Positions 1 to 64,000 of a stretch of DNA of 64,000 bases are shown here, piece after piece. The first letter of the stretch is position 1. Each line of letters opens with the position of its first letter. This stretch comes from Cupriavidus pauculus (GTDB lineage Bacteria > Pseudomonadota > Gammaproteobacteria > Burkholderiales > Burkholderiaceae), in the NCBI RefSeq assembly GCF_003854935.1, contig NZ_CP033969.1, forward strand, positions 2,108,001 through 2,172,000. Direction: 5' to 3'. The translations under genes were made by a program, and so were the position numbers. Below the pieces are notes generated by a model. The model saw only the letters and a program-made list of their open reading frames with translations. It searched no databases and had not been told where the DNA came from.

Positions 1-514
1 TGCCGCGCGTGGCCAGATCGTCGGCCAGCCGCTTCAGCGTCAGGCACGTCTCGGGCTGCGCCGGCACCAGCACCAGCACCAGGTCGGCCGCGTCGATGGC
101 CTGGCTGGCGTAACCGGACGGCCACGGCGCCGTGTCGATCAGCACCGCGCCGGTGGCCGGCAGGTCCACCTGGCCGATCCGCCGCGCCAGCCAGTTCGCC
201 GGCAGCCGCTCGATGGCGCCCGATTCCGCGCTGTCACCCCATGGCACGAACAGTACGCCGTCGTCGCTGCGCAGGCCCGCGCCGGCCCAGGCCGTGGCCG
301 AGCCATCGTGCAGCGACCCGCCCAGCCCGTCGGCCGGAATGTCGCGCAGGCCGAAGTGAAAGCCGAGCACGTTGCGCGGATCGCATTCCACGGCCAGCAC
401 GTCGTGCTTGCGCCAGGCCAGCAGCGACGCCAGTTCGGCGGTCAGCGTGCTGCGGCCCGCGCCGCCCGTGGTCGATACCAGGGCGATGGTGGCGGCTGGC
501 GTGCCCGTGCTCAT
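1..514 (-). CDS. bcsQ: BcsQ-like ParA/MinD family ATPase, cellulose operon (partial at left edge)
   Basis: Minus-strand gene starting at ATG 514 and running off the left edge, so only about 171 N-terminal residues are visible. The start opens a ParA/MinD fold with a P-loop-like STTGGAGRSTL (about residues 14-24), then LAVECDPRN and a Walker-B-like VLIDTAPWPS. The P-loop is degenerate: the deviant-Walker signature lysine is absent and the P-loop lysine is Arg, and E. coli BcsQ is also atypical there. BcsQ is known to help assemble or localise the cellulose synthase at the pole with BcsR, BcsE and BcsF. The start overlaps the bcsF stop by 4 bp (ATGA), so the two are probably translationally coupled. 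A different ParA-like protein is possible, but the bcs context makes BcsQ likely. Confidence 0.8.
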   Translation of the reverse strand, partial: MSTGTPAATIALVSTTGGAGRSTLTAELASLLAWRKHDVLAVECDPRNVLGFHFGLRDIPADGLGGSLHDGSATAWAGAGLRSDDGVLFVPWGDSAESGAIERLPANWLARRIGQVDLPATGAVLIDTAPWPSGYASQAIDAADLVLVLVPAQPETCLTLKRLADDLATRG

Positions 515-711
515 CGCCGGCCCCCCGTGCCGCCCTGGCGCTTGCCGCGTATCACCAGCGCGTCAAGCTGCGGCGGCAGCCGCACGGCCCGGCGCGGGCG
601 CGGCGCGCTCCAGCGCGGCAGCCAGCGCAGCAGGTCGAAGCGCCACGCCAGCCAGGCCAGCGGCGCGGCCAGGATCAGGCCCCAGATGAAATAGCCGAGA
701 AAGATCGCCAT
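511..711 (-). CDS. bcsF: BcsF-like small single-pass membrane protein of the cellulose operon
   Basis: This 66-residue protein has one hydrophobic N-terminal segment (about residues 3-24, FLGYFIWGLILAAPLAWLAW) followed by a very basic cytoplasmic tail. That is the layout of BcsF, which in enterobacteria anchors BcsE and the c-di-GMP sensing complex at the membrane beside the cellulose synthase. It starts 2 bp after the bcsE stop and overlaps the bcsQ-like start by 4 bp, so it sits inside the operon. The call rests on size, topology and position next to bcsE; sequence similarity in such a short protein is weak. In enterobacteria bcsF is followed by bcsG, whereas here a bcsQ-like gene follows. 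Confidence 0.65.
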   Translation of the reverse strand: MAIFLGYFIWGLILAAPLAWLAWRFDLLRWLPRWSAPRPRRAVRLPPQLDALVIRGKRQGGTGGRR

Positions 712-713
712 GG

Positions 714-2507
714 TCAGTCCTGACGTTTGAGGGGCACCGGATGCGGCGCCGGCAGGGTGCGCGGCGCGGCGCCGGGGCCGGGGCGGCGGGGCGGCACCAG
801 CGGCAGCGACACGGCGGCCGGCTCGGGTTCGGGTTCGGATTCGGGCGCCACTTCAGGCATGGGCGGCATGGGCGGCAGGTCGGCGGCAGCGGCGTCGGCG
901 GTGGCCGGAGAGGTTGGACCCGCCGGGTGCGCCGGCAGCCAGTTGCCGTAGTCGGGCGGCGGATACGCGGCGATCTCCGCTTCCAGCCGCGCCAGTTCGG
1001 CCGTGATCGATTCGTTGTCGCCGCTGCGCAGGTCGCCCTGGAACAGGTCGGCCATGGGCCGCTGGAACACGCGCTGGCAGACCGCATCCACGTCGTCCAG
1101 CCGGCAGGCGAAGAAGAACGCATAGAGGCTGTCGCTGCCGGCGGTGCACAGGTCCCCCGCGCGGCTCATGCGGCAGGCGCGCAGCGCGTCGACGTGGGCC
1201 ACCTCGGGCAGCAGCGGCAGTTGCAGCAGCACGTGCGGCAGGCGGATCATGCGGCTGCGCTCCACCGCGTCGCGCACCAGCGCCACGAACGTGGGCGCCG
1301 CCACGTAGCCGCTGGCCGTGGTGGTCAGCACCGCCGACAGCGCGTTGTGGTAGTCGGCCAGGATCGGCCGCGAGAACACCTGGCCCTGCAGCCCGTCGAT
1401 CATCGCCTGCATCCGCGCGAATGGCGTGCGCTGCGCGATCACGGCGTTGGCGCCCAGGTTCAGCATCAGCAGCTCATAGTGCTGGCGCATGGCCTCGCGG
1501 TCCTCGCGGATCACGATCTTCAGCGCGCGGCCCGCGCTGCGGCGCAGCCGGTGCACCTGCCCAGCCAGCATCTCCAGGTCGCGCGTGCCGGCGTAGTGCA
1601 GGATCACGGTGGCCGCCACCGCCTTGCTGGCCGTGGCCACGGCGGCCTCGTTGCTGTCCACCACGCGCCACGCTTCGGGGATGAAGCGCTCGCGCAGCAC
1701 CGCGTCGCGGCTGGCAATCACGCGCTGCTCGTCGGGCGCCAGCATGCCGGCCTGCTCGATCGTGTCGCTGTACGTGTCGGCCGCCACCATCAGCCGGTGC
1801 TCGCCCGGCGCAAAGCGCAGCCGCACGATCTCGCCGGCCACCACGGCCTGGTTGTCGCGCCAGAACGCCACCTCCCACGTGTACTGGCCCTGTTGCTGCG
1901 ATAGCTGCACGGCGCCCGCAAAGCGGCCGTGAAAGCCGTGCAGGTCCGGCCCCGGCTGGCCGTCGGCTGCCTCGGGCGGCGCCATCGCCAGCAGCAGCGC
2001 GCAGCGCTCGTCGGCGCACCAATCGCCGAGCCGCACGCCCTCGGCCGCCAGCGCCGCGGCGTCGTGCCAGCTGAAGAATGCTTCCGCGCCTTCCAGCAGG
2101 AACGTGGTGCCGCGCGCGCCGCACTGGTCGACCAGCGCGTCGAGCGCTTCCATCAATGTGTCGATGCCGGCGCGCCCCGGCTGCGGCCGCAGCGCGCACA
2201 GGTTGGCGCGCGCGTGGAGCGCGCGATTGACCTCGATGTCGAGCCCGTGCTCGCGCAGCGCGGCGGCAATGCCTTCGGCCTCGCGCGTCGACAGCACGCA
2301 GGCCGGGCCGCGCAGCGCGCTGGCGGCGGTCTGCCAGAACAGCGCGTCCCGGGCCGGCGACGGCGGCGCGTAGACCACGTGCGCGCGGCCCGGCGCCAGC
2401 GTGGCCAGCGCCGGGGCCAGGCCCTCGATCGCCAGCGTGGCGCGGGCCTGCAGCCGGGCCAGCAGCGGGGCGGGGCGGGGGGCGGAGGCGTGGGCGGCGT
2501 CGTTCAT
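714..2507 (-). CDS. bcsE: BcsE, c-di-GMP-binding cellulose synthesis regulator
   Basis: This 597-residue cytosolic protein matches BcsE in length (somewhat over 500 residues in E. coli) and layout: a degenerate ATPase-like N-terminal half, a receiver-like middle, and a degenerate GGDEF-like C-terminal region. An I-site-like RAGD motif lies at residues 449-452, where BcsE binds c-di-GMP through an RxxD motif. BcsE is needed for maximal cellulose production and joins the Bcs membrane complex through BcsF and BcsQ/BcsR. The tail from about residue 515 is Pro/Ala/Glu rich and looks disordered. It follows bcsC after a 21-bp gap and precedes bcsF by 2 bp. With several GGDEF/EAL genes in the next 30 kb, c-di-GMP control of cellulose secretion is a reasonable inference. 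Confidence 0.88.
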   Translation of the reverse strand: MNDAAHASAPRPAPLLARLQARATLAIEGLAPALATLAPGRAHVVYAPPSPARDALFWQTAASALRGPACVLSTREAEGIAAALREHGLDIEVNRALHARANLCALRPQPGRAGIDTLMEALDALVDQCGARGTTFLLEGAEAFFSWHDAAALAAEGVRLGDWCADERCALLLAMAPPEAADGQPGPDLHGFHGRFAGAVQLSQQQGQYTWEVAFWRDNQAVVAGEIVRLRFAPGEHRLMVAADTYSDTIEQAGMLAPDEQRVIASRDAVLRERFIPEAWRVVDSNEAAVATASKAVAATVILHYAGTRDLEMLAGQVHRLRRSAGRALKIVIREDREAMRQHYELLMLNLGANAVIAQRTPFARMQAMIDGLQGQVFSRPILADYHNALSAVLTTTASGYVAAPTFVALVRDAVERSRMIRLPHVLLQLPLLPEVAHVDALRACRMSRAGDLCTAGSDSLYAFFFACRLDDVDAVCQRVFQRPMADLFQGDLRSGDNESITAELARLEAEIAAYPPPDYGNWLPAHPAGPTSPATADAAAADLPPMPPMPEVAPESEPEPEPAAVSLPLVPPRRPGPGAAPRTLPAPHPVPLKRQD

Positions 2508-2528
2508 CGAAGGTCCTGTGGGGGCCGC

Positions 2529-5500
2529 TCAATAGGCCGAGTATGGCCGCACGGGCGTCGGCGGGAACGGCACCGGCAACTCGCGCTTGTCGAACAGGTA
2601 GCGCAGCCAGGCCATGGCGCGATTCGGCGCGTAGTCGCGCGAGCGGTCGATCGAGAACCCGGCGCCCACCACCCAGTGCGGCGCCAGCGTGTATTCGACG
2701 GTCGCGCCCAGCGTATAGCTGAAGCCGCCGCCCGACCCGCCGCCATAGGTGGCGTTGCCGCTGGCCGCCTGCAGGTCCGGCCGCGTGGGAAAGAACGGCG
2801 CGGCGTCCTCGTAGGTCCACGACCAGCCGGCCGATCCCAGCAGCCGCCACGACCACCTGGCATGGCGGCCGGTCCAGTCCAGCGGAATGCCGACCGACAG
2901 GTAGCGCTGCGGGCTGTAGTAGCCGCCGTGCCCGAAGGTGTAGAAGCGCTGGTTTTCCGAGTAGTGCCACCAGTTGAACACCAGCCCGCTGGTCACGCGG
3001 TGATCGCGCTGGGCGTAGACGGGCACGTCGAAGCCGGTGCGCAGCGTGACCTCGCGGTTGGTCTTGACGTTGTCGCCCGTGTAGACCCCGGCGCCCACGT
3101 CGGCAAACAGGCCCAGCCGGCCCACGTCCCGCGCGTAGCGCAGGTGCACGCCGTTGCGGACGATGCCGCCCCAGTGCTCGCCGGTCACCGGGTCGCGCGC
3201 GCCGGCGTACGAGATCAGCGAACTGGTTTGCGCCCGGCGCGACACGTCCACGGTCACCGACTGCACGCCCAGGTCCGCCCGGTAGCGCAGCCCGCCCACC
3301 ACCGTGGTTTCCAGGAAGCCCAGCGGCGTGGTGCCGATATCGGCGCGCCAGCTGTTGTAGGCCCCGTCGTACTCGTAGCCGGCCGCCAGCGCCACGCCCT
3401 TGTCGGTCTGGCCGATGTTGCCCAGCCCGGCATTGCCCAGCGCCGGGATCTTGCCGAACTCCAGGTTGCGCAGCGGCGCGGTGCCGCGCAGCGTGCCGGC
3501 ATCGAGCAGCACCGTGTCGGCATGGAAGAACATGTGCCCCGTGTAGCCGTGCGGCACGCGCACGTACAGCGGGATCTCGGTGGCGTGCAGCCGCGAGATG
3601 CCGTCGTCGCCGGACTTGTTCGACTGCATGACCGCCGTCGCCACCTCGCCCTGCCGCCGCGCATCCAGCCCGGCCAGCGCGCGCTGGGCCGGCGTGCCGT
3701 CGGCGCCCGGCAGCACGCTTTCGCGCTGTTCCAGCGGCAGCGCCGCGCGGTACAGGCCGGCGGCCTCGTCGAAATCGCCGCGCGACTGCGCGATGCGGCC
3801 GCGCTGCACCGTGATGTCGGCGCGGCCCGGAAAGCGTGCGTCCAGCGCGTCCACCACCTCGGCGGCCTCGTCCTCGCGCCGCAGCGCGGTGAAGCGGCGC
3901 GCCACCGACAGCCGCGTGTCGATATCGTCCTCGGGCGCCTCGGCCAGCACCGTGCGGACGATGTCCAGCGCCTGCGCGGTCTGGCCCATCCGCTCGTACT
4001 GGCGCGCCAGCGTCAGTTGCGCGCCGGCGTCGTGCGGCTGCGTGGCCAGCACCCGGCGGGCCGCGTCGGCCGCGCCGCGGTAGTCACCGCCTGCCTCGCG
4101 CAGGTCGGCCAGTTCCAGCAGCCAGCGCCGGTCGGCCTGCTGCGCGGCCGGCACCGCGTCCAGCACCTGCTGCGCGCGCCGCAGGTCGCCGGCGGCGATC
4201 TGGCGGTCGGTCTCGCGCAGCGCCAGCCGCAGCGACTGGTCGGCCAGGTCGGCCTGTTCCTCGGCGGTGGCGCCGGGCAGCGCGCCGGTATCGGCGATCC
4301 ACTGGCGCAGCGCATCGTCGCGGTCGGCGGCGGCCAGCAGTTCGCCGTAGCGCAGCCGGATGTCGACGTGCGGCGCGTCGGGGTGCGCGGCCAGCCAGTC
4401 GCTGACCAGCCGCAGGCCCTTGTCGGTCTCGCCCAGCGCAATCCATTCGCGGCCGATCGACGCCAGCATGTGCGGATCGTCGGCGGCCTCCGCGGCGGCC
4501 TGGTCGAGCAGGCGGCGGGCGTCCGCGTCGCGGCCCTCGGCCACGCGCTGGCGTGCCTCGCGCAGTTGCTGCTGCGCGGCCAGGTTGCGGGCCAGCCCGC
4601 GCATGCTGTCCGAGCGCTCGGCCTGCGGCACGCCGGCCAGCATCGCGGCGGCGCCGTCGATGTCGTCCACGCTGTTCAGGTACAGCGCGCTGGCGTAGCG
4701 CATGTCGTTGCCCGGCGCCGCGCGCATGCCGTCGTCCATCACGCTGCGGCCCAGCGCGGGCAGGCTCAGGTCACGATAGATGCGGGCCAGCGTGAAGCGC
4801 GTCCACGGGTCGTCGGGCCGCAGGCGGATGGCGTCTTCCAGATCGCGGATAGCCGGGCTGCGCTGTTGCCGGGCCAGCGACTGGTCGGCGCGTACCGACA
4901 GCAGGTCGGCCCGCATCGCGCGCAACTCGGCGGCGGACCCCTGCATGCGTGCGGCCTGGCTGGCGATCAGCGGCTCCACCTCGGCCTCGCGGCCTTCCTT
5001 CTGCAGGATGCCGACCAGCGTGCGCAGCGTGCCGACGTCGGGCCTGGGGCGGGCCAGCATCTGGCGCAGTAGCGTTTCGGCCTCGCGGTTCTTGTCCTGC
5101 GCCACCAGTGCGTCGGCCAGGATGCCCTGCGCGTCGGCGTTGGCCGGCTGCTGCGCCAGCGCCTGCCGGGCCAGCCGCTCGGCCTCGGCCGGCTTGCCCT
5201 GGCGATTGGCCTCGCGCGCCTTGGCCACGGTGCCCCAGAACGTGGCCGTGCCGATCAGGCTGCGCCACTTGTCGCTCGGGTCAAGTTGATTGGAGCGCGT
5301 GAACAGCTCGCGCGCCTCGTCGTGGCGGCCCTCGCGCAGCCGCACGAGCCCCAGCCCGCCCACCACCTCGGCATCGTCGCGCCGCTTGCGGTACGCCTGC
5401 TGCAGCGCGATGTCGGCGTCCTTGAGCTGCCCGCGCTCCAGTTGCGCCAGCCCGCGCTGCCGCGCCTGCCAGGCCGGATCGGCCTCGCGCTGCTTCTGCG

Positions 5501-6323
5501 CGGCCACGCGCTTGCCCAGTTCGGCCAGCGTGTCCTGCGCGCCCTTGTCGTCGGGCACGGCCTTCACGTAGCGCTCGAACCAGACGTAGTAGGCCGGGTC
5601 GTCGTTGACGCGGTACAGCGTGCGCCGCCAGATGTCGAGCGCGGTGGCCCGGTCGCCCTCGGGCTGCTGCGTGACTTCGTAGAGCAGCGCAAAGCCTTCC
5701 TGCCGGGTGCCGGCGCGGTCGGTCAGCAGGTCGCCCAGCGTCAGCTTGAGCTGCATGTCCGACGGGTTCGCGCGAATCCGCTGGCGCAGTTCGGCGATGG
5801 CCCGCGTGCGGCCGTCCGGCGTGCCCGAGAGAATGCGGTAGTAGTCGCGCGTCAGGCTGCCGGCCGGCGCGCCGCGCGGAAACAGCTTCTGCAGCCGCTG
5901 CACCGCTTCTTCGTCCTGGCCGCTGCGCGACAGCAGGCGGATGTTGGCCATCTCGCGCTTGTCGCGCGTGGCGATGCGGTAGGCATCGTCCAGCTCCCGC
6001 GTGGCGGCGCTGCCGGGCGCCACGGCCTGCAGCTTCCTGAGCAGCTTGTCGGCCTCGGCCGGGCGGTTCGAGCGGATCTCGATCAGCCCGAGCAGCTTCA
6101 GCGCCTCGGGCTCGTTCGGGTTGATCAGCAGCGCCTTGTCCAGGATGCCGCGTGCCATGTCGGCGCGGTTGCGCGCCTCCCACATCCGCGCGGCGGCCAG
6201 CAACTGCGCCATCTGGGGCGACGGCGCGGCGCGCGAGGCGGGGGCGGGATCTGCGGCAAGGGCAGGCATGGCGGAAGTGGCCAGCAACACGGCCAGCGTG
6301 GGGGCTAGCGCGCTGCGGGGCAT
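2529..6323 (-). CDS. bcsC: BcsC, cellulose synthase outer-membrane export protein (TPR plus beta-barrel)
   Basis: BcsC spans the periplasm and outer membrane and forms the exit channel for cellulose. I chose the start at ATG 6323 because it is followed at once by a signal peptide (LAVLLATSAMPALA) and gives 1264 residues, near the roughly 1150 of E. coli BcsC. The same frame stays open to 7439, but that extension only shadows bcsZ. Residues from about 30 to 780 are arrays of TPR repeats (AEADKLLRKLQAVAPGS and similar). The last 350 or so residues are a beta-barrel rich in Tyr, Gly and Trp, with blocks such as YGGGSGGGFSYTLGATVEY. The start overlaps the end of bcsZ by 19 bp. Confidence 0.94.
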   Translation of the reverse strand: MPRSALAPTLAVLLATSAMPALAADPAPASRAAPSPQMAQLLAAARMWEARNRADMARGILDKALLINPNEPEALKLLGLIEIRSNRPAEADKLLRKLQAVAPGSAATRELDDAYRIATRDKREMANIRLLSRSGQDEEAVQRLQKLFPRGAPAGSLTRDYYRILSGTPDGRTRAIAELRQRIRANPSDMQLKLTLGDLLTDRAGTRQEGFALLYEVTQQPEGDRATALDIWRRTLYRVNDDPAYYVWFERYVKAVPDDKGAQDTLAELGKRVAAQKQREADPAWQARQRGLAQLERGQLKDADIALQQAYRKRRDDAEVVGGLGLVRLREGRHDEARELFTRSNQLDPSDKWRSLIGTATFWGTVAKAREANRQGKPAEAERLARQALAQQPANADAQGILADALVAQDKNREAETLLRQMLARPRPDVGTLRTLVGILQKEGREAEVEPLIASQAARMQGSAAELRAMRADLLSVRADQSLARQQRSPAIRDLEDAIRLRPDDPWTRFTLARIYRDLSLPALGRSVMDDGMRAAPGNDMRYASALYLNSVDDIDGAAAMLAGVPQAERSDSMRGLARNLAAQQQLREARQRVAEGRDADARRLLDQAAAEAADDPHMLASIGREWIALGETDKGLRLVSDWLAAHPDAPHVDIRLRYGELLAAADRDDALRQWIADTGALPGATAEEQADLADQSLRLALRETDRQIAAGDLRRAQQVLDAVPAAQQADRRWLLELADLREAGGDYRGAADAARRVLATQPHDAGAQLTLARQYERMGQTAQALDIVRTVLAEAPEDDIDTRLSVARRFTALRREDEAAEVVDALDARFPGRADITVQRGRIAQSRGDFDEAAGLYRAALPLEQRESVLPGADGTPAQRALAGLDARRQGEVATAVMQSNKSGDDGISRLHATEIPLYVRVPHGYTGHMFFHADTVLLDAGTLRGTAPLRNLEFGKIPALGNAGLGNIGQTDKGVALAAGYEYDGAYNSWRADIGTTPLGFLETTVVGGLRYRADLGVQSVTVDVSRRAQTSSLISYAGARDPVTGEHWGGIVRNGVHLRYARDVGRLGLFADVGAGVYTGDNVKTNREVTLRTGFDVPVYAQRDHRVTSGLVFNWWHYSENQRFYTFGHGGYYSPQRYLSVGIPLDWTGRHARWSWRLLGSAGWSWTYEDAAPFFPTRPDLQAASGNATYGGGSGGGFSYTLGATVEYTLAPHWVVGAGFSIDRSRDYAPNRAMAWLRYLFDKRELPVPFPPTPVRPYSAY

Positions 6324-7492
6324 GTGGATGTCCAGGCCGGCACCAGCGTGCCGTCCGCCTCGAAGCGGAAGTGTCCGTCCAGATGGCCCAGCCCGAACAG
6401 CGCCAGCACCTGGCTGTAGTAGCCCAGCGGCGCCTGCGCGGCCATCGTGCGGGTGCGCTGGGCCTGCCCGCGCGCCGCATCGGCCAGCCCCAGCGCCGCC
6501 AGATACGGGGCCACGGCGGCCGAGAACCCCGCGTTGCCGGCGTTCGCACCGAACGTGCCGGCCTGCGTGTCCACGCGCTCGGGCGGATGGCCGTGCGCCA
6601 CCACGTAGTCGGCCATTGGGCGGAACCGCTGCAGCACCGTGGTGCGCAGCGGGTCGCGCGGGGCGGTCATGCCGGCCCACAGGTAGACGCGGATGGCGTT
6701 GTACGACCCGCCGGCCTGCGTCTGCGCGTCGGGCTGGAAGCCGCGGCCCTTCTGGTACACCGCCCAGTCGGGCGAAAAGCCTTTGGGCGCCGTATCGACG
6801 ATCAGCCGCGCCGAAGTGTCGACGAGCGTCTTCCAGCCGGCATCCTCGGCGCCCAGCACGGCGGCCAGCCGCCGCATCACGGGCAGCGGGACGTAGCTCG
6901 GGTTCAGGCGCCACGTGTCCGGCGTGGGATGGAAGCCGGCCGGCCCCGGCAGCAGCGTGCGGCCCAGCCCAGGCAGCACGGCCGATTCCTCGCGCAGCGC
7001 GCGGCGCGCCAGCACGGTGCCCAGCGCCGTGTAGCGCCGCACCTGCCAGAGCCGGCCCGCTTCCAGCAGCGCGTAGGCGATCCACAGGTCGGCGTCGGAC
7101 GCCGGGTTGCTGTCGATCACGCCCCAGGTGCCGGCCTGCTCGCCCTCGGTGCGCTTGCCCCAGATCCACGCGGGCAGGTGGGCGGTCAGGTCGCCCCGGG
7201 CCAGGTTGTTCTCGGTCCACGCCAGCAGCCGCTCGAACGTGGCGCGGTCGTTGGCGGCCAGCGCGAAGAACAGCCCGTACGACTGGCCTTCGGATACCGT
7301 CACCTGCTGGTCGCTGCTGTCGTCGATGACGCGGCCGTCCCGGCTGATCGTGGCGCGGCGGAAGGCGTCCCAGTCGGGCCAGGGGCAAGACGCGGCGGGG
7401 GCGGCCAGCGCGGGCAGGGTGGCGCCGGCCAGCATGCACGCCACGGCGCAGCGGATCGACACGCGCTTCAGCCAGGCCCGTGCCCGCCGCAT
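6305..7492 (-). CDS. bcsZ: BcsZ, periplasmic endo-1,4-beta-glucanase (glycoside hydrolase family 8)
   Basis: This 395-residue GH8 enzyme trims nascent cellulose in the periplasm. A signal peptide (CAVACMLAGATLPALAAPA, about residues 15-33) leads into the mature domain. The GH8 signature SEGQSYGLFFAL carries the catalytic-acid Glu at residue 68, and later blocks typical of BcsZ include SNPASDADLWIAYALL and GGSYNAIRVYLWAGM. Length is close to E. coli BcsZ (368). It sits between bcsB, whose stop is 1 bp upstream, and bcsC, whose start lies inside its last 19 bp, so the three genes are tightly coupled. Confidence 0.94.
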   Translation of the reverse strand: MRRARAWLKRVSIRCAVACMLAGATLPALAAPAASCPWPDWDAFRRATISRDGRVIDDSSDQQVTVSEGQSYGLFFALAANDRATFERLLAWTENNLARGDLTAHLPAWIWGKRTEGEQAGTWGVIDSNPASDADLWIAYALLEAGRLWQVRRYTALGTVLARRALREESAVLPGLGRTLLPGPAGFHPTPDTWRLNPSYVPLPVMRRLAAVLGAEDAGWKTLVDTSARLIVDTAPKGFSPDWAVYQKGRGFQPDAQTQAGGSYNAIRVYLWAGMTAPRDPLRTTVLQRFRPMADYVVAHGHPPERVDTQAGTFGANAGNAGFSAAVAPYLAALGLADAARGQAQRTRTMAAQAPLGYYSQVLALFGLGHLDGHFRFEADGTLVPAWTSTCPAAR

Positions 7493-7493
7493 G

Positions 7494-9791
7494 TCACCCT
7501 CCGTTGCGCCGCGCGGCCAGCCGGCCCAGCGCCCAGAACAGCGTCAGCGCCACCAGCAGCCCGGCCAGGATGCCGCCCAGCGCCAGCAGCGCCGGGTGCG
7601 CCGACATCGTCATCCACAGCCGCGCATACCAGGGCAGGTTGCCGACGTAGTAGGTCTCGCCCAGCCGCAGGCCCTCCAGGTCGCGCTGGCGGATCACGGT
7701 CAGGTCGCCGCGGATCTGCGCCACCTTGCCGGGGTCTTCCAGCACGTCCAGCACGTCGCGCACGCGGTCGTCGCTGGACGCGGTCAGCGCCACCACGCTG
7801 CGCCGCTCGGCAAACGGGGATTCGAAGCCGATCAGCGCGGCCAGCGGGCCGTCGGCGGACAGGATCGCGCGGCCGGCCGGCGAGATGTTCTCGCTGTCGG
7901 TGCCGCCAATCCAGTTCGACCACGCATGCGCGCGCTGGTCGCGCAGCGCGATCTCGGTCTTGCCGCGCTCCACCAGCAGCGGCAGCGACTTGCCCCACCG
8001 CTGCAGCACCTGCGCGGCGCTGCCGGTGCCGATGATGACGAGGTCGCGGTGCTTGACCGATTCGATGGCGCGGGACGGCGCCACGGTCACGCGCAGCGAC
8101 GGCAGCCCCGTCCACTTGCCCATGTGGCCCAGCACGGTCAGCAGCGCCTCCTGGTCGATCGTGGTCGGCGCGTCGGGGATCACGATCGCCGTGTCGGCCA
8201 GGTCGGCCATGCGCGTGAACGGGTAGCCGCTGTTGGCAAAGAACGCCAGGTTGGGCAGCGCCGCGTAGTGCAGGAAGCCGCTGAAGTCGATCGACGAGTC
8301 GGGGTCCACGGCGGCGCGCGCCACGTTGGCCGCCGTCGACGCGCAGAGCCCGGTCTTCTGCGAATCGATGTGGAAGCGGAACTGCATCTGGTTGTTGCTG
8401 CCCACGCGGAACGCCGGGATCAGGATCTCGTTGCTGACGCTGGCGCTGCCGCCCGACAGCAGCGGCACGCTGACCAGGTTCTCGTCGTTCTGCACCGTCA
8501 GCGGCTTGAGCCGGTACGAGCGCACGAGCTGGTCGTTCACGTCGATGCTGAGCACCGAGTCGTTGTACGTGGACGGCGCCGTGTAGCGGTACTTCATGTT
8601 CATCGGCACCGCGCGGTCGTTCCAGCCGAACAGGTCGGCCGGCACCTTCAGGTTCACGCGGATGGCGTCGGGGCTGGCGCCCGAGACCTGCAACTGCTGC
8701 GGATCGGTGACCAGTTCCTTGAACATCACCGGGCGGTCCACCGGCGCCCAGGCGGGCGCGTCGTAGGGGCGGCGCGGCTGGCCCAGGTCCACCGACTTGA
8801 CCAGCGTGCTGGCGCCGGCCATGCCGGCCTTGCCCAGCACCACCGCGTTGGCGGCCACTTCCAGCTCCTGCGGCGTGCGCCCGGCCAGCACCAGCAGCTT
8901 GCGCGCGGGGTTGGCCGGGTTCGGCATCACGCTGACGGTCGGCCCGTCGATCTTGTCCAGCCGGATGCCGTCGGGCTGCGCGTTCGGCAGCACCAGCGCG
9001 ATGGCGTGGGCGTCGCCCGGTGCCGTGCGCGTGACCGGAAAGCGCAGCTCGCGGTAGCTGGCCAGCGCGCCCAGCCAAGACGCCACCACGCCGGCGGCGC
9101 GCAGCGTGACCGGATCGGCATTGGCGGGCAGCACGAACGGCACGGTCACGCGGCGGTTGTCGCGGCGGTCGAAGAACGGCGCTGGCAGCAGCGCCAGGTT
9201 GTCGGGCAGCGTGACGGTGGACTTGGTCAGCGTCAGCGTGCTGGTGGGGCTGATGTCGGTCCAGAGGCTGGAGTGGTACGGGTCCTCGCAGTGATCGAGC
9301 GTGTAGTGCGCGATCATCTGCACGTTGATGCGGTTGAAGTCGGTGAAGAAGCGCGGGTCCAGGTCGACCTCGCGCGACACCTGCTGGCCGGCGTGCTCCT
9401 TGTCCAGCGGCAGCGTGGCCACCACCTCGTCGTTGAGGCGGATCTTCAGGTGCGACAGCGGGTAGACCAGCGACGGCGAATACGTGAAGACGAGCTTGAG
9501 CCGGGCCGCCGTGACCACCTCGTCCAGCCGCACGCCCACGTTGACCGTGCGGTCAGGGTCCACGCCGCGCAGCGGGATCGTGTAGTTGGCGCCCATCTGG
9601 GCGAAGGTCAGGGACTGGGTGCGCCCCGGCGGCAGCGCCGCGGCGTCGGAAGCCGGGGCCGTGGCGGCCGGCGCGCTGGCCGGGGACTGGGCTGCGGCCG
9701 GCCCGGGGGCCAGCCCCGCGCACCATGCCATCGTCATCGCGACAGCCATCGGCATGCAGCCACGTAGCAGGCCTGACACGAGTTCCGTCAT
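7494..9791 (-). CDS. bcsB: BcsB, cyclic-di-GMP-associated cellulose synthase periplasmic subunit
   Basis: BcsB is the periplasmic, membrane-anchored partner of the BcsA synthase and guides the glucan across the periplasm. I prefer ATG 9791 (765 residues) to the longer reading from 9902, because 9791 is directly followed by a signal peptide (MAVAMTMAWCAGLAPGPAAAQ). The body has alternating carbohydrate-binding-like and flavodoxin-like domains, for example the block RVTVPFVLPANADPVTLRAA. The C-terminal membrane anchor is about residues 727-757 (LALGGILAGLLVALTLFWAL). E. coli BcsB has 779 residues. It is the first gene of the visible operon, which is odd because bcsA normally comes directly before it. 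Confidence 0.93.
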   Translation of the reverse strand: MTELVSGLLRGCMPMAVAMTMAWCAGLAPGPAAAQSPASAPAATAPASDAAALPPGRTQSLTFAQMGANYTIPLRGVDPDRTVNVGVRLDEVVTAARLKLVFTYSPSLVYPLSHLKIRLNDEVVATLPLDKEHAGQQVSREVDLDPRFFTDFNRINVQMIAHYTLDHCEDPYHSSLWTDISPTSTLTLTKSTVTLPDNLALLPAPFFDRRDNRRVTVPFVLPANADPVTLRAAGVVASWLGALASYRELRFPVTRTAPGDAHAIALVLPNAQPDGIRLDKIDGPTVSVMPNPANPARKLLVLAGRTPQELEVAANAVVLGKAGMAGASTLVKSVDLGQPRRPYDAPAWAPVDRPVMFKELVTDPQQLQVSGASPDAIRVNLKVPADLFGWNDRAVPMNMKYRYTAPSTYNDSVLSIDVNDQLVRSYRLKPLTVQNDENLVSVPLLSGGSASVSNEILIPAFRVGSNNQMQFRFHIDSQKTGLCASTAANVARAAVDPDSSIDFSGFLHYAALPNLAFFANSGYPFTRMADLADTAIVIPDAPTTIDQEALLTVLGHMGKWTGLPSLRVTVAPSRAIESVKHRDLVIIGTGSAAQVLQRWGKSLPLLVERGKTEIALRDQRAHAWSNWIGGTDSENISPAGRAILSADGPLAALIGFESPFAERRSVVALTASSDDRVRDVLDVLEDPGKVAQIRGDLTVIRQRDLEGLRLGETYYVGNLPWYARLWMTMSAHPALLALGGILAGLLVALTLFWALGRLAARRNGG

Positions 9792-10079
9792 ATCGGGGCG
9801 CCCTGTGAGTGTCGCGCGGCGCGAACCGCGCTTCGGAAGGTTACTGCGTGGCGAATATAGCACGCCACTTTCGGCCAGCAGCAACGGTTTGCGGGTAGGC
9901 AACGGTGAATTAAGAAAGATTCAATTCATACGCGCGAAGGTCCCAAAAATTTTCAGTTGCATCGGCCGGAGAGGCTGTTCCCCGCGTGTAGGACATGCCG
10001 AATTTGCATGAGCTGGCGGGCGGCCGTGTGAAAGAATGCCAGCCATCGTCTTTCACCTTCCAAGAGGAAACCACCCGCC
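9792..10079. promoter_or_regulatory. Divergent intergenic region between bcsB and the aminotransferase gene
   Basis: This 288-bp non-coding region lies between the divergent starts of bcsB and the aminotransferase, so it should hold both promoters. It is more AT rich than its surroundings, notably around 9905-9955. A TATATT hexamer on the minus strand (9854-9859) could be a -10 box for bcsB, but I found no convincing -35 at a standard distance. I saw no long palindrome. Confidence 0.4.
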
Positions 10080-10928
10080 ATGTCCGAAGCCGTCGTCCTG
10101 CTGAACGGGGAACTGCTCCCGTTGTCCGAAGCCCGCATCCCTGTCCTGGACCGGGGGTTCATCTTCGGCGACGGCATCTACGAGGTGATCCCGCTCTACA
10201 ACGGCAAGCCGTTCCGCGGCGCCCAGCACCTGGCGCGGCTGGCGCGCAGCCTGGCGGCCATCGGCATCCCGAATCCCCATACCGAATCGGAATGGCTGGC
10301 CCAGATCGACCGCGTGGTGCAGGCCAACGGCATGGCCGACCAGATGGTCTACATGCAGGTCACGCGCGGCGTGGCCAGGCGCGCCCATGCCTTTCCGAAG
10401 GAAGTCACGCCCACAGTACTGATCATGACCAACCCGATGGCGCTGCCGCCAGCCGCCGCCGTGGAGCAGGGCGTGGCCTGCGTGACGATGGAAGACCGCC
10501 GCTGGCTGAACTGCCAGATCAAGTCGACGTCGCTGCTGGGCAACGTGCTGGCGGCGCAGGCCGCGGCCGAGGCCGGCGTGACCGAGGCCATCCAGTTCCG
10601 CGACAGCTACCTGACCGAGGCGTCGGCGTCGAACGTGTGGGTGGTCAGCCAGGGCCGCGTGTCGGCCCCGCCCAAGGACAACCTGATCCTGGAAGGCATC
10701 CGCTACGGCCTGATGGAAGAGCTGTGCGCGGCGATGGAGATTCCGTTCGAGGCCCGCCGCCTGACGCGCGACGAGGTGTTCGGCGCCGACGAGGTCATGA
10801 TCTCGTCGGCCAGCAAGGAACTGCTGCCCGTGGTGAAGATCGACGGCCAGGCCGTGGGCGGCGGCACGCCGGGGCCCGTGTTCCAGCGGCTCTACGCGGC
10901 CTACCAGGCGGCCAAGGCGGCGCTGTAG
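10080..10928 (+). CDS. D-amino-acid aminotransferase-like protein (PLP fold type IV)
   Basis: This 282-residue class-IV aminotransferase matches the Bacillus D-amino-acid transaminase family in length. It has the N-terminal block IPVLDRGFIFGDGIYEVIPL, the PLP-lysine segment IKSTSLLGNVLA, the glutamate in YLTEASASNVW and the phosphate-binding end MISSASKELLPV. These enzymes transfer amino groups between D-amino acids and 2-oxoacids and can supply D-Ala or D-Glu for peptidoglycan. Branched-chain aminotransferase and aminodeoxychorismate lyase share the fold, but the IKSTSLLGNVLA and LTEASASN blocks fit DAAT best. A purine-rich stretch (AAGAGGAAA) lies about 10 bp upstream of the ATG. It appears to be transcribed alone. 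Confidence 0.82.
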   Translation: MSEAVVLLNGELLPLSEARIPVLDRGFIFGDGIYEVIPLYNGKPFRGAQHLARLARSLAAIGIPNPHTESEWLAQIDRVVQANGMADQMVYMQVTRGVARRAHAFPKEVTPTVLIMTNPMALPPAAAVEQGVACVTMEDRRWLNCQIKSTSLLGNVLAAQAAAEAGVTEAIQFRDSYLTEASASNVWVVSQGRVSAPPKDNLILEGIRYGLMEELCAAMEIPFEARRLTRDEVFGADEVMISSASKELLPVVKIDGQAVGGGTPGPVFQRLYAAYQAAKAAL

Positions 10929-10931
10929 TCA

Positions 10932-10953
10932 CACCGGCGCCGGCGCGCCGGTG
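10932..10953 (+). terminator. GC-rich hairpin after the aminotransferase gene
   Basis: A 9-bp perfect stem, CACCGGCGC / GCGCCGGTG, with a 4-nt loop begins 3 bp after the stop codon. No T-run follows, so it may be a weak or Rho-assisted terminator, or a transcript-protecting hairpin. Confidence 0.4.
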
Positions 10954-10996
10954 CTAGGATGGCCGCTGCGGTAATCCATCGATAGGAGGCTGTCTC

Positions 10997-11272
10997 ATGG
11001 CCAAGCGCGAGCGCAGCGGGCGCGTCATCAAGGAAGAGGTGAGCCGGCGCATTCAAGGCATCGACGAGATTGCGGACGAGGGGATGCGGGTTCGCGTGCC
11101 GGACCCCACGCCCCATGCGCGCGACGCGCGCGGCCGCAACTGGGACATGGCCCGCTTTGGCAACGCCCGCGGCTACGAGGCCGCGATCCGGGCCGTGGTG
11201 GACGAGGTGCGCGACGAGTTCGACCTCGTCGACGACCCGGCCAGCCACGTGCCGAACCCGTTCGGCGACTGA
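10997..11272 (+). CDS. Small conserved-type hypothetical protein
   Basis: This 91-residue, highly charged, soluble protein has no signal peptide or membrane segment. Basic residues dominate the first third (MAKRERSGRVIKEEVSRRIQ) and acidic residues the rest (VVDEVRDEFDLVDDP). A good ribosome site (AGGAGG at 10985-10990) precedes the ATG, and codon use matches neighbouring genes, so I take it as real. I do not recognise the family. It converges on the GGDEF-EAL gene with 25 bp between the stop codons. Confidence 0.65.
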   Translation: MAKRERSGRVIKEEVSRRIQGIDEIADEGMRVRVPDPTPHARDARGRNWDMARFGNARGYEAAIRAVVDEVRDEFDLVDDPASHVPNPFGD

Positions 11273-11297
11273 CCGGCCGCCCGCCCGCGGCAGGCGT

Positions 11298-13229
11298 TCA
11301 GCAAGCCAGCCCCGGCCACGCCGGCTGCGGCCGCCATCCCGCGATGGCGCGCGCCGGCAGCGGCTGGGCGAACAGGAATCCCTGGCCCACGTGGCAGCCC
11401 TGTTCCTGCAGGAACTGGCGCTGGTAGGCGCTGGTCACGCCCTCGGCCACCACATTCAGCTGGCGTGCCCGGCCGATGCGGATCACGGCCTCCACCAGCG
11501 TGCGCGTGGCTTCGCTGGTCTCCAGGTCCAGCAGGAAGCTGCGGTCCAGCTTGATTTCCTCCACCGGCAGCCGCGTGAGCTGGCTCAGGCTCGAAAACCC
11601 CGTGCCGAAATCGTCGATCGACAGCCGCACCCCGAGCGCGCGCAACGCGCCGATGGTGGCCTCGGCCTCGGCCGTCTGCTCCAGGAAGACTCCCTCGGTA
11701 ATCTCGATGGTCAGTGAGCCCGCCGGCAACTGGTTGGCCTCCAGCGCCTGCGCCACCACGCCGGGCAGCCCCGGATCGCGGATGCACAGCGGCGACAGGT
11801 TGACCGATACCCCCGGCACCGCCGCGCCGGCCTGGCGCCACAGGCCCTGCTGCGCGCAGGCTTCGCGCACGGCCCAGTAGCCGAGCGCCACGATCAGGCC
11901 CGATTCCTCGGCCAGCGGCACGAAGACCGACGGCGACACGTCGCCACGGCGTGGATGCGGCCAGCGCGCCAGCGCCTCCACGGCCCAGAGCTCGCCCGTG
12001 GCAAGGTGCACCTGCGGCTGGTAGTGCATGCGCAGGCCGCCGCTGGCGATGGCTTCGCGCAGGTCGGCTTCCAGCGCGCGGCGGTCGCCCAGCCGGCGGG
12101 CCAGCGCGGCGTCGTAGACGCAGACCTGGTTGCCGGGCTCGCCGCCGTGCTGGCGCTTGGCCAGCTTGGCCTGGTAGACCGCCAGGTCGGCGTGGTGCAG
12201 CAGCGTGGCGCGGTCGGGCGCCGGTTCGGTCGACAGGCTGATGCCGATGCTGGCCGACGTGGACAGCCGCCGTCCGTGCCCGATGTCGATCGGCGCGGCC
12301 AGCGCCTGCAGCAGCGTCTGCGCGGCGGCCAGCGCGGCGTCGCGGTCGTGCCCGGGCAGCAGCACCGCGAATTCGTCGCCCGACAGGCGGCCGACCACGG
12401 CCTCGGGGTGGCGCGCGTGCGCGACGTGCTGGAGCCGCGCCGCCACCTCGGTCAGGAAGCGGTCGCCGGCCACGTGGCCCTGCACGTCGTTCACGCGCTT
12501 GAAGTCGTTGAGGTCCAGGAACAGCGCCGCCAGCGGCGTGCCGTCGGCGCGGGCGCGGGCCACGGCGGCATCGGCGCGCGCCAGCAGCAACTGGCGGTTG
12601 GGCAGGCCGGTCAGCGCGTCGTAGCTGGACAGCCGGTGGATATGCTCCTGGGTCTGGTCGCGCGTCAGCGCCAGCGCGCAAAGGTCGGCGGCCACGGCCA
12701 CCAGGTGCTCGTGGAACGGTTCGGGCAGGCGCGGTGTGGTGAAGCACAGGCCGAAGGTGCCAAGCACGCGGCCATCGGCGGCGCGCACGGGCGTCGACCA
12801 GCTCGCGGCCAGGCCGGCAGCCTGCGCGGCGTCGCGCAGCGTTTCCCAGCGGGGGTCTTGCGAGATGTCGCCCACGGCCACGGGCTGGCCGAGGAACGCG
12901 GCGGCGCCGCACGAGCCCGATTGCAGGCCGATCGGCAGGTTGTCGAAGCCGGCCACGGCGGCCGGGTCGGCCGACGGCATCGCCACCAGCCGCAGCCGGC
13001 CGTCGGCCACGCGCATGACGGCCGCCATCGCGCCCGGCGCCAGCCGCTCCACGCGGCGGCACAGGTCGGCCATGATCCCGGCGGTCGGCAGGTCGCGCGC
13101 GAGCGCTTCCACGGCAGACCGCTGGACGTCCCACAACGCCTCGGCGGCGCCGTCGAACCGGGGAACCTGGGGGTGCGCCTTGACCGCGACCACGGCATCG
13201 ATCGCCTGCTCCAGCGCCTGGGTACGCAT
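11298..13229 (-). CDS. GAF-GGDEF-EAL protein, probable c-di-GMP phosphodiesterase
   Basis: This 643-residue soluble protein has three parts: a GAF-type sensor (about residues 40-190), a GGDEF domain (200-360) and an EAL domain (375-625). The GGDEF motif reads SGDEF (283-287), and the usual upstream RxxD inhibitory site is RHPE, so product inhibition is probably lost. The EAL domain keeps the residues expected for catalysis: EAL (418-420), N477, E509, the DD pair 539-540 in SIDDFGTGFSS, K560 and E596. It should therefore hydrolyse c-di-GMP, while the GGDEF part may be a weak cyclase or a GTP-binding regulator. The layout resembles DosP-like sensor phosphodiesterases. Its closeness to the cellulose genes suggests a role in switching matrix production. 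Confidence 0.9.
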   Translation of the reverse strand: MRTQALEQAIDAVVAVKAHPQVPRFDGAAEALWDVQRSAVEALARDLPTAGIMADLCRRVERLAPGAMAAVMRVADGRLRLVAMPSADPAAVAGFDNLPIGLQSGSCGAAAFLGQPVAVGDISQDPRWETLRDAAQAAGLAASWSTPVRAADGRVLGTFGLCFTTPRLPEPFHEHLVAVAADLCALALTRDQTQEHIHRLSSYDALTGLPNRQLLLARADAAVARARADGTPLAALFLDLNDFKRVNDVQGHVAGDRFLTEVAARLQHVAHARHPEAVVGRLSGDEFAVLLPGHDRDAALAAAQTLLQALAAPIDIGHGRRLSTSASIGISLSTEPAPDRATLLHHADLAVYQAKLAKRQHGGEPGNQVCVYDAALARRLGDRRALEADLREAIASGGLRMHYQPQVHLATGELWAVEALARWPHPRRGDVSPSVFVPLAEESGLIVALGYWAVREACAQQGLWRQAGAAVPGVSVNLSPLCIRDPGLPGVVAQALEANQLPAGSLTIEITEGVFLEQTAEAEATIGALRALGVRLSIDDFGTGFSSLSQLTRLPVEEIKLDRSFLLDLETSEATRTLVEAVIRIGRARQLNVVAEGVTSAYQRQFLQEQGCHVGQGFLFAQPLPARAIAGWRPQPAWPGLAC

Positions 13230-13515
13230 GCTTTGTGACTTTCTCGTTATTGTGGAATTCGGTGCGTGCGCCCGGCCATCTCCCTCGATGGCCGTCCAGC
13301 CGCACGCCCCCGCGAGTGTAAGCCGGTTCCTTACCGCCGACGGACAGGGTTTGCCCGGTTTCGCAACATGCGCTGCCGCGCCGTCAACCCCTCGTTGGGG
13401 GACCGGCGGCCCGCCGGCGCTTGTGCCGCGCGGGACGTGACACGGGCATGACGGACGTCAAGAGGACGTCAGCGGGCGGTTAGAGGGTTTCTTCGGATTC
13501 GGGCGGCCAGGCGCC

Positions 13516-14787
13516 CTAGGCGTGTGACGGCGGCGCGGCCGCCTCGGCACTGCGCCACGTGGCGCCGGACTGGCGCTTGGCGCCGTACATCGCGGCGTCG
13601 GCCGCGCGCAGCAGCGCGCTGGCGTTGCGCGCGTGGATCGGGTAGATGGCCAGCCCGATGCTGAGCGGCGCCGTGATGGCGGTGCCGTCGGGCAGCAGCA
13701 GCGGGGCGGCCATGGCGTCGAGGATGTCCTCGGCGATGTGCACGGCGTCCTCGGGATGGCGCAGCGCGCCGATCAGCACCGCGAACTCGTCGCCGCCCAG
13801 CCGCGCCACGCTGTCGGACTCGCGCAGCCGCGCACGGATGCGCTGGCCGATGCCGACCAGCACCGCGTCGCCGGCCGCGTGGCCGTGGCGGTCGTTGATG
13901 CCCTTGAAGTCGTCGCTGTCCAGGTAGAGCACGGCCGCGTGGCAGTGGGTGGCCGCCGCCGCGCGCACGGCCACATCCAGCGCCTCGGTGAAGGCGGCGC
14001 GGTTCAGCAGGCCGGTCAGGCTGTCGTGCGTGGCGCGGTGGGCCAGCGAGCGGTTTTCGTGCTGCAACTGCTTCTGCCACGCTTCCAGCTCGTCCAGCAG
14101 CACGTTGAAGTCCTCGGACAGCGCGTTCAGTTCCGCGATCCTGGCCGGCGGCATGCGCTGGCCGAACGCCCGTTCGGACCGCACCGCGTGGGCCACCCGC
14201 ATCAGGCTGCGCAGCGGATCGACGATATGCGCCAGCATCCGGCGCGACATGTAGTGCGCGCCGATGGCCGTCAGCAGCAGGCACGCCACCAGCCCCAGCG
14301 CGCCCTGGAGCAGGAAATGGAGCAGCGCGATGGGGTCGCCGGCCACGCGCACGCTGCCCACCTGCTGGGATTCGTGGATGACCGGCAGCTCGACCGGGCC
14401 GGACGTCAGCAACTCGCCGGCCAGCGCGCGCAGCGCCGGCAGGTGGTCCTGCTCCGGCCGCCGCCACGCCGCCAGCGGCTGGTGGTCGCGGTCGAACACG
14501 GTGACGGCGGCCACATCCTCGGCGCCGGCGATGGCGGCCAGCGTGTCGGCGGTGGCGGCATCGTCGCGGAACACGACCGGCGCCTCCACCGTGTAGGCGA
14601 TGGACCGCGCCACGAGCTTCAGGTTGTGGTCGGCATAGGCGCGCAGCGCGGTCAGGCCCAGGAACGTCAGCGAGATGCCGGCCGTGAGCACGGCGATCAG
14701 CGCCACGCCCAGGTGGATGCGGCGCAGCGCGCTGTAGAGCGTGGGCCGCAGCGGGGGGCGCGGGCGGGGCCGGGCGGGCGCGGTCAT
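13516..14787 (-). CDS. yfiN: YfiN/TpbB-like membrane diguanylate cyclase
   Basis: This 423-residue protein makes c-di-GMP. It has a first membrane segment (about 27-47), a periplasmic CHASE8-type domain (about 50-150), a second membrane segment (158-177), a HAMP linker and a C-terminal GGDEF domain. The GGDEF motif at 331-335 is intact, and an I-site RESD (322-325) lies exactly five residues before it, so product inhibition should operate. ATG 14787 overlaps the yfiR-like stop by 4 bp. In Pseudomonas and E. coli, periplasmic YfiR represses YfiN, and loss of YfiR raises c-di-GMP and surface attachment. The 286 bp between this gene's end and the next gene (13230-13515) show nothing I recognise. 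Confidence 0.9.
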   Translation of the reverse strand: MTAPARPRPRPPLRPTLYSALRRIHLGVALIAVLTAGISLTFLGLTALRAYADHNLKLVARSIAYTVEAPVVFRDDAATADTLAAIAGAEDVAAVTVFDRDHQPLAAWRRPEQDHLPALRALAGELLTSGPVELPVIHESQQVGSVRVAGDPIALLHFLLQGALGLVACLLLTAIGAHYMSRRMLAHIVDPLRSLMRVAHAVRSERAFGQRMPPARIAELNALSEDFNVLLDELEAWQKQLQHENRSLAHRATHDSLTGLLNRAAFTEALDVAVRAAAATHCHAAVLYLDSDDFKGINDRHGHAAGDAVLVGIGQRIRARLRESDSVARLGGDEFAVLIGALRHPEDAVHIAEDILDAMAAPLLLPDGTAITAPLSIGLAIYPIHARNASALLRAADAAMYGAKRQSGATWRSAEAAAPPSHA

Positions 14788-15464
14788 GGCGCGGGCGCCT
14801 TGCGGCGTCCCAGTTGCAGCACGCCCGGATGCACGTGGATGCCGCTCCGTGCGATGGCTTCCAGGTGGATGCGGAACGACACCTGCTGGTCGCGGATGTT
14901 CAGGCAGAACATGCTGCTGCCTTCGCACTCGAAATCTTCCTCGGCCACCACCAGCACCGGCTTGCCGACGAACGCGGCGGCCAGCGGGCGGCGGCGCGCC
15001 TCGGTGACGGCGCCCAGGTACAGCGCGTCGCACTGCGGCACGAGCGCGTCGGACACGGTGTCCACCCGGCGCGCGTCGACCAGCCGGCCCGTGGACAGCG
15101 TGCCGCCTTCCATCAGCTTGCCGGCGTAGCGGGCGCCGCCATCGACGCACAGCCGCAGCGTCTCGCGCTCGGTGGGCCACCGGGCGTAGCTGAGCAGGCT
15201 CAGCACCACGCGGGCCACGGCTTCGGGGCGCGATGGCGGGGCCGACGCGCCGGAAGCCGGCAGCGGCGTGGCGGGCGGTGCCGTGGCCCCGGCCAGCCCG
15301 GCCAGCAGCAGCCACGCCGCCAGCGCCAGCCGGAGCGGGCGGCGCTGGGGGCCAGGGCGGGAGGCGGGGCGGGGCAGGTGTGCGGCGATCGACAAGGCGG
15401 CGGGCGTGGAGAGGGGGTCGGATGGATCGTGGACGCTCTCCAGAGTGTCGGCGCGAACCGGCAA
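14784..15464 (-). CDS. yfiR: YfiR-like periplasmic repressor of the YfiN diguanylate cyclase
   Basis: This protein of up to 226 residues has a hydrophobic export signal (LRLALAAWLLLAGLAGATA, about 44-62) and a YfiR core containing ARVVLSLLSYARWP and DALYLGAV. Four cysteines (LCVDGG, VPQCDA, and the pair in DFECEGSSMFCLNI) fit the two disulfides known in YfiR. The start is uncertain. No ATG lies before the signal peptide, and the longest reading begins at TTG 15464, which gives an unusually long leader; a second TTG about 26 codons later would give a more normal signal peptide. It is coupled to yfiN by a 4-bp overlap. The usual third partner, the OmpA-like lipoprotein YfiB, is not adjacent. 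Confidence 0.84.
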   Translation of the reverse strand: MPVRADTLESVHDPSDPLSTPAALSIAAHLPRPASRPGPQRRPLRLALAAWLLLAGLAGATAPPATPLPASGASAPPSRPEAVARVVLSLLSYARWPTERETLRLCVDGGARYAGKLMEGGTLSTGRLVDARRVDTVSDALVPQCDALYLGAVTEARRRPLAAAFVGKPVLVVAEEDFECEGSSMFCLNIRDQQVSFRIHLEAIARSGIHVHPGVLQLGRRKAPAP

Positions 15465-15621
15465 AACTGTAGGGACGGGCCGCCGCGGCGCCCGGAATCG
15501 GCGGTAACGCCCCGAAACCGTTTCTTACATCACAGGGTCCGGCCCGTGGGTACACTGCTGCCTGTCGGTCCGAGGGTGCCGGGGCACGGCGCCCGCCGAA
15601 CAACACAAGAAAGGGTCCATC

Positions 15622-16056
15622 ATGCAACGCCAAACCTTGCTGCGTGCCGCCGCCGGCGCCGCGCTGATCTGGTCCGCCGCCGTCTTCGCACCCACCGCGA
15701 TGGCGCAGGTCAATATCAACATCGGCATCGGCACCCCGCCGCCGGCCCCGATCTACGAAGTCGTTCCCGCGCCGCGCGCCGGCTACGTCTGGGCGCCCGG
15801 CTACTGGTCCTGGGACGACCACTACCGCAAGCATGCGTGGAAGAAGGGCCACTGGGTGGCCGAGCGCCCCGGCTACGTCTACGAGGCGCCGCGCTGGGTG
15901 CAGGCCAGCAACGGCTGGGTGATGCAGCCCGAACGCTGGAACCGCGGTCCGGACTACGACCGCTACCACGGCCCGCGCCATGACGACCATCGCGGCGGGC
16001 CCGGCCCCAAGGGCTACCACTGCCCGCCGGGCCACGCCAAGAAGGGCGAGTGCTGA
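15622..16056 (+). CDS. Exported YXWGXW-repeat-type protein
   Basis: This 144-residue protein has a clear signal peptide (AAGAALIWSAAVFAPTAMA, about residues 10-28). The mature part is rich in Trp, Tyr, Gly and His, with repeated units such as GYVWAPGYWSW, KKGHWVAERPGYVY and NGWVMQPERW, the pattern of the YXWGXW repeat family common in Burkholderiales and Pseudomonas. The function of these periplasmic or outer-membrane proteins is not established. A purine-rich site (AAGAAAGG) precedes the ATG. It is divergent from yfiR across 157 bp, the place where yfiB would be expected in the classical locus, though it shows no OmpA domain. Confidence 0.78.
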   Translation: MQRQTLLRAAAGAALIWSAAVFAPTAMAQVNINIGIGTPPPAPIYEVVPAPRAGYVWAPGYWSWDDHYRKHAWKKGHWVAERPGYVYEAPRWVQASNGWVMQPERWNRGPDYDRYHGPRHDDHRGGPGPKGYHCPPGHAKKGEC

Positions 16057-16166
16057 GGCCCATGTCGCGGCGCCGGGCCCGCGCCGCCGCCATCGCCATG
16101 CGGTGACGGCGCGCGGCGGGGCCATGCTAGGATGCCCGGGCACAGCCGACTACCCGGAGCCCCGAC

Positions 16167-16388
16167 ATGCCCAAGCAGGTGTTCTCCCGCTCGCAGTATC
16201 TCGACATCCTCAATGACAGCCTGCGCCGCCATCCCGGCTTCCAGCCAGGCATGGCGTTCGTGTTCCTGCCGCCGGGCGCCAGTGCCGAGCAGGCGTCGGG
16301 CGTGGGCTGCACCGGCCCGCTGGACGCGCTGGCGGTCTACTGCGAGATCGAGCGCGTGGCCGCCGGGCTGATCGAGGTGCGCGACTAG
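16167..16388 (+). CDS. Small hypothetical protein
   Basis: This 73-residue soluble protein (it starts MPKQVFSRSQYLDILNDSLR) has no signal peptide or membrane segment. Its base composition and codon use match neighbouring genes. It ends about 45 bp before a strong bidirectional terminator, as expected for a real transcribed gene. I do not recognise the family. Confidence 0.55.
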   Translation: MPKQVFSRSQYLDILNDSLRRHPGFQPGMAFVFLPPGASAEQASGVGCTGPLDALAVYCEIERVAAGLIEVRD

Positions 16389-16433
16389 GCCGTATGGCCG
16401 TGACAGCCGTGACGTGGCCGGTCCCAGGCATCA

Positions 16434-16459
16434 AAAAACGCACCCGAGGGTGCGTTTTT
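16434..16459. terminator. Bidirectional intrinsic terminator
   Basis: The symmetric hairpin aaaaacgcaccc-GAG-gggtgcgttttt has an A-run on one side and a T-run on the other. It can end transcripts from both converging genes (stops at 16388 on the plus strand and 16469 on the minus strand). Confidence 0.92.
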
Positions 16460-16468
16460 CGTTGGGGC

Positions 16469-16852
16469 TCAGCCTTCGTCTTCCTCGTCGTCGAGGAATT
16501 CGCGCCGGAGCATCCAGTTGGCGATGGCTTCGTCGCAGACCTTCTTGAGCTTGCCCTTGTCGGGCAGCTTGTCGAACATCTGGAAGTTGACCAGCGCCAT
16601 GCCGGCGTCGGTGATGTAGAACAGGCGTTCGGGCTCGTCGTAGTGGACGATGCGGCCGTCGATGCCTGCTTCCTCGCTGTCGGCGGGCATGTCTTCCAGT
16701 TCCACCACGCGGCACGTGAAGCGCGGGCTGCGCGTGTGGGTGAGGTACTCGAACTCGTCGTGCGTGACCTCGCCGCCCTTCCCGGCGGTGATGGCGAAGC
16801 CCCAGATGAACCGGGGCATCGGCAGATCGGACAGATCGTCAATCTCGTCCAT
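16469..16852 (-). CDS. Conserved-type hypothetical acidic cytosolic protein
   Basis: This 127-residue acidic protein begins MDEIDDLSDLPMPRFIWGFA and ends with an Asp/Glu-rich tail (FLDDEEDEG). It has no signal or membrane segment. A good ribosome site (AGGGAGA) lies upstream of ATG 16852. It sits 73 bp downstream of glpD on the same strand and just before a terminator, so it may be the last gene of the glpKD transcript. I do not recognise a defined family and assign no function. Confidence 0.7.
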   Translation of the reverse strand: MDEIDDLSDLPMPRFIWGFAITAGKGGEVTHDEFEYLTHTRSPRFTCRVVELEDMPADSEEAGIDGRIVHYDEPERLFYITDAGMALVNFQMFDKLPDKGKLKKVCDEAIANWMLRREFLDDEEDEG

Positions 16853-16925
16853 GGTGTTCTCCCTGATGCGTCAGCCGGCATTATCGCCGAAGTCCCGCGC
16901 CACGGGCAGCACCCGCCGCGCCGCG

Positions 16926-18530
16926 TCATTCCAGCAGGTAGCCGCGCGCCAGCGCGCCAAAGTCCTCCAGCTCGCGCGCCTGCCAGGCGGCGTCGTGGCC
17001 CAGTTCCTCGGCCAGGATCTCCGCCACGCGCGGCGCGCCGGCCAGCGCGGCCCGGGCGTCCAAAAACAGCGCGCGGTTGCGCCGGCCGAGCACGTCCTCC
17101 ACCCGGCGCGCCAGTTCGTGGCGGGCCGCAAAGCGGACGTGGGCCTCGGTCAGGCCGGAGGCCGGCACGATCGTCGCGTCGGTGCCGGGCAGCGCGCGCA
17201 CCAGCGGCAGGTCGGCGCCGTAGTAGCGGTCGGGCGAGCCCGAGTTGGCCGGCGGCAGGTCGTCGGGCATGCCGGTGGCGCCGTGCAGCGGCAGGCTGGC
17301 CGTGCGGCACGGCGCGGCGGGCAGCATCTGGCGCTGGATCGCGGTCTCGATCACGTCCTCGGCCATCTTGCGATAGGTGGTCCACTTGCCGCCGGTGACG
17401 GTGATCAGGCCCGCGCGCGACACGAGGATCGTGTGCTCGCGCGACAGCGACGCGGTGGACGACTCGCCCGTGGCCTTGACCAGCGGCCGCAGCCCGGCCC
17501 AGACACTGGTCACGTCGGCGCGGGACGGGTCGCGCGCCAGGTACCGCGCGGCCGTTTCCAGGATGAAGTCGATGTCGTCGCCCGTGGCGCGCGGCTCCAG
17601 CGGCAGGTCCTTGCGCGGCGTATCGGTGGTGCCGACGATGACGTGGCCGTTCCAGGGCACCAGGAACAGCACGCGGCCGTCGTCGGTCTTCGGGATCAGG
17701 ATCGCGCGGTCGCCGGGCAGGAAGCTGCGCGGGATGGTCAGGTGCACGCCCTGGCTGGGCGCCACCATCGTGCGCGCCTGGCCGTCCTCCATCTGCCGCA
17801 CCGCGTCGACCCACACGCCGGTGGCGTTGATCACGCAGTCGGCGCGCAGTTCGAACGTGGCATCGCCCAGCGCGTCCTGGGCCGTGACGCCGGTGACCAC
17901 GCCGTTGCGCTGGGCCAGGCCGGTCACGCGCAGGTAGTTGACGGCCGTGCCGCCCACGTCGAACAGCGTGCGCATCAGCGCCATGGCCAGCCGCGCGTCG
18001 TCGAACTGGCCGTCGAAATAGAGGTTGCCGCCGCGCAGCGGCCGGCCGCCGACGTGCTCGGCCAGCGTGGGCACCGCTTCCAGCGTCTCGCGGTGGTTGA
18101 GCCAGCGGCTGCCGGACAGGTTCTGCCCGCCGGCCAGCATGTCGTAGACCTTGAGCCCGATGCCGTAGAACGGCTGGTCGAACATCTGGTAGGCCGGCAC
18201 CACGAAGCCCAGCGGCCACACCACGTGCGGCGCGTTGCGGGCCAGCAGGCCGCGTTCGTGCAGCGCCTCGCGCACGAGGCTGATGTTGCCCTGGGCCAGG
18301 TAGCGCACGCCGCCGTGCACGAGCTTGGTGGCCTTGCTGGACGTGCCCTTGGCAAAGTCGGCCGCTTCGAGCAGCAGGGTGCGATAGCCGCGCGCCGCGG
18401 CGTCGAGCGCCGTGCCCAGGCCGGTGGCGCCGCCGCCGATGACGATCACGTCCCAGCGCGGCGTGCGCGCCAGCGTATCGAGCAACTGGGCCCGCGAGGG
18501 AGGCTGGACCGGAGGTACGTAGGTAGACAT
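16926..18530 (-). CDS. glpD: GlpD, aerobic glycerol-3-phosphate dehydrogenase (FAD)
   Basis: This 534-residue membrane-associated flavoprotein oxidises sn-glycerol-3-phosphate to dihydroxyacetone phosphate and passes electrons to ubiquinone. It has an N-terminal FAD Rossmann motif (VIVIGGGATGLGTALDAA), the conserved TKLVHGGVRYL, the block VIVGTTDTPRKDLPLEP, and the ITVTGGKWTTYRKMAED end of the FAD domain. E. coli GlpD has 501 residues, with the same DAO plus C-terminal helical cap layout. It follows glpK by 21 bp on the same strand, making a glpKD operon. GlpR control is likely from the family, but I found no clear operator beside it. Confidence 0.95.
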   Translation of the reverse strand: MSTYVPPVQPPSRAQLLDTLARTPRWDVIVIGGGATGLGTALDAAARGYRTLLLEAADFAKGTSSKATKLVHGGVRYLAQGNISLVREALHERGLLARNAPHVVWPLGFVVPAYQMFDQPFYGIGLKVYDMLAGGQNLSGSRWLNHRETLEAVPTLAEHVGGRPLRGGNLYFDGQFDDARLAMALMRTLFDVGGTAVNYLRVTGLAQRNGVVTGVTAQDALGDATFELRADCVINATGVWVDAVRQMEDGQARTMVAPSQGVHLTIPRSFLPGDRAILIPKTDDGRVLFLVPWNGHVIVGTTDTPRKDLPLEPRATGDDIDFILETAARYLARDPSRADVTSVWAGLRPLVKATGESSTASLSREHTILVSRAGLITVTGGKWTTYRKMAEDVIETAIQRQMLPAAPCRTASLPLHGATGMPDDLPPANSGSPDRYYGADLPLVRALPGTDATIVPASGLTEAHVRFAARHELARRVEDVLGRRNRALFLDARAALAGAPRVAEILAEELGHDAAWQARELEDFGALARGYLLE

Positions 18531-18551
18531 GGTGGTTCGGGCGTTCGATGT

Positions 18552-20087
<1,536 letters not shown>

Positions 20088-20120
20088 GCGGTCCATCCGT
20101 AACGGTGAAATGGCTTTTCT

Positions 20121-20939
20121 ATGTCCGATATTGTCAGCGTGGTGGCTGCCGGCGTGGCCGCGCGCAGCCCCTTTGATCCGTCCGCCCACCTGCGGCTGCT
20201 GGCCGACGGCCGGCACGTGGGCTGGCTGCCGCGCACCCATGCCGACGTGCTGCGCGCCTGGTCCGGCACGCTGGGGCCGGAGCAGGGCGGGGCGGTGGCG
20301 CTGCTGCCCGGCCGCGATGACCGGGCCGGGCGCGACACGGCGCTGGCCGCGCTGGCGCGTGACCTGGCCGACGCGGGCCACGTGCGCGGCTGGCGCAACG
20401 AACTGTTCGCGGTGACGCCGGCGCCGGACGCGGTGCCGTTCGCGGTCATCGAGCGGGCGGCGGCGCGGTTCCTGGGGCTGCTGACGTTTGCGTCCCACAT
20501 GAACGGCATCGTGGCCGGCCAGCGGGCGTTCTGGATCTCGCGGCGCAGCCCGTCCAAGGCGGTGGACCCGGGCATGTGGGACAACCTCGTGGCCGGCGGC
20601 GTGCCGGCCGGCAGCGATCCGCTGGAGACGCTGGTGCGCGAATGCGACGAGGAATCGGGCATCCCGCCGGCGCTGGCCGGGCAGGCCCAGGCCCACGGCG
20701 CGCTGGACGTGCTGCGCGAAATCCCCGAAGGCGTGCAGTGGGAGCGCGTGTATATATATGACCTGCTGCTGCCGCCGGACTTCGTGCCGCACAACCGCGA
20801 CGGCGAGGTGGCCGAGCATCGGCATATCGACCCGGAGGCATTGCTTGCTATCATGGCGGGCCGCGCCATGACCGTCGATGCCACGCTGGTGACGCTGGAT
20901 GCCCTCCGCAGGCGCGGCTGGGCGTCCGTCCAGCCCTGA
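20121..20939 (+). CDS. NUDIX hydrolase of the DUF4743 type
   Basis: This 272-residue protein has an N-terminal DUF4743-like half (about 1-120) and a C-terminal NUDIX domain. The Nudix box spans 159-181 and keeps the metal-binding RECDEESG (173-180), although the first consensus Glu is Ser165. Such proteins resemble the C-terminal part of some eukaryotic thiamine pyrophosphokinase fusions and are thought to hydrolyse damaged thiamine diphosphates; that role is family knowledge and unproven here. It is divergent from glpK with only 33 bp between starts, and purU follows on the same strand 47 bp downstream. Confidence 0.85.
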
Positions 20940-20986
20940 ATGTCCCGCATCGCGGCCCGGCCTTGCCCAACCCCGATTTGCCCCAA

Positions 20987-21853
20987 ATGAGCACCACTGG
21001 TTTTATCCTGACGCTTTCCTGCCCGGACCAGCCGGGCATCGTGCACGCCGTGTCCGGCCTGCTGTTCCAGCATGGCTGCAACATCGTAGATTCTGACCAG
21101 TACGGCGACGCCTTTACCGGCCGCTTCTTCATGCGCGTGCATTTCAGCGCCGCGCCGGGCGGCCCCGGCCTGGCCGAGTTGCGCCAGGCGTTCGCGCCCG
21201 TGGGCGACCAGTTCGGCATGCAGTGGAACGTGTTCGACGCGACGGTCAAGCCGCGCGTGATGATCATGGTGTCCAAGATCGGCCACTGCCTGAACGACCT
21301 GCTGTTCCGCGCCAAGGTGGGCGGGCTGCCGGTGGAGATTGCCGCGATCGTCTCGAACCATCGTGATTTCTACCAGCTCGCCGCGTCGTACGACGTGCCG
21401 TTCTTCCACCTGCCGCTGATGAACGCGTCGGCCGAGCAGAAGGCCGCGCAGGAAGCCCGCGTGTTCGAGGTGGTGCGCGACCAGAACATCGACCTCGTGG
21501 TGCTGGCCCGCTACATGCAGGTGCTGTCCGACGACCTGTGCCGCAAGCTCGAAGGCCGGGCCATCAACATCCACCACTCGTTCCTGCCCAGCTTCAAGGG
21601 CGCCAAGCCGTACTACCAGGCCCACGACCGCGGCGTGAAGCTGATTGGCGCCACGGCCCACTACGTGACGGCCGACCTGGACGAGGGCCCGATCATCGAG
21701 CAGGAGATCGAGCGCGTGGACCACAGCATGGACCCCGAGCAGCTGACCGCCGTGGGCCGCGACGTGGAATGCGTGGCGCTGGCCCGTGCGGTCAAGTGGC
21801 ACGCCGAGCACCGCATCCTGCTGAACGGTCACAAGACCGTGGTCTTCAAGTAA
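20987..21853 (+). CDS. purU: PurU, formyltetrahydrofolate deformylase
   Basis: PurU hydrolyses 10-formyl-tetrahydrofolate to formate and tetrahydrofolate, balancing one-carbon pools and feeding purine synthesis through PurT. The protein has an N-terminal ACT domain ([20 protein letters not shown]) and a formyltransferase-fold catalytic domain with [20 protein letters not shown] and the aspartate in [13 protein letters not shown] chose ATG 20987 (288 residues, close to the 280 of E. coli) over a TTG eight codons earlier. It lies 47 bp after the NUDIX gene and is followed by a hairpin repeat. Confidence 0.95.
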
Positions 21854-21862
21854 AGGCCGCAG

Positions 21863-21887
21863 CCCCTCTCCCGCCAGCGGAGAGGGG
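21863..21887. repeat. CCCCTCTCC / GGAGAGGGG hairpin repeat
   Basis: A 9-bp inverted repeat with a 7-nt loop lies 9 bp after the purU stop, between two convergent genes. It shares its core with hairpins at 44.2 and 56.6 kb, so it looks like a dispersed palindromic element. It may also end transcription from either side, although it has no clear T-run. Confidence 0.7.
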
Positions 21888-21911
21888 TGTCCCCCCGGCG
21901 ATGGGCGGCAG

Positions 21912-22691
21912 TCATGCCGCATCCGCCACCACACATTTCACTCCGCTGTCGGCCAGCATCGCGTCATAGGGCGCGTGCAGCGGCTCGTCCGTGAACAGCC
22001 TGTCGATGCTCGACAGGGGCGCCAGTTCCACCATGGCGCGGCGGTTGAACTTGCTGGCGTCGGCCGCCAGCCAGATCTCGCGCGAGTGTTCCATGATCGT
22101 GCGGGCCACCTTGACCTCCCGGAAGTCGTAGTCGCGCAGCGTGCCGTCGGTCTCGATGCCCGAGATGCCGATGAGCCCGATGTCGACCTTGAACTGGCGG
22201 ATGAACTCCACCGTGGCCTCGCCAATGATGCCCCGGTCGCGCGAGCGCAGCACGCCGCCCGCCACGATCACCTCGCAGTCCGGGTTGTCAGCGAGGATAT
22301 TGGCCACATGCAGGTTGTTGGTGATGACCCGCAGCCCCCGGTGATGCACCAGCGCGCGCGCCACCTCTTCCACCGTGGTGCCGATGTTCAGGATCAGCGA
22401 ACAGCCCTCGGGCACCGCCGCCGCCACCGCGCGCGCAATGCGCTGCTTGCCTTCGGCGTTGAGCACCTGCCGCTGCCGGTAGGCAATGTTCTCGGTGGTC
22501 GATCCCTCCATCCGCACCCCGCCATGAAACCGGGCCAGCATGCCGTTCTCGGCCAGCAGGTTCACGTCGCGCCGCACGGTCTGCAGCGTCACGCCGAACT
22601 TGCGCGCGAGTTCGTCGATCGAGGCGAAGCCCTGGGTGCGCACTTCCTCTAGCAGGGCGGTCTGGCGGGGATTAAGCGTCATGCCGGGCAT
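21912..22691 (-). CDS. glpR: GlpR, DeoR-family repressor of glycerol genes
   Basis: This 259-residue DeoR-type regulator has an N-terminal winged helix-turn-helix (RQTALLEEVRTQGFASIDEL, recognition part VTLQTVRRDVNLL) and a sugar-phosphate-binding effector domain with IGTTVEEVARAL, ITNNLHVANIL and VIVAGGVLRSRDRGIIGE. In E. coli, GlpR is released from DNA by glycerol-3-phosphate. Two starts are possible, ATG 22691 and ATG 22682. It is divergent from glpS by 149 bp that contain GlpR-like half-sites, which strongly supports the assignment. I infer that it represses the glycerol ABC transporter and probably itself. Confidence 0.9.
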   Translation of the reverse strand: MPGMTLNPRQTALLEEVRTQGFASIDELARKFGVTLQTVRRDVNLLAENGMLARFHGGVRMEGSTTENIAYRQRQVLNAEGKQRIARAVAAAVPEGCSLILNIGTTVEEVARALVHHRGLRVITNNLHVANILADNPDCEVIVAGGVLRSRDRGIIGEATVEFIRQFKVDIGLIGISGIETDGTLRDYDFREVKVARTIMEHSREIWLAADASKFNRRAMVELAPLSSIDRLFTDEPLHAPYDAMLADSGVKCVVADAA

Positions 22692-22706
22692 TCTAGATCA
22701 AACAGA

Positions 22707-22749
22707 AACGAAAACAAATGACGCGCCGCAGTATTGTTTTATGTTCGTT
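22707..22749. promoter_or_regulatory. Candidate GlpR operator half-sites between glpR and glpS
   Basis: Two sequences match halves of the E. coli GlpR operator (WATKYTCGWW and its complement). The one at 22740-22749, tatgttcgtt, matches all ten positions. The one at 22707-22716, aacgaaaaca, matches nine of ten in the opposite orientation. Neither has a good partner directly beside it; they sit 23 bp apart, facing away from each other. The surrounding AT-rich tract should hold both divergent promoters. Confidence 0.55.
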
Positions 22750-22840
22750 TTTGCGCTAAAACGCACCCGACGACTGGAAAAGTGCGCCTCGGCCGCGGTT
22801 TTCGAAGTGGCTGAGCAAGCACAGGAACATTGGAGACTGG

Positions 22841-23959
22841 ATGCAGCTCAGCCTGGAAGGCATTGCGCAGCAAGTGGGATCGCAAGCCTATCTTTACCCG
22901 ATGTCGCTGGCCCCGGTGCCGGGCGCCGTCACCATCCTGCTGGGGGCCACCCAGGCCGGCAAGACGTCGCTGATGCGCGTGATGGCCGGGCTCGACAAGC
23001 CCACCGCCGGCCGTGTGCGGGTGGATGGCGTGGACGTGACCGGCGTGCCGGTGCGCGAGCGCAACGTGTCGATGGTGTACCAGCAGTTCATTAACTACCC
23101 GTCGCTGACCGTCTTCGACAACATCGCCTCGCCGCTGCGGCTGCGGCGCGACAGCCGCGACGACATTGCCGCGCGCGTGCGCAGCCTGGCCGGGCGCCTG
23201 CATATCGAGCACCTGCTGGCGCGCTACCCGGCCGAGCTGTCCGGCGGCCAGCAGCAGCGCGTGGCGCTGGCCCGGGCGCTGGCCAAGAACGCGCCGCTGA
23301 TGCTGCTGGACGAGCCGCTGGTCAATCTGGACTACAAGCTGCGCGAGGAATTGCGCGAGGAACTGACCCACCTGTTCGCGCAGGGCGATGCCACGGTGGT
23401 CTACGCGACCACCGAGCCGGCCGAGGCGCTGCTGCTGGGCGGCCACACCGCCGTGCTCGACGCCGGCGAACTGCTGCAATACGGCCCGACACCCGAAGTC
23501 TTCCACTATCCCGCCTCGCTGCGCGTGGCGCGCGCGTTCAGCGATCCGCCGATGAACCTGGTGGAAGGGGTGCTCGATGGCGGCCACGTGACGCTGCCGG
23601 GGCAGATCCGCATCCCGATGCCCGACGTGGCCGCGCCCGGCGGGCCGGTCACGGTGGGTATCCGCGCCGGGGCGCTGCGGCTGCAGCCGGTGCCGGGCGC
23701 CGTGGCCGTGCCGGGCAAGGTGGCGCTGGCCGAGCTGTCCGGCTCCGACACGTTCGTCCATATCGACACGGCCGCCGGCAACCTCGTGGCCCAGTTTGCC
23801 GGGGTGCTCGACCTGCGGCTCGGCGCGCCGCTGGCCATCCACGTGGAGCCGGGCCAGATCTACCTGTTCGACGCCGCCGGCCAGCGCATCCACGCGCCGC
23901 GCCGGCCCGGCGCCCTGGCCGACGCGGCCAGCACGCCGCTCAACGAGACGGGAGCCTGA
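22841..23959 (+). CDS. glpS: GlpS, glycerol ABC transporter ATP-binding protein 1
   Basis: This 372-residue ABC ATPase is the first gene of a glpSTPQUV operon like the glycerol uptake system known in Rhizobium. It has Walker A GATQAGKT (35-42), Q-loop VYQQFINYP, a canonical LSGGQ (133-137), Walker B LLDEP (155-159) and a C-terminal TOBE/MalK-like regulatory part. The H-loop histidine is missing: the position is Thr191 in VVYATTEPAEAL. With GlpT, which has the histidine but lacks LSGGQ, it would form a heterodimer with one canonical and one degenerate ATP site. A GGAG ribosome site precedes ATG 22841, and the glpT start is 1 bp after its stop. Confidence 0.9.
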   Translation: MQLSLEGIAQQVGSQAYLYPMSLAPVPGAVTILLGATQAGKTSLMRVMAGLDKPTAGRVRVDGVDVTGVPVRERNVSMVYQQFINYPSLTVFDNIASPLRLRRDSRDDIAARVRSLAGRLHIEHLLARYPAELSGGQQQRVALARALAKNAPLMLLDEPLVNLDYKLREELREELTHLFAQGDATVVYATTEPAEALLLGGHTAVLDAGELLQYGPTPEVFHYPASLRVARAFSDPPMNLVEGVLDGGHVTLPGQIRIPMPDVAAPGGPVTVGIRAGALRLQPVPGAVAVPGKVALAELSGSDTFVHIDTAAGNLVAQFAGVLDLRLGAPLAIHVEPGQIYLFDAAGQRIHAPRRPGALADAASTPLNETGA

Positions 23960-23960
23960 C

Positions 23961-25057
23961 ATGGCACGCATCGACCTCGATCTCGCCCATTCCTACGTGC
24001 CCCATCCCCAGAAGGACGACGACTACGCGCTGCTGCCGCTGAACTTCACGTTCGAGGACGGCGGCGCCTATGCCCTGCTGGGGCCGTCCGGCTGCGGCAA
24101 GACCACACTGCTGAACTGCATCTCGGGGCTGCTGCGGCCGTCGCAGGGCACCATCCGCTTCGACGGGCAGGACGTCACCGACGCCTCGCCGCAGGCGCGC
24201 AACATCGCCCAGGTGTTCCAGTTTCCGGTGATCTACGACACGATGACCGTTGGCGAGAACCTGGCGTTCCCGCTGCGCAACCGGGGCGTGCCAGCCGCGC
24301 AGGTCAGGGAGCGGGTAGGCCGGGTGGCCGAGATGCTCGACCTGTCGGGCTGGCTGGACCGCCGCGCCAGCGGGCTGGCTGCCGACGCCAAGCAGAAGAT
24401 CTCGCTGGGGCGGGGGCTGGTGCGCCAGGACGTGTCGGCCATCCTGTTCGACGAGCCGCTGACCGTGATCGATCCGCACCTGAAATGGCAGTTGCGGCGC
24501 AAGCTCAAGGAAATCCACCACGAATTCCGGCTCACGCTGATCTACGTGACGCACGACCAGACCGAGGCGCTGACGTTTGCCGACCAGGTGGTGGTGATGT
24601 CGCGCGGCAAGGCCGTGCAGGTGGGCGCCGCCGATGCGCTGTTCGAGCGGCCGGCGCACACGTTCGTCGGCCATTTCATCGGGTCGCCGGGCATGAACTT
24701 CCTGCCCGGCCAGTGGCGCGACGGCGCCATCGAGGTGGCGGGGCGGCGCTACATGCCAGACCTGCCGCCCGCCACGCAGGCCGCGCTGCAGGCGGCCGGC
24801 AGCTTCCGCATCGGCGTGCGGCCCGAATACCTGCAACTGGCCCCGGCCGACGACCCGCAGGCCATGCCGGTGCGCGTGGCCCGCGCGCAGGACATCGGCA
24901 CGTACTGGCTGATGACCGCAACGGTGGACCATGGCCAGGACGCCACGCTGCGCGCCCGGCTGGGTACCGAGGCCGCCGCGCTGCGGCCCGGCGATACCGC
25001 GTGGCTGACCGTGTTCAACCGCCACACCTGCTTCTATATCAACGAGGAACTGGTCTC

Positions 25058-25061
<4 letters not shown>
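23961..25061 (+). CDS. glpT: GlpT, glycerol ABC transporter ATP-binding protein 2 (not the G3P antiporter)
   Basis: This 366-residue ABC ATPase, second of the pair, has Walker A GPSGCGKT (41-48), Q-loop VFQFPVIYD, Walker B FDEP (163-166) and an H-loop histidine at 198 in YVTHDQTEAL. The ABC signature is degenerate: SGLAADAKQK stands where LSGGQ is expected (about 137-146). C-terminal TOBE-type repeats follow. In this nomenclature GlpT is the Rhizobium-type ABC subunit, not the E. coli glycerol-3-phosphate antiporter. Its stop overlaps the glpP start by 4 bp (ATGA). Confidence 0.9.
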
Positions 25062-26765
<1,704 letters not shown>

Positions 26766-26775
26766 GGAAACTACG

Positions 26776-27084
26776 ATGCTGAGCTGGATGGTATGGACCA
26801 CCCCGGTGGCCGTCTTCTTCTCGCTGGTGGTGCTGATGCTGGTGGGCATGACGATCTGGGAGGTACGCGCGCCCACGGTGGAGCGCAAGGGCTTCCTGCC
26901 GATCGCCACCACGCGCGGCGACCGCCTGTTTATCGGCCTGATGTGCGCGGCCTGGATCAACCTGGCCTGGGTGGGCCTGGGCGAGAAGATGCAGGGTTGG
27001 TTCCAGTTGCAGGCCGAGCCGTCGGTGTGGATCAGCGCGGCGGTGTCCGCCGTGGTGCTGCTGGTGATCATGCGCCACGGCTGA
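26776..27084 (+). CDS. glpU: GlpU, small membrane protein of the glycerol ABC transporter (DUF2160 type)
   Basis: This 102-residue integral membrane protein has about three hydrophobic helices: PVAVFFSLVVLMLVGMTIW near the start, FIGLMCAAWINLAWVGLG in the middle, and WISAAVSAVVLLVIM at the C-terminus. It lies between the permease and binding-protein genes, exactly where the DUF2160-type GlpU occurs in other GlpSTPQUV systems. Its role is unknown; it may be an accessory subunit of the transporter. I chose ATG 26776, preceded by AAGGAAA, over the longer open reading from 26746, which overlaps glpQ. Confidence 0.85.
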   Translation: MLSWMVWTTPVAVFFSLVVLMLVGMTIWEVRAPTVERKGFLPIATTRGDRLFIGLMCAAWINLAWVGLGEKMQGWFQLQAEPSVWISAAVSAVVLLVIMRHG

Positions 27085-27134
27085 GCCGGGGCGCGTCTTT
27101 GGGGTTTGGCGTTCATGGGCTGCGAGATCTTTGT

Positions 27135-27177
27135 CCCTTCCCCGGGGCCGCAACCCAGGTACAGAGCCGGGGAAGGG
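27135..27177 (+). promoter_or_regulatory. Hairpin between glpU and glpV
   Basis: Perfect 11-bp inverted arms, CCCTTCCCCGG (27135-27145) and CCGGGGAAGGG (27167-27177), flank a 21-nt loop just upstream of the glpV ribosome site. It has no T-run. Such hairpins inside transport operons often raise the yield of the binding protein by protecting its transcript; that role is inferred here. Confidence 0.65.
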
Positions 27178-27194
27178 TAGCTGAGGAGACACGA

Positions 27195-28937
<1,743 letters not shown>

Positions 28938-28983
28938 CCCCGCCAGTCCTTCGCCGGACGGGGTGTTCGGCCTGCAGTGGGAA

Positions 28984-29015
28984 GCGGTGGCGCGTCATGC
29001 GCCGCCGCTTTTTTT
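28984..29015 (+). terminator. Intrinsic terminator of the glp transporter operon
   Basis: A 10-bp stem (GCGGTGGCGC / GCGCCGCCGC, one G-U pair) with a 5-nt loop is followed by seven Ts. It lies between the end of glpV and the convergent diguanylate cyclase gene. Confidence 0.9.
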
Positions 29016-29039
29016 ACGTCTGGCGCCGGCGCGCGGGGT

Positions 29040-31028
29040 TCAGGCCCGGGCCGGGCTGTCGAGCGGGCGGGTGGCCGGCGTCGACGCATGGCACGCCTTG
29101 CCGTGCCGCTTGGCGTCGTAGAGCGCCATGTCGGCGCGCATGAACAGCTCGCTGACCGACGTGCCCTGGTCGGGCCGGTGCAGCGCGCTGCCCACGCTGG
29201 CGGTGGCCACCAGCCGGTGCCCGTCGATCTCGAACGGCCGCATGGCCGCGTGGACCACTGTGTGGGCGATGCGCTCGACCGTGTTGGGGTTGCCCACGTC
29301 CTCCAGCACGATGGCGAACTCGTCGCCGCCAATCCGCGCCACGGCGTCGCCGCCGCGCACGCAGCCGCGCAGCCGTTCGGCAAACGCGACCAGCAACTGG
29401 TCGCCCACCGGGTGGCCGTGGGTGTCGTTCACGGCCTTGAAATCGTCCAGGTCCACCAGCAGCAGCGCGGTGCGATGGCCGTCGGCGTCGGCGCGGGCAA
29501 TGGTTTCCTGCAGCCGGCGGTCGAAGCCCTTGCGGTTGAGCAGGCCGGTCAGGTGGTCGGACAGCGTCTGCGCCTCCAGGCTGCGCAGCTTCTGGCGCTC
29601 GCCGGTGATGTCGCGCGCGAACATGTGCAGGCCCGTCAGCGCGTCCATCGCGTCGTTCCACGCGGGCTGGAACGTCATCTCCCAGGCCACGCCCTCGGCC
29701 GTCTCGCGCGTGCAGGTCACCGATTCGCCCAGCCAGGCCCGTTCCAGGTACGGCTTGTTGGCCATGTAGTCGGGCGTGCCCCACAGCTCGCGCAGCGTCA
29801 GCCCGGCGATCTGCGCCGTCGGCAGCCCGAAATGGCGCGCATAGGCGCGGTTGACGAAGACAAAGCGCTCGTCGGCATCGACAAAGGCCACCAGGTCCGG
29901 CACGTGGTTGGCGATGGCCGCCAGCCGCTTCTCGCTGGCGGCGGCGCTGTCCGTGGCGGCCTTGAGTGCCGCCTCGCGCTCGGTAAGCTGGGTCATCACG
30001 TCGGCAAACGCGCCGGCCAGCTCGCCGATCTCGTCGTCGCGGCGCACCGGCAGCTCGGCCACGGCGTTGGGCTGCTCGCAGAGCTTGCGCACCGAGCGGT
30101 GCAGGTGTTCCAGCGGCGCCAGCAGGTGGCGGATGGCCATCCACATCAGCCCGGCCGCGGCCAGCAGCGTCAGCAGGCCCAGCACGATGGCCCGGTGGCG
30201 CACCTCCACCAGCGGCGCGTACGCCTCGGCGGCGGGCAGCACGGAGACCACCTCCCAGCCATTCGATTCCAGCAGGTGGCGGGCCACCACCGGCTGCTCC
30301 GGCGCCAGCGCCTCCCAGCGCGATGCCGGCACCTCGGCGCCGCACGCCTCGCCCACGGGCCGCGCCGCCGCCAGCACCCTGCTGGCGTCGGGGTGCATCG
30401 CGTAGCGCGGATTCGGCCCGGCCGACACCAGGCAGTAGTAGCCGGTCACGCCCACGCGGTGGTGCGCCAGTTCGCGCAGGAAGTTGTCGGCCGACAGGTT
30501 CAGCACGCCGCCGACCACGCCACGCAGCCGCCCCTGCGCATCGCGCAGCGGCACGGCCAGGATCACGCCGGGTGCGCTGCTGTGCTTGCCCTGCAGCAGG
30601 TCGGAGACGGCAAAGTCGGCCCCGTTGACGATGGATTTGAAGTATTCGCGATCGCCGACGGTCATCTTGACCCCGTCGGGCACGGCGGTGCTGAAGGCGA
30701 GGGTGCCATCGGGCCAGGCCAGGAACGTGGCGTTGAAGTGCTCGGGCATGTCCACCGTGTCGGTGGCCAGCTGGCGCAGTTGCGCGCTGGGGCGATCCAG
30801 CACGGGCGCCAGCGTGCGCGCCAGGCGGCGCAGCACCACCGCGCGCGATTCGAGCTTGTCGTCCAACTGGTCCGCCACCAGCTTGACCAGGGTGTCCTGC
30901 TGGGCCTGGATGACTTGCTGCAGGCGCGTGTACGCGTAGAGCTGGGAAAACCCGACCCGCACCGCGAACACCAGCGTGACAACCGTCGCCGCCGCGATGG
31001 CCATCCGGTACTTCAGTGAGTGCCGCAT
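29040..31028 (-). CDS. Membrane sensor diguanylate cyclase (dCache-HAMP-PAS-GGDEF)
   Basis: This 662-residue protein has an N-terminal membrane anchor (IAAATVVTLVFAVRVGF), a periplasmic double-Cache-type sensor (about 35-275), a second membrane segment (GLLTLLAAAGLMWM), a HAMP-like linker, a PAS domain and a C-terminal GGDEF domain. The catalytic GGDEF is intact, and an I-site RGGD lies five residues before it, so it should make c-di-GMP under product control. I chose ATG 31028 because AAGAAGAG lies just upstream and the anchor begins soon after; the frame stays open to 31247. dCache domains usually bind small ligands such as amino acids or organic acids; the ligand is unknown. Divergence region 31029-31265 shows no clear operator. 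Confidence 0.9.
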   Translation of the reverse strand: MRHSLKYRMAIAAATVVTLVFAVRVGFSQLYAYTRLQQVIQAQQDTLVKLVADQLDDKLESRAVVLRRLARTLAPVLDRPSAQLRQLATDTVDMPEHFNATFLAWPDGTLAFSTAVPDGVKMTVGDREYFKSIVNGADFAVSDLLQGKHSSAPGVILAVPLRDAQGRLRGVVGGVLNLSADNFLRELAHHRVGVTGYYCLVSAGPNPRYAMHPDASRVLAAARPVGEACGAEVPASRWEALAPEQPVVARHLLESNGWEVVSVLPAAEAYAPLVEVRHRAIVLGLLTLLAAAGLMWMAIRHLLAPLEHLHRSVRKLCEQPNAVAELPVRRDDEIGELAGAFADVMTQLTEREAALKAATDSAAASEKRLAAIANHVPDLVAFVDADERFVFVNRAYARHFGLPTAQIAGLTLRELWGTPDYMANKPYLERAWLGESVTCTRETAEGVAWEMTFQPAWNDAMDALTGLHMFARDITGERQKLRSLEAQTLSDHLTGLLNRKGFDRRLQETIARADADGHRTALLLVDLDDFKAVNDTHGHPVGDQLLVAFAERLRGCVRGGDAVARIGGDEFAIVLEDVGNPNTVERIAHTVVHAAMRPFEIDGHRLVATASVGSALHRPDQGTSVSELFMRADMALYDAKRHGKACHASTPATRPLDSPARA

Positions 31029-31265
31029 GAATCTCTTCTTGTTTTTTATGCTGACCCGTTCCGCCTGCCTGGGCTTGACCGCCACGACCCTGCCCATCTT
31101 CGGGATGCACCGCTGCGATGCCTCCTCGGCAGACGGTTCAAAGCGTAGCAGAAACGCCATTGATTTTCGGCGCCGGGGGCCGGCCGGCACGTGTGACAGC
31201 CCACATGGCGGGCCGCTGGCGCACGCGCCGTGGCGGCGGCGCGACATGACGCGGTCGCCGCCCGG

Positions 31266-32126
31266 TCAGGGGCAGTCGGCCAGCGTGGCGGCCAGCCAGT
31301 CGATCACCGGCCGGAAGCGCGACGCGCCGCGGAATTCGGCCGGATAGGCCAGCCAGACCTCGCGCACCACCTCGGGCACGTTGCGCACCAGCGCCAGCCC
31401 GGCCTCGCCGGCACCCAGGTAGTGCGGCAGCAGCGCCACGCCCAGCACGGCGCGCACGCCTTCGCGCACGGCCAGGAAGCTGTTGGACTGGAACGAGAAA
31501 TGCCGCGCCTGCGCCTGCGGCCATTGCACCTCGGGCAGCGTGAAGCCTTCGTCCAGCAGCCCGCACAGCGGCGTCTCGCGCGCGTTGGCCTCGGCGGCCG
31601 ACATCGCGGCCGGCGCGTAGAGCCCGAAATGGATCGTGCCCACGCGCTGCGCGACCAGCGAATCCTCCTGCGGACGCGCCAGCCGCACCGCGATATGGGC
31701 GCGGCGCCGCGCCAGGCTGGTGACGCGGTTGTCCACCTCCAGCCGCAGTTCGACGTCGGGATGGCGCGCGTAGAACGCCGGCAGCCGGGGCGTCAGGAAA
31801 TGGCTGCCCAGCGACGCCGTGGCCGCCACGCGCACCACGCCCGAGACGCCGGTGCCGGCCCCCTCGATCTCGCGCAGCAGCCGGTCTGCCGACTGTTCCA
31901 TCTGGCGGGCGGCGGTCAGCGCGTTGCGGCCGGCCGCCGTCAGCACGAAGCTGCCATCCGTGCGCGTGGCAACCGGCTTGCCCAGCGCGGCTTCGAGCCG
32001 GCGAATGCGGCGGATGGCCGTGGCGTGCGTGATATCGAGCTCGCGCGCGCAGGCCGAATAGCTGCCCGCGCGCATCAGCGTGGACAGCGTGAGCAGGTCA
32101 TCCCAGGCGATTGTGCTTTTTTGCAC
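31266..32126 (-). CDS. LysR-family transcriptional regulator
   Basis: This 286-residue LysR protein has an N-terminal winged helix-turn-helix (TLSTLMRAGSYSACARELDI, then THATAIRRIRRLEAALGK) and a C-terminal effector domain. The start is GTG 32126, chosen because it keeps the usual WDDL-type lead-in to the HTH; no ATG is available before residue 18. The start codon lies inside a small palindrome (TGTGC-N6-GCACA), which would fit autorepression. It is divergent from an isochorismatase-family gene with 104 bp between, the classic layout for a regulator and its target. The effector is unknown. Confidence 0.87.
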   Translation of the reverse strand: MQKSTIAWDDLLTLSTLMRAGSYSACARELDITHATAIRRIRRLEAALGKPVATRTDGSFVLTAAGRNALTAARQMEQSADRLLREIEGAGTGVSGVVRVAATASLGSHFLTPRLPAFYARHPDVELRLEVDNRVTSLARRRAHIAVRLARPQEDSLVAQRVGTIHFGLYAPAAMSAAEANARETPLCGLLDEGFTLPEVQWPQAQARHFSFQSNSFLAVREGVRAVLGVALLPHYLGAGEAGLALVRNVPEVVREVWLAYPAEFRGASRFRPVIDWLAATLADCP

Positions 32127-32127
32127 A
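32112..32127. promoter_or_regulatory. Palindrome over the LysR start codon
   Basis: TGTGC (32112-32116) and GCACA (32123-32127) are inverted, separated by six Ts, and cover the GTG start of the LysR gene. It has the size of a LysR-type recognition element. Whether it is an operator is inferred. Confidence 0.4.
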
Positions 32128-32230
32128 GCTTGTGTGATTTGGTGGCGAATTGGCGTACAGCTTACCGCGCTCTACGATGCGTGCACACCACACGCCAACC
32201 CAGACACCCCCGCCGCCCCCGGGAGACGCC

Positions 32231-32842
32231 ATGACCGCCCCTGCCAAGCCCTTCACCCTGCTCGACGCCGCCGGCGCCAGCCGCCTGCCTTCCGCGTGGA
32301 CCGACGCCGTGCTCGTGCTGGTGGACCATCAGCGCGAATACATCGACGGCAAGCTGCCGCTGACCGGCATGCCGGCCGCCGTGGCCGAGTGCGCGGCGCT
32401 GCTGGCCCAGGCGCGCCGCCACGGCACGCCGGTCATCCACGTGATCCACGAAGGCAAGGCCGGTGGCGCGTTCGACCCCGCCAGCCCCCATGCCGCGATC
32501 ATCGAGGGCCTGACGCCGGCCGCCGGCGAGCAGACGGTGGCCAAGCACCTGCCGAACAGCTTCGCCGGCACCGATCTCGCGGCCCGGCTGGCCGCCACCG
32601 GCCGCAAGGAGCTGATCGTGGCCGGCTTCCAGACCCATATGTGCATCAGCGCCACCGTGCGCTCGGCATTGGACCACGGCTACCGCGTCACGCTGGTGGC
32701 CGCCGCCTGCGCCACGCGCGACCTGCCGGACCCGCTGGGCGGCCAGCCGCTGCCCGCCGCCGAACTGCACCGCGTGACGCTGGCGGCGCTGAACGACCGC
32801 TTTGCCACCGTGGTGGCCGACACGTCGGCATGGGCGGCGTGA
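32231..32842 (+). CDS. Isochorismatase-family cysteine hydrolase
   Basis: This 203-residue protein has the catalytic triad of the isochorismatase superfamily: Asp32 in LVLVDHQREY, Lys105 in TVAKHLPNSFAGT and Cys138 in GFQTHMCISATVRSA. Members hydrolyse amides or ethers, for example nicotinamide, N-carbamoylsarcosine or isochorismate; the sequence does not show which substrate. I chose ATG 32231 over upstream starts inside the LysR promoter. It is divergent from the LysR gene, which probably controls it. The HMCISATVRSA block resembles YcaC- and nicotinamidase-like hydrolases. Confidence 0.86.
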   Translation: MTAPAKPFTLLDAAGASRLPSAWTDAVLVLVDHQREYIDGKLPLTGMPAAVAECAALLAQARRHGTPVIHVIHEGKAGGAFDPASPHAAIIEGLTPAAGEQTVAKHLPNSFAGTDLAARLAATGRKELIVAGFQTHMCISATVRSALDHGYRVTLVAAACATRDLPDPLGGQPLPAAELHRVTLAALNDRFATVVADTSAWAA

Positions 32843-32990
32843 TCCGCTAAGCCGCTGAGCCACCGCCGGGCGGCGCGGCAGTGGACTCCCTTACATAAAA
32901 GCCGCCAGACCGCCGGCCGGGCTAGGGCATACTAGCGCCTTCGCTGCGCCGCCGTTCCCGGCCGCGCGCCCGTTTTCTCGCCGCCCCCGC

Positions 32991-34007
32991 ATGAAGCGCA
33001 TCCTCCTTATCAAGATCACGTCGCTGGGCGACATGGTCCACACGCTGCCCCTGCTGTACGACCTGCGTCGCGCCTATCCCGGTGCCAGGATTGACTGGAT
33101 CGCGGACGCCTCCTGCGCCGACATCCCGCGCTGGGCCGTCGGCGTCGACCGCGTCATCGCGCCGCCGCTGCGTCAGTTCAAGAAGAACGGCCGCAAGTGG
33201 CGCGACCTGCGCGGCATCCTCGGCGCGCTGCGCGACCTGCGGCGCGAGCGCTACGACGTGGCCATCGACGTCCACGGTGTGTTCAAGAGCGCCATCGCGG
33301 CCCGGCTGGCGCGCACGAACCGCCGGCTCGGCTATGCCGCCGAGTTCCTGGGCGAGGAAAAGGCGGTCTTTGCCTACACCGAGATCTTTGGCCCCCATGG
33401 CGACGCCAACTGCCGCCAGAAGATGCGGCTGGTCGTGGCCAATGCGCTTGGCTACGAGATCGAACCCCATGAATCGGCCGAACTGCGCGTGCCGCCCCCG
33501 GCCACGCCGCTGAACGCCGACGGCGTGCCGCGTGCGCTGCTGTTCCACGCCACCTCGCTCGATATCAAGAAATGGCCGCAGGCCAACTGGATCGAGGTCG
33601 GGCACCAGCTCGCGCGGCAGGGCTATCGTGTGCAACTGCCGTGGGGCTCGCAGAAGGAACACGACGAGGCCCAGGCGCTGGCCGCGGCCATGCCCAACGC
33701 GGAAGTGCTGCCGCGCATGTCGATCACCGAGGTCGCGCAGCGCGTGGACGCCGCGTCGCTGGTCGTCGGCATGGATACCGGCTTCGTCCATCTGGCCGAC
33801 GCGCTCGGCAAGCCCACCGTCATGCTGTTCACGGCCACGCGCCGCCATCACTTTGGCGTGGACAAGCCCGGCCAGTCGGTGTCGGTCGGCGACGACGGCG
33901 TGCAGCCGACCGTGGCCGAGGTGCTGCAGGCGATCGATCATGTCACGCACCGGTTTGCCGTTCCCGAGACCCAGCCGCTTCAGGCGGCCGGCACCCCGTC
34001 GGCGTAA
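32991..34007 (+). CDS. waaC: WaaC, lipopolysaccharide heptosyltransferase I
   Basis: This 338-residue glycosyltransferase family 9 enzyme adds the first heptose to Kdo2-lipid A on the cytosolic face of the inner membrane. It begins with the characteristic MKRILLIKITSLGDMVHTLP, and the C-terminal ADP-heptose domain contains LVVGMDTGFVHLADALGKPT, close to the family signature. E. coli WaaC has 319 residues. Its 3' end overlaps the convergent gene at 33980 by 28 bp. It is alone here, with no other LPS core genes beside it. Confidence 0.92.
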   Translation: MKRILLIKITSLGDMVHTLPLLYDLRRAYPGARIDWIADASCADIPRWAVGVDRVIAPPLRQFKKNGRKWRDLRGILGALRDLRRERYDVAIDVHGVFKSAIAARLARTNRRLGYAAEFLGEEKAVFAYTEIFGPHGDANCRQKMRLVVANALGYEIEPHESAELRVPPPATPLNADGVPRALLFHATSLDIKKWPQANWIEVGHQLARQGYRVQLPWGSQKEHDEAQALAAAMPNAEVLPRMSITEVAQRVDAASLVVGMDTGFVHLADALGKPTVMLFTATRRHHFGVDKPGQSVSVGDDGVQPTVAEVLQAIDHVTHRFAVPETQPLQAAGTPSA

Positions 34008-34657
34008 CGCCAGTACTCGAAGTCGACCACCGTCGAATTGCCGTTGGCGGTGACGAGGTCGAGCATGAACGCCTGGCGCCGGATCAGCATGCGCGCCAGG
34101 TAGCGCGCCCCGCGCCGCACGCCCGGCGGCGCGCCGGTCGGTTCGCCATGGCGCATCGCCAGCCGCAGGATGTGCACCGGCACGAACAGCTGCGGCGCGT
34201 TCATGCGCGCCAGCGCCGCTTCCGCATACAGCAGTGACGACTGGGCCAGCCCCGCAAAGCGGTTGCGGAGCTGCGCCAGCACCGGCGGCGGCAGCGTGGC
34301 GCCGGTGCCGGTCAGCCCCAGCGGCGTGACGCCGCGCACGTTGTCGCTCCACAGGCCGCCCACCACCACCAGCGGGTCGCGCTTCTGCGGCGGCGGCAGC
34401 GGCGACAGGTCCTCCCGGACGTAGAACATCTCGCCATTGAGGTCGTACAGGTGGCTGCGCAGCCCGAAGCGGCGCGCGTAGCCGATGATGCAGTCCATGT
34501 CCTCGTCGAACACCGGGCGCGCGTCGCGCGGCAGATAGCGGGGCCGGATCTCGAACAGGCCCGGCGAGGCGGCGTAGCGGCCGGTCCAGGTCCGCAGGCT
34601 GCTGGCGTCGGACGGATTTCCGGTGGTCGGGCGGGTGGTAGACAGTTCCAGCGACAT
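33980..34657 (-). CDS. Hypothetical protein convergent with waaC
   Basis: This 225-residue protein, from ATG 34657, has no signal peptide or membrane segment. A distinctive stretch is FDEDMDCIIGYARRFGLRSH, followed by LYDLNGEMFYVREDLSPLPP. Codon use looks like that of neighbouring genes. Its last 28 bp overlap the end of waaC on the other strand. The 152 bp upstream (34658-34809) are relatively AT rich and probably hold its promoter. I do not recognise a family and assign no function. Confidence 0.7.
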   Translation of the reverse strand: MSLELSTTRPTTGNPSDASSLRTWTGRYAASPGLFEIRPRYLPRDARPVFDEDMDCIIGYARRFGLRSHLYDLNGEMFYVREDLSPLPPPQKRDPLVVVGGLWSDNVRGVTPLGLTGTGATLPPPVLAQLRNRFAGLAQSSLLYAEAALARMNAPQLFVPVHILRLAMRHGEPTGAPPGVRRGARYLARMLIRRQAFMLDLVTANGNSTVVDFEYWRYADGVPAA

Positions 34658-34809
34658 CGGTGCGGGTGCGTGGCAGTGGGCAACCCACACACGCTACGCG
34701 CCGCACCGGCCCACGTCGTTAGGACGATTCTGCAAATCGGTGCTGAAATTTCTCTTCTGGCGGCCGGTTTGATGCCGGACAAACGAGACGCGGCCGCCGG
34801 GGGCGGGAA

Positions 34810-36006
34810 TCAGTGGACAAAACCGCCCTGCACAAAGCGCACCGGTTCCGCGTCCATCCGCAGCAGCAGCGCGGTCAGCCCGTCGGCCGGCGCGGCGCCC
34901 GTCCTTGCCACCTGTGTCGCCCGTGCCGCCTGCCCCGACGTGCAGAGCAGGCTTGCCTCGCTCCAGCCATTGCCGCCCGGCCCGGCCTGCGCGCGCAGCC
35001 AGCCATCGCGGTCGGCCAGCCAGACCGTGCCCGCCAGCCGTGCCGGATCGATGCCGGCCAGCCGCGCGAACACGGGCCACGCATCGGCCGAGGCCGCCAC
35101 GCAACCGGCGCGGAACGCCGGCGGGTTCGGCAGCGGCTGGCCGTCGCGCGTGACCAGCAGCGTCAGGAAGCGCGGATCGTCGACCGGCCAGGCGCCCGGC
35201 TGGCCGTCGAATGCCACCACGCGCACGCGCTGGCGGCCGCGCCAGTCGGCCAGCGTCCGCACGGGCGCCTGCGGACACCGCACCGCCACCTCGGGCAGCC
35301 GCAGCGGGATCGGCCAGCTACCCTGCGCGGCGGCACCGGTGCCGGCGGCCAGCGCCTTCATGTAGTCGATCACGGCCCAGGTCTGCGCGTCGTCGATTTG
35401 CCGCCCGAACCCGGGCATCGTCGCGCGCCCGGCGCCGTCGCGCATCCCTGCGGCGATATGCCAGAACAGTTCGCCCTCGGCGCGCCGGCCCAGCAGCGGG
35501 CTGGCGAACGTGGGCGGCCAGCGCGTCAGCGTGGCGGCCAGCGGACCTTCGCCCCGGCCATCGGCGCCGTGGCAGGCCGCGCAGTGGCGGGCGTAGACGC
35601 GCCCGCCCTCGGCGATGGCGTCGACGGTGAACGGTGCGGGATGGCGATGGAAGCTCGTCGGCGCGGCCGGCGTGAGCAGCAGCGCCGGCGATGGCCAGGG
35701 CGCGGCCACCAGCGCCAGCGCGCCCAGCCCAAGCCAGACGGCGCGGCGCCGCCGCCAGCCCAGCGCCACGGCCAGGCAGGCCAGCGCCACGGCCACGGCC
35801 ACCAGCGTCAGCGCCAGTTGCCGCGCCAGGCCCAGGTCGATCAGCAGCGTCTCGCCGGCGATGCGGTGCGTCCACGGCCACGCGGGCTGGCCGTGCCGGT
35901 CGCCGGTCCAGCCCAGCGCGTGCCACAGGCGCAGCAGGCCAAGCTGGGCCGCCTGCACCGCCTCCAGCAGCGCGTTGAGCCACGCCTGCGGGGGCGGGGC
36001 GGTCAT
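34810..36006 (-). CDS. Membrane-anchored c-type cytochrome in the sulfonate-type operon
   Basis: This 398-residue protein has two hydrophobic helices (about 60-83 and 90-112), then a cytochrome c domain with a heme motif CAACH (142-146) and a likely axial Met197 in ATMPGFG. A C-terminal domain of about 180 residues has no motif I can name. The mature domain should face the periplasm. The gene starts 3 bp after the ABC ATPase stop, so it belongs to the same transcript as the sulfonate-type transporter, an unusual partner. The TMPGFG block and single heme resemble the small cytochrome subunits that feed terminal oxidases or periplasmic oxidoreductases. Its electron donor is unknown. Confidence 0.8.
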   Translation of the reverse strand: MTAPPPQAWLNALLEAVQAAQLGLLRLWHALGWTGDRHGQPAWPWTHRIAGETLLIDLGLARQLALTLVAVAVALACLAVALGWRRRRAVWLGLGALALVAAPWPSPALLLTPAAPTSFHRHPAPFTVDAIAEGGRVYARHCAACHGADGRGEGPLAATLTRWPPTFASPLLGRRAEGELFWHIAAGMRDGAGRATMPGFGRQIDDAQTWAVIDYMKALAAGTGAAAQGSWPIPLRLPEVAVRCPQAPVRTLADWRGRQRVRVVAFDGQPGAWPVDDPRFLTLLVTRDGQPLPNPPAFRAGCVAASADAWPVFARLAGIDPARLAGTVWLADRDGWLRAQAGPGGNGWSEASLLCTSGQAARATQVARTGAAPADGLTALLLRMDAEPVRFVQGGFVH

Positions 36007-36009
36007 GGC

Positions 36010-36807
36010 TTACCAGCTTGCATCGAGACCCAGGTGGCGCAGCGCCTCGTGGCGCAGTTCGGCCAGCCGCGTGTCGCCGCGATGGCGCGGGTAGGGCAGG
36101 TCGACGCGGATCTCGGCGGTGATGCGCGCGGGCCGCTGGCTGAAGACGATCACGCGCTGGGCCAGGAACAGCGCCTCCTCCACATCGTGCGTGACCAGCA
36201 GCGCCGAGAAGCCGGCGCGCTGCCAGAGTTCCACGAGGTCGCCCTGCATCGCCAGCCGGGTCAGCGAATCGAGCTTGCCCAGCGGTTCGTCCAGCACCAG
36301 CAGGCGCGGATCGTTGACCAGCGCGCGCGCCAGGGCCACGCGCTGGGCCATGCCGCCCGACAACTGGTGCGGAAACGCCCGCGCAAACGCCTCCAGCCCC
36401 ACGCGCTTCAACGCCGCATCCACGCGATGGCCCTCGCGGCGCAGCAGGCCGCGCGCCTGCAGGCCCAGCGCCACGTTGTCGCGCACGCGGCGCCACGGGT
36501 ACAGCGTCGGGTCCTGGAACACGACGATGCGCGACGGGTCGGGCCGGTCGATCGGCGCGTCGTCCTGCAGGATCTGGCCCTGCGACGGCTGATCGAGCCC
36601 GGCCACCAGCCGCAGCAGCGTGGACTTGCCGCAGCCGCTGGGCCCCAGCAGCGCGACGAATTCGCCCGGCGCCACGGCCAGGTTCACGCCGTCGAGCACG
36701 GGCAGCGCCTGGTCGCCGTCGCCAAACGCGTGGCTGACGGCGCGGATGTCGATGCGGGCGCCGCGCGCGGCGCGGTCGGCGGTGGGTTGCACAGTGCCGG
36801 CTACCAT
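36010..36807 (-). CDS. SsuB/TauB-like ABC transporter ATP-binding protein
   Basis: This 265-residue ATPase of the nitrate/sulfonate/taurine class has Walker A GPSGCGKST, Q-loop VFQDPTLYPW, ABC signature LSGGMAQR, Walker B LLVLDEP and H-loop LLVTHDVEEAL. All key residues look intact. I chose ATG 36807, which overlaps the permease stop by 7 bp; the frame is open to 37086 but that part shadows the permease. The missing N-terminus of the neighbouring binding protein probably leaves it without a working substrate partner. Confidence 0.88.
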   Translation of the reverse strand: MVAGTVQPTADRAARGARIDIRAVSHAFGDGDQALPVLDGVNLAVAPGEFVALLGPSGCGKSTLLRLVAGLDQPSQGQILQDDAPIDRPDPSRIVVFQDPTLYPWRRVRDNVALGLQARGLLRREGHRVDAALKRVGLEAFARAFPHQLSGGMAQRVALARALVNDPRLLVLDEPLGKLDSLTRLAMQGDLVELWQRAGFSALLVTHDVEEALFLAQRVIVFSQRPARITAEIRVDLPYPRHRGDTRLAELRHEALRHLGLDASW

Positions 36808-37829
36808 TTGACGGTTCCTTTCTGCCAGGACAGCGCGCGGTCGCGCACCGCGAACAGCAGCGTGATGACGCCCGAGAACAGCAGCGCCATCACGATCAGC
36901 GCCGCATACATGTTGACGTACGACGCCCAGCCCTGGGCCCAGGTCAGGTACCAGCCGAGCCCGGATTTCACGCCCATCATCTCGGCCGTGACCAGCACCG
37001 AGAACGATGCGCCCAGCCCCATGAACAGGCCGACGAACACCTGCGGCAGCGCGGCCGGAATGGCCACGCGCAGCACCAGGAACCATTCGGAGGCGCCCAT
37101 CGTGCGCGCCACGTCGTAGTAGCTCTTATTGACGCCGGCCACGCCGGACCACGTCAGCACGGCCACCGGAAAGGCCGTGGCCAGCGCGATCAGGAACACC
37201 GCCGCCGCGTAGCTGGACGGGAAGAAGTAGAACGTCAGCGGCAGCAGCGCCGTCGACGGCAGCGGCCCCAGCACCCGCAGCACCGGATGCACCCAGTAGC
37301 CGATGCGCCGCGACCAGCCGATCGACACCCCGATCAGAAAGCCGGCCACGCCGCCGTAGGCCACGCCAAAGCCCAGCAGCTTCACCGTGTTCAGCACGCT
37401 GTCGCCCAGCCGCCGCCAGTCGTCGACGTAGACCTCGATCAGCGCCTGCGGCGGCGCAAAGAACGGGGTGGGCAGCGTTGCGGTCTTGGCGGTCAGGATT
37501 TCCCAGGCGGCCAGCCCCAGCGGCAGCGCCACCAGCCACGGGCCGGCCTGGCGCAGCGCCGGGTCTGCGCGCCGCAGCGGGCGCAGGTAGCCGCCGGCCA
37601 GCGCCACGGCCAGCAGCCCGGCGGCGGCCACCAGCACCGCGATGCCCAGTTCCTCGGTATAGGCCCAGTCGCTGAAGCCGGCCACCTTGTTGGGCCAGCG
37701 CAGCGTGACCAGGCCAAAGGCGCCCCAGGCCAGCGCGGCGACGATGCCGGCCGGCCAGACCCTGGCGGCCGGGCGCGTGGCCCCGCCGTGCAGCAGCGGG
37801 GCGTCGAGCGTTTGCGACGACGTTGCCAT
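36801..37829 (-). CDS. SsuC/TauC-like ABC transporter permease
   Basis: This 342-residue inner-membrane permease of the sulfonate/taurine class is longer than SsuC (about 263). The first 100 residues add two extra helices (AGIVAALAWGAFGLVTL and ELGIAVLVAAAGLLAVALAG) not expected in SsuC. The core has the usual six-helix layout with the EAA-type loop YYDVARTMGASEWFLVLRVA. It starts 15 bp after the binding-protein remnant and overlaps the ATPase start by 7 bp. Confidence 0.87.
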   Translation of the reverse strand: MATSSQTLDAPLLHGGATRPAARVWPAGIVAALAWGAFGLVTLRWPNKVAGFSDWAYTEELGIAVLVAAAGLLAVALAGGYLRPLRRADPALRQAGPWLVALPLGLAAWEILTAKTATLPTPFFAPPQALIEVYVDDWRRLGDSVLNTVKLLGFGVAYGGVAGFLIGVSIGWSRRIGYWVHPVLRVLGPLPSTALLPLTFYFFPSSYAAAVFLIALATAFPVAVLTWSGVAGVNKSYYDVARTMGASEWFLVLRVAIPAALPQVFVGLFMGLGASFSVLVTAEMMGVKSGLGWYLTWAQGWASYVNMYAALIVMALLFSGVITLLFAVRDRALSWQKGTVKW

Positions 37830-37844
37830 GTTCGGTCTCCGGTG

Positions 37845-38624
37845 TCAGCCCAGCACGTTGGCGTAGACGTGCTGCGCCAGCTTCTTCGTGTCGGTGGATT
37901 TCTTGAGCACGCCGATGCGCTGGAAATCGCCCGCGTAGAACGCGATTTCCTCCTGCAGGTCCACGCCGGTCGGGTGGTGCGTGTAGGTCAGCGTGGCGTA
38001 GAGCTTGCGCAGGTCGTCCGGGCTGATCTTCGGCGAATACTTGGCGAAGACCTTGGCCGCCTCGTTCGGGTTCTCGTTGACGTAGTCGGTGGCCTGGACG
38101 ATCGACCGCGCCAGCGCGGCGGCGGCCGGGCGGTCGTTGCGCACCAGTTCGCCGCGCGCGCCCACCACGCAGCAGACCTTGCGCGCGTACTCGCCGGTCA
38201 GGTTGGTCGCCAGTTCCACGTAGGCGCCGTTGGTGCGTTTTTCCAGCAGGTAGAGGTTGGGGTCGCCGTCGGCGATGGCCTGGATCTCGCCCTTGTCCAC
38301 GGCCACGCCCAGCAGGTCGGCCGGGTACTGGCGCCACGTGATGTCGCGGTCGGGGTCGATGCCGTGCTTGGCCAGCAGGATCGTGAAGAAGTGCTTGCCC
38401 GGCGCGGCCAGGTCGCTTACGCCGACGGTCTTGCCCTTGAGCGACTGCAGCGTCGTCACGCCGGCCGCCTTCGAGCCCACCAGCCGCACGCAGCCGCCGT
38501 GGGAGCTGCCGATGATCTTGACGTCGAAGCCTGCTTCCAGCGGCTTGAGCCAGCGGTGGATCATGCCCACGGCGGCGTCGGCCTTGCCCGTGGCAATCGA
38601 TTCCAGCAACTGGTCGAACTCGTT
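37845..38624 (-). pseudogene. Sulfonate/nitrate-type ABC substrate-binding protein, N-terminus missing
   Basis: The last 259 residues of a TauA/SsuA/NrtA-type binding protein are clear from NEFDQLLESIATGKADAAVG, with further blocks GGCVRLVGSKAAGVTTLQSL and GKTVGVSDLAAPGKHFF. No signal peptide or N-terminal beta-strand region precedes them on this strand. The missing start is partly found in the next 60 bp, but on the other strand. The frame stays open upstream into the neighbouring monooxygenase gene in a non-matching frame, so no natural start is seen. It probably yields no exported protein, which would disable the transporter unless another binding protein serves it. Confidence 0.8.
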
Positions 38625-38628
38625 CTGC

Positions 38629-38688
38629 CTGACGCCGGTGGTCGTGGCGCAGGAACGGGGCTTCTTCGAGAAGAACGGCCTGCAGGTC
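38629..38688 (+). other. Inverted 60-bp fragment of the binding-protein gene
   Basis: Read on the plus strand, these 20 codons give LTPVVVAQERGFFEKNGLQV, a typical N-terminal segment of TauA/NrtA-type substrate-binding proteins. That segment belongs just before the EFDQLLESIATG start of the minus-strand remnant, so it is flipped in place. Its right end touches the last recognisable codon (RLWT, 38689) of the truncated monooxygenase. The centre contains the short inverted repeat TTCTTC-GA-GAAGAA. Confidence 0.75.
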
Positions 38689-39552
38689 CGTCCACAGCCG
38701 CTGGTCGACGCGGTCGCCTTGCTCGGCCGCCGCCAGCAGCCGGCGCGCGCCTTCGCTCTGCTGCGGGCCGCCCCGGCTGTAGCCGGCCTGCACGCGCAGC
38801 GCGCGGGTGCGGGCCAGGATGTCGTCGGCGCGCTGCCATGCCCTGGCCTCGGTATCGGCCAGCACGGGCCGGAACGACACCGAGAAGTTGACCGTGCGCC
38901 CGTGCCGGGCCGCTTCGGCGCGCACGCGCGTGGTGAGCTCGCGCACCTGGTCCAGCGATTCGCCCCACAGCGCGTAGACGTCGGCATGCTTGCCGGCCAC
39001 CGCGATGGCCGCGTCAGAGGCGCCGCCGAAGTAGATCGGCACGTGCGGCTGCTGGGCCGGCTTGACCTCCGAGAAACCGCGCTCGAAACGGTAGAACGTG
39101 CCGGCGTGGTCGAACGGCTGCGGGGCCGTCCAGATGCGGCGCAGGATGTCCAGGTACTCGTCGGTGCGCGCGTAGCGCTGGTCGTGGTCCAGGTAGTCGC
39201 CGTCGCGCTTCTGCTCGTCGTCGGAGCCACCCGAGATGAAGTGCACGCCCAGCCGCCCGCCGCTGAACTGGTCGAGCGTGGCGATCTGCCGCGCGGCCAG
39301 CGTCGGCGACGTGAAGCCGGGCCGGTGCGCCAGCATGAAGTGGATGCGCTCGGTCACGGCCGCCGCGTAGGCGATGGTCAGCGTGGCCGACGGCCCGGTG
39401 GAATGGTGCGGCACCAGGATGCGGTCGAAGCCGGCCTGCTCGTGGGCCTGGGCAAAGGCGCGCACGTAGTCGCGGTCGACCACGGGGCCGGCGGGCGGAT
39501 GGATCTCGGACTGCTTCTGGCTCTGGATCATGCCGATGAAATTGACGCTCAT
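38689..39552 (-). pseudogene. SsuD-like LLM-class flavin monooxygenase, C-terminus missing
   Basis: The first 288 residues match LLM flavin-dependent monooxygenases near SsuD: MSVNFIGMIQSQKQSEIHPP, then TLDQFSGGRLGVHFISGGS, VPIYFGGASDAAIAVAGKHA and, at the end, RLWT. SsuD-type enzymes have about 380 residues, so roughly 90 C-terminal residues (the ALVGT...YYDLGV region) are gone. After residue 288 the reading runs on into antisense scrap and the neighbour in the wrong frame and stays open to 37126. The intact enzyme would have released sulfite from an alkanesulfonate with FMNH2 and oxygen; this version is probably inactive. Confidence 0.78.
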
Positions 39553-39746
39553 GCGCGACGCTCCTGGTTGGCGTGGGGTACGGACGAGAACCGTACGCCC
39601 GGCCCGGTGCGCGCCAAACGAATAAAAACGCCGCTCCATATGCGCGCCGGACGCGGGTCGATATGCGATATGGGTCGTTACGCGGGGCCGGGCGCCGGGG
39701 GTACGCTTGTCGGCCACGTTGCCATCCCCCATCAGGAAGACCCTTC

Positions 39747-40955
39747 ATGTCCGCGTCATCGCTGCATCGCCTGCCCACTCCCGCCGCCCGCCTGGACGAC
39801 GTGCTGGCCGACCTGTCCGCGCGCTTTGCCGCCCGCGCCGCCCATCACGACGAGACCGGCGCCTTTCCGCACGAGCACTTCGCCCAGTTGCACGCCAGCG
39901 GACTGGTGTCGCACGTGGTGCCGGCCGCGCACGGTGGCGGCGGGGCCGGGCTGGCCGAGGCGCGGCGCGTGATTGCGGCGGTGGCCGGCGGCGATGCCGC
40001 CACGGCGCTGGTGCTGACGATGACCTACCTGCAGCATCGCGCCATCGGCCGGGCTGATTCGCGCTGGCCAGACGCCGTGCGCGAGCAGGTGTTCCGCAGC
40101 GCGGTGGCGTCGGGCGCGCTGATCAATTCGCTGCGCGTGGAGCCGGAACTGGGCTCGCCGTCGCGCGGCGGGCTGCCGGCCACGGTGGCGATGCGCGTGG
40201 GCGACCGCTGGCGGCTCAGCGGCCACAAGCTCTACACCACCGGCATCCCGGCGCTGCAATGGCTGGCCGTCTGGGCCCGCACGCACGAGCCGGAGCCGCG
40301 CGTCGGCTTATTCCTCGTGCCGAAGCCGGCTGCCGACACGCCCGGCATCCGCGTGATCGAAAGCTGGCACCACATGGGGCTGCGCGCGTCGGGCAGCCAC
40401 GAGGTGGTGTTCGAGGACGTCTGGATCCCGCTGGAAAACGCGGTCGATATCCGGCCGCCCGCGGCCTGGGCGCCCACGTCGGGCAGCCAGGCCGATTTCG
40501 ATGCCAGCGCGGACCAGCAGGCGTGGATGGTGACGCTGCTGGGCAGCCTGTACGACGCCGTGGCGCGCGCCGGCGTGGACTGGGTGCGCCAGTTCGTCAG
40601 CGAGCGTGTTCCGAGCGGGCTGGGCCAGCCGCTGGCCACGCTGGCGCGCGTGCAGGAAGCGGTGGGCGAGATGGCCGCGCTGCTGCGCACCAACCGCGTG
40701 TTGCTGGACGACCTGGCGGCGCAGGCCGACGCGGGCACGCCGCCGTCGCCGGCCGACAGCGGGCTGGTCAAGTACACGGTCACGTCCAACGCGATCCGCG
40801 CGGTGGAACTGGCGCTGCAGCTATCGGGCAACCACGGCCTGAGCCGGCACAACCCGCTGGAACGCCACTATCGCGACGTGCTTTGCAGCCGCATCCACAC
40901 GCCGCAGAACGACGCCATCCTGACCGCCGCCGGCCGCGCCGCGCTGGGCCGCTGA
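39747..40955 (+). CDS. SfnB/DszC-like acyl-CoA-dehydrogenase-fold flavoprotein
   Basis: This 402-residue protein has the acyl-CoA dehydrogenase fold with blocks LRVEPELGSPSRGG, GDRWRLSGHKLYTTGIPAL and SWHHMGLRASGSHEVVFEDV, and an end QLSGNHGLSRHNPLERHYRD. The SWHHMGLRASGSH and RDVLCSRIHTPQND blocks are typical of SfnB/DszC-type FMN-dependent monooxygenases that act on sulfur compounds. The neighbours (LLM monooxygenase, thiol dioxygenase, rhodanese) support an organosulfur role. I chose ATG 39747; upstream the frame is open into the divergent promoter. It is divergent from the LLM gene by 194 bp. Confidence 0.82.
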   Translation: MSASSLHRLPTPAARLDDVLADLSARFAARAAHHDETGAFPHEHFAQLHASGLVSHVVPAAHGGGGAGLAEARRVIAAVAGGDAATALVLTMTYLQHRAIGRADSRWPDAVREQVFRSAVASGALINSLRVEPELGSPSRGGLPATVAMRVGDRWRLSGHKLYTTGIPALQWLAVWARTHEPEPRVGLFLVPKPAADTPGIRVIESWHHMGLRASGSHEVVFEDVWIPLENAVDIRPPAAWAPTSGSQADFDASADQQAWMVTLLGSLYDAVARAGVDWVRQFVSERVPSGLGQPLATLARVQEAVGEMAALLRTNRVLLDDLAAQADAGTPPSPADSGLVKYTVTSNAIRAVELALQLSGNHGLSRHNPLERHYRDVLCSRIHTPQNDAILTAAGRAALGR

Positions 40956-41044
40956 GCCCGCGCCGCGCGTCCGCCATCGTGCTATGGTTGGGGTCGATTC
41001 GCCGCAACCGCAGACGGTGAACGTCCTTTTCCGGAGACACGCCC

Positions 41045-41656
41045 ATGGCTGAGACGCTTCCTGCCGCGCAACGGCTGGCGCCGCTACGCGACTTCATCAC
41101 GGCATTTTCCGCGCTGCTCGACACGCACCCGGACGAGCCGCGCATCCTCGACGCCGGCGGCAAGCTGCTGGCGAAGCTGGTGGCGCGCGACGACTGGCTG
41201 CCCGACGCCTACGCGCAGCCCCATCCCGAGTTCTACCAGCAGATGCTGCTGCACTGCGATTCGGCCGAGCGGTTCTCGATCGTCAGCTTTGTCTGGGGGC
41301 CGGGCCAGCGCACGCCGATCCACGACCACACGGTGTGGGGCCTGATCGGCATGCTGCGCGGCGCCGAGTACGCGCAGCCGTATGCGGTGGACGCCGACGG
41401 CGTGCCGCGCCCGCACGGCGAGGCGGTGCGGCTGGCGCCGGGGCAGGTGGAGGCGGTGTCGCCGACGGTGGGCGACATCCACCGCGTGCACAACGCGTTC
41501 GACGACCGCGTGTCGATCAGCATTCACGTCTACGGCGCCAACATCGGCGCGGTGCGGCGCCACGTCTACCCCGATGCCGGCGGCACCAAGACCTTCATTT
41601 CCGGCTATTCCAACGCCACCCTGCCCAATCCCTGGGACCGCTCCAAGGACGCCTGA
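41045..41656 (+). CDS. Thiol dioxygenase, cysteine or 3-mercaptopropionate dioxygenase type
   Basis: This 203-residue cupin oxidises a small thiol to its sulfinate with oxygen and Fe(II). The iron ligands are His93 and His95 in RTPIHDHTVWG and His146 in GDIHRVHN. The length and the IHDHTVWGLIGMLRGAE block match the bacterial group that includes 3-mercaptopropionate dioxygenase. Cysteine dioxygenase is the alternative, and the sequence alone does not decide. It starts 89 bp after the SfnB-like gene, and the rhodanese gene follows 5 bp later, so these two are co-transcribed. Confidence 0.86.
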   Translation: MAETLPAAQRLAPLRDFITAFSALLDTHPDEPRILDAGGKLLAKLVARDDWLPDAYAQPHPEFYQQMLLHCDSAERFSIVSFVWGPGQRTPIHDHTVWGLIGMLRGAEYAQPYAVDADGVPRPHGEAVRLAPGQVEAVSPTVGDIHRVHNAFDDRVSISIHVYGANIGAVRRHVYPDAGGTKTFISGYSNATLPNPWDRSKDA

Positions 41657-41661
41657 CCCTC

Positions 41662-43263
41662 ATGACCGATCACCACCCGCCATTCCCCGTCACCCCCAGC
41701 CTGGCCGTGCGCCAGGCGCTGCTCGACCGCGCCGAGATCGCGCTGATCGACGTGCGCGAGGAAGACCCGTTCGCGCAGCAGCACCCGCTCTGGGCGGCCA
41801 ACTTTCCGCTGTCGCGGATCGAGCTCGATGCCTGGACGCGCATCCCGCGCCGCGACACGCGCATCGTCGTCTACGGCACCCACGATGGCGAGGACCTGGC
41901 CCCGCGCGCGGCGGCGCGGCTGCGTGCGCTGGGCTACACCGACGTGTCGCTGCTCGATGGCGGGCTCGATGCCTGGATCGCGGCCGGCGGCGAGGTGTTC
42001 CGCGACGTCAACGTGCCGAGCAAGTCGTTCGGCGAACTGGTGGAGGCGCGGCGGCACACGCCGTCGCTGAGCGCGCCCGAGGTGCAGGCGCTGATCGACA
42101 GCCAGGCCGACGTGGTGATCGTCGATGCGCGCCGCTTCGACGAATACCAGACCATGAACATCCCGACGTCGACCAGCCTGCCGGGCGCGGAACTGGTGCT
42201 GCGCATCCGCGAGCTCGCGCCGGACCCGCGCACGCAGGTCATCGTCAACTGCGCGGGGCGCACGCGCAGCATCATCGGCACGCAGTCGCTGGTCAACGCC
42301 GGCATTCCGAACCCGGTGGCCGCGCTGCGCAACGGCACGATCGGCTGGACGCTGGCCGGCCAGAAGCTCGCCCACGGCGCCAGCCGCCGCGCGCCGGCCC
42401 AGGTGGAGGCGGCCAATCTGGCGCAGGCGCGCGAGGGCGCGCGGGCGATTGCCGAGCGCGCCGGCGTGCGGCGCATCGCGCTGGATGGGCTGGCGTCGCT
42501 GACGGCGCCGGCCCGAACGGTCTACCGCTTCGACGTGCGCACGCCCGAGGAATACGCCGACGGCCATCTGCCCGGCTTTGCCAGCGCGCCGGGCGGCCAG
42601 CTGGTGCAGGAAACCGATCACCAGGCGCCGGTGCGCGGCGCGCGGATCGTGCTGGCCGACGACGATGGCGTGCGGGCCAACATGACCGGATCGTGGCTCG
42701 CGCAGATGGGGTGGGAGGTCTACGTGGTGGACGGCGCGACGGCGGCCGACCGCGCCGAACGCGGCACGCCGGCGCCGCAGCATCCGGCGCCGCCCGAGGT
42801 GGCCACCGTGGCACCGGCCACGCTGGCCGGCTGGCTCGACGCCGGCGATGCGGCCGTGATCGACGTGACGACCAGCGCCAACTACGTCAAGCGGCACATC
42901 CCGGGCGCGTGGTTTGCCATCCGCGCCCAGCTGAAGCAGGCGCTGGCGGTCATCCCGCCGGCCCGCCGGCTGGTGCTGACCTGCGGATCGAGCCTGCTGG
43001 CGCGTTTTGCGGCGGCGGACCTGCGCGGGCTGACCGATGCCGAGGTCTTCGTGCTGGAAGGCGGCACCGCGGCGTGGGCCGCGGCCGGGTTGCCGGTGGA
43101 AGCCGGCGAGACGCGGCTGGCCGTGCCGCGCACGGACCGCTATCGCCGGCCGTACGAGGGCACCGACAATGCGGCGGCCGCCATGCAGGCGTACCTGGAC
43201 TGGGAATTCGGCCTCATCGCGCAGCTGGAGCGCGACGGCACCCACTTCTTCGACGTGGCCTGA
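41662..43263 (+). CDS. Four-domain rhodanese-like sulfurtransferase
   Basis: This 533-residue protein carries four tandem rhodanese folds (about residues 1-115, 130-240, 260-370 and 395-495). Domains 2 and 4 keep an active-site cysteine, in VNCAGRTRSIIG and VLTCGSSLLARF. Domains 1 (VVYGTHDGED) and 3 (IVLADDDGVR) have lost it, so two are catalytic and two structural. Rhodaneses move sulfane sulfur from persulfide or thiosulfate to acceptors such as cyanide or thiols. The gene starts 5 bp after the thiol dioxygenase stop, and a shared sulfur-oxidation path is likely. The terminal block DWEFGLIAQLERDGTHFFDV lies outside the four folds. Confidence 0.87.
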   Translation: MTDHHPPFPVTPSLAVRQALLDRAEIALIDVREEDPFAQQHPLWAANFPLSRIELDAWTRIPRRDTRIVVYGTHDGEDLAPRAAARLRALGYTDVSLLDGGLDAWIAAGGEVFRDVNVPSKSFGELVEARRHTPSLSAPEVQALIDSQADVVIVDARRFDEYQTMNIPTSTSLPGAELVLRIRELAPDPRTQVIVNCAGRTRSIIGTQSLVNAGIPNPVAALRNGTIGWTLAGQKLAHGASRRAPAQVEAANLAQAREGARAIAERAGVRRIALDGLASLTAPARTVYRFDVRTPEEYADGHLPGFASAPGGQLVQETDHQAPVRGARIVLADDDGVRANMTGSWLAQMGWEVYVVDGATAADRAERGTPAPQHPAPPEVATVAPATLAGWLDAGDAAVIDVTTSANYVKRHIPGAWFAIRAQLKQALAVIPPARRLVLTCGSSLLARFAAADLRGLTDAEVFVLEGGTAAWAAAGLPVEAGETRLAVPRTDRYRRPYEGTDNAAAAMQAYLDWEFGLIAQLERDGTHFFDVA

Positions 43264-43288
43264 GCGCCGGGCCCCACGCGCGGGCCGG

Positions 43289-43753
43289 TCAGAGGTCGCG
43301 CGTGCGGGGGATGACCACCGCCTGGCCGTGCAGCACGCCGTCGGCGTCGATCATCTGCCACAGCGTGGCTTCCTCGATCATGAAACGCCGGCCAGCCTTG
43401 GTGATCCGCACGCCCTTGTAGCCGGACTCGTAGCCCTGCCGCTGCACACGCTCCAGAAAGCGCTGGCGCTCCTCGCGGTTCGGCGCCTCGGCCGACAGCC
43501 GCGACGGCAGGCGGGTAATCTCGTCCCAGTCATAGCCAAAGCGCCGCTGAGCGGCCTTGTTGCCGTAGACGAAGACCGGATCGGCGGCGGTGTTGTGGGC
43601 CAGCACGGCAAACGGGGCGTCTTCGTAGAGCCAGCGCATCGCGTCGGCCGGTGACATCTGCTGGGGCACCAGCGGCTTGCCGAGGATGCGCGCGTGGCTG
43701 TCGGCCAGCAGCGCGTAGAAGTCAGGATCGCTGTGGCGGGGCAGCATCGCCAT
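43289..43753 (-). CDS. MEKHLA-domain protein (PAS-like)
   Basis: This 154-residue soluble protein matches the MEKHLA domain, a PAS-related sensory fold, through FAVLAHNTAADPVFVYGNKA, AAQRRFGYDWDEITRLPSRL and SGYKGVRITKAGRRFMIEEA. In plants and bacteria the domain is linked to light or redox sensing, but no ligand is known here. There is no output domain, so it may act as a free sensor or adaptor. A second in-frame ATG lies two codons in. It is convergent with the rhodanese gene. Confidence 0.8.
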   Translation of the reverse strand: MAMLPRHSDPDFYALLADSHARILGKPLVPQQMSPADAMRWLYEDAPFAVLAHNTAADPVFVYGNKAAQRRFGYDWDEITRLPSRLSAEAPNREERQRFLERVQRQGYESGYKGVRITKAGRRFMIEEATLWQMIDADGVLHGQAVVIPRTRDL

Positions 43754-43758
43754 CGGGA

Positions 43759-43980
43759 TCAGGCGGCGCCGCCGAAGTCTGCAAACACGCGCGCCTGCAC
43801 GGCTTCCATCACACCCAGCGCCCGCGCATCGGCAGCCGGGCTGGCGGTCACGCCGGTGGCGTCCTTCGGCTTGGCGCCGACCGGGTAGAACACGAAGCTC
43901 GCCCCGAAATCCTTGCCCGCTTCCCGCGCAAGCTGGCGGTTCAATGCCTTGAGGTACTTCTTCTTGTCTGCCTTTGTCAT
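43759..43980 (-). CDS. Small hypothetical protein upstream of the MEKHLA gene
   Basis: This 73-residue protein starts at ATG 43980 with a lysine-rich segment (MTKADKKKYLKALNRQLARE) and has no membrane segment. It ends 5 bp before the MEKHLA gene start, so the two are likely co-transcribed. Codon use matches its neighbours. I do not recognise a family. Confidence 0.62.
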   Translation of the reverse strand: MTKADKKKYLKALNRQLAREAGKDFGASFVFYPVGAKPKDATGVTASPAADARALGVMEAVQARVFADFGGAA

Positions 43981-44313
43981 TGTTTGGGTCCTGGGTGAGA
44001 GGGGTGATGTTTTCGGCGCTTTTTTGGGCGATGGATGGGGCGGATAGCCGTTTGACGAGTGGCTATGGTAGTGGGCAATGCGGGGGTGGGCAATTAGCTG
44101 TTGGTTTATGGGGGTGGTTGCTGGGGCGGTGGGTTTTGTGCGGCTGGCCCTCTCCCCCGGCCCCTCTCCCGCGCGCGGGAGAGGGGAGAAAACCATGGGC
44201 TACGGCGCGGGTAATGCCGGGGGGTTGCTCCCCTCTCCCGCCTGCGGGAGAGGGGCCGGGGGAGAGGGCAAGCGCTTCAACCTGCCAACCATCCCTCGAC
44301 ACCATCCAACCCA
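43981..44313. other. 333-bp gene-free region with clustered palindromes
   Basis: There is no convincing gene between the small ORF start at 43980 and the CheY stop at 44314. The left half (43981-44140) is T/G rich and likely holds the promoter of the small ORF and MEKHLA pair. The right half carries a composite palindromic repeat at 44147-44269. Short ORFs called here read through the repeat and are not believable. Confidence 0.7.
44147..44269. repeat. REPIN-like composite palindrome
   Basis: Perfect 26-bp inverted arms, 44147-44172 and 44244-44269, flank 71 bp. Each arm contains a shorter hairpin core (CCCTCTCCCG / CGGGAGAGGG), so there are hairpins within a larger hairpin. The same core occurs singly at 21.9 and 56.6 kb. 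Two REP-like units in opposite orientation is the layout of a REPIN. No T-run follows. Confidence 0.8.
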
Positions 44314-44679
44314 TCATCCCGCCAGCTTCCGCAACCCCTCCAGCACGGCCGTGCCCTTGAACGGCTTGACGATCCAGCCCTTGACGCCGGCGGCCTTGCC
44401 GCGGTCCTTCATGGCCTGGCTGCTCTCGGTGGTCAGCATCACCACGTTCACCGTCGGGTTGGCCAGTTCGCTGCGGATTTTCTCGACCATGGTCAGGCCG
44501 TCCATGTTGGGCATGTTGACGTCGCTGATGACGAGCCGGATGCCGGGGTCGGCCTTGAGCCGGGACAGGCCGTCCTTGCCGTCGACGGCGGTCTGCACGT
44601 CCAGCCCGTTGCCGCGCAGGAAGCCGGCTACCTCGTCGCGCACGGCGCTTGAATCGTCCACTACCAGAATCCTTGCCAA
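44314..44679 (-). CDS. CheY-like stand-alone response regulator
   Basis: This 121-residue receiver domain has the acidic pair Asp8-Asp9 in VVDDSSAV, the phosphoacceptor Asp53 in LVISDVNMPNMDG, the threonine switch in VVMLTTESS and the lysine in GWIVKPFKG. There is no output domain, so it works by binding a partner, as CheY binds the flagellar switch. Start is a TTG (44679), with GGAG eight bases upstream; no ATG gives a full receiver. It is the last gene of the chemosensory-like module, 20 bp after the CheX-like gene, and is followed by the composite repeat. Confidence 0.9.
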   Translation of the reverse strand: MARILVVDDSSAVRDEVAGFLRGNGLDVQTAVDGKDGLSRLKADPGIRLVISDVNMPNMDGLTMVEKIRSELANPTVNVVMLTTESSQAMKDRGKAAGVKGWIVKPFKGTAVLEGLRKLAG

Positions 44680-44699
44680 GATCGTTTCTCCAAAGGGGG

Positions 44700-45239
44700 T
44701 CAGAACAGTTCCAGTTCGCCGTCGGTGGTCGCTTCCTCGGCGTCGGGCGCCACGTGGAAGTCGACCGGCACGCGCGTGAACAGGCACATCGTCACGGCCA
44801 CGTGGACGGCCGGGCCGATCACGACGTCGAAGTCGGCGCGGTGGTCGGGGTGCAGGCTGTCCACGTGCCGCAGGCAGGCGGCGTCCAGCACGTAGGGCGT
44901 GGACATGCCCAGGTCCGGGAAATGCCGGCCGAGGTCCTGGTTGATCGCGCCGCAGCAGAGGTTGCCGCGTTCCAGCAGCGCGTCGCGCAGGTCGCCGGTG
45001 GCCGCGTAGTAGCCGGCGGTGGCCGGGTCGTCGCCAAAGCGCAGGAACAGCATGTAGCGGAAGCCCATCGACGCGATCGTGAGCACCACCACGCTGCCGG
45101 CCGCGTCGCCGGTTGCCGGGGGCGCGTCGGTGATCGTGCACGGGTCGCCGGCGTCGAGCACCAGCCGGGACCGTACCGCGCGGTGCAGCACGTGCGCCAG
45201 GCTGTGCCGCGCCTGGGCGCTGATCAGGTCCGCGCTCAC
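44700..45239 (-). CDS. CheX-like protein, candidate CheY phosphatase
   Basis: This 179-residue protein has the CheC/CheX hallmark ExxN (Glu90-Arg-Gly-Asn93) in DALLERGNLCCGAINQDLGR, followed by LGMSTPYVL, which fits the STP-type segment of CheX. CheX and CheC dephosphorylate CheY-P, the partner encoded 20 bp downstream. The start is GTG 45239, overlapping the MCP-like stop by 4 bp (GTGA). The similarity is partial (one ExxN motif, not two), so I call it CheX-like and treat phosphatase activity as inferred. Confidence 0.72.
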   Translation of the reverse strand: MSADLISAQARHSLAHVLHRAVRSRLVLDAGDPCTITDAPPATGDAAGSVVVLTIASMGFRYMLFLRFGDDPATAGYYAATGDLRDALLERGNLCCGAINQDLGRHFPDLGMSTPYVLDAACLRHVDSLHPDHRADFDVVIGPAVHVAVTMCLFTRVPVDFHVAPDAEEATTDGELELF

Positions 45240-45952
45240 GGGCAGGCCGCCTCGAACTGATCGGCCAGCAGTGCCACGCTGGCCAGCGCGGCGGTCACCA
45301 TCTTGCCGCCGGCCTGGATGTCCTGGAACGTGGCCGTGGTGGTCAGGTCGCTCTGGTGCAGGCTGTCGCCATAGCTCTTCGACAGCGCCTCGGAGCGCGC
45401 CGCCAGCGCGCGGACCTCGCTGGCCACCACGCCAAAGCCGCGCCCGGCCGCGCCCGCGCGGGCCGCCTCGATCGACGCGTTCAGCGACACGATGACCACG
45501 TGCCGGACGATGGCCGACAGCTCCAGGTTCTGCGCGTGCATGGCCCGGTTGCTGGCCATCAGCGCGATCATGTGCGCGTGCCAGCGTTCGAACGTCGTCG
45601 CCAGCCCGCGCAGCCGCGTGGTTTCCTCGGCGATGCGGCGCGCCTGCCGCTGCGCGTCGGCCTGGCGCTGGCGGCTGGTGGCCAGGTCGGCGTCGCGTTG
45701 CGCCAGCGTTGCCGCGTGGCCGGCGGCCTGGGCCTGCAGGCGATCGATCTCGTCCTGCAGGGCCTGCCGCGCCTGCTCGGCGGCGTCCAGGCGGGCGCCC
45801 AGGTCCGCGTGATCCTGTTGCAGCCGTGCCAGCGCCGCCTCGCGCCCGGCCTGCGCCAGCGCCGCCGTCCGCGCACCGCGCCGCCACACCAGCCACGCCG
45901 GCACCGCCACGATTGCCGCGCCCAGCAGCGCCCCTATCAAATACTCACCCAT
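45236..45952 (-). CDS. Short MCP-like signalling protein with one membrane anchor
   Basis: This 238-residue protein has an N-terminal membrane helix (LIGALLGAAIVAVPAWLVW, about 5-23), a long coiled coil (about 30-130) rich in Gln and Ala, and a short MCP-like signalling tip with VSLNASIEAARAGAAGRGFG. There is no periplasmic sensor and no clear methylation region, so it cannot act as a normal chemoreceptor. It starts 54 bp after the kinase gene and overlaps the CheX-like start by 4 bp. I infer it is an internal scaffold or input partner for the kinase. Confidence 0.82.
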   Translation of the reverse strand: MGEYLIGALLGAAIVAVPAWLVWRRGARTAALAQAGREAALARLQQDHADLGARLDAAEQARQALQDEIDRLQAQAAGHAATLAQRDADLATSRQRQADAQRQARRIAEETTRLRGLATTFERWHAHMIALMASNRAMHAQNLELSAIVRHVVIVSLNASIEAARAGAAGRGFGVVASEVRALAARSEALSKSYGDSLHQSDLTTTATFQDIQAGGKMVTAALASVALLADQFEAACP

Positions 45953-46006
45953 GCTGCGTGTTCCTCGTCCTGATCCTGAATGCTGATGCCGGCCAGCGCG
46001 GCCGGG

Positions 46007-48382
46007 CTACAGCGGCATGGGCGCCGGCGTCTCGGCCAGCACGGCGACGCTGTCGACGGCAAAGCGTTCCGGCAGGCTGACCACGGTCTGGAACTGCCGG
46101 AACGGCGCGCCGGCGTGGGCGTCCGTGAAGCGCAGCGCGATGCTGCCGCCCGAGCGGGCCAGGAACTCGCGCACGGCGTCCATGCCGACGCCGCGGCCCG
46201 AGATCGTCGTGACCGTATCCGCTGTCGAGAAGCCCGGGCGGAAGATGAGCTGCGCGAGCGCGTCGTCGCCGGGCGTGGCGTCCGGGGCAATCCAGCCGCG
46301 CGCCACGGCCGTGGCGCGGATCTTGTCGAGTGCCAGCCCGCGGCCATCGTCGGCCACGGTGATCTGCAGCGCCTGCTGGTCCACGCCGGCCTCGATGACG
46401 ATGCGGCCCGCCGCCGGCTTGCCGGCCGCCAGCCGCGCCGGGGCCGGTTCGATGCCATGGTCGATGGCGTTGCGCAGCAGGTGCGTCAGCACGTTTTCCA
46501 GCATGCCGGTGACCTCGGCGCGCAGCCGGTAGCCGTTGTCCTGGATGCTGACCTCGGGCGCGGCCTTGCCCAGTTCGGCCGCCAGCGAGGGCAGGGCGTC
46601 GACCACGGGCGCCACCACTTCGGCCAGGCTCGTGGCGTCCAGCACGCGCAGGATGCGGTGCACGGCCGCCCGCATCGACAGCAGCTCGGCCAGGCTGTCC
46701 GTGGGCGTGGTTTCCAGCAGGTGCAGGCTCTGGCGGATGCGCTGCAGCTCGGCGTCGGCCAGCCGTGCGGCCTCCTGTGCCGGCGTTGCGCGGCTGCGGC
46801 CCTTGCGGCCGAGCTTGTCCTCGCTGATGGTGGCGTAGCGGCTCAGTGTGTCGCGCACGCGCGCCACGTCGCTCAGCAGCGCGTCGGGGTTCCACTCGCC
46901 GGCCTCGCGCTCCAGGTTGCGCAGCAGTTCCAGCCGCTGTTCGGCCTCGTGCACCACGTCGGTCAGGTGCTGGAGCTTGTAGGTGCGCGCGTTGCCCTTG
47001 ATCGTGTGCATGTTGCGGAACAGCGCGGCAATGGCGGCGTTGTCGGCCTCGGTGGCCTGCCGGATGATGTGCTCGTTCTCGTGCACGAAGCCGTGGGCCG
47101 TGTCCATGAACTGGTGGAATTTCTCTTCGCTGACGGCCAGGATCTCGCCGATGATCTCCAGGCTGCGGCGCTGCTCGCTGGCCTCGGCGGCCAGTTCGCG
47201 GAGCTGCGTGACGTCGCGCACGCAGAGCATCAGCCGGATGATCGTGTCGGCATCGTCGGTGATTGCCGACCAACTCAGGTCCAGCACCTTGGCCGTGCCG
47301 TCGGGCAGGCGTTTTTCGATCTCGGTGGGCAGCAGGTGCTCGTTGAAGACGAAGTTGATGCCGTCCTGGCCCAGGCAGGCGTCGATGGCGGCGTCCACCT
47401 GCGCCAGGGCGTCGGCGCCCAGCGGGGTATCGGTGAACACCAGGTCCATGAAGCGGCGGCCCGCGATGTCGCCCGTGCCGAAGATCTGCTCCAGGTAGGC
47501 CGAGTACTCGGGGTGCACCACGCCGCCTTCGACCACGGTCAGGATGCCCTGCTGCATGTTCTGCAGGATGGCCTGGATGTCGGTGGTCTTCTGGCGCAGC
47601 AGCGAGGCGTTTTCCTGGATCCGCTCGATCATCTGGTTGAACGCGGCGATCGAGTGGCCGATCTCGTCCATGCGGCCCACCTCGATGCGGCGCGTGAAGT
47701 CCTGGCTGGTGGCAATCTCGCTCATGGTGGCCTGCATGCGCGTGAGCGGGCGGGCGATCTGGCGGTGCAGCAGCCAGCCAATCAGCGTCAGCAGCACCAC
47801 CGCCGCGCCGCTGACCAGCCCGATGGTGCCGGCCGCGCTGGCCAGCTTGCCGTTCAGCGTGGCGATGGCGTCGTCCTTCTCGCGGTTCTTTTCCACGCGC
47901 AGGGTGTCGACGATCTTCTCCATCTCGTCGCGGTAGCGCGCCACGTTGGCGAACAGGAACGCCTGGGCGATCTCGTCGCGGCCGGCGGCCTTCATCTCGG
48001 CCGTCTCGCGGATTGCATCGAAGTAGTTGGTCAGGCTTTCGTCGGCCTGGGCCAGCAGGCCCTTCTGCGCGTGCGTGGCGGCGTTGCCGGCCTGCCTGGC
48101 CAGCGCGTCGCGCAGGGCTGCCTGGCGGGCCTTGAGGTCGTCCTGCGCCTGCGCCAGCAACTGGGCGTCGGGCGCGTAGACCAGGGTCATGGTGGCCAGC
48201 TGGATGTCCTTGACCAGCGACACGACGTCGGCGGATGCCAGCGCGCTGGGCACCACGCCTTCGGTCACCTGTTTGACTTCAGAAGCGCTGGAACGGGTCT
48301 GTAGCACCGCGTAGCCGCCAATCGCGGCCAACGCCAGGCACATCAGGACGATCAGCAGCACGATGCGCTGACGAATGGTCAT
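46007..48382 (-). CDS. Membrane-bound CheA-like kinase without a CheW domain
   Basis: This 791-residue protein has two membrane helices (about 8-27 and 185-205), a periplasmic four-helix sensor between them (30-180), a HAMP domain (206-260), a PAS-like segment (265-395) and an Hpt domain with phospho-His459 in MHTIKGNART. The ATPase resembles that of CheA, with the N-box LRNAIDHGIE (Asn638), DDGRG (678-682), IFRPGFST and GRGVGMD (729-735). No P3 dimerisation bundle is obvious and no CheW-type P5 domain follows the ATPase, since only about 40 residues remain. So it is a fused receptor and kinase that would not need CheW. It begins the four-gene module. Confidence 0.88.
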   Translation of the reverse strand: MTIRQRIVLLIVLMCLALAAIGGYAVLQTRSSASEVKQVTEGVVPSALASADVVSLVKDIQLATMTLVYAPDAQLLAQAQDDLKARQAALRDALARQAGNAATHAQKGLLAQADESLTNYFDAIRETAEMKAAGRDEIAQAFLFANVARYRDEMEKIVDTLRVEKNREKDDAIATLNGKLASAAGTIGLVSGAAVVLLTLIGWLLHRQIARPLTRMQATMSEIATSQDFTRRIEVGRMDEIGHSIAAFNQMIERIQENASLLRQKTTDIQAILQNMQQGILTVVEGGVVHPEYSAYLEQIFGTGDIAGRRFMDLVFTDTPLGADALAQVDAAIDACLGQDGINFVFNEHLLPTEIEKRLPDGTAKVLDLSWSAITDDADTIIRLMLCVRDVTQLRELAAEASEQRRSLEIIGEILAVSEEKFHQFMDTAHGFVHENEHIIRQATEADNAAIAALFRNMHTIKGNARTYKLQHLTDVVHEAEQRLELLRNLEREAGEWNPDALLSDVARVRDTLSRYATISEDKLGRKGRSRATPAQEAARLADAELQRIRQSLHLLETTPTDSLAELLSMRAAVHRILRVLDATSLAEVVAPVVDALPSLAAELGKAAPEVSIQDNGYRLRAEVTGMLENVLTHLLRNAIDHGIEPAPARLAAGKPAAGRIVIEAGVDQQALQITVADDGRGLALDKIRATAVARGWIAPDATPGDDALAQLIFRPGFSTADTVTTISGRGVGMDAVREFLARSGGSIALRFTDAHAGAPFRQFQTVVSLPERFAVDSVAVLAETPAPMPL

Positions 48383-48627
48383 GGCAAAAGCTCCCCGGCA
48401 TTACGAATGTCAAGCCCTTCGGCGAAGGGATCCGGCCTCGTTCTGTGCAAGGCCATCCAACGAATAATGGGCGTGATTATGGGGAGCGCTGTATGACCCC
48501 GGCATGACCGGACGGGGCCGGCCGGGCCCCCCGGAGGGAGGGTAGGGGCTGGATATAACGGCCACTCTGGGCTATGGATGATGCTCAGGGTTTGCCGCTT
48601 GGCAAGTGACAACAGCTTGAGGAGTCA

Positions 48628-49437
48628 ATGCGAATGATCGGGATGGCGCACGAGTCGATTCCCCCCGAAATTGCCGGGCAGGTACTGCTGGCTTGCGCCG
48701 TGATCGCCCGGCACCTTGGCGATACGCTGCGGAGCATCCACCTGTTCGGATCGGCGGTGGAAGGCGGGCTGAAGCCGGGCAGCGATATCGACCTGCTGGT
48801 CAGCGTGTCCACCCCGCCAGCCGACGCGGCACGCCAGGGGCTGCTGCAAGAACTGCTGACGGTCTCCGCGCGCCCCGGCGTGGACGGCGCGTGGCGGCCG
48901 CTGGAGGTCACCGTGGTCACGCAAGACGCCGTGGCGCCGTGGCGGCATCCCGCGCGGCGCGAGTTGCAGTTCGGCGAATGGCTGCGCGCCGACCTGCTGG
49001 CCGACCGCTTCGAGCCGCCCATGACCGATCCCGACCTGACCCTCCTGCTGACCCAGGCGCGACGGCACAGCGTGGCCGTGGTGGGGCGTCCGGCCAGGGA
49101 CTGCTTCGACCCCGTACCGGCCGCCGACTTCGCCGCGGCGCTGCGCGACACGCTGGCCCAGTGGAACGGCCCGGCCGACTGGCAGGGCGACGAACGAAAC
49201 GTGGTGCTGGCGCTGGCGCGGATCTGGTACAGCGCGGAGACCGGCGATATCGCCGCCAAGGACACGGCCGCCGCATGGCTGCTCGAACGGCTGCCGGCGG
49301 ACCATCGCCCCGTCCTGGCCGAAGCCCGCGCGGGCTACCTGGGCGCATCGTCCGGCCTGCCGCTGGACCCAGCCGCGGTTGCGGCTTTCGTCGGCCATGC
49401 GCGGCCGGCGATCGAGAAATTGCTGGGGGAGGGGTGA
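48628..49437 (+). CDS. AadA-like aminoglycoside nucleotidyltransferase, ANT(3'')-type
   Basis: This 269-residue protein closely follows the AadA layout: HLFGSAVEGGLKPGSDIDLL near the start (nucleotidyltransferase motif), WRPLEVTVVTQDAVAPWRHP, RRELQFGEWLRADLL and GDERNVVLALARIWYSAETG. AadA enzymes adenylylate streptomycin and spectinomycin. No integron, attC site or transposase is nearby and base composition matches the chromosome, so it looks intrinsic. I chose ATG 48628, preceded by GAGGAG; a second ATG lies two codons later. The 245 bp upstream show no operator I recognise. Resistance is inferred from the family only. Confidence 0.85.
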   Translation: MRMIGMAHESIPPEIAGQVLLACAVIARHLGDTLRSIHLFGSAVEGGLKPGSDIDLLVSVSTPPADAARQGLLQELLTVSARPGVDGAWRPLEVTVVTQDAVAPWRHPARRELQFGEWLRADLLADRFEPPMTDPDLTLLLTQARRHSVAVVGRPARDCFDPVPAADFAAALRDTLAQWNGPADWQGDERNVVLALARIWYSAETGDIAAKDTAAAWLLERLPADHRPVLAEARAGYLGASSGLPLDPAAVAAFVGHARPAIEKLLGEG

Positions 49438-49467
49438 GGCGCGCGCGCCCGTGGGGCGCGGCAAAAC

Positions 49468-49497
49468 AAAAAGCCCAGCATCGCTGCTGAGCTTTTT
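49468..49497. terminator. Bidirectional terminator between aadA-like gene and tRNA-Val
   Basis: The hairpin aaaaagc-c-cagca / tgctg-a-gcttttt (one mismatch, loop TCGC) has A- and T-runs on opposite sides. It can end both the plus-strand adenylyltransferase transcript and the minus-strand tRNA transcript. Confidence 0.85.
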
Positions 49498-49505
49498 GAT
49501 GAAAC

Positions 49506-49580
49506 TGGTGGGTGGTACAGGGATTGAACCTGTGACCCCTGCCGTGTGAAGGCAGTGCTCTACCGCTGAGCTAACCACCC
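49506..49580 (-). tRNA. tRNA-Val (anticodon CAC)
   Basis: The minus strand from 49580 folds as a full cloverleaf: acceptor GGGTGGT / ACCACCC, D-arm GCTC...GAGC, anticodon stem CTGCC / GGCAG with loop TTCACAC, T-arm ACAGG / CCTGT with TTCAATC. The CAC anticodon reads GUG valine codons. The CCA end is encoded. A promoter lies about 50-80 bp upstream. Confidence 0.97.
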
Positions 49581-49630
49581 CTGTCTGCTTCGTCACCGTT
49601 GTTGCTGGTGTCGTGCAGCGGAGAAACGAG

Positions 49631-49659
49631 ATTATGCCGATGGGGCAGTACCTTGTAAA
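49631..49659 (-). promoter_or_regulatory. Sigma-70 promoter for tRNA-Val
   Basis: On the minus strand, TTTACA (49659-49654) and CATAAT (49636-49631) are separated by exactly 17 bp. Each is 5 of 6 to consensus. The tRNA starts at 49580, a plausible leader length downstream. Confidence 0.7.
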
Positions 49660-49707
49660 GCCCTTTTTTCAACTTTCCGCGAAAAAGTTGCGGGCGCGGC
49701 TGGCGGG

Positions 49708-50445
49708 CTACTGGACCGTGGTGCCGACCGGCACTTCGGACGGGACCTCGATCTTCCAGACCGTCTTGCCGCCGCTGGCCTTGTCCAGTTCCTTGAGCAC
49801 GCCCATGTGGGCCGACAGCTCCGTCTCGGTGGCCAGCAGCACGGGCAGGGTCAGCGCGGACAGGTCGGCCGCGCGGCGGTCTTCGCCGCCGGCGCTGGTG
49901 CCGTCGAGCATGTCGATGACCAGCGAGTTCTGGCCGCGCGTCATCGCCAGGTAGACCTCGGCCAGCAGCTCGGCGTCCAGCAGTGCGCCGTGCAGCGTCC
50001 GGTGGGCGTTGCTGATGCCCAGGCGGTCGCACAGCGCGTCGAGCGAGTTGCGCTTGCCCGGAAACATCTGGCGCGCCTCGCGCAGGGTGTCGATCACGCT
50101 TGCCACGTGGTCGCGGAACGGGGGCAGGTTGTGGAGCTTGAACTCCATCTCCAGGAAGCCCATGTCGAACGCGGCGTTGTGGATGATCAGCTCGGCGTCG
50201 CGCACGAACGCCTGGATCTCGTGCATGACCTCGGCAAACTTCGGCTTGTCGGCCAGGAATTCGGCGGTCAGGCCGTGGATGGCCACGGCGTCCTCGGGCA
50301 CGTCGCGCTCGGGGTTGATGTAGAAGTGCAGGTTGCGCCCGGTCAGGCGCCGGTTGACCAGTTCCACGCAGCCAATTTCGATCAGGCGATCGCCGGTGGC
50401 GTGGTTCAGGCCGGTGGTTTCGGTATCGAGAACGATCTGTCGCAT
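49708..50445 (-). CDS. dnaQ: DnaQ, DNA polymerase III epsilon subunit (proofreading exonuclease)
   Basis: This 245-residue protein is the 3'-5' proofreading exonuclease of the replicative polymerase. The DEDDh active site is visible: Asp7 and Glu9 in MRQIVLDTETTG, the aspartate in NAAFDMGF and the His-Asp pair in LHGALLDAELLAEVY. The C-terminal tail (about 190-245) should bind the polymerase alpha subunit. E. coli DnaQ has 243 residues. It lies 55 bp after rnhA on the same strand, in the conserved rnhA-dnaQ arrangement, with the tRNA downstream. Confidence 0.95.
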   Translation of the reverse strand: MRQIVLDTETTGLNHATGDRLIEIGCVELVNRRLTGRNLHFYINPERDVPEDAVAIHGLTAEFLADKPKFAEVMHEIQAFVRDAELIIHNAAFDMGFLEMEFKLHNLPPFRDHVASVIDTLREARQMFPGKRNSLDALCDRLGISNAHRTLHGALLDAELLAEVYLAMTRGQNSLVIDMLDGTSAGGEDRRAADLSALTLPVLLATETELSAHMGVLKELDKASGGKTVWKIEVPSEVPVGTTVQ

Positions 50446-50500
50446 GGGGCAGGATTGTAATCGCTGGCGCCGGGGCGCCGGGTGAGGATCTGAGCGGACG

Positions 50501-50938
50501 TCAGGCGTTGAGCGATTCCACGCCGCGGTTGGCCAGCCGGTCCGCGCGTTCGTTGCCGGGGTGGCCGGCGTGGCCGCGCACCCAGTGCCATTCGATCACG
50601 TGCGGCTGGCGCGCTTCGTCCAGCATCTGCCAGAGGTCGGCGTTCTTGACCGGCTTCTTGTCGGCCGTCAGCCAGCCGCGCTTCTTCCAGCCCGAGATCC
50701 ACTCGCTGATGCCTTTTTGCACGTACTGCGAGTCGGTGTAGATGTTAATCACGCAGGGCCGCTTGAGCGCGCGCAGCGCCTCGATCACGGCCATCAGCTC
50801 CATGCGGTTGTTGGTGGTCGGGTTCTCGCCGCCGAACAGTTCTTTCTCGTGGTCGCCGGCGACCAGCACGGCGCCCCAGCCGCCAGGGCCGGGATTGCCC
50901 TTGCAGGCGCCGTCGGAATAAATCGTGACTTCTTGCAT
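50501..50938 (-). CDS. rnhA: RnhA, ribonuclease HI
   Basis: RNase HI cuts the RNA strand of RNA-DNA hybrids, such as Okazaki primers and R-loops. This 145-residue protein has the catalytic carboxylates: Asp9 in [17 protein letters not shown], Glu in [13 protein letters not shown], Asp in IYTDSQYVQ and the final Asp in GNERADRLA. The basic handle region ([10 protein letters not shown]) is present. E. coli RnhA has 155 residues. It follows the methyltransferase gene after 25 bp and precedes dnaQ. Confidence 0.95.
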
Positions 50939-50963
50939 CGGAAAAAAGTGAGATGGCCCGGCG

Positions 50964-51764
50964 CTACTGGCCGGGCGGGGTCTTGTGGTGCTTGCCGTGG
51001 GTGCCCGTGGGCGTGGCCACCGGGGCCGCCACGGGCGCCAGGGCCGGCTTGGCCGTCTTCCAGGCCGGGCCGACCAGGCGGATGTTCTTGACGCGCTTGA
51101 CGGCCGAGATCATGTAGACCGAGCCGAAGATGGGCCACCAGCGGTCGCCCGCCTTCTCCATGAACGCGGCGCGCTGCAGCCAGCGCTCGGTGCGGTAGGG
51201 CGGGCAGTAGCAGCCAAACCGGCCGCGGATGATCTCGAAGCCCAGCAGCTTGAGCCAGTCCTTGATCCGCACGAAGCCGATGGTCTGGGCGTCGCTGGGC
51301 AGGAACGGCGTGGCGCCCAGGCGGTTCAGGCCCTGCCGGGCGCCCCACAGGCTCATGGGGTTGAAGCAGGTCACGACCACGCGGCCTTCCGGCATCAGCA
51401 CGCGCGACACCTCGCGCAGCACTTCGTGCGGGTCCTCGGAAAATTCCAGGATATGGGGCAGGGTGACCAGGTCGATACTCTGCGTCTCGAACGGCAGTTC
51501 GTCGAAGCGGCACAGCAGCTGGCGGGCGTCGGGGTGCGTCTCGCGCGGGCCGTGCGGGCCGGCGCGGCCGTCCAGCGCCAGCGCCGAGAACGGCATGCGG
51601 TTCTCGCGCAGCGTGTCGACGTGGGGCAGGCCCAGCTGCACCGCGTGATAGCCGAAGATGTCCGTCACCGTCCGGTCGTACTGGCGCGATTCCCACTCGA
51701 GCATGTACTGCCCGGGCGGCGAGGCGAGCCATTCTTCCCAATCTATAATCGGTCGGTTGGACAT
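50964..51764 (-). CDS. SAM-dependent methyltransferase (class I, DUF-type neighbour of gloB)
   Basis: This 266-residue protein has a Rossmann-type methyltransferase core lacking a clear glycine-rich GxGxG. Visible segments are [20 protein letters not shown] and [20 protein letters not shown], typical of class I motifs post I to III. It has a short disordered basic tail. It is found beside gloB and rnhA in many proteobacteria; its substrate is not established. ATG 51764 is only 10 bp from the divergent gloB ATG. The frame is open to 51812, but that overlaps gloB. Confidence 0.85.
51744..51749 (+). promoter_or_regulatory. Possible -10 box for gloB inside the methyltransferase gene
   Basis: A perfect TATAAT lies about 26 bp upstream of the gloB ATG, within the first codons of the divergent methyltransferase gene. 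I found no good -35 at 16-18 bp, so it is a weak candidate. Confidence 0.35.
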
Positions 51765-51774
51765 AGGAGCACAC

Positions 51775-52575
51775 ATGTTGAAAGTGGAGCCGATCCCCGC
51801 CTTCCAGGACAACTATATCTGGGCGATCCACGACGGCCAATGCGCCGCCGTGGTGGACCCAGGCGAGGCCGGGCCCGTGGAGCGCTTTCTGGCGCAACGC
51901 GGGCTGGCATTGGGCGCTATTGTAATCACCCATCACCACGGCGATCACCAGGGCGGCGTTTCGGACCTGCTGGCGAGCCATCCCGACGGCCCCGACGGCG
52001 CCCCGGTGCCGGTCATCGGCCCGGCCGGCGAGCGGATCGGCCACCGCACCCAGGCCGTGCGCGAGGGCGACACCGTGTCGCTGGCCCACCCGGCCGCCAC
52101 GTTCCGGGTCATCGACGTGCCGGGCCACACGGCCGGCCACGTGGCCTATGCGGGGGACCTGCCCGGCGTGGGCCCGGTGGTGTTCTGCGGCGATACCCTG
52201 TTCGCCAGCGGCTGCGGGCGGCTGTTCGAGGGCACGCCGGCGCAGATGCTGGCGTCGCTGGACAAGCTGGCCGCGCTGCCCGGCGACACCCGCGTCTATT
52301 GCGCCCACGAGTACACGCGCAGCAACGTCCGCTTTGCGCGGGCCGTGGAGCCGGACAACGCCGCGCTGGGCGCCTGGTCAGACCAGGTAGACGCGCTGCG
52401 CCAAGCCGATACCCCCACCGTGCCGACCACGCTGGCCCACGAGCGGGCGGTCAACCCGTTCCTGCGCTCACGCGAGCCGGCCGTGCGCGCGGCCGTCCAG
52501 GCGCAGGGCGGCGACGTCAGCAGCGACGCCGCGGCGTTCGGCGCGCTGCGCGGCTGGAAGGACAATTTCCGCTGA
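51775..52575 (+). CDS. gloB: GloB, hydroxyacylglutathione hydrolase (glyoxalase II)
   Basis: GloB hydrolyses S-lactoylglutathione to D-lactate and glutathione, the second step of methylglyoxal detoxification. This 266-residue protein has the metallo-beta-lactamase metal motif THHHGDH (in [13 protein letters not shown]), and further blocks [29 protein letters not shown] and [15 protein letters not shown] chose ATG 51775 with GGAG upstream. It starts 10 bp from the divergent methyltransferase start. The 177 bp after its stop lead to mltD and contain that gene's promoter. Confidence 0.95.
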
Positions 52576-52687
52576 GCCGGGCGGCCGGCAGTCGATACAT
52601 TTCAGACGTTTCTCATCCGTCCGGACGGGCTTGGCCGGCCGTCCAGGTATCGGAAGATGTCCAATTTGCATCTTCGGGAAAATCTCA

Positions 52688-52716
52688 TTGACGTGCCCCG
52701 GCCTTTTCCATAGGAT
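52688..52716 (+). promoter_or_regulatory. Sigma-70 promoter for mltD
   Basis: TTGACG (52688-52693) and TAGGAT (52711-52716) are separated by 17 bp. They lie 36 bp upstream of the mltD ATG, in an otherwise gene-free gap. The -35 is 5 of 6 to consensus. Confidence 0.55.
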
Positions 52717-52752
52717 CAGGCCAAATTTTTGGCGTCACTTTCAGAGAACTTA

Positions 52753-54456
52753 ATGCGATTTGGTCGATTTCTGGCGGTAGTTGCGTGTGCCGCGCTGCTT
52801 GCAGCCTGCGCCGGCACACCCACTCCGCCCGCCGGCGAGATGGCCGGCACGCCGACCGCCCTGGAATCCGGTCCGCCCAAGGACCCGCTCAACACCCTGA
52901 ACAGCACTGGCCGCGCCGGCTCGCTGGCCGGCGCGCCGGTGGTCAACGTCGACCAGGCCAGCGTGGACTGGCTGCGCGGCCCGTCCGCCGATATCTGGGC
53001 CCGCATCCGCAAGGGCTTCACGATGCCGGACCTGGAAGGCACGCTGGTCGACGACCGCACGCAGTGGTATGCCGCGCGCCCCGACTACATGGAACGGATG
53101 GTCGGCCGGTCGAGCCGCTACCTGTACCACATCGTGGAAGAGCTGGAGCGCCGCAACATGCCCACCGAGCTGGCGCTGCTGCCGTTCGTGGAGAGCGCGT
53201 TCAACCCCCAGGCGGAATCGACGGCCAAGGCGGCCGGCATGTGGCAGTTCATCCCGAGCACGGGCAAGTCCTACAACCTCAAGCAGAACATGTTCCGCGA
53301 CGAGCGGCGCGACGTGCTGGCGTCCACCGACGCCGCGCTGGACTACCTGTCGCGGCTGCACGATATGTTCGGCGACTGGCACCTGGCGCTGGCGGCCTAT
53401 AACTGGGGCGAGGGCGCCGTGTCGCGCGCCATCGCACGCAACCAGGCGCGCGGGCTGCCCACCGACTACGCCAGCCTGACCATGCCGAACGAGACGCGCT
53501 ACTACGTGCCGAAGCTCCAGGCGGTCAAGAACATCATCGCCAACCCGGCCGCGTACGGCGTGAAGCTGCCCGACATTCCCGACCATCCGTACTTCGTCAC
53601 GGTCACCACGTCGCGCGACATCGACGTGGCGCTGGCGGCCAAGCTGGCCAACATGCCGCTGGACGAGTTCAAGGCGCTGAACCCGTCGTTCAACCGGCCC
53701 GTGATCCTGGGCGCGGCCAATCCGCAGATCCTGCTGCCGTTCGACAACGCCGAGCGCTTCCAGTACAACCTCAACACCTACCGGGGCGGCCTGTCGACGT
53801 GGACGGCGATCTCGGTGGATAGCCGCGAGCGGGTGGAGGCACTGGCGGCGCGGCTCAATGTCGATGCCGATACCCTGCGCGAGATCAACCGCATTCCCAA
53901 GGGCATGCGCCTGAAGGCCGGGTCGACGGTGATGATCCCCCGCACCGAGCGCCATGACCAGGACATCAGCGCGTCGCTGGTGGATACCGCGATGCTGGCC
54001 GTGGAGCCCGACGTGCCCGACGCCAAGCGCGTGGTCGTCAAGGCGGGCCGGCGCGATACCGTGGTGTCCGTGGCGCGCCGCTACGGCGTGTCGCCCCGGC
54101 AGGTGCAGTCGTGGAACAAGCTGTCGGGCAGCAAGCTCGTGGCCGGGCAGAGCCTGGTACTGATGCTGCGGCCCAATTCGGCTGCGGCGGCGCGGGCCGA
54201 GCGCGGCGACGATGGCGACGATGCGCCCGCGCGCAGTGCCGCGCGGGGCAAATCGACCGGCAAGCCGGCGGGCAAGGCGGTTGCGGCCCGGTCGTCGAAA
54301 GCCGACAAGGCGGAAAAGGCCGAGCCGCGCAAGCGCGTGGTGGTGGAGGCCACGCCGCGCAAGGCGGCTGCTGCCAAGTCCGCCGCCAAGCCGGCGCCGG
54401 CCAAGTCGACGTCATCGGCCACGTCGGCCAAGTCCACCAAGGGCCACGCGCGCTAG
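52753..54456 (+). CDS. mltD: MltD-like membrane-bound lytic murein transglycosylase
   Basis: This 567-residue lipoprotein cleaves peptidoglycan glycan strands with formation of 1,6-anhydro-muropeptides. The signal sequence ends in lipobox LAAC with Cys19. A Slt-type catalytic domain follows with the essential Glu147 in LPFVESAFNP, then GMWQFIPSTGK and HLALAAYNWGEGAV. LysM-like peptidoglycan-binding repeats lie in the C-terminal half, for example VVVKAGRRDTVVSVARRYGV. The last 100 residues are Lys/Ala rich and disordered. I chose ATG 52753 over a TTG eight codons earlier because it puts the lipobox at normal distance. A terminator follows. Confidence 0.93.
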   Translation: MRFGRFLAVVACAALLAACAGTPTPPAGEMAGTPTALESGPPKDPLNTLNSTGRAGSLAGAPVVNVDQASVDWLRGPSADIWARIRKGFTMPDLEGTLVDDRTQWYAARPDYMERMVGRSSRYLYHIVEELERRNMPTELALLPFVESAFNPQAESTAKAAGMWQFIPSTGKSYNLKQNMFRDERRDVLASTDAALDYLSRLHDMFGDWHLALAAYNWGEGAVSRAIARNQARGLPTDYASLTMPNETRYYVPKLQAVKNIIANPAAYGVKLPDIPDHPYFVTVTTSRDIDVALAAKLANMPLDEFKALNPSFNRPVILGAANPQILLPFDNAERFQYNLNTYRGGLSTWTAISVDSRERVEALAARLNVDADTLREINRIPKGMRLKAGSTVMIPRTERHDQDISASLVDTAMLAVEPDVPDAKRVVVKAGRRDTVVSVARRYGVSPRQVQSWNKLSGSKLVAGQSLVLMLRPNSAAAARAERGDDGDDAPARSAARGKSTGKPAGKAVAARSSKADKAEKAEPRKRVVVEATPRKAAAAKSAAKPAPAKSTSSATSAKSTKGHAR

Positions 54457-54485
54457 TTCGCGGCAACCCTGACCCCTGGCTCCAG

Positions 54486-54518
54486 ACGCCCCGGCCCCGC
54501 GCCGGGGCGTTTTGTTTT
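54486..54518 (+). terminator. Intrinsic terminator after mltD
   Basis: A perfect 10-bp stem (ACGCCCCGGC / GCCGGGGCGT) with a 5-nt loop is followed by a T-rich run. It sits 30 bp after the mltD stop and separates it from prpE. Confidence 0.9.
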
Positions 54519-54643
54519 GGGGCGCACGGCGGCGCCGACAAACCGCTTGGCCGCGATGCGGTCATGGTAGATTCTCCAGAAAACAAGGCCGGGCCGAACG
54601 CCATCGGCACCGCATTCCGACCATGACAAGCGGAGGAGACACC

Positions 54644-56533
54644 ATGACGGCAAGCCGTGCCCTGCACGCGCGATCCCTGGCCGACAAGGCCGGATTCTGG
54701 GCCGAACAGGCCGCGCGGATCGACTGGGAAACCCCGTTCGAACGCGTGCTCGACGACAGCCGCCCGCCGTTCGCGCGCTGGTTCGTCGGCGGGCGCACCA
54801 ACCTGTGCCACAACGCCGTGGACCGCCACCTGGCCGCGCGCGGCGACCAGCGCGCGCTGGTCTACGTGTCGACCGAGACCGACACCGAGCGCGTCTACAC
54901 CTACCTGCAACTGCACGACGAAGTGAACCGCATGGCCGCCACGCTGCAGGCGCTGGGCGTGCAGCGCGGCGACCGCGTGCTGGTCTACATGCCGATGATC
55001 CCCGAGGCGATGTTCGCGATGCTGGCCTGCGCGCGGATCGGGGCCGTGCACTCGGTGGTGTTCGGCGGGTTTGCGTCGGTCAGCCTGGCCGCGCGCATCG
55101 ACGATGCCCGGCCGAAGGTGATCGTCAGCGCCGACGCCGGGTCGCGCGCGGGCAAGGTCGTGCCGTACAAGCCGCTGCTGGACGAGGCGATCCGCCTGGC
55201 CGGCCATCATCCGGACAAGGTGCTGCTCGTCGACCGCAATCTGGCGGAAATGCCACGTACCGAAGGCCGCGACGAGGACTACGCCGCGTGGCGCGACAAG
55301 GTGGCCGGGCAGGTGGTGCCGTGCGTGTGGCTGGAGTCCAGCGAGCCGTCGTACGTGCTCTACACGTCGGGCACCACGGGCAAGCCCAAGGGCGTGCAGC
55401 GCGACACCGGCGGCTACGCGGTGGCGCTGGCCACGTCCATGGCGTACATCTTCTGCGGCAAGCCGGGCGACACGATGTTCACGGCATCCGACGTGGGCTG
55501 GGTGGTCGGCCACAGCTATATCGTCTACGCGCCGCTGCTGGCCGGCATGACCTCGGTGATGTACGAAGGCACGCCGATCCGGCCCGACGGCGGCATTCTG
55601 TGGCGCATCGTGGAGACACATCGCGTCAACATCCTGTTCAGCGCGCCGACGGCCATCCGCGTGCTCAAGAAGCAGGACCCGGCGCTGCTGACCCGCCACG
55701 ACCTGTCCAGCCTGCGGCTGCTGTTCCTGGCCGGCGAGCCGCTGGACGAGCCCACGGCGCGCTGGATCCAGGACGGCATCGGCAAGCCCGTGGTCGACAA
55801 CTACTGGCAGACCGAATCGGGCTGGCCAATCATCGCCATCCAGCGCGGCGTGGAGCCGCTGCCGGCCAAGCTGGGCTCGCCGGGCGTGCCGGCCTATGGC
55901 TATGACCTGCGCATCGTCGACGAGGTGACCGGCCAAGAATGCCCGCCGAACCAGAAGGGCGTGGTGGCCATCGACTACCCGCTGCCACCGGGCTGCATGA
56001 CCACGGTCTGGGGCGACGACGACCGGTTCATCCGCACGTACTGGTCGGCCGTGCCAAACCGCCAGTGCTACTCGACGTTCGACTGGGGCGTGCGCGACGA
56101 CGACGGCTACGTCTTCATCCTGGGCCGCACCGACGACGTGATCAACGTGGCCGGGCACCGGCTGGGCACGCGCGAGATCGAGGAAAGCCTGTCGTCGCAT
56201 CCGGGCGTGGCCGAGGTGGCCGTGGTGGGCGTGCAGGACGCGCTGAAAGGGCAGGTGGCGCTGGGCTTCTGCATCGCCCGCGACGCCAGCCGCACCGGCT
56301 CCGAGGCGGACCGCCTGGCCTTCGAAGGCGAACTGATGAAGACCGTCGAGCAGCAACTGGGCGCCGTGGCGCGCCCGGCGCGCGTGTTCTTTGTCAATGC
56401 GCTGCCCAAGACCCGCTCCGGCAAGCTGCTGCGCCGCGCCATCCAGGCCGTGGCCGAAGGCCGCGACCCGGGCGACCTGACGACGATCGAGGACCCGACC
56501 GCGCTGGAGCAGGTGAAGACGGCGCTGGGGTAG
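54644..56533 (+). CDS. prpE: PrpE, propionyl-CoA synthetase
   Basis: This 629-residue acyl-CoA synthetase activates propionate to propionyl-CoA with ATP, feeding the methylcitrate cycle. Hallmarks are the N-terminal ACAS lead, the AMP-binding P-loop YTSGTTGKPKGVQRD, FTASDVGWVVGHSY, NYWQTESGWPI and the catalytic lysine region LPKTRSGKLLRRAI. E. coli PrpE has 628 residues. Acetyl-CoA synthetase is close, but the HARSLADKAGFWAEQA lead and lengths fit PrpE. A strong ribosome site (GGAGGAGAC) precedes ATG 54644. No other prp genes are adjacent; it appears to be transcribed alone. Confidence 0.92.
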   Translation: MTASRALHARSLADKAGFWAEQAARIDWETPFERVLDDSRPPFARWFVGGRTNLCHNAVDRHLAARGDQRALVYVSTETDTERVYTYLQLHDEVNRMAATLQALGVQRGDRVLVYMPMIPEAMFAMLACARIGAVHSVVFGGFASVSLAARIDDARPKVIVSADAGSRAGKVVPYKPLLDEAIRLAGHHPDKVLLVDRNLAEMPRTEGRDEDYAAWRDKVAGQVVPCVWLESSEPSYVLYTSGTTGKPKGVQRDTGGYAVALATSMAYIFCGKPGDTMFTASDVGWVVGHSYIVYAPLLAGMTSVMYEGTPIRPDGGILWRIVETHRVNILFSAPTAIRVLKKQDPALLTRHDLSSLRLLFLAGEPLDEPTARWIQDGIGKPVVDNYWQTESGWPIIAIQRGVEPLPAKLGSPGVPAYGYDLRIVDEVTGQECPPNQKGVVAIDYPLPPGCMTTVWGDDDRFIRTYWSAVPNRQCYSTFDWGVRDDDGYVFILGRTDDVINVAGHRLGTREIEESLSSHPGVAEVAVVGVQDALKGQVALGFCIARDASRTGSEADRLAFEGELMKTVEQQLGAVARPARVFFVNALPKTRSGKLLRRAIQAVAEGRDPGDLTTIEDPTALEQVKTALG

Positions 56534-56563
56534 GGCGGTAGTCTGTTTAGCGATGGTGGTTTT

Positions 56564-56593
56564 CTCCCCTCTCCCGCAGGCGGGAGAGGGGAG
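56564..56593. repeat. CTCCCCTCTCCCG hairpin repeat
   Basis: A perfect 13-bp inverted repeat (CTCCCCTCTCCCG / CGGGAGAGGGGAG, loop CAGG) lies 30 bp after the prpE stop. It shares its core with the repeats at 21.9 and 44.2 kb. Four Ts lie just before it, so it could end transcription on the opposite strand. Confidence 0.75.
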
Positions 56594-56652
56594 CGAACCC
56601 GGCGGATCGGGACAGCCAAAATTCCCCTTGCCATCCCGCCCCATTGCCGCCT

Positions 56653-56674
56653 AATATTTTAAGCATAAAATATT
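56653..56674. promoter_or_regulatory. AT-rich palindrome upstream of the 2-aminobenzoate operon
   Basis: AATATTTTA and TAAAATATT, separated by 4 bp (AGCA), form a 22-bp palindrome 60 bp before the abmA-like ATG. Its AT content stands out in this GC-rich window. It has the size and shape of a MarR-family operator, a class that often controls aromatic degradation. No regulator gene is seen in the window. Confidence 0.65.
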
Positions 56675-56733
56675 TAACCCTGATGTAGAACGGCGTCCCG
56701 GTGTGACGGGCGGGGCGTGCGGGAGATCGACGG

Positions 56734-59109
56734 ATGCGTGTGCTTTGTATTGGTGGCGGCCCGGCGGGCCTGTATTTCGGGCTGCTGATGAAGCTGCAGG
56801 ACCCGGCCAACGACGTGATGGTGGTGGAGCGCAACCGGCCCTACGACACGTTCGGCTGGGGCGTGGTGTTTTCCGATGCCACGCTCGAAAACCTGAAGTC
56901 GGCCGACCCCGTCAGCGCGGCCGAGATCAATGCCGCGTTCAACCACTGGGATGACATCGACATCCACATCGGCGGCCGGACCATCCGCTCGGGCGGCCAT
57001 GGCTTCATCGGCATCGGCCGCAAGCGGCTGCTGAACATCCTGCAGGCGCGCTGCGAGGCACTTGGCGTCAGGCTTGTGTTCGAGACCGATGTGTCCGACG
57101 ACCAGGCGCTGGCCGCGCAGTACCAGGCCGACCTGGTCATCGCGTCCGACGGCATCAACAGCCGCATCCGCACCCGCTACGCCGAGACCTTCCAGCCCGA
57201 TATCGACACGCGGCAGTGCCGCTTTGTCTGGCTGGGCACCCACAAGCTGTTCGACGCCTTCACGTTTGCGTTCGAGAAGACCGAGCACGGCTGGTTCCAG
57301 GCTCACGCCTACCGGTTCGACGACAACACGTCGACGTTCATCGTCGAGGCGCCCGAGGCCGTCTGGCATGCCGCCGGCATCGAGCAGATGAGCCAGGAAG
57401 ACGGCGTGGCCTACTGCGAGAAGCTGTTCGCGCGCTACCTGGACGGCCACCGGCTGATCAGCAACGCCACGCACCTGCGCGGCTCGGCCAACTGGATCCG
57501 CTTTCCGCGCGTGATCTGTCACCGCTGGGTGCACTGGAACACGCTGGCAGACGGCCGGCGCGTGCCCGTGGTGCTGATGGGCGATGCGGCGCATACGGCG
57601 CATTTCTCGATCGGATCGGGGACCAAGCTGGCGCTGGAGGATGCCATCGACCTGGCAAGCGAGATCGGCGCGCACCGCGCGGCCGGGCTGGACGCGCTGC
57701 CCGACGCCCTGGCGCGCTACGAGGCCACGCGCAGCGTGGAGGTGCTGAAGATCCAGAACGCCGCGCGCAATTCGACCGAATGGTTCGAGAACGTCGAGCG
57801 CTACGCCGGGCTGGCGCCCGAGCAGTTCGCCTATTCGCTGCTGACGCGCTCGCAGCGCATTTCCCACGAAAACCTGCGCGTGCGCGACGCCGGCTACGTC
57901 GACGGCTTCGAGCAATGGCTGGCCGCCCAGGCCGGTGTGCCCCCGGAGACGCTGAACCTGCGCGCCGCCGCCGGCGAGGCCGGGCTGCCGCCGATGTTCA
58001 CGCCGTTCACGGTGCGCGGCGTGACGCTGAAAAACCGCGTGGTGGTGAGCCCGATGGCGATGTACTCGGCCGTCGACGGTGTGCCCGGCGACTTCCACCT
58101 GGTCCACCTGGGCGCCCGCGCGATGGGCGGGGCGGCGATGGTGGTGGCCGAGATGACCTGCGTGTCGCCGGACGCGCGCATCACGCCGGGCTGCCCCGGC
58201 CTGTGGAACGACGCCCAGCGCGACGCCTGGCGGCGCATCGTCGATTTCGTCCACGCCAACAGCGACGCCAGGATCGCCATCCAGCTTGGCCATGCCGGGC
58301 GCAAGGGCTCCACGCAGGTGGGCTGGGAGCGGATGGACCATCCGCTGCCCGACGGCAACTGGCCGCTCGAATCGGCGTCGGCCTTGCCTTACCTGCCGGG
58401 CATCTCGCAGGTGCCGCGCGAGATGACGCGCGCCGACATGGACCGCGTGCGCGACGACTTCGTGGCCAACGCGCGCCGCGCGGCGCAGGCCGGCTTCGAC
58501 TGGCTGGAGCTGCACTGCGCGCACGGCTACCTGCTGTCCAGCTTTATCTCGCCGCTGACCAACGTGCGGCCCGACGACTACGGCGGGTCGCTGGCCAACC
58601 GGCTGCGCTTTCCGCTGGAGGTCTTTGCCGCGGTGCGGGCCGTCTGGCCGCAGGACAAGCCGATGTCGGTGCGCATCTCGGCGCACGACTGGGTCGACGG
58701 CGGCATCACGGCCGACGACGCGGTGGCCATCGCCCGCGCGTTCAAGGCGGCCGGCGCGGACATGATCGACTGCTCGTCGGGCCAGGTCAGCCCGGACCAG
58801 ACGCCGGTCTACGGCCGGATGTACCAGACGCCGTTCGCGGACCGCATCCGCAACGAGGCCGGCATCCCGACCATTGCGGTGGGTGCCATTTTCGAGGCCG
58901 ACCACGTCGACAGCATCGTGGCCGCCGGCCGTGCCGACCTGTGCGCGATTGCCCGCCCGCATCTGGCCGACCCGGCGTGGACGCTGCACGAGGCCGCGCG
59001 GCTGGGCTACCGCGACGTGGCCTGGCCCAGGCAGTACGTGGCCGGCAAGAAACAGCTCGAAACCAATCTGGCGCGTGCGGCGGCGTACGCGCAGCAGCCG
59101 GGGAAGTGA
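56734..59109 (+). CDS. 2-aminobenzoyl-CoA monooxygenase/reductase-like two-domain flavoprotein
   Basis: This 791-residue protein joins two flavoenzymes. The N-terminal half (about 1-400) is an FAD monooxygenase with [20 protein letters not shown] and [19 protein letters not shown]. The C-terminal half (about 420-785) is an FMN-binding old-yellow-enzyme fold with [35 protein letters not shown] and [17 protein letters not shown]. This fusion is known for 2-aminobenzoyl-CoA monooxygenase/reductase (ACMR), which breaks aromaticity of anthraniloyl-CoA. A bifunctional salicylyl-CoA 5-hydroxylase is the other name used for it. The neighbours, especially the CoA ligase, fit the 2-aminobenzoate pathway. 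It opens the operon downstream of an AT-rich palindrome. Confidence 0.87.
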
Positions 59110-59111
59110 CG

Positions 59112-59906
59112 ATGACACGGGCCTTGCAGGGGCGGCACGCGCTGGTCACCGGCGGCGCGCGCGGCATTGGCGCCGCGATTGCGCGCCGCTTGCTCGAAGA
59201 CGGCGCCAGCGTGACGCTGGTGGGCCGCGACATGACCGCGCTGGACGCGACGATGCAGGCGCTGGCCGCGTCGGTGGCCGAAGGCGCCGCGCTGGGTGCC
59301 GCGCCGGCTGACATCACCGACGCCGACGCCGTGTCGGCGGCGTTCACCCGGGCCAGCGCGGAACGCGGCCCGGTCACGCTGCTGGTCAACAACGCCGGCC
59401 AGGCGCACAGCGCGCCGTTCGGCAAGACCGACCTGGCGCTCTGGCAGCGCATGCTCGACGTGAACCTGACCGGCACGTTCCTGTGCACGCAGGCCGCGCT
59501 GCCGATGATGCTGGCGCAGGGCTGGGGCCGGATCGTCAACGTGGCCAGCACGGCCGGGCTGATCGGCTACGGCTACGTCAGCGCGTACTGCGCGGCCAAG
59601 CACGGCGTGATCGGCCTGACCCGGGCGCTGGCGCTGGAACTGGCTGCCAAGGGCATCACGGTCAACGCCGTCTGCCCCGGCTACACCGAAACGGACATCG
59701 TGCGCGACGCCGTGGCCAACATCGTCGGCAAGACCGGCCGCACCGAAGCCCAGGCCCGCGCCGAACTGGCCGCCCGCAACCCCCAGAAGCGTCTGGTGCA
59801 ACCCGAGGAAGTGGCTGACGCCGTGGCCTGGCTGTGCCAGCCCGCCGCATCCGCCATCAACGGGCAGGCCATCCCGGTGGCGGGCGGGGAGGTGATGGCG
59901 GGGTGA
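59112..59906 (+). CDS. SDR-family dehydrogenase of the aminobenzoyl-CoA operon
   Basis: This 264-residue short-chain dehydrogenase has the cofactor motif [15 protein letters not shown], the NNAG motif, and the active-site set with Ser in [13 protein letters not shown] and Tyr-Lys in [12 protein letters not shown]. It is likely a 3-hydroxyacyl-CoA dehydrogenase acting in the beta-oxidation-like steps after ring attack. NAD versus NADP use is not clear. It starts 2 bp after the previous stop and precedes the enoyl-CoA hydratase by 54 bp. Confidence 0.88.
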
Positions 59907-59960
59907 TGCGCGCGCGCACCCGCCCTTCGCAATGACTGGATTCCCAACCCGAGACCTTCC

Positions 59961-60812
59961 ATGACTGACATCGCACTCGACATGCGTCACCACAAGCGGG
60001 CCTTTGCCGACTACCAGCCCAGGCATTTCCTGTGGTCGGTGTCGGCCGACGGCAAGGTGGCGACCCTCACGCTGAACCGGCCCGAGCGCAAGAACCCGCT
60101 GACGTTCGATTCGTACGCCGAGCTGCGCGACCTGTTCCGCGGGCTGGCCTATGCCACCGACATCAAGGCCGTGGTCATCACCGGCGCGGGCGGCAACTAC
60201 TGCTCGGGCGGCGACGTGCACGAGATCATCGGCCCGCTCACGCAGATGACGATGCCCGAGCTGCTGGATTTCACGCGCATGACCGGCGATCTGGTCAAGG
60301 CGATGCGGGCGTGCCCGCAGCCGATTGTCAGCGCCGTCGACGGCATCTGCGCCGGGGCGGGCGCGATGATGGCGCTGGCGTCCGACCTGCGGCTCGGTAC
60401 CGCGCAGGCAAAGACCGCGTTCCTGTTCGTGCGCGTGGGGCTGGCCGGGGCCGACATGGGCGCCTGCACGCTGCTGCCGCGCATGATCGGGCAGGGCCGC
60501 GCCAGCGAATTGCTGTACACGGGCCGGGCGATGAGCGGCGAGGAAGGGCTGCAGTGGGGCTTCTTCAACGCGCTGCACCCGAGCGACGCGGTGCTGGCGC
60601 AGGCCCAGGCGCTGGCCGCGCAGATCGCGGCCGGGCCGACGTTCGCGCACGGCGTGACCAAGAAGCTGCTGCACCAGGAATGGAACATGGGCGTGGACGA
60701 GGCCATCGAGGCCGAGGCCGAGGCGCAGGCCATCTGCATGCAGACGCGCGACTTCCGGCGCGCCTATGACGCGTTCGTCGCCCGGCAGAAACCCGTCTTC
60801 GAAGGCGACTGA
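59961..60812 (+). CDS. Enoyl-CoA hydratase/isomerase family protein
   Basis: This 283-residue crotonase-fold enzyme has the substrate-binding block [20 protein letters not shown] and the second oxyanion region [20 protein letters not shown]. In this pathway it is expected to hydrate an unsaturated CoA intermediate or hydrolyse the ring. It begins 54 bp after the SDR gene, a gap that contains no other feature, and ends 10 bp before the acyl-CoA dehydrogenase. The N-terminal 25 residues before the crotonase core are longer than usual for the family. Confidence 0.88.
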
Positions 60813-60822
60813 GGAGCGCCGC

Positions 60823-61998
60823 ATGAGCGACAAGAGCTATCTCGACCTGCCGTTCTTCGACCCGGCGCACCGCCAGCTAGAAGCCGAACTGGACGCCTGG
60901 TGCGGCAGCCACCTGCGCGACATCGACCATCACGACGCCGACGCGGCCTGCCGCGCGCTGGTGCGCCAGCTAGGCGAGGCCGGCTGGCTGCGCTACTGCG
61001 TGCCGGCGGCGCACGGCGGGGCGCTGCCGGGGCTCGATTCGCGGGCGCTGTGCCTGCTGCGCGAGACGCTGGCCCGGCATGACGGCCTGGCCGACTTTGC
61101 GTTCGCGATGCAGGGCCTGGGGTCTGGCGCGATCACGCTGGCCGGCAGCGACGCCGTGCGCGCGCGCTACCTGCCGCGTGTGGCGCAGGGCCAGGCCATC
61201 GCCGCGTTCGCGCTGTCCGAGCCCGAGGCCGGATCGGACGTGGCGGCGATGCAGTGCAGCGCGCGGCTGTCGGACGACGGCAGCCACTACGTGCTGGACG
61301 GCGCCAAGACGTGGATCTCGAACGGCGGCATCGCCGACTTCTACTGCGTGTTCGCGCGCACGGGCGAGGCGCCGGGCGCGCGCGGCATCACCGCCTTCGT
61401 CGTCGATGCCGATACGCCGGGCCTGTCGATCGCCGAGCGCATCGACGTGATCGCGCCGCACCCGCTGGCCACGCTGCGCTTCGACCAGTGCCGGGTGCCC
61501 GTGGGCAACCGGCTGGGCGAGCCCGGGCAGGGCTTCAAGGTGGCGATGATGACGCTGGACATCTTCCGCGCGTCGGTGGCGGCGGCCGCGCTGGGCTTTG
61601 GCCGCGCCGCGCTGGACGATGCGCTGGCGCGCGCCACGTCGCGGCCGATGTTCGGCGGCGTGCTGGCCGACCTGCAGCTCACGCAGGCCGCCATCGGCGA
61701 CATGGCGACGGCCATCGACGCCGCCGCGCTGCTGACCTACCGCGCCGCGTGGCTGCGCGACGTGCGGCAGCAGCGCACCACGCGCGAGGCGGCCATGGCC
61801 AAGATGGTGGCCACCGAGAACGCGCAGCAGGTGATCGACCGCGCGGTGCAGATCTTTGGCGGCCTGGGCGTCAAGGTGGGCACGCGCGTGGAGAGCCTGT
61901 ACCGCGAAATCCGGTCGCTGCGCATCTACGAAGGCGCCACCGAAGTGCAGAAGCTGATCATCGCCCGCGAGACGCTGGCCGCGCGCCAGGCTCGCTGA
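60823..61998 (+). CDS. Acyl-CoA dehydrogenase of the aminobenzoyl-CoA operon
   Basis: This 391-residue FAD acyl-CoA dehydrogenase has blocks [60 protein letters not shown] and the C-terminal signature [18 protein letters not shown]. The EGATEVQ region usually holds the catalytic base Glu of this family, and it is present. It should oxidise a saturated CoA intermediate after ring cleavage. I chose ATG 60823 with GAGGAG upstream. It begins 10 bp after the hydratase stop and the CoA ligase follows 20 bp after its own stop. Confidence 0.9.
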
Positions 61999-62018
61999 AC
62001 CGGTAACAGGAGACAAGC

Positions 62019-63710
62019 ATGGCCGCCCCCGCAACCGCCGCAAGCGCAGCCCCCGCCACGCCCACCGCCCACGTCGACACGTTCGCGCGGGACCGCCTGC
62101 CGCCGCCCGAAAGCTGTCCGGTGTTCCAGTTCAACGCCGACACGCAGTATCCGGCGCGCTTCAACGCGGCCGTGGAACTGGTGGACCGGCATGTGGCGGT
62201 CGGCCACGGCGAGCGCGTGGCCGTGCGCCACGCCCCCGACGGCCGCATCGAGACCGTGACCTACGCGCAACTGGCGGCGCTGGTGAACCGGATCGCGCAC
62301 GTGCTGGTGGCGGACATGGGGCTCGTGCCCGGCAACCGCGTGCTGCTGCGCGGGCCGAACAACCTGATGATGGCGGCAAGCTGGCTGGCGACGGTCAAGG
62401 CCGGGCTGATCGCGGTGCCGACCATGCCGCTGCTGCGCGCCAAGGAGCTGCGCCAGATCATCGACAAGGCGCAGGTGTCGGCCGCGCTGTGCGACGCGCG
62501 GCTGCGCGACGAGCTGGAGGCCAACCAGCGCGCCGGCGGCGAGCACCACTGCCCGACGCTGACCACGGTGCGCTATTTCAATGGATCGGGCGCCGATGCG
62601 CTGGAAACGGCCATGGCGGGCAAGCCGGATACGTTCGACGCCTGCGACACGGCTGCCGACGACATCTGCCTGATCGCATTCACCAGCGGCACCACGGGCC
62701 AGCCCAAGGGCACGATGCACTTTCACCGCGACGTGCTGGCGATGTGCGACCTGTTTCCGCGCCACGTGCTCAAGCCGACGCCGGACGACATCTTCTGCGG
62801 CACGCCGCCGCTGGCGTTCACGTTCGGGCTGGGCGGCATGCTGTGCTTTCCGCTGCGGATCGGCGCCAGCACGGCGCTGGCCGAGAAGCTGACGCCCGAG
62901 ACGCTGCTCGGGCTGATCCAGGACCATCGCGCCACCGTGGTGTTCACCGCGCCCACGTTCTACCGGCAGATGGCGACGCTGGCGGGCCAGTACGACATCG
63001 GCAGCCTCAGGAAGAGCGTGTCGGCCGGCGAGGCGCTGCCCGATGCCACGCGCCAGGCGTGGAAGGCCGCCACCGGCATCGAGATGACCGACGGGCTGGG
63101 CGGCACCGAGATGATGCACATCTTCATTTCCAGCGCCGGCGCCGACGTGCGGCCGGGCGCCGTGGGCCGCGTGGTGCCCGGCTACGAGGCGCGCATCGTC
63201 GACGACGCCATGCAGCCGGTGCCGCCGGGCACCGTGGGCAAGCTGGCGGTGCGCGGGCCCACGGGCTGCCGCTATCTCGACGATCCGCGCCAGGCGGCGT
63301 ACGTGCGCGACGGCTGGAACCTGCCCGGCGACACCTTCATGGCCGACGCGGACGGCTACTACTTCTACCAGGCGCGGTCCGACGACATGATCATCTCGGC
63401 CGGCTACAACATCGCCGGGCCCGAGGTGGAAGGCACGCTGCTGAAGCACGCGTCCGTGGCCGAATGCGGCGTGGTCGGCGCGGCCGATGCCGAGCGCGGG
63501 CAGGTGGTGACGGCCTACGTGGTGCTGCGGCCCGGCGTGGCGCCGGACGATGCCACGCGCACGGCGCTGCAGGAGTACTGCAAGCGCGAGATCGCGCCGT
63601 ACAAGTACCCGCGGCGCATCGAGTTCGTGGCCGCGCTGCCGCGCACGGAGACCGGCAAGCTGCAGCGCTTTCGGCTGCGCCAGCTGGCGAACGAAGGGTT
63701 GCAGCCATGA
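62019..63710 (+). CDS. 2-aminobenzoate-CoA ligase (benzoate-CoA ligase family)
   Basis: This 563-residue adenylate-forming ligase activates an aromatic acid with ATP and CoA. It has the AMP-binding P-loop [18 protein letters not shown], the aryl-pocket segment [20 protein letters not shown] and the catalytic lysine end [16 protein letters not shown]. The benzoate-CoA ligase family includes 2-aminobenzoate-CoA ligase, and the ACMR-like gene in the same operon points to anthranilate as substrate. Benzoate or salicylate remain possible. Its stop overlaps the thioesterase start by 4 bp. Confidence 0.87.
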
Positions 63711-64000
63711 GCGAGGTGTTCCGCAATCACGTGCGCGTGCGCTTCAAGCACTGCGACGCGGCCGGCATCGTGTTCTACCCGCGCTACTTCGAGATGCTGA
63801 ACGACTTCATCGAAGACTGGTTCGCCGACGCGCTGGACTGGCCGTTCGATGCGATGCACGGCGCCGGCCACGCGGGCGTGCCGACCGCCACGCTGGACTG
63901 CCGCTTTGCCGCGCCGAGCCGGCTGGGCGAGCAGCTCACGCGCGAGCTGCGCGTGACGCACGTCGGCCGCACCAGCTTTGCCGTGGACATCCGCTTTGCC
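63707..64000 (+). CDS. 4-hydroxybenzoyl-CoA thioesterase-like protein (partial at right edge)
   Basis: The first 98 residues of a hotdog-fold thioesterase are visible. The segment [20 protein letters not shown] carries the catalytic Asp of the 4-hydroxybenzoyl-CoA thioesterase family. Such enzymes free trapped CoA from stalled aryl-CoA intermediates. It overlaps the ligase stop by 4 bp (ATGA), so it belongs to the operon. The gene runs off the right edge, and any operon regulator could lie beyond it. Confidence 0.85.

Follow-up and report, generated by a model that had tools for sequence, protein, structure and literature searches.

A four-gene chemosensory-like locus in Cupriavidus pauculus whose receptor-kinase has no CheW domain

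CheW is regarded as the indispensable link between receptors and CheA. In the locus described here, in a window of Cupriavidus pauculus DNA (the whole stretch that was analysed, 64 kb), receptor and kinase are one protein, and no CheW domain or cheW gene accompanies them. The original prediction described a compact pathway of receptor-kinase, short MCP-like protein, CheX-like protein and stand-alone CheY. We favour a reading, at a probability of roughly two in three, in which the four genes form a self-contained chemosensory-like receptor-kinase/CheY/CheX phosphorelay.

Layout of the locus and anatomy of the receptor-kinase

The four genes lie head to tail, all on the minus strand, with 54 nt between the kinase and MCP-like genes, a 4-nt overlap between the MCP-like and CheX-like genes, and 20 nt between the CheX-like gene and cheY. 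The features are listed by position in the window.

46007..48382, minus: receptor-kinase, 791 aa (Pfam, PDB profile search, AlphaFold model, fold search)
47828..48301, minus: four-helix-bundle sensor, residues 28-185, between two hydrophobic segments
47612..47773, minus: HAMP domain, residues 204-257 (Pfam HAMP, 41.3 bits)
47213..47551, minus: PAS-like domain, residues 278-390 (alpha/beta segment of the AlphaFold model)
46823..47119, minus: CheA P1/Hpt with His459, residues 422-520 (Pfam Hpt; CheA P1 alignment)
46640..46780, minus: P3-like helical hairpin, residues 535-581 (helices 535-558 and 564-581 in the model)
46064..46639, minus: CheA-type ATPase P4, residues 582-773 (Pfam, profile and fold search)
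45236..45952, minus: short MCP-like protein, 238 aa, with an N-terminal hydrophobic segment (MCPsignal; hydropathy)
45422..45484, minus: MCP hairpin tip LNASIEAARAG...GRGFxVVA, residues 157-177 (homologue alignment)
45311..45328, minus: FQDIQA element, residues 209-214, conserved in 44/44 homologues and unexplained
44700..45239, minus: predicted CheX-like phosphatase, 179 aa, GTG start
44961..44972, minus: predicted ExxN catalytic motif, E90/N93 (44/44 sequences)
44703..44720, minus: C-terminal tail GELELF (G-x-L-E-[LFM]-F in relatives)
44314..44679, minus: stand-alone CheY, 121 aa (Pfam Response_reg)
44521..44523, minus: predicted CheY phosphorylation site D53
44143..44273, no strand: large inverted repeat directly after cheY, 52-nt arms, 90% complementary

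As had been claimed, cheW, cheR and cheB are not beside the operon: the genome has nine CheW matches and the window contains none of them (0/9), and neither cheR nor cheB was found when eleven neighbouring proteins were scanned, of which three are adjacent and eight lie between about 40 and 54 kb. The cluster does not contain the receptor, CheW and CheA core unit of a canonical chemosensory system. The neighbours of the four genes in the window are unrelated metabolic and DNA-metabolism genes.

The claim that the 791-residue protein fuses a sensor, HAMP, PAS-like, Hpt (His459) and CheA-type ATPase domains was borne out by Pfam, PDB profile and fold searches, which gave the order sensor-TM-HAMP-PAS, CheA P1, P3-like hairpin and CheA P4. 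Pfam 4HB_MCP_1, HAMP, Hpt and HATPase_c each scored above their own cut-off (Hpt 31.6 bits against 24.6), the Hpt region and the ATPase were both of CheA type, and the signature MHTxKG[NS]AR around the phospho-site was present in 44/44 kinases. The kinase profile matched CheA P1 in the PDB at 422-520 and CheA P3-P4 from 538/558 to 747, profile positions that coincide with window residues at His459. For the P3-like hairpin, the profile match to T. maritima CheA begins at position 538 and VIA aligned kinase residues 537-773 with residues 302-540 of 1b3q (rmsd 9.6); the region is poorly conserved (19-43%) and Pfam H-kinase_dim gave no match there. Pfam PAS gave no match in the window kinase, and in the B. 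cenocepacia orthologue it reached 17.4 bits, under the cut-off of 22.6. The P3 and PAS assignments lean on a modest AlphaFold model (mean pLDDT 77.4, pTM 0.47) and are best read as predicted domains. Ordinary sensor kinases and helical bundles likewise appear among the VIA and Foldseek matches of the kinase.

The suggested profile search for P3 and P5 gave a predicted P3-like hairpin and no P5. No CheW domain was matched by Pfam in the kinase, even at E 0.1, and the structural match to CheA stops at residue 773 of 791, which leaves too few residues for a CheW-sized domain (138 Pfam positions). Only 54-93 residues follow the GRGVGMDAV motif in 43 kinases; the 44th (L083, genome G449) is frameshifted upstream of the motif and was excluded from the kinase profile. 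The kinase shares with CheA (PDB 6s1k, 8c5v, 1b3q, 4xiv) the order of phospho-His P1, predicted P3-like hairpin and P4. Unlike CheA, it has no P5/CheW domain and carries a periplasmic sensor, TM segments, HAMP and PAS of its own, and a protein with its own sensor and HAMP falls outside CheA as defined by the lack of a sensor. All CheA sequences of Berry et al. 2023 (PMC10782961; a set of 13,673) are reported to have a CheW domain (100%), which places the present kinases outside that set.

That receptor and kinase are one protein follows from this domain content and was further supported by three related kinases (those of L104 and L105, and one of L103, its second), in which the sensor region is only 16-20% identical to that of the window kinase, against 43-64% for PAS, Hpt and P4. 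Judged by these identities, the sensor is swapped in all three.

Co-occurrence of the four genes in related genomes

The kinase was found in 116/250 family genomes, in a scan that scored four candidates per genome, so that a few absences could be false; 126 genomes matched, ten of them with the ATPase region only, and these were not counted as carriers. From the 116 carriers, 40 regions were chosen for genus spread and by the kinase match alone, and all four genes were present on the same strand and in the same order in 40/40. The genes do travel together, as the proposed neighbourhood survey was meant to reveal. Two of the findings named as refuting the original prediction, a CheW domain in the kinase and homologues that fail to co-occur, were looked for, and neither was seen. 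A further region (G453) holds all five genes of the extended set, the fifth being described below. The same arrangement was seen in 3/3 loci from a DNA search (L044-L046), which favour co-occurrence because several of the genes were used in that search.

In the wider scan the set recurred in six loci (L101-L105, L107) among the 80 matches listed. Three of these (L103, L104, L107) have a shuffled gene order and the set is still together. The other 74 of the 80 listed loci gave no CheX-like match at E 1e-5; many of them match the kinase query in the ATPase region only. When mechanically called ORFs with a minimum length of 100 aa were clustered over stretches of a few kb around 49 loci, no recurrent neighbour that hints at an output was found and no flanking family was common to more than 6/49 loci, the size of the largest cluster. 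Since the module is common in the sampled family (116/250 genomes), its output would matter for a large number of bacteria. Among the titles and abstract openings listed in searches of the openly licensed literature, a weak test, none describes the four-gene system.

The MCP-like protein and the place of CheW

The short MCP-like protein had been described as a coiled coil with no sensor. The lack of a sensor stands, since neither a ligand sensor domain nor HAMP was matched by Pfam in the window copy, and the description is amended by an N-terminal hydrophobic segment (hydropathy 2.19 from residue 5), from which the protein looks membrane-anchored. MCPsignal scored 51.8 bits, well over its cut-off (34.6), and was found in 14/14 homologues scanned. 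A methylation consensus, looked for together with HAMP as had been suggested, had no match in the window copy and matched somewhere in 3/44 sequences. The hairpin tip has the sequence of methyl-accepting chemotaxis proteins. Unlike these, the protein has no ligand domain or HAMP match, the window copy is without a methylation consensus, and the arms are unequal, with medians of ~169 residues through the tip motif and ~75 beyond it; full MCP receptors have matched hairpin arms.

Such a tip could mean that the module joins canonical arrays. The MCP-like protein would then bind the CheW or CheA P5 of one of the genome's other chemosensory systems, and the receptor-kinase would be an accessory input with borrowed CheW. 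The tip signature LNASIEAARxG is kept in 44/44 sequences, the MCP-like profile matches MCP structures, some of them solved with CheA, and the genome itself has three H-kinase_dim matches besides its CheW matches, all of which agree with this explanation. CheW is also encoded elsewhere in the genome in 50/50 carriers tested (45 of the 116 family carriers and five wider-scan genomes); as every carrier tested has it, this co-occurrence is uninformative on CheW-independence. Against borrowed CheW, the kinase without P5 has no entry into the CheA/CheW ring in the known way, and both the short second arm and the missing methylation consensus are unlike full receptors. We consider the explanation unlikely, though not negligible. 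For the self-contained phosphorelay that we prefer, CheW-free operation is no more than a possibility; the CheW encoded elsewhere in every carrier tested counts against it, as does the intact MCP tip, which looks like one with an array-type partner.

The conserved FQDIQA element of the MCP-like protein was considered as a site of CheZ-like catalysis, given the likeness of FQDIQAGG to FQDLTGQ in the genome's own CheZ. The candidate was rejected, since the CheZ catalytic motif DxxxQ (PMC7750401) would need Gln at the fourth position after Asp and the residue there is Gly.

CheX, its C-terminal tail and the proposed phosphorelay

The third protein had been called CheX-like with an ExxN motif. This assignment is supported by the predicted fold, as the best structural matches of its model are CheX structures and the model has the CheX/CheC fold, and by the ExxN motif, which aligned with that of V. 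vulnificus CheX (6vpw) at a weak E of 0.32. Pfam CheX reached 13.2 bits on the window protein, under the cut-off of 27, and had no match in three other operon CheX proteins. Fold and ExxN are shared with the CheX phosphatases 3hzh, 1squ and 6vpw; unlike these, the operon CheX falls below the Pfam cut-off and has a C-terminal extension, ending in G-x-L-E-[LFM]-F, beyond the aligned part. The CheX of PMC5789663 belongs to a Rhizobium che operon.

This motif ends CheX in 49/49 relatives (43 family loci, whose CheX sequences are all distinct with one pair 96% alike, and six wider-scan loci). In the model, alignment with CheX structures runs up to residue 155 or 160, the tail lies beyond, and residues 173-179 are disordered with pLDDT <50. 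The tail was also seen on a second protein, encoded by a fifth gene in some relatives and composed of a receiver-like part and CheX (Pfam CheX 36.6 bits in the single one scanned), which ends in a near-identical tail in 27/27. The window genome appears to be without this gene, a PF13690 search giving none above cut-off (14.2 bits, which is cheX itself, and 12.3 bits). When 12 whole genomes were searched for the motif followed by a stop, 11/11 true matches fell on cheX (8) or the fifth gene (3); the twelfth raw match, in G451, ends in TGG rather than a stop, and the reversed pattern, run as a control, matched once across the 12 genomes. The operon CheX and the fifth-protein CheX, compared with hhalign (probability 52%, E 1.4e-4), probably share ancestry. 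Conservation of the tail on both proteins may for this reason be plain inheritance from one ancestor.

By analogy with CheZ, also a phosphatase with an acidic/hydrophobic C-terminal peptide, which serves it in this way, we hypothesized that the tail tethers CheX to CheY. The catalytic domains of CheZ and CheX are unrelated and the tails differ in sequence, that of the genome's own CheZ being VDDLLASLGF. The partner of the tail could instead be the kinase, the MCP-like protein or something else, for instance in the manner of the C-terminal pentapeptide of receptors, which binds CheR/CheB. A short motif with a final Phe, preceded by a variable and disordered stretch, would suit such a role, which we nevertheless judge improbable, as neither cheR nor cheB is present in the operon or its scanned neighbours, the tail usually has one aromatic residue where the pentapeptide consensus requires two, and CheY is what a CheX naturally acts on.

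The stand-alone CheY is as originally described, with Response_reg at 82 bits, the Asp pair, phospho-Asp, Thr and Lys in place, and no output domain. D8/D9 are present in 44/44 sequences and D53, T83 and K105 in 43/44, the exception being a cheY cut short in Ideonella (L045, excluded from the CheY profile).

In the self-contained phosphorelay, a signal would be sensed by the kinase through its periplasmic four-helix bundle and, judging by domain order, travel by way of TM2, HAMP and PAS to the CheA-type P1/P3/P4. The core, whose catalytic motifs are intact, would phosphorylate His459, and the co-occurrence of the genes suggests that the phosphate would go on to Asp53 of the operon CheY. Its removal by the ExxN site of the operon CheX, which had been put forward as the resetting step, is consistent with the CheX model and motif, and the flexible tail might hold CheX to CheY meanwhile. 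The MCP-like hairpin, apparently membrane-anchored, would then act as a dedicated scaffold or cluster-former and not as a sensor. A fuller version, in which a receptor-kinase that lost P5, a dedicated sensorless MCP-like coupler in place of CheW and a CheX with an independently evolved CheZ-like tether make up a CheW-free unit, is tentative and we lean somewhat against it; if true, two unrelated phosphatase families would share a tail-to-CheY strategy in one cell. A conserved system that has the P1/P3/P4 chemistry of CheA, an MCP tip, CheY and CheX, and whose kinase has no P5, is a natural setting in which to ask why CheW is needed. It also bears on the interconversion of sensor-kinase and chemotaxis signalling, and its tail provides a simple, testable idea on phosphatase targeting.

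An ordinary sensor kinase/CheY pair with a degenerate MCP-like passenger and a generic CheX phosphatase is very improbable, for although the kinase has a sensor-kinase-like front and CheA-like rear, and three kinases outside the family (L106, L122, L142) also combine membrane sensor/HAMP parts, Hpt and CheA-type HATPase_c with no CheW match, every one of the 43 family and six wider loci keeps the MCP-like protein, with tip and FQDIQA in 44/44 checked, which is not expected of a passenger. These three kinases are 24-28% identical to the window kinase in the best segment, and their stretches (only 6 kb for L106) gave no CheX-like match and no MCP match >60 bits.

The output of the phosphorelay is most likely a remote CheY target, with the flagellar switch as the leading candidate. 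FliM was found in 116/116 kinase carriers among the 250 family genomes and in 5/5 wider-scan genomes, two of them Burkholderia and Trinickia (the genomes of the six loci other than L103). This is weak evidence, because 78 FliM-bearing genomes of the 250 are without the kinase, and as no carrier lacking FliM was found in either set, a flagellar output is neither shown nor refuted. At the other end of the operon from the kinase, a simple terminator scan gave no terminator-like site at the inverted repeat after cheY. The repeat folds as RNA with a z of -11.3 and is a possible 3' boundary of the operon.

Organisation of the operon

The four-gene module described in the original prediction was found to consist of four minus-strand open reading frames, spaced as one operon:

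46007-48382, minus strand, kinase
45236-45952, minus strand, MCP-like protein
44700-45239, minus strand, CheX-like protein
44314-44679, minus strand, CheY

From the kinase gene to cheY the genes are separated by a 54 nt gap, a 4-nt overlap and a 20 nt gap, and a large inverted repeat follows 3' of cheY. The perfect palindromic repeat CCCTCTCCCGCnnGCGGGAGAGGG is present in three copies (44162-44185, 44231-44254 and 56567-56590; 0 expected from shuffles), two of which sit inside this 52-nt inverted repeat directly after cheY. On both sides the flanking genes are unrelated to the module. The divergent neighbour (48628-49437, plus strand) encodes an aminoglycoside nucleotidyltransferase-family protein, which scored 379 bits against NCBIfam PRK13746 (cut-off 193) and 350.6 against the AadA equivalog, under its cut-off of 375, and a MEKHLA/PAS-domain protein is encoded downstream of the operon (43289-43753, minus strand).

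Conservation of the gene set

A receptor-kinase of this type was detected in 116 of 250 genomes of the family. In a sample of 43 loci, comprising 40 carriers picked on the kinase alone and three named plasmid or chromid records, the genes for kinase, MCP-like protein, CheX and CheY were on one strand and in identical order in every case. A wider scan showed the full set in six among the 80 loci listed (Burkholderia, Trinickia and MAGs titled beta proteobacterium, Pseudomonadales, Methylobacter and Ferrovaceae); in three of these (L103, L104 and L107) the gene order was altered with the set still adjacent. No common flanking genes were seen, the most frequent neighbour family being present at 6 of the 49 loci. 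At one locus (L083:4001-6381, genome G449) the kinase gene is broken into two frames near residue 600, by assembly error or real loss. The operon cheY is cut short in L045:9274-9648 and L194 (Ideonella dechloratans plasmid) and is followed by integrase and reverse transcriptase genes, diversity-generating retroelement Avd genes and a phage tail protein; apparently, a prophage has inserted in this cheY.

Berry et al. 2023 (PMC10782961) report a CheW domain in every CheA of their set, and the present receptor-kinases thus lie outside it. Three loci of other groups (L106, L122 and L142) also encode proteins that combine membrane or HAMP segments with Hpt and a CheA-type ATPase and have no CheW match, so the receptor-kinase architecture is not by itself unique; the distinctive features are the gene set and the CheX tail. 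No published description of the gene set was found in the openly licensed literature, among the matches listed. CheW is encoded elsewhere in all 50 carriers examined, and the genomes therefore cannot separate a CheW-dependent from a CheW-free module. FliM was present in 116/116 carriers and in the five searchable wider-scan genomes (5/5), as well as in 78 genomes without the kinase.

The CheX tail and a fifth gene

The operon CheX ends in G-x-L-E-[LFM]-F, preceded by a variable stretch, at all 49 loci. A further protein is encoded within the cluster at 27 of these, and all 27 end in G-[EA]-L-[ED]-[LMF]-F. It has a receiver-like N-terminal part, missing in some, which by eye looks degenerate, followed by a CheX domain (36.6 bits and above the Pfam cut-off in the one protein scanned), and an hhalign comparison (probability 52%, E 1.4e-4) makes it a probable relative of the operon CheX. 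The gene is apparently absent from the window genome.

When the tail motif plus stop was run as a DNA pattern on 12 whole genomes (eight carriers, four non-carriers), 12 matches were obtained, of which eleven were true: 8/8 carriers matched at cheX and three of those also at the fifth gene, as assigned by coordinates against the fetched loci, with genome G453 verified separately. One non-carrier accounts for the last match, which has TGG in place of a stop; the remaining three non-carriers had no match, and a reversed control pattern gave one match in the same 12 genomes. The tail has pLDDT <50 in the structure model. CheZ of the window genome likewise ends in an acidic/hydrophobic peptide, VDDLLASLGF, and we propose, by analogy, that the conserved tail of CheX may serve as a tether to CheY.

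The MCP-like protein and the kinase sensor

MCPsignal was matched by all 14 scanned homologues of the MCP-like protein, and the tip LNASIEAARxG is kept in 44/44, with ~169 residues through the tip motif and 75 beyond it (medians). FQDIQA (45311-45328), past the tip, is likewise found in 44/44 homologues. A methylation consensus had no match in the window protein and matched somewhere in 3 of the 44. The window protein has a hydrophobic N-terminus, and a simple threshold there was reached by 36 of 43 homologues; in the other seven, either the automatically assigned start codon is perhaps incorrect or the segment is less hydrophobic.

Three kinases (those of L104 and L105, and the second of the two at L103) share with the window kinase 16-20% identity in the sensor, only 19-34% in the linker/P3 stretch and 43-64% in PAS, Hpt and P4. 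A divergent sensor beside conserved PAS, Hpt and P4 is what would be expected of a kinase that acts as its own receptor. The beta-proteobacterial MAG locus L103 carries two neighbouring receptor-kinases with differing sensors (4176-6452 and 7001-9364), accompanied by one set of MCP-like, CheX, fifth and CheY genes.
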